From: Atherinomorus stipes | Taxonomy: Eukaryota > Chordata > Actinopteri > Atheriniformes > Atherinidae | Length of the DNA: 64,000 nt | Direction: 5' to 3' | Assembly: GCA_023101725.1 (NCBI GenBank) | Contig: JALJCO010012663.1 | Span: 186,001 to 250,000, forward strand | In this document: positions 1 through 64,000 of the stretch, piece by piece | How positions within the stretch are numbered: position 1 is the first letter of the stretch | Layout of the letters: the number at the start of each line of letters is the position of its first letter | The notes under the pieces: generated by a model | Database searches by the model: none | Told to the model about the DNA's origin: nothing | Seen by the model: only the letters and a program-made list of their open reading frames with translations | Position numbers and translations under genes: made by a program

Positions 1-187
1 TATGACCTTTTACCTGTTTTAACTCCAGAACAAAGGTGCAAATGACCTCATAATTGTGTGGAATGTATTGGTGTGTCAATTTTTACAATAATATTTTTTG
101 TGGTTCTGGTTGATCTTTGTGTGTTAGTACAAAGAGGCAAAGATGACAGCAAGAATGAGAACAACTTGAGAGGTGGAACAAGAACCA

Positions 188-255
188 GGTTTTAAAAAGA
201 AGAAGAAGAAGAAGAGGAAGAAGAAGGAGGGGAGGAGGAAGAAGAAGAAGAAGGG
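188..255. repeat. GAA-rich purine microsatellite
   Basis: Imperfect run of GAA, GGA and GAG triplets, purine-only on the plus strand. Simple sequence; no gene is implied. Confidence 0.9.
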
Positions 256-339
256 ATTATATTTTAGGACATATTTAATTTGGGTGAAGTAGCATTTTTA
301 AAAACAGTTTTTCTTTATATTTTTGGTTAAATTTATGAA

Positions 340-480
340 TATATCCCTGACTGAGTCCTGGTTTAGTCCTGGGTTATACCTGGTTTTGTAAACGCTGTCC
401 TGAATGAGTTCTGGTTTAGAACTGGTTCTATGAATTCTGCTCAGTGAGTCCTTGTTTAGTCCTGAGCTATGTGGTGGTAT
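340..480. repeat. Diverged short tandem repeat
   Basis: Variants of 'gagtcctggtttagtcctg' recur about four times in roughly 140 bp. The minus-strand translation therefore repeats 'GLN(K/Q)DS'. This looks like a decayed minisatellite rather than a gene. Confidence 0.5.
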
Positions 481-3400
481 TGTTCTTTGAGTATGATGTG
501 ACACCAAGACTGAGTTTTAACTTTAATGGTTGTCCATTAATACATTAAAATGAAAACATAATGTAGTATTATGATTATTAAAGAACATGGGCAGGGCATG
601 TTAAACGTTAGATAGATAAAGGCAAATACTGAATAACTTTTTGGGACCACACCAGTAGATTAAATTCTTATTACTTTTTTGGTGTGCTGGTTCACCCTTG
701 TAACAATGAATCTTTTTGTGCGCTAAGCGCACAATGATGACAATGTCTAGCCCCGCCCCTGGTTTGAGATATGGGTTTTTCTGGTCACACAGTGTGTAAA
801 CTGTACTCTTGGATTACTGACTGTCAGTTTTAACTTTCCCTCCCTCAGTCCTAACTGGCTAAACGCAAAATCTGTTGGACACATTTCTAATAATAAACTG
901 TGAAAGTCGTGGTGGCTGGCATGAAAAGAATGTGTACATACAGCATTAACACAAACACAGCTTGTTCTGCTTCATAGACTCTTTCACAGTTTTGCAATAG
1001 ATGTGGACCACAGTAGTGTGGCATCGAGTCGTCATTTTAACTGAGCAGTGAAACACATTTAGATAGCAATTAAACTACAACATGTCCTTGAAGACATTAA
1101 GGTATTTGTCCCAATGGAACAAGGATCTTACATTAAACAGGAAATAAATGGCAGGGGTTGACCAGTAGCCCCAATAATAAGGCTGTATTTGTTATATGCT
1201 TCATTTAAAAATCTTTCATTGCAGAGTTGTGCAATTTATTCAGATTGAAATTTTGGACGGTTGCTACAAATTACATTTTTGCATTGGTTTGAATAATTTT
1301 GGGCCTCATTAGATCTGCGACACTACAATCAGCACTAAAAAGATTGGGGAAATAAAAAACAAAAGGGAAGAAATTTACCACAACAGCTCAATTAATCAGC
1401 TAGAATTTGAACCCTGAAAACCAAAATATCTTTCTTTATCTGTCACATATTCAAGCATAGTCCTGTTTCCTCTTTGCCTCACAAGTCTTTGCAATCACAT
1501 TTAGTTCAGCTATAGCTTGACAGACTCAACGTTTGCCAAGATGCGAAGAGACAGAGGAGCAATTAGTGGCTAAATAAAACATCTTGTCCTGTCAAACAGA
1601 GCGTTATGTGTCAGTCCTGAGACATTGCACTCTATGTTTTATGCAAGCAGTCTGGAAATGCTTGTAAATTAAATGTAGATGTGCATTTTTATTTCATTCC
1701 CTGCATAAGGTTTTGAGGAGTGATATTTTTAACACTTGGTAACACGCAGGCCAGTTCATTTAGTCTAAAAGAGCCATAAAAAACCTTACAGTCAATGAGG
1801 AATAGTCACATATATGGCACGAATGTCACTCTGGGGAAGGGATGACATTGTGGGGTTGGTGATGTGTAAGAATGGTTGTCATTGCAGGCATAAGATGTTG
1901 GCAGGCTTGTCAGGACATATGACACATTCAAGCACAATTTTCCACAGGCCTTGGTCCAGCTGCTGTATATAGAATAAAGACAGACACGTTGCTAAGGCAC
2001 ACTCAAGGCTATAAATGCTGCTCTGTACACATCCCTCTCCGGTTTAGGTTGTAACTGATTGCCGTGACTCAGAGTGACACACGTGGATCCAGTGAATGTT
2101 TTATTAATTTATGTCTCATCAAATTTGTCCCAATCAGAAAATCAACCAACTGTTGATGTGCAGTGAGTAAAGCTGCTTACACACCTGCAGACCGGAACCA
2201 TGTAATCAATGTTTAAATCAGTATCTCTGCTTTGATGTGTATGGAGAACATGAGACACATCATGATGGGATTGTAAAAAATGAAAAAGTTCAGCCTTTTT
2301 CTGCCAGAAGTGGTGCAGTGAAAGTGCACCATTACTGAACTATCACTGGCTGAACGATTTGTCCCGCGAATACGTCCTCATGTACGGTGTCCAAACTTGC
2401 TGTGTGGAAACACCCTTATTCTGGGCGTTCATTTATGCTCTGAAATTGTTTCCCCTGGGTACACAAGCGTTTCTCTGTGCGATTGAATTAGCAGACAAGT
2501 CGCTGGTAAGTGGCTGGCAGTCGGCAGAAAGGGGAACTTTTTCAGGCCCACATCTGTAGCTATAACTAATATGAAGAAATACAGTAAACTAAGCCTAAAA
2601 ATAAGGCTTGGACAAAGACTAACTGCAGCGCTGCTATGACCTAAGGCTATTACCTTGGCTTTCAGTCCCTAATCATAGAAAAAAATATGAAATTCATCAA
2701 GAGATGATGAATTTACAAAAGGGACACATTTTAAATTTGCAGTGACAACAAGAGCAAAGGATGGAGGAAAAAGTCTCTTCTCTGTTCTGAGAGGCCTCAT
2801 CAGAGCATCATAGAACCAATAAATAATTAAAACGTGAAATTATCCGTCTGAAGTAATTGTTAACAATTTTAATAAAATAACATTGTTTTACTTAAAAAAA
2901 CATTGGGACTCATTGGCCTTTCTCTGGCTGATATCTTTTTCAAACCAATCCTTAAGTAATCAGTGATTCTTAATTTGTGAGGGAGCTAAGGGGAGCTCAG
3001 CTCCCCAGAAAAGCAGAGGTGCTCTGCTGACATTCAGCTGATACTCTGTGGGGTACCCATAGACGTCGTTCACTTTCAAGACACATTTAATTTTGCCATA
3101 AATTTTGTCTTATCAAGCAGCATCCATCAGTGAGCATCACCTGGTGGCAGATCTGACACTTTTCTGATATCAATACTTAATGACAGCCTGCACAGCTTTA
3201 CTCAAACTGGGACCCTGAGATCATCTCAGGGAGCGCCAGATTATTGTAAAACCAATAAAATAATAAATGATAATATTAGGTCTTCCAAATACATGGTGTC
3301 CTAATCAAGGGAGAATAATCTGTGAAATTAACACATTATTTTTAATCAATTAAACTACTCATGCCTAAGCCAAAAAACACTTTATCTCCTCATTTATTTA

Positions 3401-3589
3401 CGAAGTTTATGATTTCGTCAAAGCCTTTTGGGGGCTCACACCAGCCCAGTGGTGATCTCTGGCCCATCAACTCACTACAGAGTGTGTCAGACATTTAATT
3501 AGGTGTAATTAGGCAATGCTTCTCTGAGCAGATATCTATCTGATGAATTACAGCTGGATTTATACTGGCACGTCGTCTTTGTTCCCTTT
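481..3589. other. No recognisable gene
   Basis: A+T-rich sequence with short frames only. I found no conserved domain, no pair of exon-like frames with splice signals, and no clear terminal repeats. It could be intergenic or intronic. Confidence 0.5.
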
Positions 3590-3645
3590 ATGAATGAATG
3601 AATGAATGAATGAATGAATGAATGAATGAATGAATGAATGAATGT
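3590..3645. repeat. (TGAA)n microsatellite
   Basis: About 14 tandem tgaa/aatg tetranucleotides with almost no interruption. Likely polymorphic in length. Confidence 0.97.
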
Positions 3646-5432
3646 CAGCTGCTGTCAGTTGCTCTAAAAAAGGGAATAGAGAACCATGGAGGTGAGACAA
3701 AAAATCAAAACTCCGCCCTGTGACATTTCCCGGTTGATAAAAGTCCTACTGTTGCCAACAGATCTGGAGAACAAACTGCAGCATGATGCCTTAACCCTGC
3801 GCTCAAGTGACAGCACACTGTTGCTGACCTGCTGATTGCTGGCAGTTCGGGGCAGAGCTGGAGGTGCGTGTTTGCACCTGAGGTGCCTGACAGACAAGGG
3901 TAGGGCATAAATGGCATCGGGGAACACAGCTGCAGTAATAGGGAGTGTGTGTTAGAGACTCGCGCTGCAAACTAACTGCAAAGATCAGAGAACCTACGGG
4001 CAAACACTGCAGAGGCAGCCTCTGTGCGTCAGCTACGCAGGCCTGACTGGACACAGACGCTGCGCACATAGCGATAAATCTAGTCGCTCCAACCATCGCT
4101 GCGCTGAGAGGCGGCAACGCTGTTTCAATTAAGAAATTTGACCTGGTGCTCACAATAACAACATAGCCAATATTAGAGTGACTTGGTCATCAATCCCACA
4201 TGAATGTTATATTGTATACAGTATTGTCTGCTTGACCCAACGCACCCAAGAAATCAGCGCCTCAGCAGTGTGGCGTGCGTAATAGTCAGCAGAGAGGAGG
4301 CAAGACCAGCGGAATGATGATGAGGATTTTGCGCTCTGACTGTTTAGCATCTCAGCAATTATGAGAGAGCCATGCAGACTGTGCATATGAAAATAATGTG
4401 TGACCCTACTGCCCGTCAGATTTAAATGATTTATTTATTTATTTGACAAAAGGTGGTGAAGCTGAGCCGGAGCCCAACCCCGAGGTGACGGAGCTCAAAC
4501 CCAAGGTGGCGGAGCTGGGCTCCGGTGGGCTCCTGCCCACTTTAACCCCTGCTTACAGGTAACTCAAGGTAACTATGGCTAACTATGCCAACAATGTTGA
4601 TTATTTTGCAATGTATTCTGGGTAACACTAACAAACTAGACGGTCAGTCATCTTCTTCTTTATCCAGCACCATCATTCACAGTTACCGGGTAATAATTAC
4701 AGGTAGAGTCCGAAGTCCCCCCACCGTTTCTGTTTGCAAACGACAGTATTCAAACTGAGCGCCCCTCCCTCTCAGGCTAATGGCCGCCTCGCTCTTCAGC
4801 CTATTCAGCTTCAAGCTTCTCCTTCAGAGCTCAGAAGCGGGTAAAAGCCAAACTAATATTAACCCTGGTTTGACAATGTGCACTATCCAAAGCTCTTACC
4901 TTTTCTTCAGTGCATCTTCAGTACCTACCATTTTTTCTTTCCTTTTTTTTTTCCTTCGAGAGTTCAAGTGACTGGTGTCACAGTGTCATGCCCTTAGTTC
5001 TGTCATTGGCTGGCGATATAAACAGAAATCTCCACCCAGAAACATCCCGATCAGACCATAACAAAGCGAAAGAGCGAATTACAGGCAGGGGGAGAGGGAG
5101 TTGCATTCAAACGCACCACTGCACGCAAGTAAAGGCCCAGAGGCACAGTTTGAGACGGATTTCACTTGCACAAGTCTGACGTTTATTTTCAGGGGGAAAC
5201 TTTGGACTTTACCTTTAATGCCAGGAGCGACTTGTTTACATCTCAACAAATAGACATCTAGCCTCTTTATTTCTTGCTAGCCTGAGGCACTTAGGCACCT
5301 TAATTCTTTCAGTTTCTTACAAAAATATTGCTGTTTTGCTTCCGCTATCTTCCCTAAATCTGCTACATCATGCTACCCCCACATGGTTCAAGCATGTGCA
5401 GCGACAAAATTCCACAGAAATGAACGGAATGG
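3646..5432. other. No recognisable gene
   Basis: The frames here overlap one another on both strands and share no family signature. The GC content of 3.8-4.6 kb is somewhat higher than its surroundings, but no exon structure can be supported. Confidence 0.45.
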
Positions 5433-5620
5433 ATGTATACATGGCCATTTTTTTCCTGCTGATTGGATCGTAAAAAGGTTTAAACCACTCCTTGTTTTCA
5501 GATTGAAAATTCTTTAAGATCAAGGCTGATTGGATCGGCTGACATGATGACATGACACATTTTTATTCTGATTGGCGTTCGATTGGGTCATAATTGCTCC
5601 ATGTAAACACAGCTAATGGC
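5433..5620. mobile_element. Short MITE of the 'tttacatgg' family
   Basis: The left end reads 'gtatacatggccattttttt' and the right end 'gctccatgtaaacacagct', forming imperfect inverted termini. The same terminal motif is seen at 12752 and 58853-59459, so this is a dispersed family. About 190 bp, non-coding. Confidence 0.5.
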
Positions 5621-5763
5621 TGCATGAATTATGTTTGCAAAGTTGCATCTGAGCAAACCACAAAACCTCTGTAATGATGACCTTTCAACAATCAGAACCA
5701 TGTTTGAGATATTTGCCCATAAACCAAGTGCTGGGCTCTGTAATGGAGGGGTAATGGTTAGAC

Positions 5764-6790
5764 TTAGGGTAGGGTCACATGGACACTTTTGTCATGATTA
5801 AAGCGTTCTCAAGTCCAGAAAAGGACACCAGCTAGACTGGAGTTCTGTCGTCTCTTTCTATTGATAGTTATTGTATCACGAAGAATCACGTCTATAGGAA
5901 ACGCCCCCGTGGAGGGCAAATAACACTCTAGCTTGCCACCTGCAGGCTGAGAACAAGCCTGAGAAACACACAGTTACGCTGCTGGAAAATACCAGACGGT
6001 TGTTTTGCGATCGGGTGCAAAAACTGCCAGGTGGAAAGATGCTGCAGTTGTGTTTTTACCTGGTTTTTACCGCATTCTCCTCTATAAAGACACCCTGAGA
6101 GGAGAAATCTGTGGATCAGTTCTACCGAACTCACCTCGGTCCCGAGTACAATAAACCATGGCAGCCCCTCCACCAGCCCCCTACCCACACGTTCTAGCAG
6201 CGAACACTTCATCGACGGTCAGTAATGTCCACACCTGCATTCATCCGTATATAGTTACTGTAGTTTAAGCCATAAATAAAACCTCATGTATACGTGCTTG
6301 TTTGATTTGTTGTCATATGAGTTGACGTTAGCTACTAGCTAAAACAGAGGGATGCGGTAACGCAAATAAACTCCTAAAGGAGGGATGTGGAAATCCTGTT
6401 ACACTCATATTTAAATGAATAGCACAAAGACAAGATGTAATGCTGATATTTAGAATGATATTCTTTGTTTTTCCTGCATACCGGTCCTGTATGCTTTTAT
6501 TTACGTCTTCATAGCGCTTCATCATTTCTAAACCTGATGTTGTAACAAGTTAAAATGAGAGGACATTATTCTTTTTTTTGTTATTTCTGTTTGAATAGTA
6601 GTTTTTTGTGAGAACTGTCGGTGCTCTTTTGTTCCTTCATTCTGGCAGCGGTGTACGGTGATACTTCTCAACCAGACAGATGTAAATATCTCTGAACGCA
6701 GGCTCAGCAGGGACGATTGTTCAAGTCCAGTTTGTTTGAGAAAACCCATGAGACCGTGCCCTTAAGATTCTTGGTATACAAAAGTTTTCT
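5764..6790 (+). mobile_element. Dispersed repeat T, copy 1, carrying a decayed THAP domain
   Basis: The left end 'ttagggtagggtcacatgga' matches, inverted, the end of a second copy at 44283-45007. Further matched blocks occur near 5835-5885 ('actggagttctgtcgtctct' here) and near 6735-6765 ('gagaccgtgcccttaag'). The part of this copy between about 5885 and 6530 has no counterpart in the 44-kb copy and holds the THAP-like stretch. Probably a non-autonomous or decayed DNA transposon; the superfamily is unresolved, and P-like or Kolobok-like are guesses based on the THAP remnant. Confidence 0.55.
5997..6215 (+). pseudogene. Degenerate THAP zinc-finger domain
   Basis: One plus-strand frame reads, in order: 'CFAIGCKN' (first two zinc ligands of a THAP C2CH finger, C-x4-C), an in-frame stop at about 6091, 'HPERRNLWISS' (the charged stretch before the family's conserved Trp), and 'SSSEHFIDG' where intact domains have Cys-x2-His followed by Phe. 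The third zinc ligand, a Cys, is Ser here. THAP domains are DNA-binding modules in P-element-like and some other transposases and in derived host genes. The stop and the lost ligand argue against function. The family assignment rests on three short matches in the right order and spacing. Confidence 0.5.
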
Positions 6791-7164
6791 ATATAGTAAG
6801 GCTAGCCAATATGGCCAACGACATTAGAGCTATAATGCTTTTTCCATTGACTGATTTTGATCACAATGTAGAACTTAATGGGTGATGTGCTTTGACGCTG
6901 CATTCATATATTCATATTCATATTAGACTTCATTGCATTAGCATCTCAGTCAGTCTCACCCCTGCTTTTCTGCTCCTCATTAGGCCCAATCTCCAACATG
7001 CATTTACTCCTCATTCCCATAAGTAACTCAAATAGTGTTTTGTGGTAATAAATGGGCGTGTACAATATTATGACATGACAGTCAGACACACTGACTGTTG
7101 CTGCATTTGTATGGGCTGAGGGAAAGGCATCCCAGCATGCCAAGATCAAACAGTTGAATAAGGA

Positions 7165-7535
7165 ATTCAGGGTGTTGCCGAAACAGAGGGGTGACTGCGC
7201 ATTCTCAGCTCCTGGCCCAAGATTGTGGGCCCATTTAAATTTTAGTAAAAGACCAATCTATTTGTCTAGCTTTTAACTCTAGCTTAATTACTTCTAAATT
7301 TTATCTCTTTTATGTAGACCCTGGTCTCCCCAGAGAAGCCTGTTCTGATTTTGAGGTTTTTGTTGTTTTATAGCTTTAATTTCCCCCCCCCCCCCCCCCC
7401 CCCCTTTTTTTTTAAATTGCATTTTATGATGTGATTGCTTTGTTGTCTTTTTGTCTGTTGCCCCTGCTATAAAGCACTTTGTATGTCCGTTGGGTACTGT
7501 AAAGGGCTATATAAATAAACTTGATTTGATTTGAT
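7165..7535 (+). mobile_element. L2-like LINE, 3' end fragment
   Basis: 5'-truncated LINE tail ending 'aagggctatataaataaact' followed by tandem 'tgattt', the typical 3' terminus of L2-clade elements in fish. It includes a 22-bp poly-C run at 7383-7404 followed by poly-T. No coding frame survives. Confidence 0.7.
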
Positions 7536-9099
7536 ATTTGGAATTACCCAAATTCAAGATATCAATGAGACTGAAGTGCTGTGGTGTTAGCTTTAAACAA
7601 CTATATATATATATAAAAAAGGTTGTAAACCTTAACAAATTGAAGCAAAATTACAAAAGAGAATGGGCCAAAATGACTTCAAAACAGATGAGAATGTCTT
7701 ACACAAAAAAATGAATAAAGAAATCCACAGTAACCATGGTCCCACTGCAATGTTCATCTAATTTTTTAACTTTTTAAAAAATTATAAAGTTTCAAAGTGA
7801 AGCGGTTTTTAATTAGCCCTATAGTTCAAACATTTACCCCAGAGAAGTTTAGGAACTATGAAATATGACCTTCGCTGACATGAAGCAAATCTGAAGGACA
7901 TTAAATTAGAAGGAGAGTGAGAGGGGAAGCATGACAAAACCCAAAAAGCTTTTCAGTTTTTTTTTTTTCTACTTTGCAGTGTTTGATAATGGTTTAAAGA
8001 TCACAGAGGAAGAAATTAGAAATGAACAAGTGGATGATAAGGTGACAAACCTCCAGAGAAACTTAATTTTCCTATAATTTGCACAAGTGTATTAAACAGC
8101 CTGTAATGAGAGGCATAAAATATGACATAACGTGCTCTTTGTGGGAAGCCCAGTGGGATATGGTCATGCTACAGGGACATTAATTGGATTTATAGATTCT
8201 GGGCTGAAAGTCAAATGTTATGTTAGAGGAAAACAACTGGTATAGCAAGACAATCAGCTTTGTTTTGTTACGTGTGTTTCATGAGGCAACAGCAGCGAAG
8301 AATGGGTGACCTTAGAGGCTTATTGCATCAAATTCAATTTATTTTTAAAAATGAATAAGACATGTTGACGAACATATAAATATGCCTTAGTTAGCATTAT
8401 TGCCAGATGACTGAACACAAACAAATGGAATACCATATTTTCAAACTTCCATTCATGCTTTCTTTTGTTTTTGTAATAATTGGGAATTTTTTCCATTATT
8501 TTTCTAAGTTAGTTGAGTTTTAAAAATCAACGCATAAAACAAAATCATAAGTGTCTAAAATAAGATTACTTTACTCTGTTTTTATTTTGTATTTCACAAA
8601 TGGAACTAGAATACAGACTTTGCATATGGTTAGTGTTATTAAATTAACAGAGGAAATTACAATCAAATTAAATTAAATTAAAACTAATTTGTACCTATGA
8701 AGCATTCTTTCTATCGTTACTCTAACATGCTCTAATATTGTATGAGTTTTTCTAAGAATGTTATGAAAATAAGGATTCCAGTGTTTTTGTCCTCCTATAT
8801 GAAATACAACTGGTATAGCTTCTTCAAGAAGATGAATCAACCATCCCTTTAAGAGTGAGTGGAACAAAAAAGCCTGCCATCTTTAAATCCTAGGAGCTTC
8901 TGCTGTGTTTTCTCAAGTGTTTACCAGCACCCATGGCTCCCTTGAGGGTTCTCCTTTGGATTAACTCAGGAGAGCCAGCAACACAAACTCAGACTGTTTC
9001 ATTCAAAAACACATCATGCTCCAAGAATTTTTAATGATGAAATTTACACTGTTTGGGAGAGCTAAGGAAAAGGTCCATGACTTTGGTTTAATTATCTTA
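7536..9099. other. No recognisable gene
   Basis: A+T-rich DNA with no domain-bearing frame and no clear element termini. Confidence 0.45.
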
Positions 9100-9640
9100 T
9101 AGAATTTTTATTTTACCAGGAAGAGCCTCATTGATTTTCCAAGCTTTTTCCAAGCGTGTCCTGGCCAAGACAGCAGCAGCACAATTTAAAATGTACAAAT
9201 GCACAAACACACATTGAAACTTATCAAGGCAGTAGAAACAAACCGAAGTCCACAAATCAAGCTGAACATCTCAAACAGATGTAACTGGCTCCAAATCCTC
9301 CAGTGTTTTTTTTTTTTTTTTTTTAAAGTGCACGGAGACCATGTCATGAGGTTTAATGTCTTTTTGCACTTTATCCCAGTCAAAAAGAGAGAAGAATGCA
9401 TGGAAATGTTTTTCTCCATCTCTGTTTGCACCCTTGGGACTGAAAATGATTTAAAAAAAAAAAAAAAAAATCCTGTGAACACGGACGTTTTGGGTCCTGA
9501 TGTCTTCAGATGGAGAAAGGTTAGAGGTAGAAGGGAAGCAGACCAAGAACAGCTTTGTAAATATGTCAAAGTCTTAGCTTTTGTGTGGACAATGAGGATT
9601 ACCCAGAGCATGTACTCTGAGACAAGGCATACATGTACAA
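9100..9640. repeat. Probable dispersed repeat
   Basis: 'ttttaccaggaagagcctca' followed by 'gtcctggccaagacagcagc' is a sequence type I recognise as common in teleost genomes. Poly-T (9306-9324) and poly-A (9452-9469) runs lie inside it. The overlapping frames on both strands contain the homopolymers as Phe/Lys runs, so they are not proteins. Confidence 0.4.
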
Positions 9641-9680
9641 AACATTGTTATCTTCTAAAACTAACAAAAGGAGGCGGTTT

Positions 9681-10415
9681 TCGGTATCATATGTGCTCGG
9701 GTTACCAGATCGGCTTGGGGGCCTGCACTTGGCGATGACATCACTCTATAGCAGCAGCACAACAGTAGCTGAACTTGGGTGGAAGGAGAGGGTGGAGATT
9801 TGATGTGATGTCTGTAATAATTTAGGATTCAGAACTTCAGCCATTTTTATTCATCCTTCTGCCCTCATATCCCACTCTTCCTCATACCCATAGTCATCTC
9901 TCAGTGGTATGTGAGCCCTCGTCTACCTAGGGGTGGTACTGCATGTAACATGAAGGGACATCAGAAATACCTCACGCTGCAGCAATGTCTACTGTACTGC
10001 ATTTGTTTTCTACTGTGTACATGTACTGTATTTGTGTTTCATGTTTGGTAATTAAAAAGACAACTTCACTCAGAGCCCATTTCATAGGAGATGCGCAAAG
10101 TTATCAGCTCCTTACTGTCTTCTTCATTTCCATCTGTAGTGTGTTTATGGTGCGTGTCTGACATTATTGCTATTCAGCTTTCAGAACATTTAGATAAGGT
10201 GATACAGCTGTTGTACATCCCTTATGATAAATAAAATAATCTTCCTCGTAGGAATTACCCATGTTTCCAACAAAAATCTCCTGTAAATACCATTTCTGTA
10301 ATTTGTCTGGACATCCTGCCAACTTTAAACGAATTATAAAGCGTGACGGCATCAGCAGACGAAGGGACCCGAGCCGATCTGGTAACCTGAGCACATCTGG
10401 CACTGACACTGGCAA
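9681..10415. mobile_element. Foldback element with about 60-bp inverted ends
   Basis: The left arm 9681-9745 contains 'gggttaccagatcggcttgg'. The right arm 10355-10415 reads the complement ('ccgagccgatctggtaacc'). The arms are imperfect, and I could not fix a target-site duplication. The interior is non-coding. Confidence 0.6.
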
Positions 10416-12000
10416 CCAATCTTTTTTGTGGTTTTATTAAAGACAGGATTTCGTCCTCAAATTAAAAACCTAGCTTAAGTTTCATTCTTTTTACCAGCTC
10501 ATTAATTTGTTTTGTAAGATTCACCGATCAAAATAGCAAGATATCTGTGACATAATACAAACTAAGACTGTGAACTCTGTGAGGTGTCAACTGGGGACAG
10601 GGCCAAACTGGCCCAAAATATCATTGGACTTCAAATCTCAGTCACCATCATGTTTCTGGGTAATGGAATGTAAATATTTCAGCTGTCACATAGAGGTTGA
10701 AAGTGTAATGAATAAGAACAAGAAAACAATTGAACACAATTATTTTGCATCTGAGACATATTTGGCATCATTCACACATGAGATGTGCCAAAATCCAGTC
10801 CTTTTTCTCAACTGGCGCTTAAATCTGCCTTTGAGCAAAAGGAAGATCTAATCCTAAAATAAATACTTAACACGATGGGATTTGTTTTTTTAAGCTGTCA
10901 CGATGCATCTCCAAACTGTACTCGCATGCACAGTCACAATGTTTTACACAAGCACCTGGACAGAAGTAAAGCAGTATTTCATTTGTAACCTCTGAAAGCA
11001 AAATGAATTTCAAAAGTTTATTTGACAGGGTTAATAAAGTATTTTGAAGCTATATTAAAAACAAAAATGCAACTATTGCTTTGCATGTACTCTTAGCCTT
11101 TGCTAATTTGCAGTCTATGTCCCTGATTAGGTTTACACACTCAAATGACTGTATTATACAGTAGTTACTAGATCACCTTGTAAAAGATCATAAATACAAA
11201 AGGGATGAACAGCAGCTCCACAGATAAGTGTATGCAGTACAAATAAGATGACAAATAAAATGTCTCTCGTGCCTTTTGTGAAAGAAGCTTTATTTGTCCC
11301 TTTAAATCCTGGATGGTTTTAATGCAAGTACAATGGCTGCTTTCATGCTGCAAGCTTTGTTGATTTTTCCAGCAGTTCTGTAGTGTTTCCTGTTTCTGTG
11401 TCTCAGGTCGGATTCAAGTTGGGATACAGGTATGTGTTCAGTACTCAGAACAACTGCAGTAGTCTTATCGACAAAAAGGGGGAAAAAGGTCAAAAAGACA
11501 GGATTTTCATTTTGAAAATCTCTGATAAGTGTTCTTTTTTTTTTCTTTGTTTTTTTTTTTTTTTGTATGCCAAAACCAAAATCTTGTGCTGAGACAACCA
11601 ACAGGTCACTAACATGACTAGGCACAAAACAAGCTCCTCACAGCAAGCAATTTGAAAAAATGTACCTTGAAACTGAAAAGTTTAAGTATTATTCCATTAC
11701 CAACAGCATATGATATCATAAAAAAAATCTGAAGACAGTTCTGTGCACAGGGGACACAACTGAAATTATATATTGGCTGCATTATCTTCAGGCCCTCAGG
11801 CAACATAAAACATGCACGGTTCTGACATGAAAAACACGGCATGGGCTCAGGAACTCTTCCTGAAATCACTGTCAATTTCTGTTAACTTTCACTTTCAGTT
11901 AATTCAGCTTGCCATTTAGAAATGTGGGCTAATGCTTTACGATACAAAACACTTTATTTCAAATACTTTTTGGAAAATATGGACACCACATTCTCCAGAC
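10416..12000. other. No recognisable gene
   Basis: A+T-rich, with homopolymer T at 11534-11565. The frames here are short and share no domain. Confidence 0.45.
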
Positions 12001-12562
12001 TTAAAGGGACATTATGTAACAATAAGCAGCTCGCTTGTACTTTTCATGCTGCATTCACGTGAAACTGGGCAGACAGCAGACGGACGACAGCCGCTGAATG
12101 TAGCCTAAATGCATAAACAAGCCTCTTGGTGAAGACGTGGTCTGTCAGTAACACTGACTTCAGTCCACATCTCTGATATGTTGTCATGGCGATGTATTGT
12201 TTTCCCTGACCCATGTTTTACTGTCTTTCTCTCAGCTTCTGTAATTAAAATGATATCTGGTTTGTTACTGACAGCCATCTGCCCAACTGTACGTGAACTC
12301 AGCATCAGAGTAACGGTGCGTACACACCAAGCGCGATTTGGGCATCAAAATCGCGCCTGATGCCCAAAGTTGGACGCTGAGTCACTAAAAAGTCAGAGGC
12401 TTGATTTCCAGCGTCTTGACGCCCCTGACGCACAGTGAGAGATGTCCAGCCAAGACGCACTTAACGCACATCGGGAGGAGCCCCTTCTTTTTCTTTTTCC
12501 TGTCACCGGTCTGTCTGCACCATGGCAGATGCAGGAGAGAGAGTTACGTTGTGTGTCTTTAA
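12001..12562. mobile_element. TTAA-flanked MITE
   Basis: Begins 'TTAAAGGGACATTATGTAAC' and ends 'GTTACGTTGTGTGTCTTTAA', an imperfect inverted pair with TTAA at each end. From about 12313, 'ggtgcgtacacaccaagcgc' resembles the terminus of a different MITE family that may be inserted here; its other end was not found. TTAA targets are typical of piggyBac-like and Kolobok-like elements. Confidence 0.55.
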
Positions 12563-12751
12563 GAGGAGAAGGACCTTTCAGTGCTCAGTTAAAAAGGTTG
12601 CAAACATGATGGTATGCAACATGTAGGCTGTTGTTGGAAAGGCACTATCAATGCAAAATATATTTTTATAGGTTTTAGAGGAACATTTTGCACATGCCTA
12701 CTCAGGTTATGTCTTTCTCAGGCAAGGCCTTGCATATTTCATGAAGACTGA

Positions 12752-12800
12752 CTACGTTTACATGGGGACTTTTTCCCCTTTCGGGTTGAAATCATTCCAA
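12752..12800. mobile_element. Single terminus of the 'tttacatgg' MITE family
   Basis: 'ctacgtttacatggggactt' matches the ends of the elements at 5433-5620 and 58853-59459. The opposite terminus was not found, so this is a solo end or truncated copy. Homopolymer-rich DNA (12811-13020) follows. Confidence 0.4.
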
Positions 12801-13710
12801 ATTAAAGGACAACTTTTTTTTTTTTTTTTTCAATCTGGACCTTATTTCTAGGTGTTCATACATGCATTTACTCACGTAAAATGGGGGGAAAAGGGGAAAA
12901 GGAGGGGGCGGAAAAAAAAAAAAAACAAAAAACAAAAATGACCGCATCCAGCATACAAGGAGGGGGGGAGTGGGCTGGGCGAAGTCCCGGTCCTCCCAAA
13001 AACCCACCCCCCCCAAAAAAATTCTGTTTATGTATGTTCACTGAGGAATGTGCACGCATAAGACATGCAAAAAGTTATTGCCAGCCACTGCAACACCAAA
13101 AATGTCTTGTTTATCCCTTTCTTCTGGTTCGTTGTTAATAGCGTTCTTAGCAACCGCCATAGCAACAACCACAAAACCTGAAAGAATGTAAGTCAACACA
13201 AAAAAGAGCTATGCATCATTCATATAAGCCTAATGGATATTTGTCGATAGAAATGTTATCAAAACAAAAGTGAAGCCACAATATATCTTAAAAAATAAAA
13301 ATTTCTACCCAAGATTGAAGGAACATCTGTCATTTTTCCTTTGGTCACACCAAGGAGAACCACTACTAGGAGTTGCTTTTTAAGGAACAAAATCTTAATA
13401 TAGGTTGTATTTTGGTGCATGCAAAAATGACCCTATAGTACATATGACTTTGGAGGACAGATGGGCTCTTGGGGGGTATAGTATGATCTGTTGTGCACTG
13501 ATGAGCCCATATGAGTGCCAAGAGTGAGTATCAAAGTCCCTGTTCATGGGCGGTCAGCTTTGTGTCTTTGTTCAAAAATGGTTGAATCAGACAGCAGCTC
13601 ATCATTCTACGTAGGTTATTATTCAACACTCCATTCCGCTGTGGGTTTTTACAGTACTTTCAAGCAACATCCTAATACTCAGCCTTGACCGGCTGGGGTG
13701 GAGAAGACAA

Positions 13711-13745
<35 letters not shown>

Positions 13746-15585
13746 AGTTGTGAAACAAAAACATCCAGTCCTTACTCTTTTGTCACTGGGTTTATTAATT
13801 ATTTTAATCATCTCAAATACATACATGTGTGATACATGGGATGTCTTATTTTGGAGATCAACAAAAAACTTTCTGAGATCTTTGATCAATCAAAGAAGAT
13901 TATAACCAAGATTAATCAATAAATCAGTTTGACATAAACGTTTTCTAAAACAAAAGATACATGTGTGTGTTGATTCAGCAGGAATAATGTTTATTGAAAT
14001 AAATTGTTCAGTTGAGAACAACCTGTTGAAGGCAGTGCTGAGACCTTTTCTTTTCCCTTTACACAAAGACATCTGCAGAATAAATCAAAGCTGGAAAGGT
14101 ATAAATAGGAGCTGAAAATGTCATCATAATGGCATAAAGAAAAAGTTAAGCAATAAAGAAAAATTGTCTGAAAGAACTCTCAGGCCCTTTCACTTAATAA
14201 GTTCAAAATCGACATCAATGTTTGTGGCACTTTTCAAACATTGTTTGGTAAAAGAGAGGTGTGGATATGCCATGTACTGTGGCTGCTCCACTCCAAGACA
14301 TTAGTTATGCTTGACAAACATTAACACTGGCAGATACCCAACTCTGAACCCATCTGTGAGGTGCGGAGGGCCATGTTTGGGTTAGCAGACCAATGTTTCA
14401 CAAATGTCTTCTCCCATATGGCAGATCCAAACTGTATGTAAACAGCTTTAAACAACAAAGCCCCAGCTTCCAGGTCCCCAGTACCAGAGATCAACTGAAA
14501 TTTGCCAAGAAAATGTTTTTGTAAGATAGAAGGATGTTTGTAACTGTTGATGCTGTTATAGTGTTAAATTTTAAGAGCTCGTCAACTAGTCTTGACAGAA
14601 TAAAAGAAAAAAAAAAGAGTTGAACTTAATCTCATAAACTAGCATTTGTTATTCTCTTAATGTAATCATTCACTTTACGTAGTGTGGTGTGTTCCTGAGC
14701 AGCAGCCTCCCTGTTCATCTCCCATGATGCCACATGTCTGAAAGCTTGGTGTGCTGATTACACTGATGTGTTCCTGTGAAAATGGCTACAGCATAGGGCT
14801 GCATTAGTATTCCACCCTACAATGAATGTTAACAAGGCATTCGATTTGAAGTCTGGCAGGGAAGGTTCCAGAAAGCAGCAAAGTAAAGCTAATGAAGACA
14901 AACACTATCAACCTCAAACAAAGAGGCACTCTAAAACGGAGCCAAAACCATAGCAAAAAATCACTGAAAAGCACTTTAGTGTCCTGGATTTACATTAACA
15001 GTCTCCTGAGAGAGCATTTTGCAGAAAGGAAAAGGAGTTGCATTGGCCAACAAATGTGACAGCTTGAAGACAATCCCGATGATGAATTGACTATTGTGAT
15101 GAAATAAGAAGAAATAACTGCTGTAACAGCACATGCATTTTATTGGGATTGTGTTCCTCTTACACCAGTCCTCTTTCTGACATCTCAGCCACTGTCGTAA
15201 AACACATCCTACAGTGAAACACATTCATGACATTTCCCGATTTTAAATTCTGTCCACCTATCACAATTACATTGAAAAACATTGAAAAAACAGCTTTGCC
15301 TAATGTCTACTCAACACTGTAATTTAGTTGAAACTGAAAGGTGAAGAGATGTCTTTTTCATGACAGGAATTTTTTTTTAAAAGTCCCTCCAGTGTCCATA
15401 CCCACATATTCCAATGCAGGGTTGCAGAGCACCACAGAGATACATTTTAGGCTCTCTTGTGTCCCAGGTGTGTCCTCAACATCAGCTAGATATCTGGTAT
15501 TCCTGCAACAGGCAATGCTCACAGATGACAACGGATCTGCCGGTTTGGGACTCCCTGCTCTGTTTCAACAGGATATGACCTCTAA
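12801..15585. other. No recognisable gene; homopolymer-rich start
   Basis: 12811-13020 is rich in poly-T, poly-A, poly-G and poly-C runs. The rest is A+T-rich with short frames only. The frames through 12790-13060 are homopolymer artefacts. Confidence 0.45.
13713..13744. repeat. (AG)n microsatellite
   Basis: Uninterrupted run of 16 AG dinucleotides. Confidence 0.95.
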
Positions 15586-18148
15586 GGCCCCATTCCAATT
15601 CCTATCTTAACCCTCAATCTTAACCCTCAATATTAGTAGCCCTTAAAACCAAGTGTTAAGGGCTATTTTGTGACTTGGAAATGGGACACCCTTAATTGCA
15701 GATACGTCTTTAAACTGTGGGGGGCAGCATTACGCCAAAGCGGCGTTCAGTCTGTCAATACAGAAGAAGAAGAAGAAGAAGAATTTATTTACATTTATTT
15801 GCACTGTTAACTCTGCCTAACCATGTGCATATTCAGCTGTCAACGCATACCACGGCTTATTGAAAGGCTAACACCAAGTATAATGAAAGTTACGTGAGTA
15901 ACTGTTGTTCTGTGAATTCCTGGATGACTGCCAGTCAACTGGCCTGCACGTCACCCGATTGACAATTGTCATTAGGACTCGACCTGCTAAGAGCGCAAGG
16001 AGCTTTGTTTACAGAAGGAATGAAACAGAACTATTGTTCCATAACCCTGCAACTACAGGAGATGACATCAGCCCGGTCGTCTTATACTGTTATCGGCACA
16101 AGCATGTTATACAGGCTGTTATCTTGATAAAACAACGACATTAGCGCCGAGAATAATAAAGCAATAAGCCCCGAGAAGCCGTGGGTTACAGCGGTTTTAC
16201 AACGGCGGGGCACGACGTTGCCCGCCGCTTCGCGTCGTGCCCCGCCGTTGTAAAACCGCTGTAACCCACGGATTCAAGGGGCTTATTGCTTTTATAAAAC
16301 GGTTACCTCACATAAAATAAATAAAAATAAATACACACATACAAAATAAACAATTTATGGTTAATAATGAAATAATGAAATAGAGAACTATTTGTTCTCC
16401 CAACACATAAGATTGAGTGGACAGTATGGTTGCTAAGCAACTCAGCTTGTTCACAAGTAGGGGGGTCGTAAAACGAAGATATTTCCTACGATTTGGCTCA
16501 TCATTAACACGTAAACGCAGATTTTATTTCTTTGTATTTTTAATCTACTTATTTATTTATTTTTTTGACATTAAGAAAAGTTCATTTCAAAACTTCGACC
16601 AAAGTGAAGATTTAGTTTACCTCGTTTATGCAACTGCGTGTGGACACTAATAACCAGGGTTTTAAGGTTTGAAACATCACTGCCTGCGACAAAAAAAACA
16701 AACAAAAAAAAAAAAAGCTCTGATCACATTTGCTGCTGTGTTTACTCTCGATCGTTACTTTCCAGGTGAACAAGCTGTGAACTGGGTCAGCGGAGTTTTC
16801 ACTTGTTTAAAACGGCGATCAGACAGATGATCCGCTCAGATCCGATGGCCTGCTCAGTCGATTTTTATTTCATTTTATTAACTTTGCTCCCAAAGATCCA
16901 TGCTTTATTTGTTTTGTTAAACCCTCTTTCCACCTGCAAACGCTTTCCCCTCCATTTAAGCAGCAAACTCCTCCTACCCGCCAATCATCACTTCTTTTTT
17001 TCCCCCCGTTTCATTTATCCATCCATATTAATATTTCTCCATACAGCTGATAAGTATTAAAATGTGGATATAAAGCAGCACATCTCCCGGGCCATCGCCT
17101 GGCTGACGACGGTAAAGGAGCGAACCATCAGAAACAGCTAAACTCTGTGAATGTGCTTAACGCACTTCTGCAGTTCGGTATGAGGATTTTTATTCCAAAA
17201 ACAAGGTGGATGCGATTTTTTTTTTTCTTTTTTAAATTTTCGTAGTTGGAGGAGGGAAGACGCTCGTTTTACAAAAATCCAGCTACACATTGGCCATTCG
17301 CTCTCATCAATTCAGGCTGTCTGGGCTCGTTAATGTTGTTACTTCCATTAATAGTGGTGTAAAAATAATGTTTGGAGAAACGGTGGTTTTGGCGGCAGTT
17401 GTTTTTGTGCAGATCTGACGGCTGCTTTGCAAATGAGGCAACATGTCCGCGGTGAAATCTGCGCTGTCATCTTCCACCCCTCATCCAGGTTCAGGACACC
17501 CACAATATCAAAATTCACCACAAAGTCTACAAAAGTCTTAAAACAAATATAATCCAACGAATCGGTTGAACTCAGAGCAGTTGGTTGCTAAGCAACACAA
17601 CATCTGTTTATGCTGGCGCAGGGATATTTTGTGCTGCGGTCTGCCGGATCTACGTGTAGGTTACAGTCTGTTTTACCACTGGCTTGGAACGCAGCTCAGC
17701 CAATCACATTTAAGAATGAGAAACACCCGTTTTATAATTGCCATTTTGTAACGTTAACTAACTTAAACGATAGCAACATGGCTTGACCGCACCGGCCGCT
17801 ATTGACAAAAGATCATAAAATAAAAATAAATATTATGTGACAATGAGGTAACTAATCCATAACATGGGCCTAAACTAAGATACTGTAAGATACTGTACTG
17901 GTTTTCGTAATATTTATATCTCCATTAACAACGGAAATACTTGAGATTTGTTGCTCGCCTTCTTTGCTGCTTGCATTCTGGGTAGCCCTTACTCACAAGG
18001 GTGGTGTCGGAGAATCTCAATATTGAGGGCGATTCCGCCCTCAAACTTGCCCCTCAGCTTAACTTTCTGAGAATCGGGACAGCACTTGGACTTTGCGGGA
18101 GTGTGTATTTTTGAGATTGAGGGCTAAGACAGGAATTGGAATTCACCC
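15586..18148. mobile_element. 2.56-kb Harbinger-like non-autonomous element
   Basis: Imperfect inverted ends of about 33 bp: the left begins 'GGCCCCATTCCAATTCCTAT' and the right, read on the minus strand, 'GGGTGAATTCCAATTCCTGT'. Both continue to 'CCCTCAAT'. TAA flanks both ends (15583-15585 and 18149-18151), fitting the 3-bp TWA target of PIF/Harbinger transposons. No transposase frame is recognisable. A (GAA)n run lies at 15765-15783 and a long palindrome at 16158-16293. Confidence 0.65.
16158..16293. repeat. Long near-perfect palindrome (hairpin)
   Basis: Arms 16179-16217 and 16233-16271 are perfect 39-bp reverse complements around a 15-bp loop. An outer pair ('aaagcaataagcccc' and 'ggggcttattgcttt') extends the structure to 136 bp with small internal mismatches. 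It is much more GC-rich than its surroundings. It lies inside the 15586-18148 element and may be a foldback MITE of its own. Confidence 0.9.
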
Positions 18149-18151
18149 TAA

Positions 18152-21100
18152 GTCATGCCCTCACCAACCACAGCTGCGAGTGTGACCAAGTCTCTCAAGT
18201 CCAGTTTAGAGAGAACAAGTCTCATGCCTGCAGCAGTGCTAGGTGTCTCATACCATGTCGCCTTATAATAGTACTGTAGGTCTGCTTACTCTTCTCCGCT
18301 GCATCTTTCACCCTGACGTGCTGCTGGTCCAGCCATTCTGGTGGAAGATTTTAAGCCAAATTGGACAAAGTCATCCTGATCTTTCTACCCATCGGCAGTT
18401 CAGCTGGACTCATGCTGCCTTCATGTCGTATGGGAAAGATGATCCTTTCCCATTGTTAAGTGAAAATTACCAGTGTGTTGTGTTCAAGTGATTTGTTGTC
18501 GTAATAAAGTGAATCACTGGAGGCTATCTTTGACTCACTAGCTAGCGAGCATCTGCTCTGAACAGGTAAACCAAACAATAATCCTATTTTAAAAAACAAA
18601 ACTAAGTTTAAATGGCATTGGTATTAAGACACACAATGGAACTTTTAGACCTTAAAATATGCGTTTCTGACTCATTTTGATGGCACACCAACATTCATTG
18701 TGCGCATTTTCAAGCCTTCACTGCCCACATGTGTCCCGGGGCTCAGAAACAGCAGTATGTAAGTTTCCCATTCGGGACATGCCTGTGACGTTGCAGCCGA
18801 CTATTGGTTGTGCACTGCGTCACTTTCAAGTAAACGGATATGAACCAAATTGAACCAAACAGCAGGTGTTTTGAACGTGCATTATGTTGGATTCGGTAAA
18901 AAAAAAAAAGCAAGGAAACATTACCGAAAGGAAGAGAGGAAAAGAAAGAAAGGAAGGGACAGAACGAGTCAAGATAAGACTGTCTTTTACTGGCTGGAGT
19001 GAATCACAGCACAGGAACAATACAAGATGGATGCTAGCTGCTGATAGGGGGCTCGTCACTGTATGACACAGGATGATGCAGACTACAAACTAACAAAATA
19101 ACAGCAGCAGAAAACTTAAAACATGATGTAATGCCTCCCATTCCAGATATTTTCGTTGCTTTCGTTGTTAAAAGGTCAAAGTTGACCTCAGCTCGGCAAC
19201 TCAGTATCACAAAATTTTTTCCAGCTTTCCAGTAGAATTTATGATGTGAGTGGGTGTTCAAGTGCAATTTTAACTTCAAACTTTGGTATTTACCATAAAT
19301 ATGATACCACATGAAGGCAGCATAAAAGGGTGTACTACTGTGTGCAGACAATCTGCAGATTATTAGTCCCAAAAGTGGATTTTTTTGTTAGAGTGTCGTC
19401 TTGGCTGTTTGTACTGCACACCCAGCATGCCCTGTGGGTTATGGTGGTTGGAGGTTGTATCCTTAAAGTCCATCTCATGGACTAGATCTTAAAAGATGTC
19501 ACTGCTGAACTGTGGCCCACTGTCATTGCCCTCTGGTGTATATGGCACCGGTGAGGATGGCAGCCGCCATTTTGCGTCCCTCTCAACTCTTCTTTTTTTT
19601 TGGCTTTTCAGCAGCTAAGATCAAATCGAAACACTACTAACCCTGCTTTTGAATTGTCTAGATAGTAATTTCCTGTGCTTTCTGTGATTAAAAGGAGCTG
19701 GAAAAAGAGGCAAATGCACCTGCGTCCTGGTTTGGCTGATTAGCAGAACTTCCAAGTGTTCTCCTGGTGAACGTCCAATCCATAGAAAATAAAACAGATG
19801 AGCTTTAGCATCTTAATAGGTGTAGGGACCCTGCATGCTGTGTTCACTGCATAGGACTGAGCATTTTCTTCAGCCTGATTTTCACAGGCTGTGTTTTCAG
19901 AAGGCCAGACTCTTGTTTACAGCTGTTGACTTCATACACTCATTATATCAACCCCATAGCTAAGGATGCTGAATGGCTGAGTAGGTTGCTTACTTTCTCC
20001 CCTAATTCAGAGCCAAAGGGTGAGTTCACACTCTGACTATTTGGTCCAGTTTAAACTGACCTTGATCTGCTTCCATGGATAGTTTGCTTGGTTTGGTGCA
20101 GTGTCAACACCAACCGCATCCTGGTGCGCATCAAAAATGCAGACTCTGGTATATCAGGGGGTCTCAGTTCACTGGGTACAATATGCACATTACTGACTGC
20201 AAACTACTATTTTTGCCATGATTCTGCCATGTACATTTATTGTATATATTTCAGAATGTTTATATAGGTTAATTATCCTTTTGTTTTCTTACATTATATA
20301 CAATTGCCCATTTGATTGGACAAGCTGCCAAAGTATTTTGCTGCAGAAATGATGGCAAACATGGGCAAGCTGTCATTTTAGGGTTGAAAGTAAATTAATT
20401 ACATCACAAACTATGCAAAGGTTTTAGCTTGAGCCTCTGAAGCTTGTAAATGCTTGGTCCACTTGTGACAGACAAAAAAAGGATGCTGCGTCCTACCCTT
20501 GATACCCGTTATGGTTAGGGCACAGCAGAGTTATTTGGTTTATGCAAAGTTTGATTAAATGTCTGTTAAACTATCATTTGCCAAGATTCACAAGTAGAGG
20601 ATGCAGAATGTAGATAAAAGTCTGTATGGAAATGGGATGTCTTTTACAGGTTGTGTAAGAGCTTTTGCTATAGGATTGTAAGATAAATTAAACATGAGTT
20701 CTGAATGGATACGATACTGTTGAATCATGTTTCTGCAACTTACTATTGTGTAGCAACAGCTGCTCAATGCGAAGGCTGACAATAGGATTGTCTAGATGAA
20801 ATGCATCTCACCTGGAAAGTGAATGAAAACAGGCAGCAGCGACAGCTGTTAGAGAAAAATAAATCTGTTGTAAAGCTGGACTACAACAGCCTTGAGTTTG
20901 AGCAGGGAACCGTAGAAAGCTCACATTCTGTCACAAGTTTCCAGCAAAGTTAAGAAGTTTTCTCAGATGCAACAAACACTTAAATATTTTGTTTGATCAT
21001 TTGTTTAAATCTTTTATGAAAAAAATACAGACATTTTTTGGTGAGGAAATCCATTTAAAAAGTGAAATTTAAACAATAGAATTTGACATAATTCAATTGA

Positions 21101-21230
21101 TCTTTAAAATAAAATTATTTACATAGGCATGTTATTGTGCTTTTACATGCCCTTTATTTGATTAAACTATTTGATAGTTTAGGGACTGAAGATACAATTC
21201 TTTTTTTTTTTAAATTTTCCACCCTGGAGG
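18152..21230. other. No recognisable gene
   Basis: A+T-rich, with a short A/G-rich block at 18900-18960. I found no exon with a domain signature and no clear element ends. Confidence 0.45.
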
Positions 21231-21239
21231 TGTTGTCTG

Positions 21240-21495
21240 GTTTTCTTACAACATTCGTTCACTTTTAAGAAAAAAAAAGGCCTTTCATGTGCATGTGTCT
21301 GTGTAGGTGTGTGTGTGTATACATCATGCAGATGTGATTATATAAGTGAAAGAGATGACAATGAGCTTTGTGTTTTTAAATTGCAATGCTTTGTGTGTAC
21401 AGCTTTTATTTTAATATGCATAAATGTGTTTTTAAATCACTTTGTGATGTTTCTCATGCAAAAGTGCTTTATAAATAAATTTGAATTCAAATAAA
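21240..21495 (+). mobile_element. LINE 3' UTR/tail fragment
   Basis: Ends 'aaagtgctttataaataaat' then 'ttgaattcaaat', like the L2-type 3' terminus. A (TG)n stretch lies at 21302-21318. 5'-truncated and non-coding. Confidence 0.5.
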
Positions 21496-22835
21496 TCTGA
21501 TATATAAAGCAGAAAACCAACTAAGATGCTAATGCTTTGGCTTTGATTTGAACATGACTGATGAATAAAAGAACTGTGCTTTGTTATCTACTTAACAAAG
21601 TAATTTAGATGAAAAATAACATTCTACACATAAAAAAAACCAATACAAATTGAACAAACATTACCAAAGTTAGAGACAGCCTTGATTCTTCCTGCCACGA
21701 TGGACTGCAATCATAATAGTCAGAGCCACTATTATTCTGGGATATCCAATTTTAAGTGATGAAAATATAATATACTGAAGCTAGAGTACAATGAGAAATT
21801 TTAAGGAAAGAAGTACAAAGGAGCTTCCTGGAATGGGGATATATCATATTAGTCCAGTGTAAATTACTCCTGTGCAATTTACTAAGTGCTCACAGCACTG
21901 AAAGCCTTTCCTGGACTCCAGGGACCAGATGCATAAAAGTTTATAGAATCACAAGTTAAAACCTGCATATGCACAAAAGCAGATATATTCAATCCCAGCT
22001 AACCTTATGAACCTCTATGAGCATATTATTTTTGATATCATACATCTCAGTTATTGGGAAAATAAGCCCAATGTGCCATGTGCCAGATGACAGCTTGCAG
22101 AAACAGGATATTTAGCCGCTTCCCAGTCCCATTATCACCACTCAGAGCTTTCCAGCTCTGTCCGGGTTTGCATCCATATGACTTCAATGTGAGATAGTAC
22201 TATAATACTTGCTTGGATCTTAAATATCTGGCTGCGCTTGGGTGATGCAGTTATGAAGGGCCATTTAAAATGTAATTGTCTTGAGCTTTAGTGGGTATTT
22301 TGTTTGCTTTGCTTTTGCCAACACCATTAAATTTCCCCTTTGGTGATTAATTAAGTATGTTTAATGATCATTCATTTGATTTTTAAGACATCTCTTAAAT
22401 TTAATTGTGTATCTGTTAGTTTTTATATATTTAACTATAGCTTGAGCTTGCAAATGACACAAAATGCACATTAAGTGATTTAAAATCAGCTGTATCCCAT
22501 TAGTACAATATTTTGTTTTATATGTCCCCTCATCTGTATAATAGAGAAATCTATTGCATGTCATTTGATGAACTGAATGACATGACATTTAATGTTTGGA
22601 AATGTTTTAAATATTCATACATTTTCATTCTTTAATGAAATGCAATTCAATTCAGCATTTCAGTTTAATTCCACTGTATTTTTATTTTTGCCAGTTCATG
22701 ACTAAATAGTTAATCTTCAGGCGTTTCTCATTAACAGTCCAATTCAATCCAATTTCTTACATTTCTTTTTAGTTATGACGCAAATAAAATAAATATTTTA
22801 TATATAATAGATGAGTTTATATTCATAAAAATTCA
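21496..22835. other. No recognisable gene
   Basis: A+T-rich sequence without recognisable features on either strand. Confidence 0.45.
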
Positions 22836-22844
22836 TTCTTTGAA

Positions 22845-23010
22845 AATAGCCTTGCTGAAGCAAGTAACTCAACAGGCTGTCTCTATGATTCAGTCCATCC
22901 TGAGCATACATGGGGCAGCAGGAAACAGTGGAAAGATAAACCCCCTTTTAAAAGGAAGGAAAACCTCCAGCACAACCAGACTCAGAGAGGACAACCATCT
23001 GCCAATCAGA
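22845..23010 (+). repeat. Fragment of a common teleost dispersed repeat
   Basis: 'ggaaaacctccagcacaacc' preceded by 'cagtggaaagataaacccc' is a combination I recognise from very abundant fish repeats. Recognition is from memory, not from an internal second copy in this window. Confidence 0.4.
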
Positions 23011-23079
23011 TGGACAACCATCCTTCAGAATCAGTCATGCTGGCCAATGTAACCTTAACAATATTAGAGAAGGACTTTT

Positions 23080-23215
23080 TTCTTAAACCAATCAGACTTG
23101 CTAGCTGGCCCTCACAGGGCCAGCCAGCCAACAATAGGTCAGTAGCAGAAAAATGTGATTTATTGTTCCAGCCAACAATAATGTCAGCATTTTCCGTCCT
23201 CTGATTGGTTAGTTT
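23080..23215. repeat. Small inverted-repeat segment
   Basis: 'aaccaatcaga' near 23087 pairs with 'tctgattggtt' near 23200. A 26-bp near-palindrome around 'ggccctcacagggcc' lies at 23103-23128. A 23-bp string here ('ggtcagtagcagaaaaatgt'...) recurs at 25924 inside a TTAA MITE, so part of this DNA is repetitive. Confidence 0.4.
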
Positions 23216-23779
23216 GAGCAAAACTTTAACAGCCAAGTTCGGCTAGCATAACATGTATTGCAGCAATCTGCACTTATCTATACACTCGGCTTAAAAGTTT
23301 TTATGGCCAGCTGGAGGAGGAAGAGAAACAGATATGGTCTTGGACATACTAAAAACAGTAGTTGGACTTTTAGGCAGACTTTTCTGGAAGAGCTTGATAT
23401 TGTGACGAGAGCAGCTGGCCAACTAAGAAGCTGCCATAGAAAAGGATGGAACTGAAAAGGCAGAAATCACCTCTATGAAAGTCATCGAAGTCTTCCTGGC
23501 AGGAAATGATCGCAGGAAGTTCCAGCACAAAGTAAGAAGGATGGATTTTATTTATAGATGATCAGCATCTCCGGTGAGTGTGATAAATTCTATTTAAATG
23601 TCCTATGTTTTGTTAAGACAATTAGATGAATATTGATTCTGAACTGTTCCTGATGATGGACATGGCGGAGTTGCGGTTAGTGTGTAGAGGTTTGGTGTTG
23701 TCTTAACTGGGCTTTCTGCTGTATTCACCCTCATATGCAAATCTTTCTTTGTGAGACGATATCACAGCTTGTTACATTA

Positions 23780-24400
23780 TATATTTTTGTATTGCAGTGA
23801 TGATTTTTTTTTCTTATTGTAACATGAGAATGGTAATATTAAGAAGTAGATTAAGTAGGGGACATGCCCACTGAAGGCCCAGGTACCAGAAGTATGACCC
23901 GCCACTGCAAGGAAGCCCAAGTAAACCTGCAGTTTTAGGGCAAAGTACTCTGCTCCTGGCCCCTGGGCTCCGCACTGTGCCTGCCCTGGATGCCAGCAGG
24001 GTCGATGGCTGCTGGTCTCAGACCCCTGGAGTCTGTGTCCCGAGACCATGGGGGGCATCGGCTGGGGCATTCCTCTGTCGACCTCTGGATGGATGCATGT
24101 CCATCTCTTTGGGGTGGCAGTTGGGGTCCAGGGCTTTGGGCGGCTGTTGGTGTCCTGGGTCTCAGGCCGCGCAGGCTTCCTCCAGCCCTTGCAGAGACGA
24201 GGTTGCATCTACATTAGCGCACACACCTTAAAGAACCTTTTATTCTGCATATTCTGCATGTACGTACACTGTGATTGTGCTTCCCGTTGGGTGTGTACTA
24301 ACGACTCCTGCCTAATTTTTGCATCCTCTCTGTGTAGTTCTGTGTGTGTATGTGTAACCCACCTGACAGGTAAGTAACACTGGACCAGAATGCTCTAGAT
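23780..24400 (+). repeat. Probable retroelement-derived repeat
   Basis: G+C-rich block (about 23930-24200) followed by 'ctgtgattgtgcttcccgtt' and a (GT)n-like stretch. This layout resembles fish LINE 3' regions, but I cannot name the family. The overlapping frames of 75-143 codons on both strands have no domain and look like compositional artefacts. Confidence 0.3.
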
Positions 24401-25896
24401 TTGTAAGAGGGAGTGATGATGAAGAGGAAAAACGTTAGACACCGGTTGAGTAAGAGGAAAACACAGTGGTAAGTTTTAGTAAGGTAAGTGTATTAACACA
24501 TATGAAAAATAACAGTTTTACAAATATGGTCGGCCTTCATTTTGTTTTCTATTATAGTCTTTTTAAATTGGGTGCACCCTTTACAAAAAAATACAATAAA
24601 ATGTCTTGTTTCTTAACGAAGGAAAAATTAAGGTTTGTCCCTTGAATCTTTCTGAGTCTTTCTCAGTCCTACCACACTGACAGGACGATTGATGAAGAAA
24701 AGAGGGTCCCCTTCAGTCCAAATCCAGATGTTCACACGGTTGGCTCGCCATCTCCCTTCTAGGAAAGAATCCAGAATCCAGGGTATCCAAAAACCCAGCC
24801 TGTATAGCACAACAGGGCTTAGTTAGATCTGTTCACTTCTTATTTTTAACTGTACAGTTTTTATCTTTCCAAGTATGATCAATTTCAGTGTGTAATGTAA
24901 CTTTTCACTTTAACTTATTACAAGTCAACTGCTGCATTACAGGTTAACATATGAAATGTTAATGTCACTGTTATTTTTTCTTGTAAAGAAAATAAAATCA
25001 TGAAAACATCAAAAACCCACACGTTGATTATTATAAAAACCACTCACAGTTAAACATTAAATACCAACATTGGATTATAGAGTAAAATAATGAAATCTTG
25101 TAATATTCTGTGCCTGAGTGCAGCAGCACTGCACTACATAAAAGAATTAAGCAGCCTCCTAATCAATGACACTCAGCTTAATGTCTCTTTTCATCTATAC
25201 AATGAAAATTACAGGCACACATACACTTTTTCCACACATAAACATAAACACCGCACGTGCAGTTTTTTCTTTTGTCAGAACATAAACAACGACATGTGAG
25301 CTCATGCTTCGACTCTGTGGCAATTACATCACGAAGAGATGCTATCTCGCGGAGCTACCTGCTAACCACTTGTACACTTTGCATCACTCACCAGGAAAAG
25401 AAAATAATTTAACAGCTAAACAGCCAACCAGTCAGACAATAGTTTTCACAACTATGTAAAAAAAAAAAAATTGACCTAATGGTGAGTTCTAAAAAAGGGT
25501 TGAATTAATGCAAATCAGGTGTGTGCATATTTATCTTATATCACTTGATGTGGGAGTTTTATGATGAGAGCAAAAGAGAGGATAGCTGAAGAAGATGAAT
25601 GTAGCTAATAAATGATTTCTTCACTTGAGGAGATGTAAGATGATGTCTGAAAAATTAGCCAACAAGGAGATATCTCCTCATACATGTATTCACCCCTGTC
25701 CCACACTGGGTGGATTAATTGAGCCTATTCATCACAGTGACTGGATCAATTTACCCTTTAAGGACATCCAGCCTCCTTCATATAAAATAAAGTGAATCAC
25801 ATTCTCCACACTCATCCTCACTCTGTTCCATCTATCTCCTTCTCTTTCTATGATACTTACTTTCTAGTCTATTCTGCCTCATCTTTTAAATAAAAG
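24401..25896. other. No recognisable gene
   Basis: A+T-rich; short frames only, no element termini noted. Confidence 0.45.
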
Positions 25897-26445
25897 TTAA
25901 AGGTACAATGTGTAAAAAGCAAAGGTCAGTAGCAGAAAAATGTGATATATAATTCAAAACTGTGTTTCTATTTATGTATAATCGCTGCACGAGAATGACT
26001 GGTATGTGTTTATTTTCTTGAAATGAGTCATTTATATCTACTTGCTGGAGGTTTCACATACATGAAGGTTGCCATATTTGTTTCGCCATTTTCACTACAG
26101 TATCCCTGAATGGACAAAACAATGTGTGAACTGAAAATCCTCTGAACTTTAAAAATGCTGGACCAGCTTTGTTTAGTGGGAGTTAGAGCACTTTTTGGGA
26201 TAAGTAATGCTTTAAAAGACATAAAAAGTAGTTACTGATCGTGCAGTCATAGCTACACCTGAGACCACTAGATCCATTCATAGATGAAAACATCTTTATG
26301 TCTGGGATAATTTTGGGCCACTAATGGCCACCATACATTCACAACAGTGCTTGGAATATGAATTAATTTGACAGAAAGCATCTTTTCTTTCAAATACCCA
26401 TCTTTACCACAATTTGTCAGTAATTCTTACACACTGTACCTTTAA
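25897..26445. mobile_element. TTAA-flanked MITE, 549 bp
   Basis: Left end 'TTAAAGGTACAATGTGTAA'; right end 'TTACACACTGTACCTTTAA'. This is a good inverted pair with TTAA at both ends, the target type of piggyBac-like elements. No coding capacity. Confidence 0.75.
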
Positions 26446-26609
26446 AGAGAAGGAAGGAACTCAAAACTTGTAAATAAATAAAGATGTTCTTACTGGGAGA
26501 GAATGAAGGGAAATCCACTTAAAGCTAATGAAGTACAAAGACAACATTTGCTTAAGTTTTAATCCAGTTATCTTATGATTGAAACTTAAAGGGACTAGAG
26601 GCAGGAATT

Positions 26610-29420
26610 GACATTGACTTTCACAGCTATGCTGATGATACCCAGCTTTACATCGTCGTGTCTCCTGATGACCTGGACCCAGTTAACACCCTCTTAAACT
26701 GTATTTTAGATATAAAGTCATGGATGGCAGAGAACTTCTTAAGCCAGGATCAAACTACACGACTTTTTCCGTCGTTCACGATGGTCATATGTCACATTAA
26801 CAGAAATTGTGTCATAAAATCGTACGGTGTCGTGTTACTTGCGAGTGGTCACACTACAAGGATTGCACCAGACAGACAACCGCCTGATCATCGCGGGGTG
26901 TCGCAAAAGACAACACGAAACGGGAGGCGGGACAAGCAGCTGTCAATCAGTCACTTGGTTTGGAGTCTCTGAATTGACTGTTTGGATCACTCATGAAGTG
27001 GAAAGTGGACGGAGACATCAGTCCCCTCCATTATTGTGACCAACATGAACTATTTGTGTGTATTCTGCCTGTTCCAGTTGTTCTGTCGAGCGGGTTTTCA
27101 TTTGTAACTAAACAGGATTAAATCCACGATGCGCACAGAAAGACTCGCTGCTCATCTTTGAAAAAGAGCTTTGAAAGAGAGAAACTGGGCTCTGATCGGC
27201 GCCGTTGCTTCCACCAGGTGCATCACGCACCGCGCGCACGACGCCCGGTGCCAAGCGAAGCCAAAACCATCAGGCTGACCACAGTCTGCTGCCACGAGAG
27301 CAAAGTCCAGCCGACCCAGTGACGCTACTTTTAAAAAACTGCCATAAAGTGAAATAAAGTGTGTTGTTCTATACGAACGCATACGGGTGCGTCCTCACGT
27401 CATTCACTGAACTCCATCAGTTCAGAGCGCATGCTGGAAACCATGGCAACCACATGAAACCACACACGCATGATAAACTGAGAGCTGCGCAGCAGCAGCA
27501 TCGCTGTGTCGATATTCTGCACCCAGTAGGTGTTCAGACGGTTAATTAGCTTTGATGATCACGCGTAATGTGGATGGTTACGGCTGAGTGCACGAGCGCG
27601 CATGGGTGTCATATTTGCTCATCTCATTGAGCGCGATGTCTGTTATGTTGCGGTGTTTTTATTTAAACAAAGTGATTTTTCTGTGACTTTGTCACTGATT
27701 TATCAGAGAGCATCACATTCGTGCACGTTTGGACCTGCTGTGAACTCCTGTTGACTCTTACTATTACTGATAGAACACACACATTGTGTGGTTATGTTTC
27801 GAGTTAATAAAGTAATGTTTTATTCAAGAGAGATACACCCTTTTGAATGTTCGTGGAGGTTTAACACTGTTGAAAATAACTTTGGCACACTCAGTCTTGC
27901 TTTTCTTTTCTTTTTTTTCTGGAGTAAACTGATGCCACAGCTCCATAAATCTCTCCCCCGCTCCACCGGAGCGGGGACTGCGTCTCTCCTCCTTTCCTCC
28001 ACTGTTATTTGTGTACCTGAGCGTCTCTCTGGTAGAGGCGAGAGGCGAAAGGCGCACTGTCCTCCTATTGGTCAATATGAAGGGACATGTCGTGGGACGT
28101 GTCACACTACACGGACAAAACCAAAAAATTCTGACACGCCAGTCTTTCTGCGTCGTGGTCGTGGAGCGTCGCAGACGCCAAATCGCCAATCGCTGATTGT
28201 GTCACATTACACGGAGCGAAGACACGACGTCCTGCGACCCGACGACGCAGAATCGTGCACGACAGTGAGCGACTGTCTGCGACGCCTCCGTCGGGCCAAA
28301 ATCGGGCTAAATTCATGTAGTTTAGACCAGGCTTTACAGCTCAACCAGGACAAGACTGAAGTTTTAATCATTGGTCCTGAAGACAAGAGAGAGATCATTT
28401 TACCAAAATTACAGAATTTTAATCCTTCTCAGTGTGTGAGAAACTTGTGTGTTCTTTTTCGACTCCGAGCTGAATTTTATTCCACATATCAAAAATGTCA
28501 CAAAGACAGGATTTTATCATCTTAAAAATATCGCCAGAGTCCGCCCATTTCTCTTTTTGATGCATGGTGCTGATGCTTTTATTTCCATTAAAATAGATTA
28601 CTGTAATGCCCTGCTCTCTGGTCTTCCTGAAAAGTCTGTTTCTAGCTTACAGTTACTGCAGAACTCAGCGGCACGAGTTCTGACGACTACCGCTGAGTTC
28701 TGGAACACATAACACCAGTTTTAAAATCACTGCATTGGCTCCCCGTGCATTTCAGGATTGATTTTAAGGTTCTTTAAATGGATTATAAATGTCTTAATGG
28801 TCTTGGGCCTTCTTATTTAACAGAGCTGCTTTTAAACTATGAACCCCCGAGGACCCTTAGGTCTTCTGGTACCGGCCTTTTAGTTGTTCCCAAAGTGAGA
28901 ACTAAAACTCACGGCGAGGCCTCATTCCACCATTATGGGCCTCGTCTGTGGAACAGCCTGCCAGAGAACCTCAGGGCTGCAGAGACTGCTGATGTTTTTA
29001 AAAGGAGGCTCAAGACCTACCTTTTTAACTTAGCTTTTAATTGTATTTTTTTCTCATTTTTATATGATCTGGGGGGTTCCTTGCGGCTGGGCCCTATGTG
29101 GCTAGGGTGGGCTGGCTCCTGGTGTGAATGGATCCCCAAGATATCGTTTCCTCACAGCAGTGTCATGCCAGATGGTTTTTACTGTTAGTGTTTTTGTACC
29201 TGTTCACTTAAGAGACAGAAGTTGGGGGGTTGTATACAGGTGTCAAATTGGGAGGGGGGTTGGGTGTGTGCATGTGTGTGTTTTGTGTTATATACTTGGA
29301 TGTGTGAAGGCTTGTTTTTATTTGAATTTGCATAATTGTTTTTATTATGTCAAGCACTTTGTGTTGCCTTTTAATGGTATGAAAAGTGCTTTATAAATAA
29401 AGCTTGATTTAACTTGATTT
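26610..29420 (+). pseudogene. 5'-truncated L2-like LINE (reverse transcriptase), interrupted
   Basis: Non-LTR retrotransposon of the L2/CR1 group. The first part (26610-26741) encodes the catalytic RT box 'SYADDTQLYI' and runs to 'MAENFL'. After the 1.59-kb insertion the frame resumes as 'LQLNQDKTEVLIIGPED'. A frameshift near 28459, a gap after 'LQNSAARVLT' (near 28680) and a stop near 28776 follow. The C-terminal region is well kept, including 'HWLPVHFRIDFK', 'CLNGLGPSYL' and 'PRLWNSLPENLR'. The 3' UTR ends with 'aaaagtgctttataaataaa' and 'cttgattt' repeats. It is 5'-truncated inside the RT domain, as is usual for LINE insertions, and is not mobile. Confidence 0.9.
26742..28333. mobile_element. 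1.59-kb Harbinger-like element inserted in the L2 LINE
   Basis: Ends are imperfect inverted repeats: left 'AGCCAGGATCAAACTACACG', right (minus strand) 'AGCCTGGTCTAAACTACATG'. The 3-bp target TTA is duplicated (26739-26741 and 28334-28336). Removing the element plus one TTA rejoins the LINE reading frame exactly, which fixes both boundaries. A TWA target points to PIF/Harbinger. The interior is non-coding and relatively GC-rich and CpG-rich near the ends. The 245-codon frame across its right boundary is a chance fusion of this element with LINE sequence. Confidence 0.8.
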
Positions 29421-29854
29421 GAGAAATTAAGAAAGAATAAACAAGCATGTCCAGTTTTTTTTAATACTTAGGGGTGATGAAGTGTAAAAACCTAAAAGAA
29501 CGTTTCCACCCACGTCTCTCTCCGTTGCCTTGAACAGGCTGTGTGCTGCATAATGCACTGCGATTCGGTGGCCGAATTTCCCGCGCTGCCCTACGGATGT
29601 GATGTCAAATGACGCTGCATCCGCGTCCCCGACATTCAAACACTGTAAGCGATAGTAATGGATTCTTCTGCCGTCAGCAAACGATCCAGATCAACTGAAA
29701 GACACTAAAAAGTATAACTATGAAGAAAAAGCGTAGTAAACAACATTATAGCCTCAGTTTGTTCACGCTCCCGTGACGGCTTGCCTCGTGGCTGCAGTTG
29801 CCTGAAGCGCCAGTCGCAAGTTTCATTTCTTAATCTTGCCTCTAGTCCCTTTAA

Positions 29855-30225
29855 TGTGAGAATTGTTTGCCAATTAGCTTGTTTTACACTTTACCAGATT
29901 TTAAGAGCCAATGCTTTGTTGAAATAATTACTGGCTTTGTCCCTTTTCAGGAGGCTGCTGACTACCTAGGCTACAGACTGGCCTATGTAGTTCATGCATG
30001 CTGTAGCAGCCTACCATTCATGAAATGAGATAGCCTAGCCTACAAGAAATCCCATACTGCTCCAGTCCCATGTTGCCTAGCAACTGCAGATTTGACAGCT
30101 ATCTAATGAAGGCATTCTTCCAGCTAAATCCTTCAGATATGTCATAAAAACTAAATGGAGCTGGGCATTTTATTCCTTTTCATTAATTTGTCTTTACCTG
30201 AACGTTAACACTGCATTAACCGGCC
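29855..30225. other. Short unassigned interval
   Basis: Unremarkable DNA between repeat R and the next MITE. Confidence 0.4.
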
Positions 30226-30931
30226 GTTAAAGGGACTAACAGTGATTTTTCACCATTAGGTGTGTACAGACCAAAAAAAAAAAAAAAGTGTTATGATTGA
30301 CATTTTTTTGGCAGTTTCATACTCCATGAAAACAGAACATTTTTTTCTTTGGTTCTCTAGGCAACTCACGGACCTGATTATTGTGCGACTTGTCAGACAT
30401 TTGAGCTGTTTGAATGATGGAAGTTGAGACAAACAACCACACAGACACGACACATCTAAAAACACAGACACAGCGTAATGTACACTGACTCCAGGCCACA
30501 GACAAAGGTTTAAGATAAATTTGAAATTACCAGGTCAACTGTTCAATATGCATACACATCCCCCCTGACCAATCAAAAAGCTGCTTGTGGAGCATGTAAC
30601 AAATGAGCAGAAATAACTATTTCTATAGCGGCATTGAAAATAAAAACAAAGTTCTTACTTCAGAATACGTTGTGGAATACTTCAGTAGCTGATAGCTGCC
30701 GACGAGCCAGTATTCCTGGCTGTATTTGACTAAACTACTGGAATGGCTACTATCAGTGCAAGGAGGAGATTAACATGCACAAACATGCACATGAGGGAAG
30801 ACCTTGTAAGGCTCAATATCAATATGGTGTGTGTTGTATGTTCCAGATGGAATTACACAACAAGAGCTTCACATTGCAAATTTTTAATTCCTTTAATCTG
30901 GAATGATGAATTTCATTTATTGTTCCTTTAA
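30226..30931. mobile_element. TTAA-flanked MITE, about 706 bp
   Basis: Begins 'TTAAAGGGACTAACAGTGA' and ends 'TTCATTTATTGTTCCTTTAA'. The ends are inverted but imperfect, with TTAA at each. Non-coding, related in end sequence to the other TTAA elements in the window. Confidence 0.5.
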
Positions 30932-31477
30932 CACAACTTGAGTTGGTTCTCTTACTTCTTCACTGAATAATGTCAAACAAATTCATAGTCTGAGACAAAC
31001 TCATTGCATATTTTCAAACTTTCCTCGGAGGCTAGCTGTTATTTCTAGCCAGTAAACACTTAATTTAACTCTTATAAATCCACAAATAAATCATATATGT
31101 CACTTGGAGCTCTGCTGCTTATTCTCAGCCATCTTGGAAATGAATTCTGAGAGAAACTAGACCATGGAGGATACATCCCCAGTAGCCTTCGCTACAGACC
31201 AAACGGAGTGCTGGTTTGTAGGATGGATTTGGAGGTTCCTTCGGAGACTTTCAGAATGGGTCAAGGTGCTCTGCTGTGACAAATCTGCACTTCGCAGTGT
31301 GAAAACCTGAAACTGGGACACAGCTGTGGTGCTGGAAATGTTACTCATGATGGTTACAACTGGTGAGAAGAAAAAAAAATTGAAAATCTGATTCTAATTA
31401 CATTTTTAAAGGAAATGACAGATTTTGTCTGACTGTAGTAAGCAGATCAACCAGGCCCTCCACCTCAATTAAACAAA
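30932..31477. other. No recognisable gene
   Basis: Short frames only. A candidate frame at 31157-31348 on the minus strand has no domain or splice context. Confidence 0.4.
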
Positions 31478-31915
31478 AAAGAAAAATCAAACTTTATAAA
31501 GCGCTTTTCCTGCCAAGGGCAACACAGAGTGCTTAACATAATAATAAAAACTGCATATTTAAGATAAAAGCAAGCCTTCACACACACTCAAGTACACTGT
31601 ATAACATGTCACACACTTTCCGACACACCCCCACACAAGCTATCTATACATACATGAACATACATTATCTATACATGAACTCCAACCCCTTTCTGTCTCT
31701 TAATTAAAAACACTAATATTAATAAACACCTGGTTTGACATTGCTGTGAGGAAACAGTATCTTGGGGACACGTTCCCATCAGGACCCAGCCCACCCATGG
31801 CCACAGAGGGCCCACCCAGATCAGTGCAGACCATGGTCCACACCACAGCCATAGGGCTGCAGTGCAGCACCCCAGCCAGGACGACAAGGGCAGCCACCAC
31901 ATCTACCCTCCAAAC
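31478..31915 (-). mobile_element. L2 LINE 3' UTR on the minus strand
   Basis: The minus strand ends 'gcgctttataaagtttgatt'. Upstream it carries 'ctgtttcctcacagcaatg' and 'gtccccaagat', matching the 3' UTR of the plus-strand L2 at about 29135-29165 ('cgtttcctcacagcagtg', 'atccccaagat'). Same family, opposite orientation, 3' end only. Confidence 0.75.
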
Positions 31916-32470
31916 TGAGTAGGCAAAGCACAAAATAGAAAAGAAAAGTAATCCTCAAAACTCTACAAACAGGCCAACAGTTTATTGGAATCAAATGAAT
32001 GATTGTCTATGGAGCTTTATCAGTGCATGTTTTGCGTGTTGTTGCTGTTGTCCCTGTTGTAAATGTTCAAAGGAAAATGCAAAGGTAACATAACAGATTG
32101 TTTTCCCGTCCCTCATGATTATGTATTCTGTTGCAAAGCCGCTTTGGTTTACACTTTCTCGAAGCTTGTCAGAGTTGGAATTGAATTTGCACAGTTGATG
32201 CCAACTTGATTTGATTTGTGTAATAATGAAATCTTTCGTCCGGCATCAGGAAGGTCAGATTTGTTGACAAGCTCCAAAGCAACGAGCTGCAACTTACTGG
32301 TATCACAGTGTGCCTGTGAGTGGGAATTGGTTTTGCTCACACTTGTTAATATTATATAACCTTGAGGTGCCTACATTTCCTTGACACACTAATACTGAAT
32401 CTGGTTTTCAATGAATGTTGCCTACAGCAAGGAAATGTGGTACTGATGTTGTGCAATTTCTGACTCTTTG
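31916..32470. other. No recognisable gene
   Basis: No repeat termini or exon-like frames recognised. Confidence 0.4.
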
Positions 32471-32473
32471 ATA

Positions 32474-32735
32474 TCTCTGAGGGCTGCACAGTAGTGTGGT
32501 GGTTAGCACCACTGCCTCACAGCAAGAAGGTCACTGGTTTGAACCTTGGCTTGGAGAGGTGAATCAGGTTTTTCCATGTGGAGTTGCATGAGTGGTTGTT
32601 TGTCTCTGTGTTGCCCCTGCAATAGATTGGCGACCTTTCCAGGGTGTACTCTGCCTCTTGCCTGTAACTGCTAGGATAGCCTCCCAGCCGTTATTGGCTG
32701 CTTGCCTTAGGCTGTGGTGAAGCATCATTATATGA
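32474..32735 (+). mobile_element. tRNA-like SINE of teleost type
   Basis: Starts 'gggctgcacagtagtgtggt' and contains a pol III A-box-like 'gtggtggttagcacc' and a B-box-like 'ggtttgaacc' at tRNA-like spacing. It continues with 'gattggcgacctttccaggg' and 'gtgtactctgcctcttgcc', the body of a repeat I recognise as abundant in percomorph fish. Diverged and immobile. Confidence 0.75.
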
Positions 32736-33299
32736 ATAAAATACTTAATTCCCAAACTGAGTCCAGGCAGAAAAAGAATATAAGACTTTTGCCTTGGGGC
32801 AGATTTGAACCGAACTTATTTGTCAAAGTATTGTGCTGATTCTATTTCTTTCCCAGCTGGCACCTTTAACTTAAATGAAGTTCACTCTGAGAAATAAAGT
32901 GTCACATGATCATTAAGAGAGGGAATATGCTCTCTTAGTTGCTCTCTGTTAGCGCACTGTAAATACTTTTTAATATTGATCATTGATCCATCTTCTATTT
33001 GCTGCCTCTCAAACATGCAGGTGGGTGTTTGAGAATGAAAAGGAAACACAGATGCATTTTGACATTTCAGTGAATAAAGGACTTTGTTCTTTGAAGGATT
33101 ATTGAAATTGTAACAGCCAATTGGCAGGATTTGATGACATGGCATAGACATGTAGGCTGTGAAGGCTCCTTCCTTAACTTTGAAAAGTAACTAGCTAATA
33201 AGCTTCTTAAATTGCTGTTTCCTTCTCATCCTTGTTCTGTTTAGACATCCTGCACACAGTTTTTTTTTCTTTTTCTTTTTCTAAAAGGTCTCAGTGATT
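32736..33299. other. No recognisable gene
   Basis: A+T-rich, T-rich tract at 33260-33285. Nothing else seen. Confidence 0.4.
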
Positions 33300-33659
33300 T
33301 TGGCGTCAGATCTGTTACAGACTGTGAACTCATCTTTAGCCCCAGGTTTTTTTTTCAGAGCCACTGAAAACAGCTGTAGTTAAATCTTTGCTAAAACGGG
33401 ACTAGAAAGGACACAAATGAACAACTACTGTCTGATCACCAATCTTCAAGTTTTAAGTAAGATAATCGTAAAAGCTGTTTTTAATCAGCTAACTGACTTT
33501 TAACAGAAAACAACTGGTATGATGTCTTTCAGTCAGATTTGAGACAGCACTGGGACTGCTCTGACCAGTGATTAATGACCTATGTCTGAATACAGATGGT
33601 GGAAAAATGTCAGTGTTGGTTTTAAAAACAGATTTAAAGAGGATAAAGAAAGTTGGGTC

Positions 33660-33882
33660 CGGGGGGGGGATAAGGAACGAGGGGGGGGAGCTGATCAAAA
33701 AAAAGAAAAAGGTGAAAGAGGAGGAGGAGGGAAGGTACCATCCTTCCCAACAACACGAAGAGAAGGAACAGAAAGAGTGAGAGGGGGGGGGGGGGGAGGA
33801 GTCGGGGGAGGGAGGGGGGAAAAAGAGATCCTGCCAGCCACCAACACCAACAATAAAAAGAAAGAAAGAATAAGATTTTTAG

Positions 33883-33916
<34 letters not shown>
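33660..33916. repeat. G-rich and poly-A simple sequence
   Basis: Alternating poly-G and A/G-rich tracts (for example 33782-33797) followed by a run of 29 A's at about 33888-33916. Frames through this block (Gly/Glu/Lys-rich) are compositional artefacts. Confidence 0.85.
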
Positions 33917-33919
<3 letters not shown>

Positions 33920-34796
33920 ATAAAAAATACTGGAAATCCATGAGGGAAGGATGAAAGTATTTTTCTTTTTAATCAGTTGTTTTTGGCAGCTATCTGAGTT
34001 TTAGTCTTAGTCTTCGTCTTTCTGACAAAAATCCTTAATAGTTTTAGTCACATTTTAGTCATTTCTATATCTGATTGTTTTAGCCTAGTTTTAGTTGACA
34101 AAAAATCAAAAATGTTATAAAGTTTTACTCTAGTTTTAGTCAGTTAGGCTATATTTTTAAAAAAGAAAATAATAACTGTCCACTATGGAGGTTATGCAGC
34201 GTCACATTTGAGCATATAGGTTTGTGCAAATATATGAAAACAGAAGGAAAGGCTATGTTCCATTGCAAGCGAAGACAGGAGTTAGTGGTGAGGAGATTGT
34301 ATTGCGTTGTCTTGTATTATGACCATGTGACACCTGAAAGTTTAATTTTGTTGTTTTATTGTATTGTGTATCTTTTCTTTACCTGCCAAGGGATTGCTGA
34401 TGCTAATTAGCTTGCTAATGATAATCCAACATGTTTACCTCTGTTTGAGGCCGGCGCCAGGCAAGGGCAAGAGGGGGCACTGCCCCCCCAAACAAACACT
34501 GTGCCCCCTTAAATCAAATCTAACGAAAAGGCAAGCGATTCCTAAGCTCTTTTCCGTGCACCACTCCGCATCACTCTGTGCGTCCTGCTGCGCGTGCCGG
34601 GTGTCGGCTGCAGGAGGATCAACTGTCTGCAGAGCTCTGCTCAGCCGCTAGTTCCAAGAGAACCTAACTGGAGTTACGATGACTGACAAGGGTGCCGCCA
34701 TACATCCAATCCATACAGGAAGTCTCATGGGGAAGTTAGTTAAATACCGCCAAGAGTAACTATCTGAGGCTTGCAAACAGATGTGTATAGTGTAGT

Positions 34797-34840
34797 CGGG
34801 TGGTTAGGGTTAGGAGAAGGGTCAGGGTTAGGGTTAGATT
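34797..34840 (+). repeat. Short TTAGGG-like stretch
   Basis: 'gttagggttagg' then 'agggttagggttag', about three to five telomere-type hexamers in an interrupted array. Too short to call a telomeric fusion; such strings are common in interspersed repeats. Confidence 0.6.
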
Positions 34841-35907
34841 TTAGTAAGTTACATGAAAAAGAAAGTTCTGATAGGGACTTCCGGCTTGGATTGGATATAT
34901 GGCGACGTACCGTGACTGCAGTTGGGTCCCTCTCGCTAGTTGTGCATGCTGGTTCAGCTCTGAGGACCATCAGCTGCATCCTCATACCAAACGTGGAAAC
35001 ACCGCAGAGCTGCGCTGCACTTTCCGTCTGTCAGAAGCGTTTCAGAGCAAACTGTTTCTGCCACGGCTGGATCTTCCAGTTTACTTAATCATGCAAGCGT
35101 TTAAGATGAAAAAAAATCAAGCAAAGGGCTATTTAGCCAGTCCAACTATGTGGTTGCTCTTTGTTTCATCACTTCTCCTTGTTTTTTGTGCATCTACCAT
35201 GAATAGGTGAATTAAAATATATAAACGTCACATCGTCCATGTTGTCAAGTGAGACTGACGATCACCTGATGGCTTGGTGTCTACAGGCAGTGTTTATAAT
35301 ATGCAGTGTTCAAGTGCCCAAACCACATTTTGTGATGGGCGCTCCATGCACAAGATGAAAAAGAAAATATATTCCTTCATAATGTAGGCCGGTATGTGCA
35401 ATCGCGGACCAACGCACGAGAGCAAAAGAAAAGGTTTAATTTCAGCTCATTTTCACATCAAGTTTTGGGGAGGTCGCTCCGTTTTCTGTGGAGGCCGAAC
35501 ATCACACGGTGCTGTGAAAGTTGCTGTCACCAACAGTGTGGGGGAAAGAGAGGCGGGGAAAGAGAACGCGCATGTGAATAAACGTCCTGACCCGTGCTGT
35601 AAGTTTTACTCTTTATTCACTCCTGCTGCTTTCAGCAGCTCAAAGAGCTTCATGTGACTTTCTGCATCTGTTTTAACCAAACTCAGACTGTAGACGACAG
35701 CTTGATGTAGCTTAGAATAAAAAAATACGTTGTTGATGGTTGTTAGAACTTTGATAAAGAATGTTTGATTTTCCTTTATTTTTATTAGGCCTATTTAGCC
35801 TATTATTTTTGATATTTCCCATTTCCCTCTGAGGGACTGCAACTTTATTGCGGTCAGGGGTTTAATGGTCAAGTGGTCAGCTTATTTGGTTGCGTTTGTT
35901 TGAGAAA

Positions 35908-36120
35908 TCATACAGCCATGGAAAAAATGAAGAGACCACCATTGTCATCAAAAATAATGGTTATGCAATCAAGTACCAACTGTGGTGTGAATCATGTGAC
36001 TAAAAGAGACAGAAAAAAAATATAATACCTCAAAACTGTTTTTGGCAGTACAATGCGATAGCTATTGATGCAAGAACTTAATAACCAAAATCACTTATCA
36101 AGAAAAGCATGGGAAAGTGT
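35908..36120 (+). mobile_element. Tc1-like terminus fragment
   Basis: 'tacagccatggaaaaaatga' followed by 'agagaccacc' resembles the inverted terminus of a common fish Tc1-like family. No opposite end and no transposase frame. Lies within the 33626-36423 insertion. Confidence 0.4.
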
Positions 36121-36861
36121 TAGTGGAGATGCGGGTTGGTAAACCTGAAGAACTCTGATGCATGCAGCTGATGCAACTACCTTTTAAACTTTTGACAGAC
36201 AGATTAATGCAGAATAGGTACAGTAGACATTTCCTGCATTATGAACGTCTGACAGAACCAAAAATTAACATTTTCGTCCAGTCTCGTTTCGTCAACGAAA
36301 ATTTACACACGTCTCGTCATGTTTTATACAGCATAGAGAATATTTAGCTCATCATTGTCTCGTTATCGTCATGAAAAAAAGGGCTTCAACGAAATGATTT
36401 TGTCATTGTTAACGAAAACAACATTGGTTTTAATGGATCTCAGTGCTGGATTTGAAACAGTTGACCACGTTGTACTACTCCCAACAACTGGAGAACTGGG
36501 TGGGTCTCTATCTATGGAGTTTATTTTGTTTTTTAATAGAAATCAAGAAAAAAAATAATCTGAAAGAAGAAAACAGTTTTGAATCCAAAATAAGAAATAT
36601 TGAGAGAACAAATTTGCACACTGATAGCAAAAACTGATGTGATTTGAGACTAAAGAAAATGTTTTGAAGGAAAATAGTTTGTAATAGAATAAATAAAAAT
36701 AAATTGACATTTGGAAAATTATTTTCAAGGGAAAAAAGCTCTCTCAAAAATATATTTTTACTTTCAAATATTGTTTTTTTGCATTCAGAGTGAAAACATT
36801 TTCTCTAAAAAAAAAAAATTTCTCTCTCAAAACTTTTTCCTTCTCGCTTTCAAAACCTAAA

Positions 36862-37270
36862 GCCCCGTTTCTACCCGCGGGTCTGGGTCGGGTCAGGTCG
36901 GGCCAGGCCAGATCGGGTGGGTTTTGGTACGGGTGTGTTGATTTCACGCTGCGTCCCCACAGCAACCTGTACCCTTACTCTGGAGGCGCTGGACAGCGCT
37001 GCTACCTGATCGCGTGACATCATCGCTGTGCAACGCCGTTTAACCAAAACACCGCGCCACACATGACAGAAACAAAAAAGGGGTCACCCCAGCTTTGTTT
37101 TTACGCTTGGTCACGCGGGAAGTGGGATTTTTCAACAAATCAATGTATTGCTTTGCGTTAGCTCCACCTCTTTGGTCCGGATCGGTTAGATCAGTACCCC
37201 TACCGAAGGGTGCCAAAAAAGTAGGCCGGGTCGGGTCGGATATACGGGTACCCGTCCCAGTTTTTATCTG
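36862..37270. mobile_element. GC-rich MITE-like block inside the foldback element
   Basis: Starts 'agccccgtttctacccgcgg' with repeated 'gggtcggg' strings. It ends with 'ggtcgggtcggatatacggg' and 'tacccgtcccag', giving loosely inverted ends. Composition differs sharply from the A/T-rich arms. The boundaries are approximate. Confidence 0.4.
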
Positions 37271-37272
37271 TG

Positions 37273-38661
37273 GAGACATTCATAAGATGCAGGAAATTCC
37301 TGCTTATTGTGCATTAATCTGCCATTTTGCCACTTTGTTCCCGTTCTGCTTCACATTACCAGCACTGTCTCTGTCTGCTGGAAATGATCCCGGTCTGATG
37401 TTTAAAACACGTCATGTCCAACGAAAAACAAACTTATTTTCACTGCGACCCGCCCGAACTGCATAAATATCCGCCCTCACCTGAACCGTGATATTAATCT
37501 TTGACATTGTATCTGCTAAACAGCGTTTTTGCGGGTTATCCATCAGGTATCCGAATTGTTGCAGGACTTTGGTGCACATATGCACAACACGCAGTTGAGG
37601 CAGCGTCAACCAAGGTGCTTGACTGCTTTGGTCAGAAACGATTAAATTATTATGGACACACTTCTAATAACCTTTCTGCAATATATTTTTTTCAATATAA
37701 AATTGATCTGTGGCAATGTGCGTGGTTTAGTTCAGCTACAGAAGTGGAGAGGCGCGCAGAGACGGCGCACATCAGCGCGTAATGGATAGGCTGTTGCAAG
37801 TGTGTCCATAATCATTTAATCGTTTCTGACCAAAGCAGTGAAGCAGCTTGGTTGATGCTGCCTCACCTGCGTGTGTGACGTGTGGTTCTTTCCTGATACC
37901 GGCGACTGCCAGAGGAGGAGGAAGAAAGAGGCATCGCCAGCAGGGAGCCTGTGGTTAAAACAAAACTTGATTCAGAAATAAAATGAATAAAGCTAAGTTC
38001 AAATGAATAGGCCTACGTGATTAAATAAATAGCTAACCTAAGTAAAATGCCCAAATATAAAGTAGTGAAATAAAAGGAACTAAAAGAAAGACTAAAATGG
38101 ACTAAAAGGATTGCGGTGGTCGGCGTCTCGCTCTCTCTCCCGGCTCCTGCTATCTGGGCTCAGTACAGAGTCGACAGCAGCCGCACCCATCAGGCCATAG
38201 GCTCCCCCGGGACTTCAACAGCCGCTCCCGCGGACCCACGGAGAGGTGTACGGTCAGAGTGGCTGCCCGGTCCCGGAGGAGCGGCTCCAGCTCCCAAGCC
38301 GCACTTCTCAGTCGCCGCTGCCATCTCTCTGCGCCGCCTACGCCTCCTCCGCTCTCAGTCTGTCCGCACACCGCCTTCCAGTTAGTCAGGAGAGGAGTCC
38401 TTCTCCTCAGGTGGCAGTCAGTTAATTAATATCACGGTTCTTACATTTAGGAATTGACGTGTTGCTCAGGTCTGACAGGGAGAGCCGCGGTTAGTGGGTC
38501 TCGGTTCCAGCGGATGCGAGTCGGTAAAACCTGTGCAGAACTGCCGCACGCCAAGTGGTGGTCCATGCGTCCAAACAAAAAGATGATGCACTACTTTTTT
38601 TAGCTTTTGACAGACAGATTAATGCACAATAAGCAGGAATTTCCTGCATCTTATGAATGTC
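37273..38661. repeat. Inner inverted pair, concentric with the outer arms
   Basis: 37273-37326 ('cataagatgcaggaaattcc'...) is the reverse complement of 38608-38661. The midpoint (about 37967) is close to that of the outer 345-bp arms (about 37984), so the element looks like one large eroded palindrome. Confidence 0.7.
37597..37867. repeat. 70-bp inverted repeat, 130-bp spacer
   Basis: 37597-37666 ('gtcagaaacgattaaattat'...) and 37797-37867 ('ttaatcgtttctgaccaaag'...) are near-perfect reverse complements, able to form a hairpin. Probably a separate small foldback element nested in the 36.5-39.5-kb element. Confidence 0.8.
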
Positions 38662-39945
38662 TGATAGACCAAACACTGACATTTTCCTCCAGTCTCGGCA
38701 ACGAAAATTTTAACACGTCTCGTCAGACTCTGGCAGGGCTGAGGCTGCAGCCACTCCACCCGAGTCGATGTCTAAAAGTGTACACGTAGGCTATAACTAT
38801 AACCCGGCTGCTTATTTTATTATCTTTTATGAAAGACGCAGCGATGTGTATCCATGTTTCCCAAAGCAGCAGCAGCATTTATAAACCGTTCAGAAAGCGC
38901 TAGTCTGAGTCCTTCTAAACGTGCTGCTGGATCAGTACGTCTGGTTCAGCGAGAGTTTCCTCATGAATATTAACGAGGAAGGCGTCACCACCTTTATCCA
39001 GAATATCACCACCCAGCTGTCAGTTCTGTTGAGACTGGCCAATAGGAACACAGACCCGCCCATGACACAGTTTTCACATCGAGAGAAAAATTCTGAATCG
39101 AGAGCAAAGACTTAGGTTTTGAAAGCGAGAAGGAAAAAGTTTTGAGAGAGAATTTTTTTTTTAGAGAAAATGTTTTCCTCTGAATGCAAAAAAACAATAT
39201 TTGATAGTAAAAATATATTTTTGAGAGAGCTTTTTTCCCTTGAAAATAATTTTCCAAATGTCAATTTATTTTTATTTATTCTATTACAAAATATTTTCCT
39301 TCAAAACATTTTCTTTAGTCTCAAATCACATCAGTTTTTGCTATCAGTGTGCAAATTTGTTCTCTCAATATTTTTTATTTTGGATTCAAAACTGTTTTCC
39401 TCTTGTAGATTATTTTTTTTCTTGATTTCTATTAAAAAACAAAATAAACTCCATATCTCTCTGGCTCTGTATTAAATTGGTTCAAAATGTACTTGAGAAC
39501 CAGTAGTACTTTGTATCACTATGTAACTTCACATGTGGTTCTGGTCTACTAAGATGTAGGGTTCCCCAGGGTTCCATCCTGGGGCCTCTTCTGTTTAACA
39601 TCTACTGTACATGCTGCTCCTGGTATAGGTTATTAAGAACAACATTAGCTACCATAGTTATGCAGAATACAGAGATACAGAACTGTACAGTGTCACCAGA
39701 AGACCAAGGCCCTGTACAGGCTCTTGGTAAATGCATTCGGAGATTAATGACTGGATGTGCTGACACTTTCTTTAGTTGAACAAAAACTAAACTGAGGCAA
39801 TTGTCTTTGTAGCAGCAGGTCACCACAGAGCTTCAAACTATAGACCTAGAAAACACCAACCAGGCCAGAAATCTGGGTGCATTGATGGACTCGAATGTAA
39901 ATTTTTAAAAACACATTAAGGCAATCAAAAAATGAGCCTCCTACA

Positions 39946-42900
39946 ACCTTAAAGGCAGGGTAGGCAATCCTGGAAAAACAGTTCAAGCACGCTGCATAAT
40001 ACACCTGCCCAAAGCCACAACTACAGCGCATTGGAATGTGCTCCTCAATGGCTCACGAGTGGATCGCCGACGACAACCGAAAACAGCCTAGTGGCTAGCT
40101 TGCTAGCTAGCTACTATACAGTCGCTAGGAAGCTAGTAAAATTTTCTGGCACCCCGTATATTTGTTGTTTGACATGCCACAATAGAATTTACAAGGGTAC
40201 TGAAGGGGTGATATACACATTTGAGTCATGGTGCAAAGAAGACCCAGATGTGAGCATCATGGGAAATAATCTGGATGAGGAGGCGTGATCATCTTCTGGG
40301 CTGCTGCCTGCAAAGGGACAGCATGAACTGTGAGTGAGTGCCAGGAACCAGGGAGGGAGGGGTCGGTGGCAGGCAGCACCCGATGAACGGGTGGAGTGAC
40401 ATAAACTTTATCTGTCTCCATGAACACCAGAAAAAGTTGCCACTAGTCGCTAGTCACTTTTTTGGAAATAAGTCACTAGGGGTCTGAGAAGTCGCTAAAT
40501 ATAGCGACAAAGCTGCTAAGCTAGCATCAATGCGTTGATCCCAATGGTCTTAAAGGGTTAAAGTAATTAAACCTGAAAAAAAGCTACATCATATGACTTT
40601 GTAGAATATTTTTGATAATTAAGAGACAGAGAGTACTTGTTAGCTTCTGTCTCATCATCCATCACACTACCACTGGGTGGCTTCTAGCGACCTTTCATTC
40701 AGCACTGTGACAGAAATTTGCACAAGAATGATACATTTCAACCAGCAACAACCGGGTCATACCCAACACATAATGCTTCATGTTTATGGATTGGGCCTTT
40801 ATTGTTTTTCATATTTTCTTTTCTTATTTGTAATATTAAAAGAGTGTAATATAACTTTAACATAACCTAAAGCTAACAAAAAGAGGTTTACTATTACAGT
40901 GTTGCAGACTCAGGAGCATAACATTAACTTGGATGAGTTGGCATATAACATGACATATAAAATATGTTTGCTAGATCCCTCATATCTTTCCAGTTAGCCA
41001 GGTCATACACATGCTTCAGGGCTGATTGCTTACCATTTTAAATCCTGCAGCATGTGAGTTGCATACTGTAAATAGCGTGAGGTCACAATGTCAAACTCTC
41101 ACGTCCCAGTTTCACTTGATGCATGAAAGCACAGGCCAAGTTTACTCATTCCTCTGTTACTTCCTGACGCACTGGCTCAGCGGCATACCAGAGGTGGGTC
41201 AGCTTTGATCGCCATCCTGCTTCTGCTATTCCACTAACCACACTGCAACAAAGGTGCATCAGTCCTGGCTGGAAATGGTTTGTCAAATGGGCTTCAGAAT
41301 TTCTCACATAAGCAACCGCGGTTTGCATTAAACCCCCCATTCACCTCACATATTGAACACAAAGAGAAGCCATTTGTAACTTAGCTTGGAGGTAGCAATG
41401 GGGGCATGTGGGAAAAGGCAACTAAGGGGTTATCAGAACTTTGCCGCCTCAGCTGGAGAGAAAAATCCTGTTTCTGGTATGATAACAATTTATTTGGAAT
41501 CACGAGAAAAGCCAGTCTAGGCATACCCAAGATAACTGAATGAGTGGAAATGATTACAGCGGGTCCATTTTAGTGAGCTGTTTGTTGTCTGTGCTGATGC
41601 CATTGATTTAACAACACAAAATACAGTATTCATGCTCACAGAGCGAGCAATACAAAGTTATTTCACTGTGAGCAGTAGTGGTTATGTTAAAGATGGGAGC
41701 ATAAAAAGATACAGCAGTAGATGGACAATTTTCCTACTACAGCAACAGGCATTCAAATTCATACAAATCAGCAACTGCACAAAAAGAAGTTGATATTAAC
41801 TGTCCAGTGCCAAGGCAGGCTGTTACATGAAAATGCCTCCTGGCTGCATTGCAGATATAAAATTCATATTCTGTGGCCGAGGCTTGATCTTCCTCCTTCT
41901 CTCTGCAACAGGGCCTGAACAGAATGTAATCATGACAGAAAGAGGGGATCAGTCTTTTTGCTCTCCCTGCCACTGTGCATCTTTATACCTAACCTTCTCT
42001 GTAACCATTCTGGAAATGTGACAAATGTCATCTTAAAGTGCTAATAATTGTGTGCAAATATGCATATTAATTAGTGTGATTTTATTCTTATTTAACAATA
42101 GAGGATTAGAATTATTGCTTTGGTGATTATATGCATCTTATAAACCCCCCAAAAGAACTGACATTTCTCTCATGTGGCACTTGAAAATACACAATGTGAG
42201 AGAGAGAAAAAATAAAAGTTGACCCATATATAGGTCAACACTTCACAGAATAAATGTGCTATAGCATCTGACTGTCATGTTGATAATCTGGTTCTTTTCA
42301 GATATGCAACACACAATATTGTTCCTGTCAAAAGAAATGTCTTTCTTTTGAAATATAAACACCACTTGACATTGTTTTTTCTTTTTTTTTTGAGAGTTGC
42401 TAAACAGTTGCTCAAGAAAACACTTCTTCCTGCTAAAGACTCCAGCCAGCTCTAGTGGTGATGATAATTAAAAAAGGAAATATTAAAGAAATAACATGCC
42501 TGTATCTGAAAGGCTGACTCATGAAAATCAACAGAAGGAATGAAAACTAAAGCAAAATATTACTGAAAATAAAGATGACTGACTGAGCGAGTAACTGGAT
42601 GAGCGATCGACTTAGCAATTGAATGAGTAATTCAAGAGTAGTGTGAGCTGTGAGACTGATCAGCTATGTGACTGACAGAGAGACGATTGACTGACTGTCT
42701 GAGTGACTGATGTCCAGGTATAGCTGGACCGGTTCTTAGCATACTAATGATGACATTGCACGGACATGAAAGGTGTGTGAAAGTGGGAATGGAGTAGTGC
42801 AAGAAATAAAAATAGAAGCAAAGATGAAATAGTAGTTGGTGAGCAGAGAGAATCACATGCAGCTGGGGCTGGAGTGCAGGTCTATGTTACTCTCGATAAG

Positions 42901-43785
42901 ACTCAAACAGGAAATGACAATATGGAGGCACAGTGTCTCGTGGAATACTAACAGACTTGCTGCCTTTATGTCTTTCAATAGATCTCACTGGAAAACTGAA
43001 CTGAGTGCCAAATGCGTTTTGTTTTTTATGATTATAACCTCGGAGCTAAAATTTGCAGTGCCCATATACAACAGTAATTGCTTTTATTTATAAGGCTTGC
43101 TTTTTGTCTTGTGCAGTGTTCTGCACCAAAACAGTGACATGAATTTAACTGGAGAAGTTAGATATAATCCAATCATTTTTAAGTTCTTCCATAAGTAATA
43201 CTAAGTTTACATTTTAAACTACTTCATCAAAGATGCAAGTAAGCAGAGAGAAGAGATGGTAAAATAAACCTTTTTTTAAAATTTATTTATAAAATTTTCC
43301 TTTCTCTACAGTGTTTGAGAGGCTTCAAAGGACACATTTAACTTTTAGCAGATGTAGAGAGCAGCCAGCAGGGGGGAGTGCTGGTCTCTGCTAACACAAA
43401 CACACAAATCTTTGTATTTCTGTTTTTTTTGTGGGGGCTATCATGGGCAACGTATTACCCAGCTGCTTAAACTAACCTTAAAAATCACAACACCCAATCC
43501 TTCCTTCTGGCTTCAGCCTCAAACCTCCCGTAAACCTAAAACCACGTCCTGACTTTCAGCCATCTAAAATTGTGTCTTTTTAGGATTCACATCCAAAACC
43601 TTTGAAATTAAAGGACATAAACAGGGAAACATATTTGTACCTGCTCATCAAAATTATGGGTTCCATTGCTCACTTTTGGAAAGACCAGTTACAGCCATAA
43701 ATCTGTGTTCAAGGGTTCGTCCACAGTACATCAATCTGAATCATTTTCATCCTCAGTTGGGAATTCTCAACTGATCCAAGCAGTG
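39946..43785. other. No recognisable gene
   Basis: Starts with 'ttaaaggcagggtaggcaat', which resembles a MITE end, but no partner was found. The remainder is A+T-rich with short frames and no exon signature. It could hold diverged repeats I cannot name. Confidence 0.4.
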
Positions 43786-43789
43786 TTCC

Positions 43790-43850
43790 ACCCATCCATC
43801 CATCCATCCATCCATCCATCCATCCATCCATCCATCCATCCATCCATCCA
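43790..43850. repeat. (CATC)n microsatellite
   Basis: About 14 uninterrupted 'catc' units. The run is adjacent to an RTE-like LINE tail, an association common in fish. Confidence 0.97.
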
Positions 43851-43935
43851 GTGTCACCGGGGACTGGAGCCTATCCTAGCAGTTACTATATGAGAGGCAG
43901 GTGCAGGGCCAACATAGAGAACGCGGGGCTAACCA
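43851..43935. mobile_element. RTE-like LINE/SINE tail fragment
   Basis: 'ggggactggagcctatccta' and 'gagaggcaggtgcaggg' match a widespread teleost 3'-tail sequence that normally sits next to a CATC or TGAA tetranucleotide tract, as it does here. Confidence 0.6.
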
Positions 43936-44282
43936 CCTGTCCACCATCATCTGCGATGCCCTTCAACAATCCTATAGCCCTTGGAGATGATGATACTCAG
44001 ACCAATTTGTTTATAGTTAATTTCAACCACAATGAGGATAATTACAAAAAATGTCATTGCAATAAGAGGAAAAAGCATTGAAAACAAAAAACAGGGACAA
44101 CAGCTACATTGGATAATCTTCTCTAACTTTAACTGTTTAGTTTCATTCTGCTACATGGGTGGACTGGGACAAAAAAACTGTCCCTGGCATTTTGGTCCAG
44201 ACCGGTCAGTGCACATCATGCACACCACACATCTTTGCGCTCCTTTAAATGCGAATAACAACCGTACAATTCTTTATAACTA
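43936..44282. other. Unassigned interval
   Basis: Includes 'gggacaaaaaaactgtccct' (a short near-palindrome). No gene seen. Confidence 0.4.
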
Positions 44283-45007
44283 CTAAAACTGGACCGGATC
44301 TATCAGAGGTTTGCATGTATAAAAATGTGAGCTCTCATTGCACATGCAAAAAAAATTCACAAACTGATGCACTAACAGCGTGCTACTGTAAAAGGGTTTG
44401 GTCTTGAAGGGCATGGTCTCATAGGTTTCCTCAAATGAACTAGACTTGATCGATCCGGATTCTCGCAGCAGGGGTCTGACAACTCTGCCTGGTCTCATGG
44501 TTCGTTTCTGAAACATTTTGAGGACAAAACTGTTGTCATCACGCCATGACACAAGTAGAAAGAGACGGCAAAACTCCAGTCCAGCTGGTGGCATCACCAC
44601 CTGGTTGCGTGCGATGTCGGTCACTAATAGAAAATCTATGGATGTATTTACGTCGAGCATGCTGACCGAGAGAGAGCCAGCATAAATTTCCGAGAAATGT
44701 GTCCTGTGTGTGTCTGTACTCGGTGTGCATGAGGGAAGTCTACTTAGGGAGAAGCGTTGGCAGGGACCTAACGGTGGCAAACAACCATTGCCAGAAATCC
44801 AACACCACCCTTTTCCCCCTCTCTCCCCCTTGCGTCAAACGTTCCGGACTTTCCAATCGTGCAGATGGCCTTTTCCAACTGCTCCATTCTGACAGCTGTT
44901 CCAGACTTTTGGTACAGTTGCATGGCTCAAAAAATATGGATCTAATCCCTTTTCTGGACATGAGAACTTTTAATTGTGACAAAAGTGTCCATGTGATGCT
45001 ACCCTAA
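44283..45007 (-). mobile_element. Dispersed repeat T, copy 2
   Basis: Inverted relative to copy 1 at 5764-6790; the shared terminus reads 'ttagggtagcatcacatgga' on the minus strand. A minus-strand frame of 165 codons (44283-44780) covers much of it and includes 'SSSFEETYETMPFKTK'. I recognise no domain, and the first 60 codons have no counterpart in copy 1, so I treat it as repeat rather than a gene. The THAP-like block of copy 1 is missing here. Confidence 0.5.
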
Positions 45008-45303
45008 CATGCTAAATAGCGCCTCTTGTCCATTTTGCACTTCTGCTGGAATTAGGGTTGCCACCCGTCCGTAAAATACGGAATCGTCCTTTGATTGACA
45101 ATGAAATGCTGTGTCCCGTATTGAACCAATACAGGGCACCATTTGTCCTGTATTTCCATAAACGTTCAATGTCTTTCACACACATTAAATTTAACAATCA
45201 TGAGCAAAATAAACAAGAAATGTTTAAAGCCAGCAAAAAAACAACAGGATCTATGCAGGATCCTCCAGTCATGTGTGTCTGTACCTGCGTGTGACCTTTC
45301 AAA

Positions 45304-45495
45304 ATGTCCACATCTGATACTCCAGCATGTTCACAAAAGCGAAAACGCTTGCTAAAGAAAGTACCTGAGTGGGAACAGGGCCATCCTTGGCTGGACAGCA
45401 CCGGTGGAGATGATGAGCGGAACTGTAAAATATGTCGGCGAGTGCTTTCTGTGGCGCACATGAACTGTTACATCAGACATCATCATACATCATGA
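45304..45495 (+). pseudogene. BED-type zinc finger remnant of a hAT transposase
   Basis: 63-codon frame. In order: a basic N-terminus 'KRKRLLKKVPEWE', 'HPWLDS', 'CKICRRVLSVAH' and a closing 'YIRHHHTS'. The aromatic-C-x2-C...H-x3-5-H layout is that of zf-BED domains at the N-terminus of hAT transposases; here the Cys pair is 'CKIC' and the His ligands are in 'RHHH'. A stop follows directly, and the dimerisation and catalytic regions are missing. Remnant of the transposase of the surrounding element. Confidence 0.7.
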
Positions 45496-46019
45496 AAGTA
45501 ACACTGCAGGCATGTGAGAACCGTGAAGACGACCTAAACTTGAGTGTCCCATCTTCATCCCCTCATCTCCTGAGACTGAATTAGTCATGGAATCACACCT
45601 CGTTCAGGATCAGTTTTTAGCTGTTTGTGTTTTTGCCAGAGGATTTCAGAGCATGGGCAGAGCCTACTTTAGGACACTAGTGGTTTAGTTGGTTACTGTA
45701 ATTTCATCATTTATTTCATACATACAGAATCCAATAGTAATAGTAGCTAATATAAATATATTATATATGTTCATTTTAACAACAAATCATACAAATGAAT
45801 TAACAGTAGACACATTTCCTAGATGTAAAAAATGTATAGATTTCTATGTATTCTGTTTCAAAATGTTTATTTTGAGGAATACAGTTTTCAGTTATCACTA
45901 CATAAATTCTCGTTTATATGGTTTAACTGTCTGAATGACCTGACTTTCTTTCAAGTCATAAGGAGCAGCAAAAAAAAAAAAAAAACAGAAAGAAAAGAAA
46001 AGAAACATGTTCAGCTTAA

Positions 46020-46679
46020 TTAAAGGTTGAATATGGAATACTGACAAAACAGCAACATCACGTGTGTCTAGGTTGAAGTTGCAATAAAAACAACTCCAGC
46101 CGTTGGGATGCCAGGCTTGCTGCCGATACGCAAGTGACCAACAGTCTGCAGCACGTCCAACAAGTAACGCAGAGGAGTTTATAACTGACAGCTAACGTTA
46201 GCCACGTTAGCAAACAAGTTAGCTTACCGATCCAGGAGAAAAGCCGCCATTTCCGTGTTTTGACACCATAAAAAACGTTTATGTGGGTCCATTTAGTGCA
46301 GTCTTCGCCTGAATTTACTCTTCTCAGGTCACTCCTCCTCAGAAACAGATAACAATATTTCCAGGGCTCTGAAGCAGCTGCTTCAATCGTCGTCTCCACT
46401 GTTTCCCCCTGTAGCCTACCAGCCTAACTGTGCCCAAAATACTAATGCCACACAGAGATCGTATATGGAAACCCGCTATGGCGGTGTGTATTGGCTTATA
46501 GACGTAAATATAATGCCATTATCGAACACGTTAAAATGTATTTTATAATTATATTTAGGCTAAATATAATTTCTCTAGGAAATGTACTTTCATTCTGTAC
46601 CCCCCAAACGACCGTGGAGGTGTTTTTTTTTTTTTTTAAATATAGCTTTTAATAAAAATGTTTCATATTCAACCCTTAA
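46020..46679. mobile_element. TTAA-flanked MITE, 660 bp, nested in the hAT element
   Basis: Ends 'TTAAAGGTTGAATATGGAA' and 'TTTCATATTCAACCCTTAA' are inverted, with TTAA at each end. Contains 'cagctaacgttagccacgtt'. Non-coding. Confidence 0.75.
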
Positions 46680-47159
46680 TGTATCATCCCTCTCCAAGTA
46701 ACCTAAGTTCTATATTTTAAAAGTTAATTGTTGCACACTCCACACAAACAATTCTACTTTGGGTGCTGGTGCTGTCATATGATATGTGCATGACAGTCCC
46801 TCATTAAATAGGTTTTATTGATAATGCAATAACTAAGTTTTGTGCATATGACACTTTGTTATAATTTCCTCACTGTATTTTAAATAGAGATGGATGTAAT
46901 TACAATGCATGTAGCCTAAATAACAGCACTTTCTATGCAACAATGTTGCATTCAAAATGTGTTCATTGCAGCATTTCAAGCTTTAAATGTGACCGATTAC
47001 TTTATTGATCACCGCTTTCCTAAAAGCACTGGCACAAAATAAAGAACTGTTGTGGGTCCCCCATGCCACGGGTGTCGGGCCCGTGGTGGTCATGGCTCCG
47101 ATGAGCTGTCGTGGGTGTCCCTTATTTTTTTTCTGAAAGGTGGCAACCCTAGCTGGAAT

Positions 47160-48837
47160 GAATATGCAATATGGGGCCTTTACACGCAATTGTGCATGTG
47201 ATGGGAGGAGAAAATGTAAATATACAGTATTAATTTAGTGCTCGCAAAGTGATTTATTAACCATGAGATGCATTGCCTTGCTGGTTTTTTGCGTGTATTT
47301 CAGCGATCTCTTGCAGTTGCAGAAGTTTGACCAAATGTGTAATCTTTAAAAAGAAAAAAAAAACTTATTTCAGCGTAGGCGGTAATTTTGGACATTAATA
47401 CGTTAATATGCGGACATTATGCACGTACTGGATGCATTAATAACACCTGCATGGTCACGTTTTATTTCCTGTCAATATTATCAGAGCAGTGCTGCAAATT
47501 TCATTCTAATCTGATGCTTTCTGATATCAGAAATGAGGAATATAAGCTAGCTAAACCTCTAAAGCATTTGGTTTCGGAAATAATTGAATTATATTTAAAG
47601 CTCAGTATATTAAAAAACTCCCTCTCTTTAAAATCCCGGGAAGAGCTCAACAAGTGCAGATGACAAAACGATTGCATCGTTGGTTAATAATAATCTACAC
47701 TTTAGCATAGATGACTTTTAGAGCAACATTCGTGCTACCACTTGTTTGATGGAGGAAGAAAACAGAAAGTACAAACACGAGAAATGATGGATCAGATAAA
47801 AACTGTTTTTGGAACAAAGTATAGAAACAGTGTCTTTGCTGCTTGCTTTTTTCTCCTCTTTATAATAATAATAATAATAACAATACATTTTGTTTCTATA
47901 GCACACTTTAAAATCCAGAGACATCTCTAGGTGCTTCACAACAGAGATTTTCTTCTGGAGATGGTATCTCTACCAGGTTGAAGGGAATTTCTTTTTTTTT
48001 TAAACTTATTTATCGTGCAGAGTGAACAGCGTGTGCATATAAACAGCATGCTGCCACGAAGTGGATCTTTGCTCAATTTGATTTTTGTCCGTTCATGGTG
48101 GAGCAAACCAAACAGGCCAACACATTTCAAGCTAGAAACACCTTAGATTTTTTCTAAGTCTGCTTTTAAATGACCTTTTTCTAGAGCTGTACATAGCACC
48201 AATGTGTATGTTCTACTGTGAATGGATCCAAAACCTTTTTTGTTCATATATTGCATTTCTTGATTAATTTTAACTTGACAGGAGAGACTCTCCCATGCTC
48301 TGACCACCAAAGTACACTCAGTAAATAAACAGGCAAGACTGCTTTGCAATGCTGCAGGCTTTCTATCTTTTAAACTGGTTGAATTTACATGTGCATGCCC
48401 TTTTCAGCTTTCCTGTCAGTGTCTGTGTTTGTATTCACGTGCATGGAGCCCAGCAGATATGGTATCATCAGAAAACCGCATAGGGGATACATAGTATGGT
48501 ATATTAATATTCTTTCCTCCATAGTCTTTTCATGCCCATTTAAATCAGACAAGTTGTCTACACCACAGACTGATGTGTACAGTGTATGACACATTATTCT
48601 ACACAACCATATAATATCAGTGTTTATGCTTTTGACTGTAGTAACTGTTCGGTATATGAGGCACTGAACCCTTTAGAAATGTAGATAAACTGCAGCTTAA
48701 TACCGAGTCCCACAATGAAAGACATATCAGAAATGCTTTTGGTGTAATGTGTATGTAACATTTTCTGGTGGTGTTCCCAAATAAGGCCCCCATCTCTGAA
48801 GACATCTCAGATACACTCAGACTTGCATGACTGATGA
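47160..48837. other. No recognisable gene; minus-strand LINE tail near 47.9 kb
   Basis: 'ctatagcacactttaaaatc' to 'taggtgcttcacaaca' at about 47897-47943, next to an (ATA)n run, looks like the 3' tail of a LINE on the minus strand. The rest shows no gene. Confidence 0.4.
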
Positions 48838-48936
48838 CTATAACTTAGGGATGCACAATAACCATTCTTTAAAACTGACACGATAACCGATAGAGTAAAT
48901 TTTAGCTCCTAAAGACTGATACCGATAACACACATA

Positions 48937-50559
48937 CAGTGGGTACGGAAAGTATTCAGACCCCTTTAAACTTTTCACTCTTTGTTTCATTGCAGCCATT
49001 TGCTAAAATCAAAAAAGTTAATTTTATTTCTCATGAATGTACACTCAGCACCCCATCTTGACAGAAAAAAAACTGAAATGTAGAAATTTTAGCAAATTTA
49101 TTAAAAAGAAAAAACTGAAATATCACATGGTCATAAGTATTCAGACCCTTTTCAGTGACACTAATATTTAACTCATATGATGTCCATTTCTTCTGATCCT
49201 CCTTGAGATGGTTCTACTCCTTCATTGGAGTCCAGCTGTGTTTAAATAAACTGATTGGACTTGATTTGGAAATGCACACACCTGTCTTTATCAGACCTTA
49301 CAGCTCACAGTGCATGTCAGAGCAAATGAGAATCATGAGGTCGAAGGAACTGTCCAAGGAGCTCAGAGACAGAATTGTGGCGAGACACAGATCTGGACAA
49401 GGTTACAAAAGAATTTCTGCATCACTAAAGGTTCCTAAGAGCACGGTGGCCTCCATAGTCCTTAAATGGAAGAAGTTTGGGACGACCAGAACTCTTCCTA
49501 GACCCGGCCATCCAGCCAAACTGAGCAATCATGGGAGAAGAGCCTTGGTGAGAGAGATAAGAAGAAGCCAAAGATCACTGCGGCTGAGCTCCAGAGATGC
49601 AGTAGGGAGATGGAGAAAGTTCCACAAAGTCAACTATCAATGCAGCCTCCACCAGTCGGGGCTTTATGGCAGAGTTGTCTGATGGAAGCCTCTCCTCAGT
49701 GCAGACATATGAAAGCCTGCATACAGTTTGCCAAAAAACACATGACGGACTCCCAGACTGTGAGAAATAAGATTCTCTGGTCTGATGAGACCAAGATTGA
49801 ACTTTTTGCAGTTAATTCTAAGCGGTATGTGTGGAGAAAACCAGGCACTGCTCATCACCTGCCCAATACCATCCCAACAGTGAAACGTGGTGGCAGCATC
49901 ATGCCATGGGGGTGTTTTTCAGCTGCAGGGACAGGACGACTGGTTGCAATTGAAGGAAAGATGAATGTGGCCAAGTACAGAGATATTCTGGAAGAAAACC
50001 TCTTCCAGAGTGTTCAGGACCTCAGACTGGGCTGAAGGTTCACCTTCCAGTAAGACAATGACCCTCACACACAGCTAAAATAACAAAGGAGCGGCTTCAG
50101 AACATCTCTGGGACCATTCTTGACTGACACAGCCAGAGCCCTGACTTAAACCCAACTGAGCATCTCTGGAGAGACTGAAAATGGCTGTCCACCACCGTTC
50201 ACCATCCAACCTGACAGAACTGGAGAGGATCTGCAAGTAAGATTGGCAGAAGATCCCAAATCCAGGGGTGAAAAACTTGTTGCATCATTCCCAAGAAGAT
50301 TCATGGCTGTAGTCGCTCAAAAGGTGCTTCTACTCAGTACTGAGTGAAGGGTCTGAATACTTATGACCATGTGATATTTCAGTTTTTCTCTTTTAATAAC
50401 TTTGCAAAAATTTGTACATTTGTTTTTTTTTCTGTCAAGATGGAGTGCTGAGTGAACATTAATGAGAAATAAAATGAACTTTTTTTATTTTAGCAAATGG
50501 CTGCAATGAAACAAAGTGTGAAAAGTTTAAAGGGGTCTGAATACTTTCTGTACCCACTG
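48937..50559 (+). mobile_element. Tc1-like transposon, 1.62 kb, intact ends
   Basis: Termini 'CAGTGGGTACGGAAAGTATT' and its complement at the right end are flanked by TA (48935-48936 and 50560-50561). The inverted repeats extend inward, with shared blocks such as 'ttcattgcagccatttgcta' and its complement, and a second inverted pair, 'tatcacatggtcataagtat', near each end. Length is usual for Tc1. The transposase inside is broken. Confidence 0.95.
49314..50346 (+). pseudogene. Broken Tc1 transposase
   Basis: Cut-and-paste transposase of the Tc1 (DD34E) family. N-terminal paired-like helix-turn-helix regions are clear ('ELSKELRDRIVARHRSGQGY', '[12 protein letters not shown]'). A frame change near 49570-49690 leads to the catalytic region with '[12 protein letters not shown]' (first Asp, kept) and '[16 protein letters not shown]'. 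The frame stops near 50033. The second Asp region is present only as a broken 'DNDPHT', and the final Glu region ('SPDLNPIEHLW' in intact relatives) is destroyed by stops. No active enzyme. Confidence 0.92.
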
Positions 50560-50886
50560 TACATACTTAACTATATCATATCAAAAATTCCAATTGCATG
50601 GGTTAATTTGTGTCCAAAATAAGATGGGGAAAGTGGTTTGGAAGAAGCTTGGGGCCCTTCATGTGAAGCAGCGGCTTTCTTTCCTTAATCAGTATCTCAC
50701 TGAGAAAAGCTTAAAAGTGGGATTTTCAACTTCCGCATGTCCGATCTTAAAAATTCCAACTTTATGGGACATAAAATATTGTGTTAAGTCATCATGATAT
50801 CGGACTTATTGGAATGACGTCATAATTTCCTGTTATCGGCCCGATAATTATTGACCCGATAATTATCGTGCATCCCTACTATAACT

Positions 50887-51247
50887 TTATAACTTCATGA
50901 GTTTTACCAGAGAAGAACCCAATTTATACTGGCTGCGAAGGCAACCTAATCTTCATTGCAACTTAGCCAGTGGACCTGGGAGTGTTTTTGATCTTGTGAA
51001 ACTCGTGGCTAGCATACAAATAACGTTAACAGGTAAAATGCAGTTCAACTTTATAGCTCAAAAGTTAGATTTTTATCATTTTATCTCTTAAAACATATAA
51101 ATTCTTGCTTATTTCTGCTTTCTGTAAAGAAATATTTTGGGCTTAACTGACAAGTTTCTCAGCGACTCTCCCATCAGTTCTATGCCTCTCAAGCCCCCCT
51201 CATTTGAGCTAATTTGTATACCTTTTTAAGGTTTAGATTTTCTTTTT
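50887..51247. other. Unassigned interval
   Basis: No gene or repeat end recognised. Confidence 0.4.
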
Positions 51248-51697
51248 TTAAAGGGACTTGAGGCAAGATTAAGAAACGAAACTCGTGACTGCCGCTTCAG
51301 GTAACTGCAGCCACGAGCCAGGCTGTCACGGGAGCGTGCACAAACTGAAGCTGTAACGTTGTTCACTATGCTTTTTCTTTGTAGTTAGTTGATCTGGATC
51401 GTTTGCTGACGGCAGAAGAATCCATAACTATCGCTTACGGTGTTTGAATTTACCACGACCGTCTTCTTCCTGTATCAAAACTGCAGATGTAACGTCATTT
51501 GACGTCACGTCCGCAGGGCAGGACGGGAAATTCGGACACCGAGTTGCATTTTGCAGCACACAGCCTGTTCAAGGCTACGGAGAGAGATGTGGGTGGAAAC
51601 GTTCTTTTTGGTATTTAGCGCTTCATCACTCATTAGTGTTAAAAAAAATGGACATGCATGTTTGCTTTTTTTAAATTCCTGCCTCTAGTCCCTTTAA
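51248..51697. mobile_element. Repeat R copy b, complete, 450 bp
   Basis: TTAA-flanked, with inverted ends 'TTAAAGGGACTTGAGGCAAG' and 'CCTGCCTCTAGTCCCTTTAA'. Opposite orientation to copies a and c. Shares internal blocks with them, for example 'gtttgctgacggcagaagaa'. The frames inside are by-products of the repeat. Lies just beyond the 3' end of insulin-like unit A. Confidence 0.85.
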
Positions 51698-51699
51698 TT

Positions 51700-52231
51700 A
51701 CATGCTGCATGGCAGGGACTCCTAAAAATGACTTGGTTCATTTAACTTAATTGCAAATATCATGTAAATGCTTGAAAGTAAAAATGAACTATGATTAGTG
51801 ATCTGAACACCAGAGTATTCACTAGTTTTCACAGTTTTAAACTGCTCAGTTCAAACAGTATCCAGGGCAGGAAGAAATAAAATATGGAACTACAAAGAGA
51901 TGCAAAGGAGAAAAACAGCACATAGTAAGAAATCAAGGCTCTTAAACTGGCAACATAGCCTTTATTTATCATCAACATGAGCTAACCTTCAGTGATTTTG
52001 TGGCTAAAAATTAATAAATAATTATCATTAAAAAATGGGATTTACCAATCAAGTAACTGCTCTCATTTACTTATATCTCAAAGAACTTTCACAAAATAGA
52101 ACTCATCTTCAGCTAGAACTCCAAACTATAGATCTCTTGGTGCACTCAGAGGAGCCAAAGTTCGCCAAAGCTGAGCTAAGCTACGCAAAGCCACTAGCAA
52201 CGTGGCTACATGCTGGTGTTTGAGTTGGATT
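51700..52231 (-). other. 3' region of insulin-like unit A
   Basis: Downstream of the unit A stop codon. The segment around 51915-51990 matches the 3' region of unit C at 59775-59850, sharing 'ggcaacatagc' and the reading-direction polyadenylation signal. This supports a common gene ancestor, including the 3' UTR, rather than chance similarity of the coding part. Confidence 0.6.
51961..51966 (-). promoter_or_regulatory. Polyadenylation signal AATAAA (unit A)
   Basis: AATAAA on the minus strand, in the 3' block shared with unit C and about 265 bases after the stop codon. Confidence 0.55.
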
Positions 52232-52767
52232 TCACATGCAGAAATTCCTCAAGATGTTGCAAGGCCACTCACAGCAGATCTCATTTGAACCAAAATACAT
52301 CTTGCTAGGGCCATCCTTCCCTCTATCCAATCTTGGTCTGTAGTGGGCTGTTGATGGGAAATGAAAGAGGAGACAGTTAAGGGTGAAAGTCATCCTGCTA
52401 ATTTAATAAGAGCACACACGACTGAAAGGAAGAAACAGAAACCTGAATTATGAGTTGTGAATGTTTAAACATGAGTACATGAATTCAAGCTTATTGCAAG
52501 TTTGAGTGTTTTTCAAATAGTGGTCTCACGTGGCCCAATTTGGAGTTGGGGCACAGGAAAGAAAGAATGGCCCCTTTCCCCACAGAGAAAGAAAAGAGCC
52601 TCTTCGATATCAGGTCCACAAATGGGTTCAGAAAAAATGTACTGTGAGCTTGGACATGGGCACATGACCAGTAAGACCAGCAGAGTAGCAGCTCGTGCAC
52701 ATACTCGTGCTTTGAGCGTGAGATGCGAGTGACATCTATGTGTTGATTGGCTGAATGGTAGCTGCAC
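52232..52767 (-). pseudogene. Insulin/IGF-like gene, unit A: two open exons, start codon lost
   Basis: Exon with signal-like and B-chain sequence: down to 52530, entering from an undefined 5' point. It reads 'ATLLVLLVMCPCPSSQ', then 'ICGPDIEEALFFLCGERG', keeping the Cys-x11-Cys and 'CGERG' of insulin/IGF B chains. Donor 'c/gtgaga' is phase 1. Intron 52348-52529 (182 bp). Exon 52347-52232 enters in phase after 'ttcccatcaacag' and stays open to 'NEICCEWPCNILRNFCM' and a stop. The A chain is CC-x3-C-x6-C; the family norm is x8, so two codons are missing relative to unit C. The codon matching unit C's ATG is AAA, the nearby splice acceptor is also altered, and no in-frame ATG precedes the hydrophobic stretch. 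So it is either a pseudogene or depends on an unseen 5' exon. Confidence 0.6.
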
Positions 52768-52959
52768 CCGCCCCAGGAGAAGCTCAGACAGGAAGGTGAG
52801 TGAGATTCAAAACCAAAACAACACGAAGCGAAGGAGGAGGACATGTTTGTATAAATAATAAATGAGTAGAAGCCGGATTGACTGATGGAGCGCGAGAAAC
52901 ATGGCCACCATCTCGGACCGGTCACAACTCAGTTAATAACTACCGTGGACGAACGATGC

Positions 52960-53893
52960 CAGAGTTGCGCAGCGTAATCGGCGGAGCATCGAAAGCAGCA
53001 AACTGGGAGTTACTTTTCACAAGTAAAAATGAACATCAATACAAGTTGTATTTAGTGGTTAAAATATTTACCGGCCTGTAATAATCTGTCTACCTGTGAC
53101 ATCATGCCCAGCTAGTCAGGCTCACCCACGCTTAGTGCTTGCTGTTAAAGTTATGTCATGAAAATAAATCTATGAAAATCATAAACCCTACAGCTGTGTA
53201 GATTTCAGCTGATATTGTGATGCTGCTGTAGAAACAAGCTGGTGTGACTGGTTTTACACTGTTTCAGGTTATTTTACACAGGAAACATCACACAGAAAAT
53301 AATTGCATCCAAGATATTTCTCATATTTCATACCCTCCATCTATTTTCATTCACACCAAAATGATGTCCAAGCAATTTGTGTAAAATAAGACAATATTTG
53401 TCCTTGAAGGCCATAATCCACCAATCAATGGGAAGAGTTTCAAATCTGGAGTAAGAGAGAGAAAAGTAACAAAGCAAGGGAAGAAAAGACTTTAATGTTG
53501 TGGTTTTTGGAGGATCTGAGGGAGAAAACCCTCATAAAAAATTTAAGGCGGGGCATACTGTAGATAGAAGGTAAAGATAGAATATTTGTATATTATCACA
53601 ACTGACAATTTATATTGTGGTTAATGTTGCTGATATTTTAGTGGCAGCTTCTTGTCGTTTATTATTTCTATGAGACTAAGTTAACACAACTATGGGTCGC
53701 CATTAACCCATTCCGTATGGTAGCCTTCTGACACAGCAAAGTCACTAGTGCCTCTGAGATCTTTCAAACACTAGAGTGACCATATTTCACGCATCTGTGG
53801 GGTTGTTATTTTACTTATGACGGGTGTACGATAATTTCCCTCAAAATACGATAATTTTGAGTCTCTGGTACGATAATTCTATATTTCCCACCT
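52960..53893. other. No recognisable gene
   Basis: Upstream side of unit A. No match to the 5'UTR exon of units B and C was found here by eye. Confidence 0.4.
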
Positions 53894-53901
53894 GGCAACA
53901 C

Positions 53902-55027
53902 TAGGGATGTAACGATATCCACATCTCACAGTACGATATTATCTCGATTTGAACCTCACGATACGATATTTATCTCGATATTGTGGGGAGGCTCACGATA
54001 ACAATAATGATGGTATAAAATGCTTTGACGAGTCATTGTTACAATAGTTATAGTCAAATTCAAGGTTATGACATTTTGACCTGCCTGAAAAACTTTTGCT
54101 GAAGCTGAAATTCAAGTAAAAATCCAACATATTTATTGAGAAGACAGCTCAGGTACTAGATTAAATAAACTCAACCAGGCAATAAAACAGCCTATTTACT
54201 AAGTAAAAAGACCCAGGCACAAAGAAACTGCCTCGTCTTTAGTAGTCAATAAAATTTAAAATAAGTAAGTCCGCCTGTCTGTCAGTGGTCAGTCATATGT
54301 CATCCTGCTGGTCTTCAGGGCTTCCCTGCTTCAACACACCACCTGATGTCCAGAGCTTGGCTGCACAAGTCTGCTAATTACCCATTGATTGAAGTCAGGT
54401 GTGTTGCAGCAGGAAAAGTCCTAATACCTAGCACCATGATGTCGACAATTAGCTAATCAGATGCTTTTCTGCATCCGCTGCTGCAAGTTAAACGGAGAGT
54501 TTTAATGAACAGCTGATCGAGGTGGTGAAAAAATACAAAAATGTGTACAACACGCGAGGCGTTTGATACACGGACATCACCGCATGCACAGCCACCCCGG
54601 ACCAAGTTCGCCATTAAATATAAACTCACCAAGTCAACACGCCAGTCTCCGCGGCGTCATGGCTGAAGCTTCTCACGGAGGGATAACTGGACCAAAACAA
54701 ACTTTCTTGTCCCTGCGGCCTCCAGATCAGGAACAAAGTTCTCGCTTCTCGTGGAGAATAACAGCTGTTTCCATCACCTGACTGCCTTTCACCTTATTTT
54801 TCCTGTGCGTGGGGGCTATGTGTGCTCCCATTGGCTCAAAAGAGCGCACTGGCAGCAAAGGATCATGGTCTATGTAGTTTGTACGTTACACTACGCATAG
54901 AGCGGACTGAAAACTATTATTTTTGTCTCAAGATACATGCTGTTTCATACCGTGACAAGACCACGACGATATCGCGGCAGTTTACCTCTGGCGATTTCGC
55001 GATATCGACAATATCGTTACATCCCTA
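53902..55027. mobile_element. hAT element, 1.13 kb, with 8-bp target duplication
   Basis: Inverted ends 'TAGGGATGTAACGATAT' and 'ATATCGTTACATCCCTA', flanked by perfect 'ggcaacac' duplications (53894-53901 and 55028-55035). The ends are rich in 'acgatat'. No transposase frame; non-autonomous. The first bases resemble the hAT MITE at 48846 but the ends differ after 'TAGGGATG'. Confidence 0.93.
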
Positions 55028-55035
55028 GGCAACAC

Positions 55036-55519
55036 TGCATTGTGCTAAGAGCAACAGAGCTGCAGACAAACCGGGACAAACACAGGAGGGGTTGGATATT
55101 GATTTAAAACAAAGAAAGAAAGAAAAAGAGAACGCACGATCTCGTCTTTTCCTGCTTCTGTAGTGTCATGAACGCAGATCGGCATGCTCGCAGAAGATAC
55201 GATGTAGTACTGTTTAAGCTCTAAAAATATACTAAATGACGTCATTTCGTATAAATTCTGGATGCTACCCTCTCAGGACACTTGGATTACATTGAACGAG
55301 CAGTATGGAGGAATATTGACACATTTTTGGGGACTTTTATGTACGTTTTTGACTCGGGCGCTGGGCACCTCCATTATTTGAATGTCGGCAGATAACAGGA
55401 AGCTTCCCAGATCTTCAGCTGCATTTGAAATATCAAAAAAGGCTTCAGAGTGTTGTTCAGCATCAGGGTGAGTAGAAAATGAAGGCCCATCATTCTTTGG
55501 GTGTACTACTCCTTTCAGA
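55036..55519 (+). repeat. Dispersed repeat S, copy 1
   Basis: Matches 62225-62532 in the same orientation (for example 'acttggattacattgaacga'). Its first 170 bp matches 61926-62115 in inverted orientation. Ends near 'gtgtactactcctttcag', a decayed form of a 'aactattcctttaa' terminus. Non-coding. Confidence 0.8.
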
Positions 55520-56851
55520 CTTTAATGGTTTTCCTTGCTTTCATTACATATCAAATAAGTAAGGTGGTGCTCCGAGGCTATGTTAGTATTGATATTAATA
55601 GAAATATTATTAACATTAATATCATAGGGGAGAGCGGGGTAATGTGATACAGTTTTTACATTTGCCCCCCTGCCAAGACAAAATGATATATCGATACAAT
55701 TTTCACATTTCCCATTTTTTCAGGATGTTGTCTAGTTATGGAAATGATCAGAATGTTTTAAGGACTAGGAGTAGTGAAAATTTGATTGTTTTAAAAAAAG
55801 TGGTCTTGAGTCTCACTTTACCCCAGCCTCGGGGTAAAGTGAGACAAACACGAAAAATCAGTGGGGTAAAGTGAACCAGTTAGTGGGGAAGCTGATCCTC
55901 TTACATTTTCCACTTTAAAACTACCATAACAACCCATTTTTAACAATTACAGCTGGACTGACGACCGCACGTTCCAAAACTACACAGTAAAATCCTCAGT
56001 GTTAAATTTGAGTTGTTAAATCCTATTAACTCTTTCAGAGTAATTCTAACACCACTGAGAGTAAAATGACCACCAGTGCTGGTGAAAATTTTCAGAGTTA
56101 AAACAAGTTTCCTCTTTCAGTGTATAATTGACTCTATCAAGTGCACCCAGGAAGACTCCGCCCTCTTTAGTTGAATATTTCCCATCATGCTTTGTGACTT
56201 CCCTGTAAAGTCCTGCACCGCGAGTTAAGTAGATACGTGATCCCTTTGGGTGTCCTTGGTGCACAGTGTGTGTTTAACAGCATGTTGTTGAAGATGACAG
56301 TTTGTTCTGTGCACCAGCACACACCTGACAACTGTCATAGCAATAAGCTATTTTTCACAACTGTCACAAATTTTGTGATGCTGTTGTGAGCATCAGTGGT
56401 GGCTCAGTCCATAGCTCAGTTCATGATAGGATGGATGTTATTATCAAAACTTTGTGTGTTTAGCGTGCACCTCCAACTTAAACATGCTGCGCTTGCTAGT
56501 GGCGCGTCACCTTCAGCGGCTGTGTTTCCTCTTTATAGAAACAATACGGAGAAAGGAGCAAATCAGGAAAAGCCTTTGGCTTCTACGTCACATCGAAAAG
56601 GGCGTATCCCACGTGGGTTTATACCCGCCCATGGGAAGGCAGGTAACCCTCCGTTCCGAGTCAATCAGACAGAAATTCATGAGAATGACCCGGAAAAGCC
56701 TGTCATTGGACCACAAGCCACTCTTGTAACATACAAATACAGCTGGAAACAAAGCAGCCAGAAGGTTTTTGTAAACAGAAACGACCCATAATGCATTCAA
56801 TAATAATGGAGAACACAGCAATATTAATGAAATGACGATGGAAGTAAATCT
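55520..56851. other. Unassigned, with a small hairpin and a possible MITE
   Basis: 55807-55842 forms a hairpin ('tctcactttacccc' and its complement with a short loop). 55985-56130 contains repeated 'gttaaat..gactct' strings typical of a fish MITE. The overlapping frames of 131 and 91 codons at 56396-56791 have no domain and lie in alternative frames of one another. Confidence 0.4.
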
Positions 56852-57271
56852 TTAAAGGGACTAAAGACAGGAATTACGAAAGAATAAACAAGCATGTCCA
56901 GTTTTTTTAACACTTATGGATGATGAAGCATTAAAAACCAAAAAGAACGTTTCCACCCACGTCTCTCTGCATTGACTTGAACAGGCTGTGTGCTGCGTAA
57001 TGCACTACATTTGGTGGCCGAATTTCCCGCGCTGCCCTGCGGATGTGATGTCAAATGTCGCTGTATCCGCATCTCCGACAGTTTTGATACAGGAAGCAGA
57101 AAATTCAAACACTGTACAGTAAGTGATAGTTATAGATTCTTCTGCTGTCAGCAAACGATCCAGATCAACTGAAAGACACTAAAATGTGCAACTACAAAGA
57201 AAAAGCTTAGTAAACAACATTATAGCTTCAGTTTGTGCACACTCCCGTGACGGCTTGGCTCGTGGCTGCAG
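56852..57271. mobile_element. Repeat R copy c, truncated
   Basis: Begins 'TTAAAGGGACTAAAGACAGG' and follows copy a to 'cgtggctgcag' at 57271. There it stops and insulin-like unit B upstream sequence begins. About 60 bp of the right end of R is missing. Confidence 0.85.
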
Positions 57272-57282
57272 ATAAATATAAA

Positions 57283-57673
57283 GAGCACAAGGAAACAAAT
57301 GATTAATTAAACATAAATAATGTAGAAAGATACGAGATGAGGAAGAGGAAGCAACAGGTGGAGCACTAGAGGTCAAAGATGGAAGGAGATGAAAACAAAA
57401 AAACAATTAATGAAATGAAATGAAAAATAATTTATTTATCCCAGTAGGGAAATTCAACATTGTAAAAAAGCTCACTTTTTTGTGTTTTTTGTTTTTGACA
57501 ATATAATATTATGAAATAATAACATAATAATAAATCAGTCAGAGTGATGGCTGCTGGCAGGAATTAAAGATTTTTACATGAGTTAAAGAGTGCGAATAGA
57601 AGAAAATTGAACAAAAGCACAACTTTTTATAAAAGGAGGAGAAAAAAAGAAGTAGAAAGTGAAGGAGAGCAGC
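57283..57673 (-). other. Insulin-like unit B: intron 1 remnant
   Basis: 57283-57420 and 57583-57673 match intron 1 of unit C (60898-61144), for example 'gaggtcaaagatggaaggag'. An A+T-rich block at about 57421-57582 is an extra insertion. The coding exons expected below 57283 are absent; sequence switches directly to truncated repeat R. Confidence 0.7.
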
Positions 57674-57677
57674 TCAC

Positions 57678-57810
57678 CTACAGCGTTGGAAGAGTGGGAG
57701 ATGGATGAAGTATAAAGGAGCAGATGGTATGATCCTGAGCTGAAGTTGCTCTGCATTAATACTCTCAACATATGGAGACACACCTGCTGCATTTGTGTAC
57801 AGATGAGTTT
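57678..57810 (-). other. Insulin-like unit B: orphan 5'UTR exon
   Basis: Close match to the 5'UTR exon of unit C, including 'ttcatccatctcccactctt' and the splice donor 'tag/gtgagc' at 57677. The upstream block with 'ggcaacttttatgcaaa' is also kept. With no coding exons left, this is a gene remnant. The 5' limit is approximate. Confidence 0.65.
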
Positions 57811-57929
57811 GCATAAAAGTTGCCAGTCAGCACATGATGCAAGACTGGTTTAACAAACACACATTACAGCACATGATAAAACAAACTGCGCTGCTGACCT
57901 TGAGAATCAAACAAGCGTTCATATTCAGT

Positions 57930-58215
57930 AGACTGGAACATTGTAATGTTCTTTTAATCAGACATTAACCAGCTGCAGCTCACCCAGAACGCTGCTGGAG
58001 TTATACCAGGGACTTATAGATCCGAACACATCACACCATTTTCACAATCTTTACACTGGCTCCCAGGACTCAGGTCAGCTGGTCCAGACCAGAGTCCAGA
58101 CTAAACATGGAGAAGCAGCAATTTGCTGTGATGCTGCAAGCAAGTGGAACAAATTGTCAGTTGAGATCAAATGTAGAAACCTGTGCATGTGTACTGATCT
58201 CCTGATTTGATTTTG
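57930..58215 (+). mobile_element. LINE RT C-terminal fragment, duplicated with unit B
   Basis: 'cagctgcagctcacccagaa' and 'cacactggctcccagg'-like sequence followed by 'gaccagagtccagactaaac' belong to the C-terminal region of a fish LINE. A shorter piece of the same fragment lies at 61381-61510 next to unit C, so it was present before the duplication. Confidence 0.6.
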
Positions 58216-58852
58216 AGTATGTTTCTGATTTGATTCGATTCAATTCAATTTGATTCGGTGCAGTGCAAAAACTCAAATCTTAGTATATTTTTCTAATTTC
58301 TAGTCAAAAAATCTCATCACACAAAATTACTTAAAGAGAAGCATTTCAGTAAGATAAAGCGGGGGGACGACGACATCCACTTAGTATAACTATTTTGGAG
58401 CAGTTATTTTAATTGTTTTTATTTGTTTCGGTACATCTCCACAACAATAAATAACAAACTGTAGAATAATATTATTTTCATGTTGACAGGCAGCTCTTGC
58501 TCACTTGCTGCACACCGTTGGTGGTGATGTCACAAGTTTGCGTTGTCCATGCTTGTGAACTCCACAAGTGCAGACTTCCAGTATGTACCCACAAGTCTGT
58601 ACTCACAAGTACACCAGTATGTAGTACACACACTAGGAACTGAGAAACAACCATGATGAGTGGTTAAATTAATTTGTATCAGGTGTGCTGGAGTTGGTAA
58701 AAACCAAGACATGCAGGGCAGTGATACTCTAGGACCAGGACTGGAATAGAGACTGGTCTTTACAGAGTTAATTACAGCAATGACGGACAGTTTTTGCATC
58801 TTTGACTGCGTTAATTGACAAAGGGGGAATACGGTTTTACCGGCACCAATAG
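58216..58852. other. No recognisable gene
   Basis: A+T-rich. A 116-codon minus-strand frame (58530-58880) has no domain and runs into the next MITE. Confidence 0.4.
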
Positions 58853-59459
58853 GTATGTTTACATGGAGACTTTTTTCCATTTCAGAATAAAATCATTGTG
58901 ATTGAGGATTTCAGCGCAGCTGTTTACATGGGAACTAATTCATTCCGATCTGGCGTGTACATGTGCCAATATTTTTTCAGAATAATCCTGTCTGACATGC
59001 GCAGAATGATGTTACATCACCAATAAAGACGGAGGTCCAAAAACTGATCGTCACTGTTGTTGTGGTTTCTGCAGGACTTTAATCCAGCAGCAGCTGATAC
59101 TCATGCGCTCCTACTGACAACCAAGAGAAAAAGACATAGAGACAGAGTTTGAGTAAAATACAAACTTTCTGTTGCTGTCCAGGGAATTACGTTGTTCACT
59201 GCCAAGTAAAAAAACTTTGTTGACGTCTTGTTGAAGCATGCGCTGTAAGAGCGCAACCTCCCAACCCTACGATTCAGCATTTACATGATACCCTGTTTGG
59301 TTTGGGGAAAGGAATATTCTACCCCCGTCAAACTGAATGAAATTCATTCGGTTCAGCACTTTTCATTCAGAAAGAGGTGTTTACATGGATCATTCTCATT
59401 CCGAAAGAGCTTTTAAACCGAAAGCAATCGCTATATTTGGGTCCATGTAAAACGCAGCC
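58853..59459. mobile_element. MITE of the 'tttacatgg' family, about 607 bp
   Basis: Left 'atgtttacatggagac' and right 'gtccatgtaaaacgcagc' are inverted. Internal repeats of the same motif, such as 'ctgtttacatgggaacta' and 'tgtttacatggatcattc', show a complex terminal structure. Non-coding. Confidence 0.65.
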
Positions 59460-59774
59460 AATGATAGGCCTGGATTTGTGCAGTCACCCGTGTTAAAACA
59501 GGACACCCTCACCACAACAGCCTCCTGTGTAGATTCCGAGGACCACAAAGACACGGACTATATTCTTTCTATGGAAATAAGGGCAGAAAAAAAGCAAAGG
59601 GAGCCTTTGGAAAATTAATGCTTACATCTTTGCAAAGTCTTGTTGCCAATTTTTTACTACGTGCCACAAAATCATAATGAAAGCTTGTTTGGTACTTGAA
59701 CGTACCAAAAGTTTTTGAAATTTTTCATATTAGAGACTCATGTTTGTTTTGAAAGAAATAATGTAAGAAGTGAA
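59460..59774. other. Unassigned interval below unit C
   Basis: No feature recognised. Confidence 0.4.
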
Positions 59775-59821
59775 ACAGCACACAATAAGCAACCACTGCT
59801 CTTTCATTGGCAACATAGCTG

Positions 59822-59827
59822 TTTATT
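59822..59827 (-). promoter_or_regulatory. Polyadenylation signal AATAAA (unit C)
   Basis: AATAAA on the minus strand within a block shared with unit A's 3' end ('ggcaacatagc'). It lies about 585 bases after the stop, of which about 318 come from an inserted MITE. Confidence 0.55.
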
Positions 59828-59870
59828 TATAATCAAGAGGAGCAACATGCCTAAAATTGGCAACTATGAA

Positions 59871-60188
59871 CAGGGCTCTCAAGTCTCACGCAGTGGCGTG
59901 AGACTCACACATTTGAATGACTTCACACGCTCACATGCCATTTCTCACACTGTTAAATTTGCTGCGTTATATGAACGAGCCAACCTGATCTCATAAAAAT
60001 ACGTGACATGAACACGAACAGTCATTACGTGCCACTGACACGTAAAGTTGCGCAATGTTAAGTCAATGGTGAATATACCAAGGCTGTTTGAAATAATTCT
60101 GTAGTGTAATCCCCCCCACCCCTTCCCCGCCCCGTCCCGCTTCAGTCTCAATCTCACTCCAAGCAATTTTCAAAACTTGAGAGCCCTG
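59871..60188. mobile_element. 318-bp hAT-like MITE in the 3'UTR of unit C
   Basis: Inverted ends 'CAGGGCTCTCAAGT' and 'ACTTGAGAGCCCTG'. CAGG-type ends are typical of hAT elements, though no clear 8-bp duplication is visible. It splits the 3' block shared between units A and C, so it arrived after the duplication. Confidence 0.75.
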
Positions 60189-60410
60189 TATTAAAAAAGA
60201 AACAAAGAATAAGAATACCTATCAAGCAAGCACACTCCATTTGTAGCTGAAAGCTTCAGTCCCACAAAATTCAAATTATCTTCAGTGTGAGTTGAGAAAT
60301 CTTCAGGTCTGCTGATGCACTGAGGGGAGCAGCTGGACTCTGAGTTGGCCAGAAGCTAAGAAGTTAGCCAAGCAGCGACAGGACTGAATGCTGGTGTCTG
60401 TGCTGGTTTT

Positions 60411-60823
60411 TCAAGTGCAGAGGGATTCCAAGTCAGCCATAGTGCAAGACCTTTCACAGCAGCGTTTAATAACATTTGTCCGCGCCTTCCGCCTCTCCAT
60501 TGCTACATTTGGATGGTATTTGATAGAGAGAAAGTTAAAAGTCATTCACATGATTTTTTTTTTTTTAAAGGCACATAAGTAGAAAAAATATACTGCTGAC
60601 TACAAGTTTAAGTTCAAGTTTTTGTGATACCTTGTCTTCTGTATGTTTCAGTGTCAGGCTGCGCAGGTTTGGGTGGAAAAAAGCGTCTTTCACCACAGAC
60701 AAATGATATAGCATCAACCATTTCTGCTCCGCACAGGCGTCCTTCTGCAGTGGCTTGTGAGTAGGGGCATGATATGACCAGTAAGACCAGCAGAGCAACA
60801 GTATGTATCCACAGTCTCGCCAT
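60411..60823 (-). CDS. Insulin/IGF-like prohormone, unit C (two coding exons)
   Basis: Predicted secreted peptide hormone of 94 residues; CDS joins 60823-60631 and 60502-60411. The signal peptide is about residues 1-24 (hydrophobic 'VALLVLLVI'). B chain: 'RLCGAEMVDAISFVCGERR' (Cys31, Cys43). Short connecting region 52-72 with 'YRRQ' and 'ERRKAR', possible furin-type sites. A chain: 'VIKRCCERSCTMADLESLC' (Cys79, 80, 84, 93), spaced CC-x3-C-x8-C, followed by Thr and stop. The intron (60503-60630, 128 bp) has 'g/gtatca' and 'gtag/ca' sites and is phase 1, as in vertebrate insulin genes. The ATG sits 13 bases after an acceptor. Nearest to insulin/IGF, not relaxin: no RxxxRxxI and no CCxxGC. Unlike IGFs it has no D/E extension. 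'KR' directly before CC is unusual. Paralogue identity (an igf3-like or new lineage) is unresolved. Expression is unproven. Confidence 0.8.
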
Positions 60824-60835
60824 AGAGTAGATGAG

Positions 60836-61144
60836 CTGGATGCAATGTGGATTTTTTGGATGAGAAAGCGTAAATCAAAGAAAGTTGAAAAATAAATACA
60901 AACACATAAGAAGGAAACGATTGATGAACCATGAATGACGTAGAAAGCTACGAAATGAGGAAGAGAAAGCAACAGGTGGAGCGTTAGAGGTCAGAGATGG
61001 AAGGAGATGAAAACATAAAACCATTTAAAGATACATGAGATAGTGTGTGGATAAAAAAAAAAAAAAAACACTGAACAAAAGCACAACTTTTCAGTAAAAG
61101 GAGAAGAAAAAAGAAAGAAGAGAAAGTTGAGGAGAGCAGCTCAC
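60836..61144 (-). other. Unit C intron 1
   Basis: 309 bp between the 5'UTR donor 'cag/gtgagc' and the acceptor 'ttgcatccag/ctc' just before the start codon. Both sites are canonical. A short poly-T/poly-A tract lies near 61053-61068. Confidence 0.7.
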
Positions 61145-61275
61145 CTGCAGAGTTAGAAGAGTGGGAGATGGATGAAGTCTAGATGTAAAGGAGCAGATGA
61201 TCCTGAGCTGAAGTTGCTCTCTGCATTAATACTCTCAACACACCAGGACACGCCTGCTGCATGTGTGTACAGATG
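61145..61275 (-). other. Unit C 5'UTR exon and proximal upstream region
   Basis: Non-coding first exon ending 'ctctgcag' at 61145. It is conserved in unit B, as is the upstream block to about 61330. The transcription start is not determinable by eye. I see no convincing TATA box in the minus direction; 'gcataaaag' at 61281 reads on the opposite strand. Confidence 0.6.
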
Positions 61276-61380
61276 ACTTTGCATAAAAGTTGCCAGTCAG
61301 CACATGATGCAAGACTGGTTTAACAAACATTTCACAGCCCCTGATAAAACAAACTGAGCTGCAAGCTGAATTTACAAAAA

Positions 61381-61510
61381 CTGTTCAGATCCAAGGACTC
61401 GGGTCAGGTGGCCCAGACCAGAGTCCAGACTGAACATGGAGAAGAAGCATTTTCCTCTTATGCAGCAAACAAGTGGAACAACCTGCCAAGACAGGGAATT
61501 TTTTTTTTTT
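61381..61510 (+). mobile_element. LINE RT fragment, duplicated with unit C
   Basis: 'gaccagagtccagactgaac' to 'aagtggaacaacctgcc' matches the fragment at 58080-58160 upstream of unit B. It is shorter than the unit B copy. Confidence 0.6.
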
Positions 61511-61925
61511 CTAAATGTAGAAACTTTTAAACATTGGACATTTCCATGAATACAAGCCTGATAGATTTATAACTGCACAGACGTACTTATTTTGTCTTGT
61601 TGTGCTATTGTATTGCAAAATTACATGAAGTCACGGTAGTGTTATCAGCACGTTCCATGTATCATTCGTTCATTTGTTTTTCAAATTAAAATCAAAAATA
61701 GAATAACAAAAAACACTTGTTTTCTCAGTATTTGTTTCCAAAACCAAAATGCAAAAATGGATAACCACTTAGTTTTTTTTATTTTAAATTTAATGCTCAA
61801 ATGAAAAATGGAAGAAAACTAATAATGAGCACTCTGATGATCTGATTTTGGATTTTTCATTTTAAGCAGCACTGTGAACCGGAAGTTCTCTCTGCCCTGT
61901 GAACGTGCCCAAAAGTGTCTGTAAT
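61511..61925. other. No recognisable gene
   Basis: A+T-rich sequence, nothing recognised. Confidence 0.4.
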
Positions 61926-62532
61926 TTTTAGAGCCTAAACAGTTCTACATAGCATCTCCTGCGAGCACGCCGATGCGCATTCATGAAACTACGGAAGGCG
62001 CGGCAGACGAGATTGTGTGTTCTCTTTTTCTTTGTTTTAAATCAATATCCAACCCCTCTTGTGTTTGTCCCGGTTTGTCTGCAGCTCTGTCGCACTTAGC
62101 ACAATGTAAACAGCGAATTTCTTCTTCTATGCTTGTATTATCGGCAGAGTAGGCTCTAAACGCCGAGTCTTCCGTAATTTTGTGAAGGCGCATATGCGCG
62201 CTTCGCGGAAGCAAGATGTACCACTGTTTAGGCTCTAAAAATATACTAAGTGACGTCGTATCAAGTAAATTCTGGATGCTACCCACTCAGAACACTTGGA
62301 TTACATTGGACGAGCAGTATGGAGGAATATTGACAAGTTTTTGTGGACTTTTATGGACCTTTTTGGCTCGGGCACAATCAAACTCCATTATATGAAAGTT
62401 GGGGGAAAACAAGAAGCCTTCCTGATCTCTGGCTGCATTTGACATATTAAAAAAGTGCTCCAGAGTCTTGCTTACCATGAGGGTAAGTGGAAAATATAGT
62501 TACATCATTCTGTGGGTGAACTATTCCTTTAA
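61926..62532. repeat. Dispersed repeat S, copy 2, with a foldback arm
   Basis: 62225-62532 parallels copy 1 (55036-55519) and ends 'aactattcctttaa', a TTAA terminus very common in fish. 61926-62015 and 62148-62238 form an imperfect inverted pair beginning 'tttttagagcctaaacag'. The central segment is inverted relative to copy 1. Confidence 0.8.
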
Positions 62533-62952
62533 TGTGGGCTTTCATATGTCTTGCACTGTGGAGAGGCTTCGATTGGGCCACTCTACCATAAAGCCCGACT
62601 GGTGGAGGCTGCAGTGACAGTTGACTTTGTGGAACTTTCTTCAATCTCCCTGCATCTCTGGAGCTCAGCCACAGTGATCTTTGGGTTCTTCTTTACCTCT
62701 CTCACCAAGGCTCTTCTCCCACAATTGCTCACTTTGTCTGGACGGCCAGGTCTAGGAAGAGTTCTGGTCGCCCAAAACTTGTTCCATTTAAGGATTACGG
62801 AGGTCACGGTGCTCTCAGGAACCTTTAGTACTGCCCAAATTCTTTTGTAACCTTGTCCAGATCTGTGCCTCGCCACAATTCTGTCTCTGAGCTCCTTGGG
62901 CAGTTCCTTCGACCTCGTGATTCTCATTTGCTCTGACATGCACTGTGAGCTA
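62533..62952 (-). pseudogene. Tc1 transposase fragment (N-terminal part)
   Basis: Minus strand; matches the N-terminal half of the Tc1 at 49310-49725. It includes 'CMSEQMRITRSKELPKELRD', 'GQGYKRIWAVLKVPESTV' and 'TLPRPGRPDKVS', up to the region before the first catalytic Asp. No inverted ends remain at either side. The frame upstream of residue 'CMSEQ' is unrelated G-rich sequence. Confidence 0.9.
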
Positions 62953-63005
62953 CAAGCAGTGCTGCCCCTGACCAAATTGGCCCTAAGCGAAATGTTATTT
63001 GGAGC

Positions 63006-63023
63006 CCCCCCCCCCCCCCCCCC
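63006..63023. repeat. Poly-C run
   Basis: About 18 C's after 'ttggagcccc'. The preceding 'gtgctgcccctgaccaaatt' looks repeat-derived. Confidence 0.9.
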
Positions 63024-63257
63024 GTTGCCGCCCCATGCTCTCACACCTCTCCCCATCCCCATCACTTAGAGCAGCACCTGTATGTGTAAAGATGCTGCTT
63101 GATAGCCCTGGTGATGTGCTGACAAATGTCTGCATTGACCCTGTTATCGTCAGAAATCCAGACAAGCAGATTAATATATGTTCTGGTCTTTCTCGTAAAC
63201 TACTACATCATGACATTAATGTAAATGCTAGCCTCAAAAAGATTAAAAGCAAATGAA

Positions 63258-63480
63258 TGCAAATACTATTACTACAACAACTACAAATACTACTAATAAT
63301 AATCATGATAAAAACTACTATTGTTACTTCTGCTATCTATTATTATGAACTACTATACGAATACTACTACTATTACCACTATTAGTACTGGCCTAGTACT
63401 ACTACTACTACTACTACTACTTCTACTATTATTAACAAAAACTACTCGTATTGCTATCTATCATTATTATATTTGTATTT
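63258..63480. repeat. (ACT)n-rich trinucleotide microsatellite
   Basis: Interrupted ACT/TAC/ATT triplets, with a pure stretch at 63398-63419. The Leu-rich frame through it is an artefact. Confidence 0.9.
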
Positions 63481-63536
63481 TTATCATTATTGTAGTTGTA
63501 TTATTATACACAGACTACAGATCTAAGAAAACATAA

Positions 63537-64000
63537 TTCAGGATATTTCAAACTTTACATTCCAGTTTAGTTCCCTTTGTCAACAAATGCATCAGTTACT
63601 CATTTCAATCAGTATCTGTAATGTGCTGCTAGGTAGCTGCTATTTGTGAAAGCTCTCCCTTAACTTTTGTGTTTTTTTTCTAATATAGTTGTCTTTTTTA
63701 TCGACATTATTCGTCAGATTAGGTTTTTCTTGGAGGATTTTTTATGCTGGTTTGAACGGTGTGCAATTCGGGAGATTTTTCCTCGTATATTGGCTTTTTT
63801 CACTGCTTGTTATGATGTGTATCCATAGCAACGGAAAAATTGTTTACCACCGTGATCAACTGTTAAAACTCTCCCAAATCAAGATTTTCAGCGAAATAAC
63901 ACGTCAAATCCCAGTGGAGTTAAGGAGAAAGACAAGAGGATGCAGGGCAGGGGTAAGGCAGAGAGAAAAACGGTGGAGATTTAAACAGTTTCTTCCAACT
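63537..64000. other. No recognisable gene
   Basis: Nothing recognised up to the window end. Confidence 0.4.

Follow-up and report, generated by a model that had tools for sequence, protein, structure and literature searches.

The gene that lies at positions 60411..61275 on the minus strand of the window (the whole 64,000-nucleotide stretch analysed here, bases 186001-250000 of the 592 kb contig C6641, from an assembly of 1.18 Gb) is, on the evidence of its DNA, very probably an insulin paralogue derived from insa. It is called gene A, or copy A, below. In the preferred reading, to which a probability of about 0.7 is given, it is a diverged, insab-like duplicate of insa and one of at least four insulin copies or fragments on a transposon-rich contig. 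Most likely it would yield a secreted, badly processed proinsulin-like protein and not a normal insulin-receptor agonist.

Structure of gene A

Coordinates and strand of the original prediction, with its 94-residue product and 128-bp intron, were reproduced from the DNA, and the B-chain Cys-x11-Cys, the A-chain CC-x3-C-x8-C, the exon-1 donor at 61145 (CTGCAG/GTGAGC), the phase-1 donor after 60631 and the ATG at 60823 were all present (table 1). With the splicing predicted, gene A has the insulin plan (signal peptide and B chain in one exon, a phase-1 intron in the C region) and lacks the IGF features of an intron within the B domain and a D/E extension. The phase-1 intron falls in the 22nd codon past CysB19; the corresponding distance is ~20-22 residues in the insaa and insb genes of the same genome (hereafter the 'own' genes) and ~8 in own igf1. 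Gene A resembles own insaa in exon plan, type of signal peptide and the stop past the last Cys, and its exon-1 donor (CTCTGCAG/GT in both genes) and TATA position align with those of own insaa. The acceptor 5' of exon 2 reads CATCCAG/CTCATCTACTCTATG. The predicted exon-2 donor reads AAG/GTATCA, a weaker site than the GTGAGAC that insaa, insb and copies B and D have; at window positions 60620-60640 the donor seems to have shifted from GTGAGAC to GTATCA, by which RR would be added to the connecting region. Near the AATAAA, the end of the 3'UTR is 78% identical with copy B and 85% with copy D.

The product, MARLWIHTVALLVLLVISCPYSQATAEGRLCGAEMVDAISFVCGERRFFPPKPAQPDTETYRRQAMERRKARTNVIKRCCERSCTMADLESLCT, carries all six insulin cysteines at insulin spacing and matched Pfam Insulin with 43 bits (E 9.2e-11; cut-off 23); the two coding exons taken singly gave 8e-5 and 5e-4, the second slightly below the cut-off. 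When PDB was searched with phmmer, IGF-I was the best match (3.3e-11), with IGF-II at 8.6e-10 and preproinsulin at 1.3e-9 (best 60 of 121 matches). A homologue search of 5.8 billion proteins, a collection that may be poor in animal proteins, yielded 3 candidates, none of which scored. The connecting stretch, described earlier as very short and basic, measures 35 residues from CysB19 to CysA6 (39 in copy D, ~58 in own insaa) and is basic only near the A chain. The lack of an IGF-style D/E domain, listed earlier as an oddity, is none: own insaa and insb likewise stop 1 residue past the last Cys, so this ending is insulin's own habit and not a lost IGF tail. The 'IKR' that abuts the Cys pair is present, and its nature is a substitution at A3-A5, not a deletion.

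The trio TGCTGAC-CATCTG-TTAATG upstream was considered as a set of beta-cell promoter elements and rejected, TTAATG being aligned with the insaa TATA box. The trio had 2 matches in the window and 0 in 100 shuffles; its recurrence reflects the duplication that links copies A, B-5' and E. With the promoter-to-intron-1 DNA of gene A as query, at least 42 matches appeared, with 40 of 196 candidates scored. Of these matches 5 are on C6641; the remaining 37, on other contigs, all fall in bases 1-155 of the query, where the dispersed repeat at ~61387-61488 is located. This repeat also stands upstream in copies B and E and is for that reason probably older than the B/E duplications.

Table 1. Features of gene A and copy B (window positions) and the other insulin-family genes of the genome (contigs).
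Feature	Location	Strand	Remarks
Gene A 3'UTR	59765..60410	-	AATAAA at 59827-59822
Gene A exon 3, coding	60411..60502	-	C-region end and A chain; stop 1 residue past last Cys
Gene A intron 2	60503..60630	-	phase 1, 128 bp; weak donor AAG/GTATCA, acceptor TGTAG
Gene A exon 2	60631..60835	-	12-nt leader, ATG 60823, signal peptide, B chain, C-region start
Gene A intron 1	60836..61144	-	copies B-5' and E keep its donor and flanks
Gene A exon 1 (5'UTR)	61145..61200	-	non-coding; estimated 5' end
Gene A TATTAATG	61224..61231	-	aligned to own insaa TATA box
Dispersed repeat 5' of gene A promoter	61387..61488	-	matches on many contigs
Copy B 3'UTR end	51905..51982	-	with poly(A) signal; 78% identical
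Copy B exon 3	52232..52347	-	A chain 2 residues shorter (CC-x3-C-x6-C); phase fits copy B exon 2
Copy B intron 2	52349..52529	-	
Copy B exon 2 remainder	52530..52710	-	signal and B chain, open frame; donor CCAC/GTGAGA
Copy B 5' half	57272..58152	-	promoter, exon 1 (donor after 57678), intron 1; 3 pieces 83-87% identical to gene A
insaa	C2705:380220-382830		NIPA-family exons ~15 kb away (nipal)
insb	C1029		HMMR exons ~2.4 kb away (hmmr)
igf1	C6627		IGF intron position, D/E tail
igf2	C2776		D/E tail
igf3-like A-chain exon	C5079		E-domain-like tail

Insulin copies on contig C6641 and their origin

The original prediction did not mention further copies of the gene. Copy B lies in the same window and copies D and E further along the contig, and the cluster comprises at least four insulin copies or fragments (A, B, D and E) in the 264 of 592 kb examined. 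Copy B was found with insulin probes at 52.7-52.2 kb on the strand of gene A, to which it is homologous across exon 2, intron 2, exon 3 and the 3'UTR including the poly(A) signal. Its phase-1 splice sites match, its frame is open and it has six cysteines; Pfam Insulin gives it 0.0014, below the cut-off, and in PDB insulin ranks first (4.6e-8). Copy B looks like a single duplicate split by ~4.5 kb of inserted DNA, since its 5' half ends about where its 3' half begins. Arms of an inverted repeat (51302-51697 and 56852-57274) surround its coding exons and are possibly transposon ends.

Copy D (C6641:314841-315324, plus strand, 68 kb from gene A) has intact frames, a plain insulin B chain and the A-chain-side sequence ...RIDVRCCKSPCSILDLQEYCL, without the usual cleavage sites. 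Copy E (C6641:305436-306247) is truncated and consists of promoter, exon 1 and intron 1, followed by ~12-16 codons. Beside copy D no A-like promoter was seen; as a speculation, copy D could use that of copy E. A weak match of copy D on C3066 (E 0.07) was discarded, no insulin cysteine pattern being found there in three frames.

In DNA comparisons gene A and copy D were 74% identical in exon 2 (5e-20), 69% in intron 1 (1e-9) and 85% in the 3'UTR (1e-15). Both match the insaa loci, and at E 0.01 no match to the insb loci was obtained; outside the cluster, the best matches of the copy D protein were insaa (50.9 bits), insb (38.4) and igf1 (26.1). A genome-wide Pfam Insulin search returned 11 exon matches, among them copies A and D on C6641 and not copy B; the other genes are given in table 1. 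The neighbours of own insaa (NIPA family) and own insb (HMMR) are those that Irwin gives for these genes (PMC6591164). As for the suggestion of a fast-evolving or unrecognised insulin-family lineage, the insulin exon plan and the atypical, fast-evolving sequence stood; a new lineage of the superfamily is not supported, because gene A is homologous at the DNA level to copy D, and the DNA of each matches insaa but not insb.

When the entire window was scanned with Pfam in six frames (30 frame pieces), the only families listed were a Sleeping Beauty HTH, Insulin and two of marginal score (E 0.03-0.04); Rfam and tRNA scans found nothing in it. On these Pfam scans no neighbour gene was detected in the window, split exons being weakly detectable in this way (the insulin exon itself scored 0.02). 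Two Tc1/Sleeping-Beauty-type transposase stretches, ~90% alike and inverted relative to each other, flank the insulin pair at 49197-50032 (plus) and 62586-63065 (minus). In a crude coding-potential ranking over 264 kb of C6641 (75 of 108 frames) several top frames resemble reverse transcriptase, gag/pol or transposase, and no host gene was recognised by eye in these 75 frames; the Pfam scan covered the window.

Evolutionary constraint

Within this one genome, dN/dS was 0.69 (0.40-1.16) for A-D, 1.44 (0.87-2.53) for B-D and 0.85 (0.49-1.47) for A-B. Neutral evolution was simulated from copy D as a stand-in for the ancestor, with indels ignored; at a silent distance of 0.345, an open frame with six cysteines was left in a fraction of 0.0013 of 6000 runs, and with the ATG kept as well in 0.0007 (0.006 at a distance of 0.2). 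Copies A and B diverge by 34% in the exon-2 core and by 22% in exon 3 (CC to stop), and by 21-31% in intron 2 and 3'UTR. The gaps between them measure 3 and 6 nt in the exon-2 core and 1, 3 and 2 nt, in sum six, in exon 3. By these sequence comparisons weak constraint on gene A appears to be partly shown; by the simulation it would at least not be plainly absent.

In the main rival of this reading, gene A is an unexpressed copy in decay, on its way to becoming an insulin pseudogene and with a frame still open by chance. The coding divergence between A and B, which is not below that of intron 2 and 3'UTR, speaks for it, as do dN/dS intervals that span 1, the weak and displaced exon-2 donor, the transposon-rich surroundings and the damage to the sister copies (copy B has no ATG at the expected place in exon 2, and copy E breaks off). 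Against it, 6 of 6 cysteines, frame and start were retained at neutral odds of ~0.001 (0.006 at distance 0.2), both gaps in the exon-2 core are multiples of three, and promoter, exon-1 donor and poly(A) region were kept. Decay is accordingly held to be unlikely, and on dN/dS, simulation and A-B divergence together gene A is favoured as a retained, weakly constrained proinsulin-like protein.

Altered residues and predicted product

Own insaa has the cutting sites PKSRR and VKR/GIVEQ, Gly B23 and Tyr A19; gene A has none of them. The dibasic B/C site was lost (FFYSPKSRR to FFPPKPAQ), A1-A5 read NVIKR in place of the GIVEQ type, and gene A has Arg B23, Lys A4 and Leu A19 where Gly B23 and Tyr A19 are common to own insaa, insb, igf1 and igf2. 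Basic pairs occur further on: two possible RR sites lie at 62-63 and 68-69, and R-K-A-R precedes the A chain. Human diabetes mutations given in PMC8514764 include Gly B23 to Val or Asp, Glu A4 to Lys and Tyr A19 to Asp or Cys; in its abstract, proinsulin that misfolds is said to impair normal insulin in trans.

Gene A is predicted to be transcribed, and its protein would be secreted by way of the insulin-type signal peptide, would fold with the insulin disulphides and would either stay single-chain or be cut abnormally at the RR pairs or at R-K-A-R. As other residues stand at Gly B23, Glu A4 and Tyr A19, poor agonism at the insulin receptor is to be expected, and a conventional two-chain agonist is unlikely. 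Since residues and cutting sites of normal insulin were lost, gene A probably encodes an unusual insulin-like protein and not a working insulin. Its likeliest action, if it has any, would be that of a proinsulin-like protein that competes in folding, in processing or for occupation of the receptor, not that of a hormone of its own; this function is proposed tentatively, by analogy with Irwin's suggestion for the processing of insab (PMC6591164).

A second rival holds that the insulin duplicate was turned into a single-chain, IGF1-like growth factor. The short, uncleaved connection of 35 residues and the loss of the standard B/C site would suit such a protein, and so would Ala B9, Glu B10 and Phe B17, an IGF1-type B helix, and the first rank of IGF-I in PDB (best 60 of 121 matches). 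In the B segment gene A shares 15 of 25 residues with own igf1, 14 with insb, 12 each with igf2 and copy D and 11 with insaa, so igf1 leads insb by 1 and insaa by 4. The likeness to own igf1 (on C6627) lies in GAE-VD---FVCGER of the B helix; intron position, D/E domain, signal peptide, Gly B23, Tyr A19 and GIVDE set the two apart. Arg and Leu stand where own insaa, insb, igf1 and igf2 have Gly B23 and Tyr A19, Phe B17 occurs in own insb too, there is no D domain, and the resemblance of the B helix was noticed after the fact. This rival is judged distinctly improbable. A wider version, in which an insa duplicate founded a small insulin-like family and one member was selected towards a single-chain IGF1-like or antagonist ligand, is regarded as improbable too, by a little less.

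The viral insulin-like peptides of fish iridoviruses (PDB 7u23) are single-chain and insulin-like, as is proposed here for gene A. Gene A matches PDB 7u23 less well (1.3e-4) than it does vertebrate IGF and insulin precursors, and it has introns and lies in a fish insulin cluster.

Family placement

In mature-chain trees the relaxins split off at 99/98, and in both such trees (relaxin outgroup) copy A stood alone, apart from all insulins and IGFs. The AU test rejected A, B and D as one clade (p 0.009) and fitted copy A equally well with the IGFs and with the insulins (p 0.088 each). In a tree of prepropeptides, with signal peptides included and relaxins left out, A grouped weakly with insaa, D and B (54/88), and igf1 with igf2 at 99/99. 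Because tree rows hold only 50-90 residues with long branches, the DNA homology was given more weight than the trees; a position firmly inside a known family such as igf3, raised earlier as a possible outcome, was not obtained from the short mature chains.

The motif RxxxRxxI/V is typical of B chains of the relaxin family. It is absent from the B chain of gene A (RLCGAEMVDAISF), which has Asp at the second Arg site. That gene A belongs to the IGF or relaxin family and not to insulin is most improbable: the IGF-I match at the top of the phmmer search, an AU test that allows grouping with the IGFs and an A chain, CTMADLESLC, that is somewhat like INSL5 are set against own igf1, igf2 and an igf3-like exon on other contigs with D/E tails and (igf1) the IGF intron position, the separation of the relaxins at 99/98, the missing Arg motif and the DNA homology to insulin copy D.

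Relation to insab and significance

Irwin's account (PMC6591164), in the sections that concern this gene, describes insab as a percomorph duplicate of insa near sh3pxd2b, known from 14 sequences in which all cysteines are conserved. The B/C site is present in 2 of the 14, the C/A site in 9 and a two-chain product in 1; dN/dS is 0.48-0.51, and tandem copies occur in Boleophthalmus (PMC6591164). The relevant part of a 2021 review repeats this account (PMC8051583). By these descriptions the cluster on C6641 is like insab in being insa-derived, in keeping signal peptide and six cysteines, in the loss of the B/C site and perhaps in weak constraint; processing sites are lost with all cysteines kept in both A and D, and tandem copies have their parallel in Boleophthalmus. 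It differs in the transposon-rich contig, in the number of at least four copies or fragments and in the IGF1-like B helix. Linkage to sh3pxd2b, as described for insab, was not seen: among the 30 matches listed for a human SH3PXD2B probe no exon was on C6641, and the best was on C4615. The cluster was not found beside sh3pxd2b and is therefore called insab-like, with no claim of orthology.

A literature search on fish insaa and insab returned PMC6591164 and PMC8051583 alone, with no other work on fish insab by title among the best 15 of 387 looser matches, and one on tandem insulin duplicates returned Irwin (PMC6591164) alone. Measured against the parts of these sources that treat insab, what appears to be new is a cluster of four copies or fragments amid transposon-rich DNA, together with a B helix that is IGF1-like.

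If one member of the cluster was indeed selected towards a single-chain IGF1-like or antagonist ligand, Arg B23, Lys A4 and Leu A19 would be tolerated where changes in the human hormone cause diabetes. Insulin is a strongly constrained hormone, and a naturally retained copy in which B23, A4 and A19 have changed but the frame is open and every cysteine is present would reveal the extent to which this fold can drift. Gene A may also serve as a test of whether unprocessed insulin-like proteins modulate fish insulin, a question that Irwin's discussion of insab leaves open (PMC6591164).
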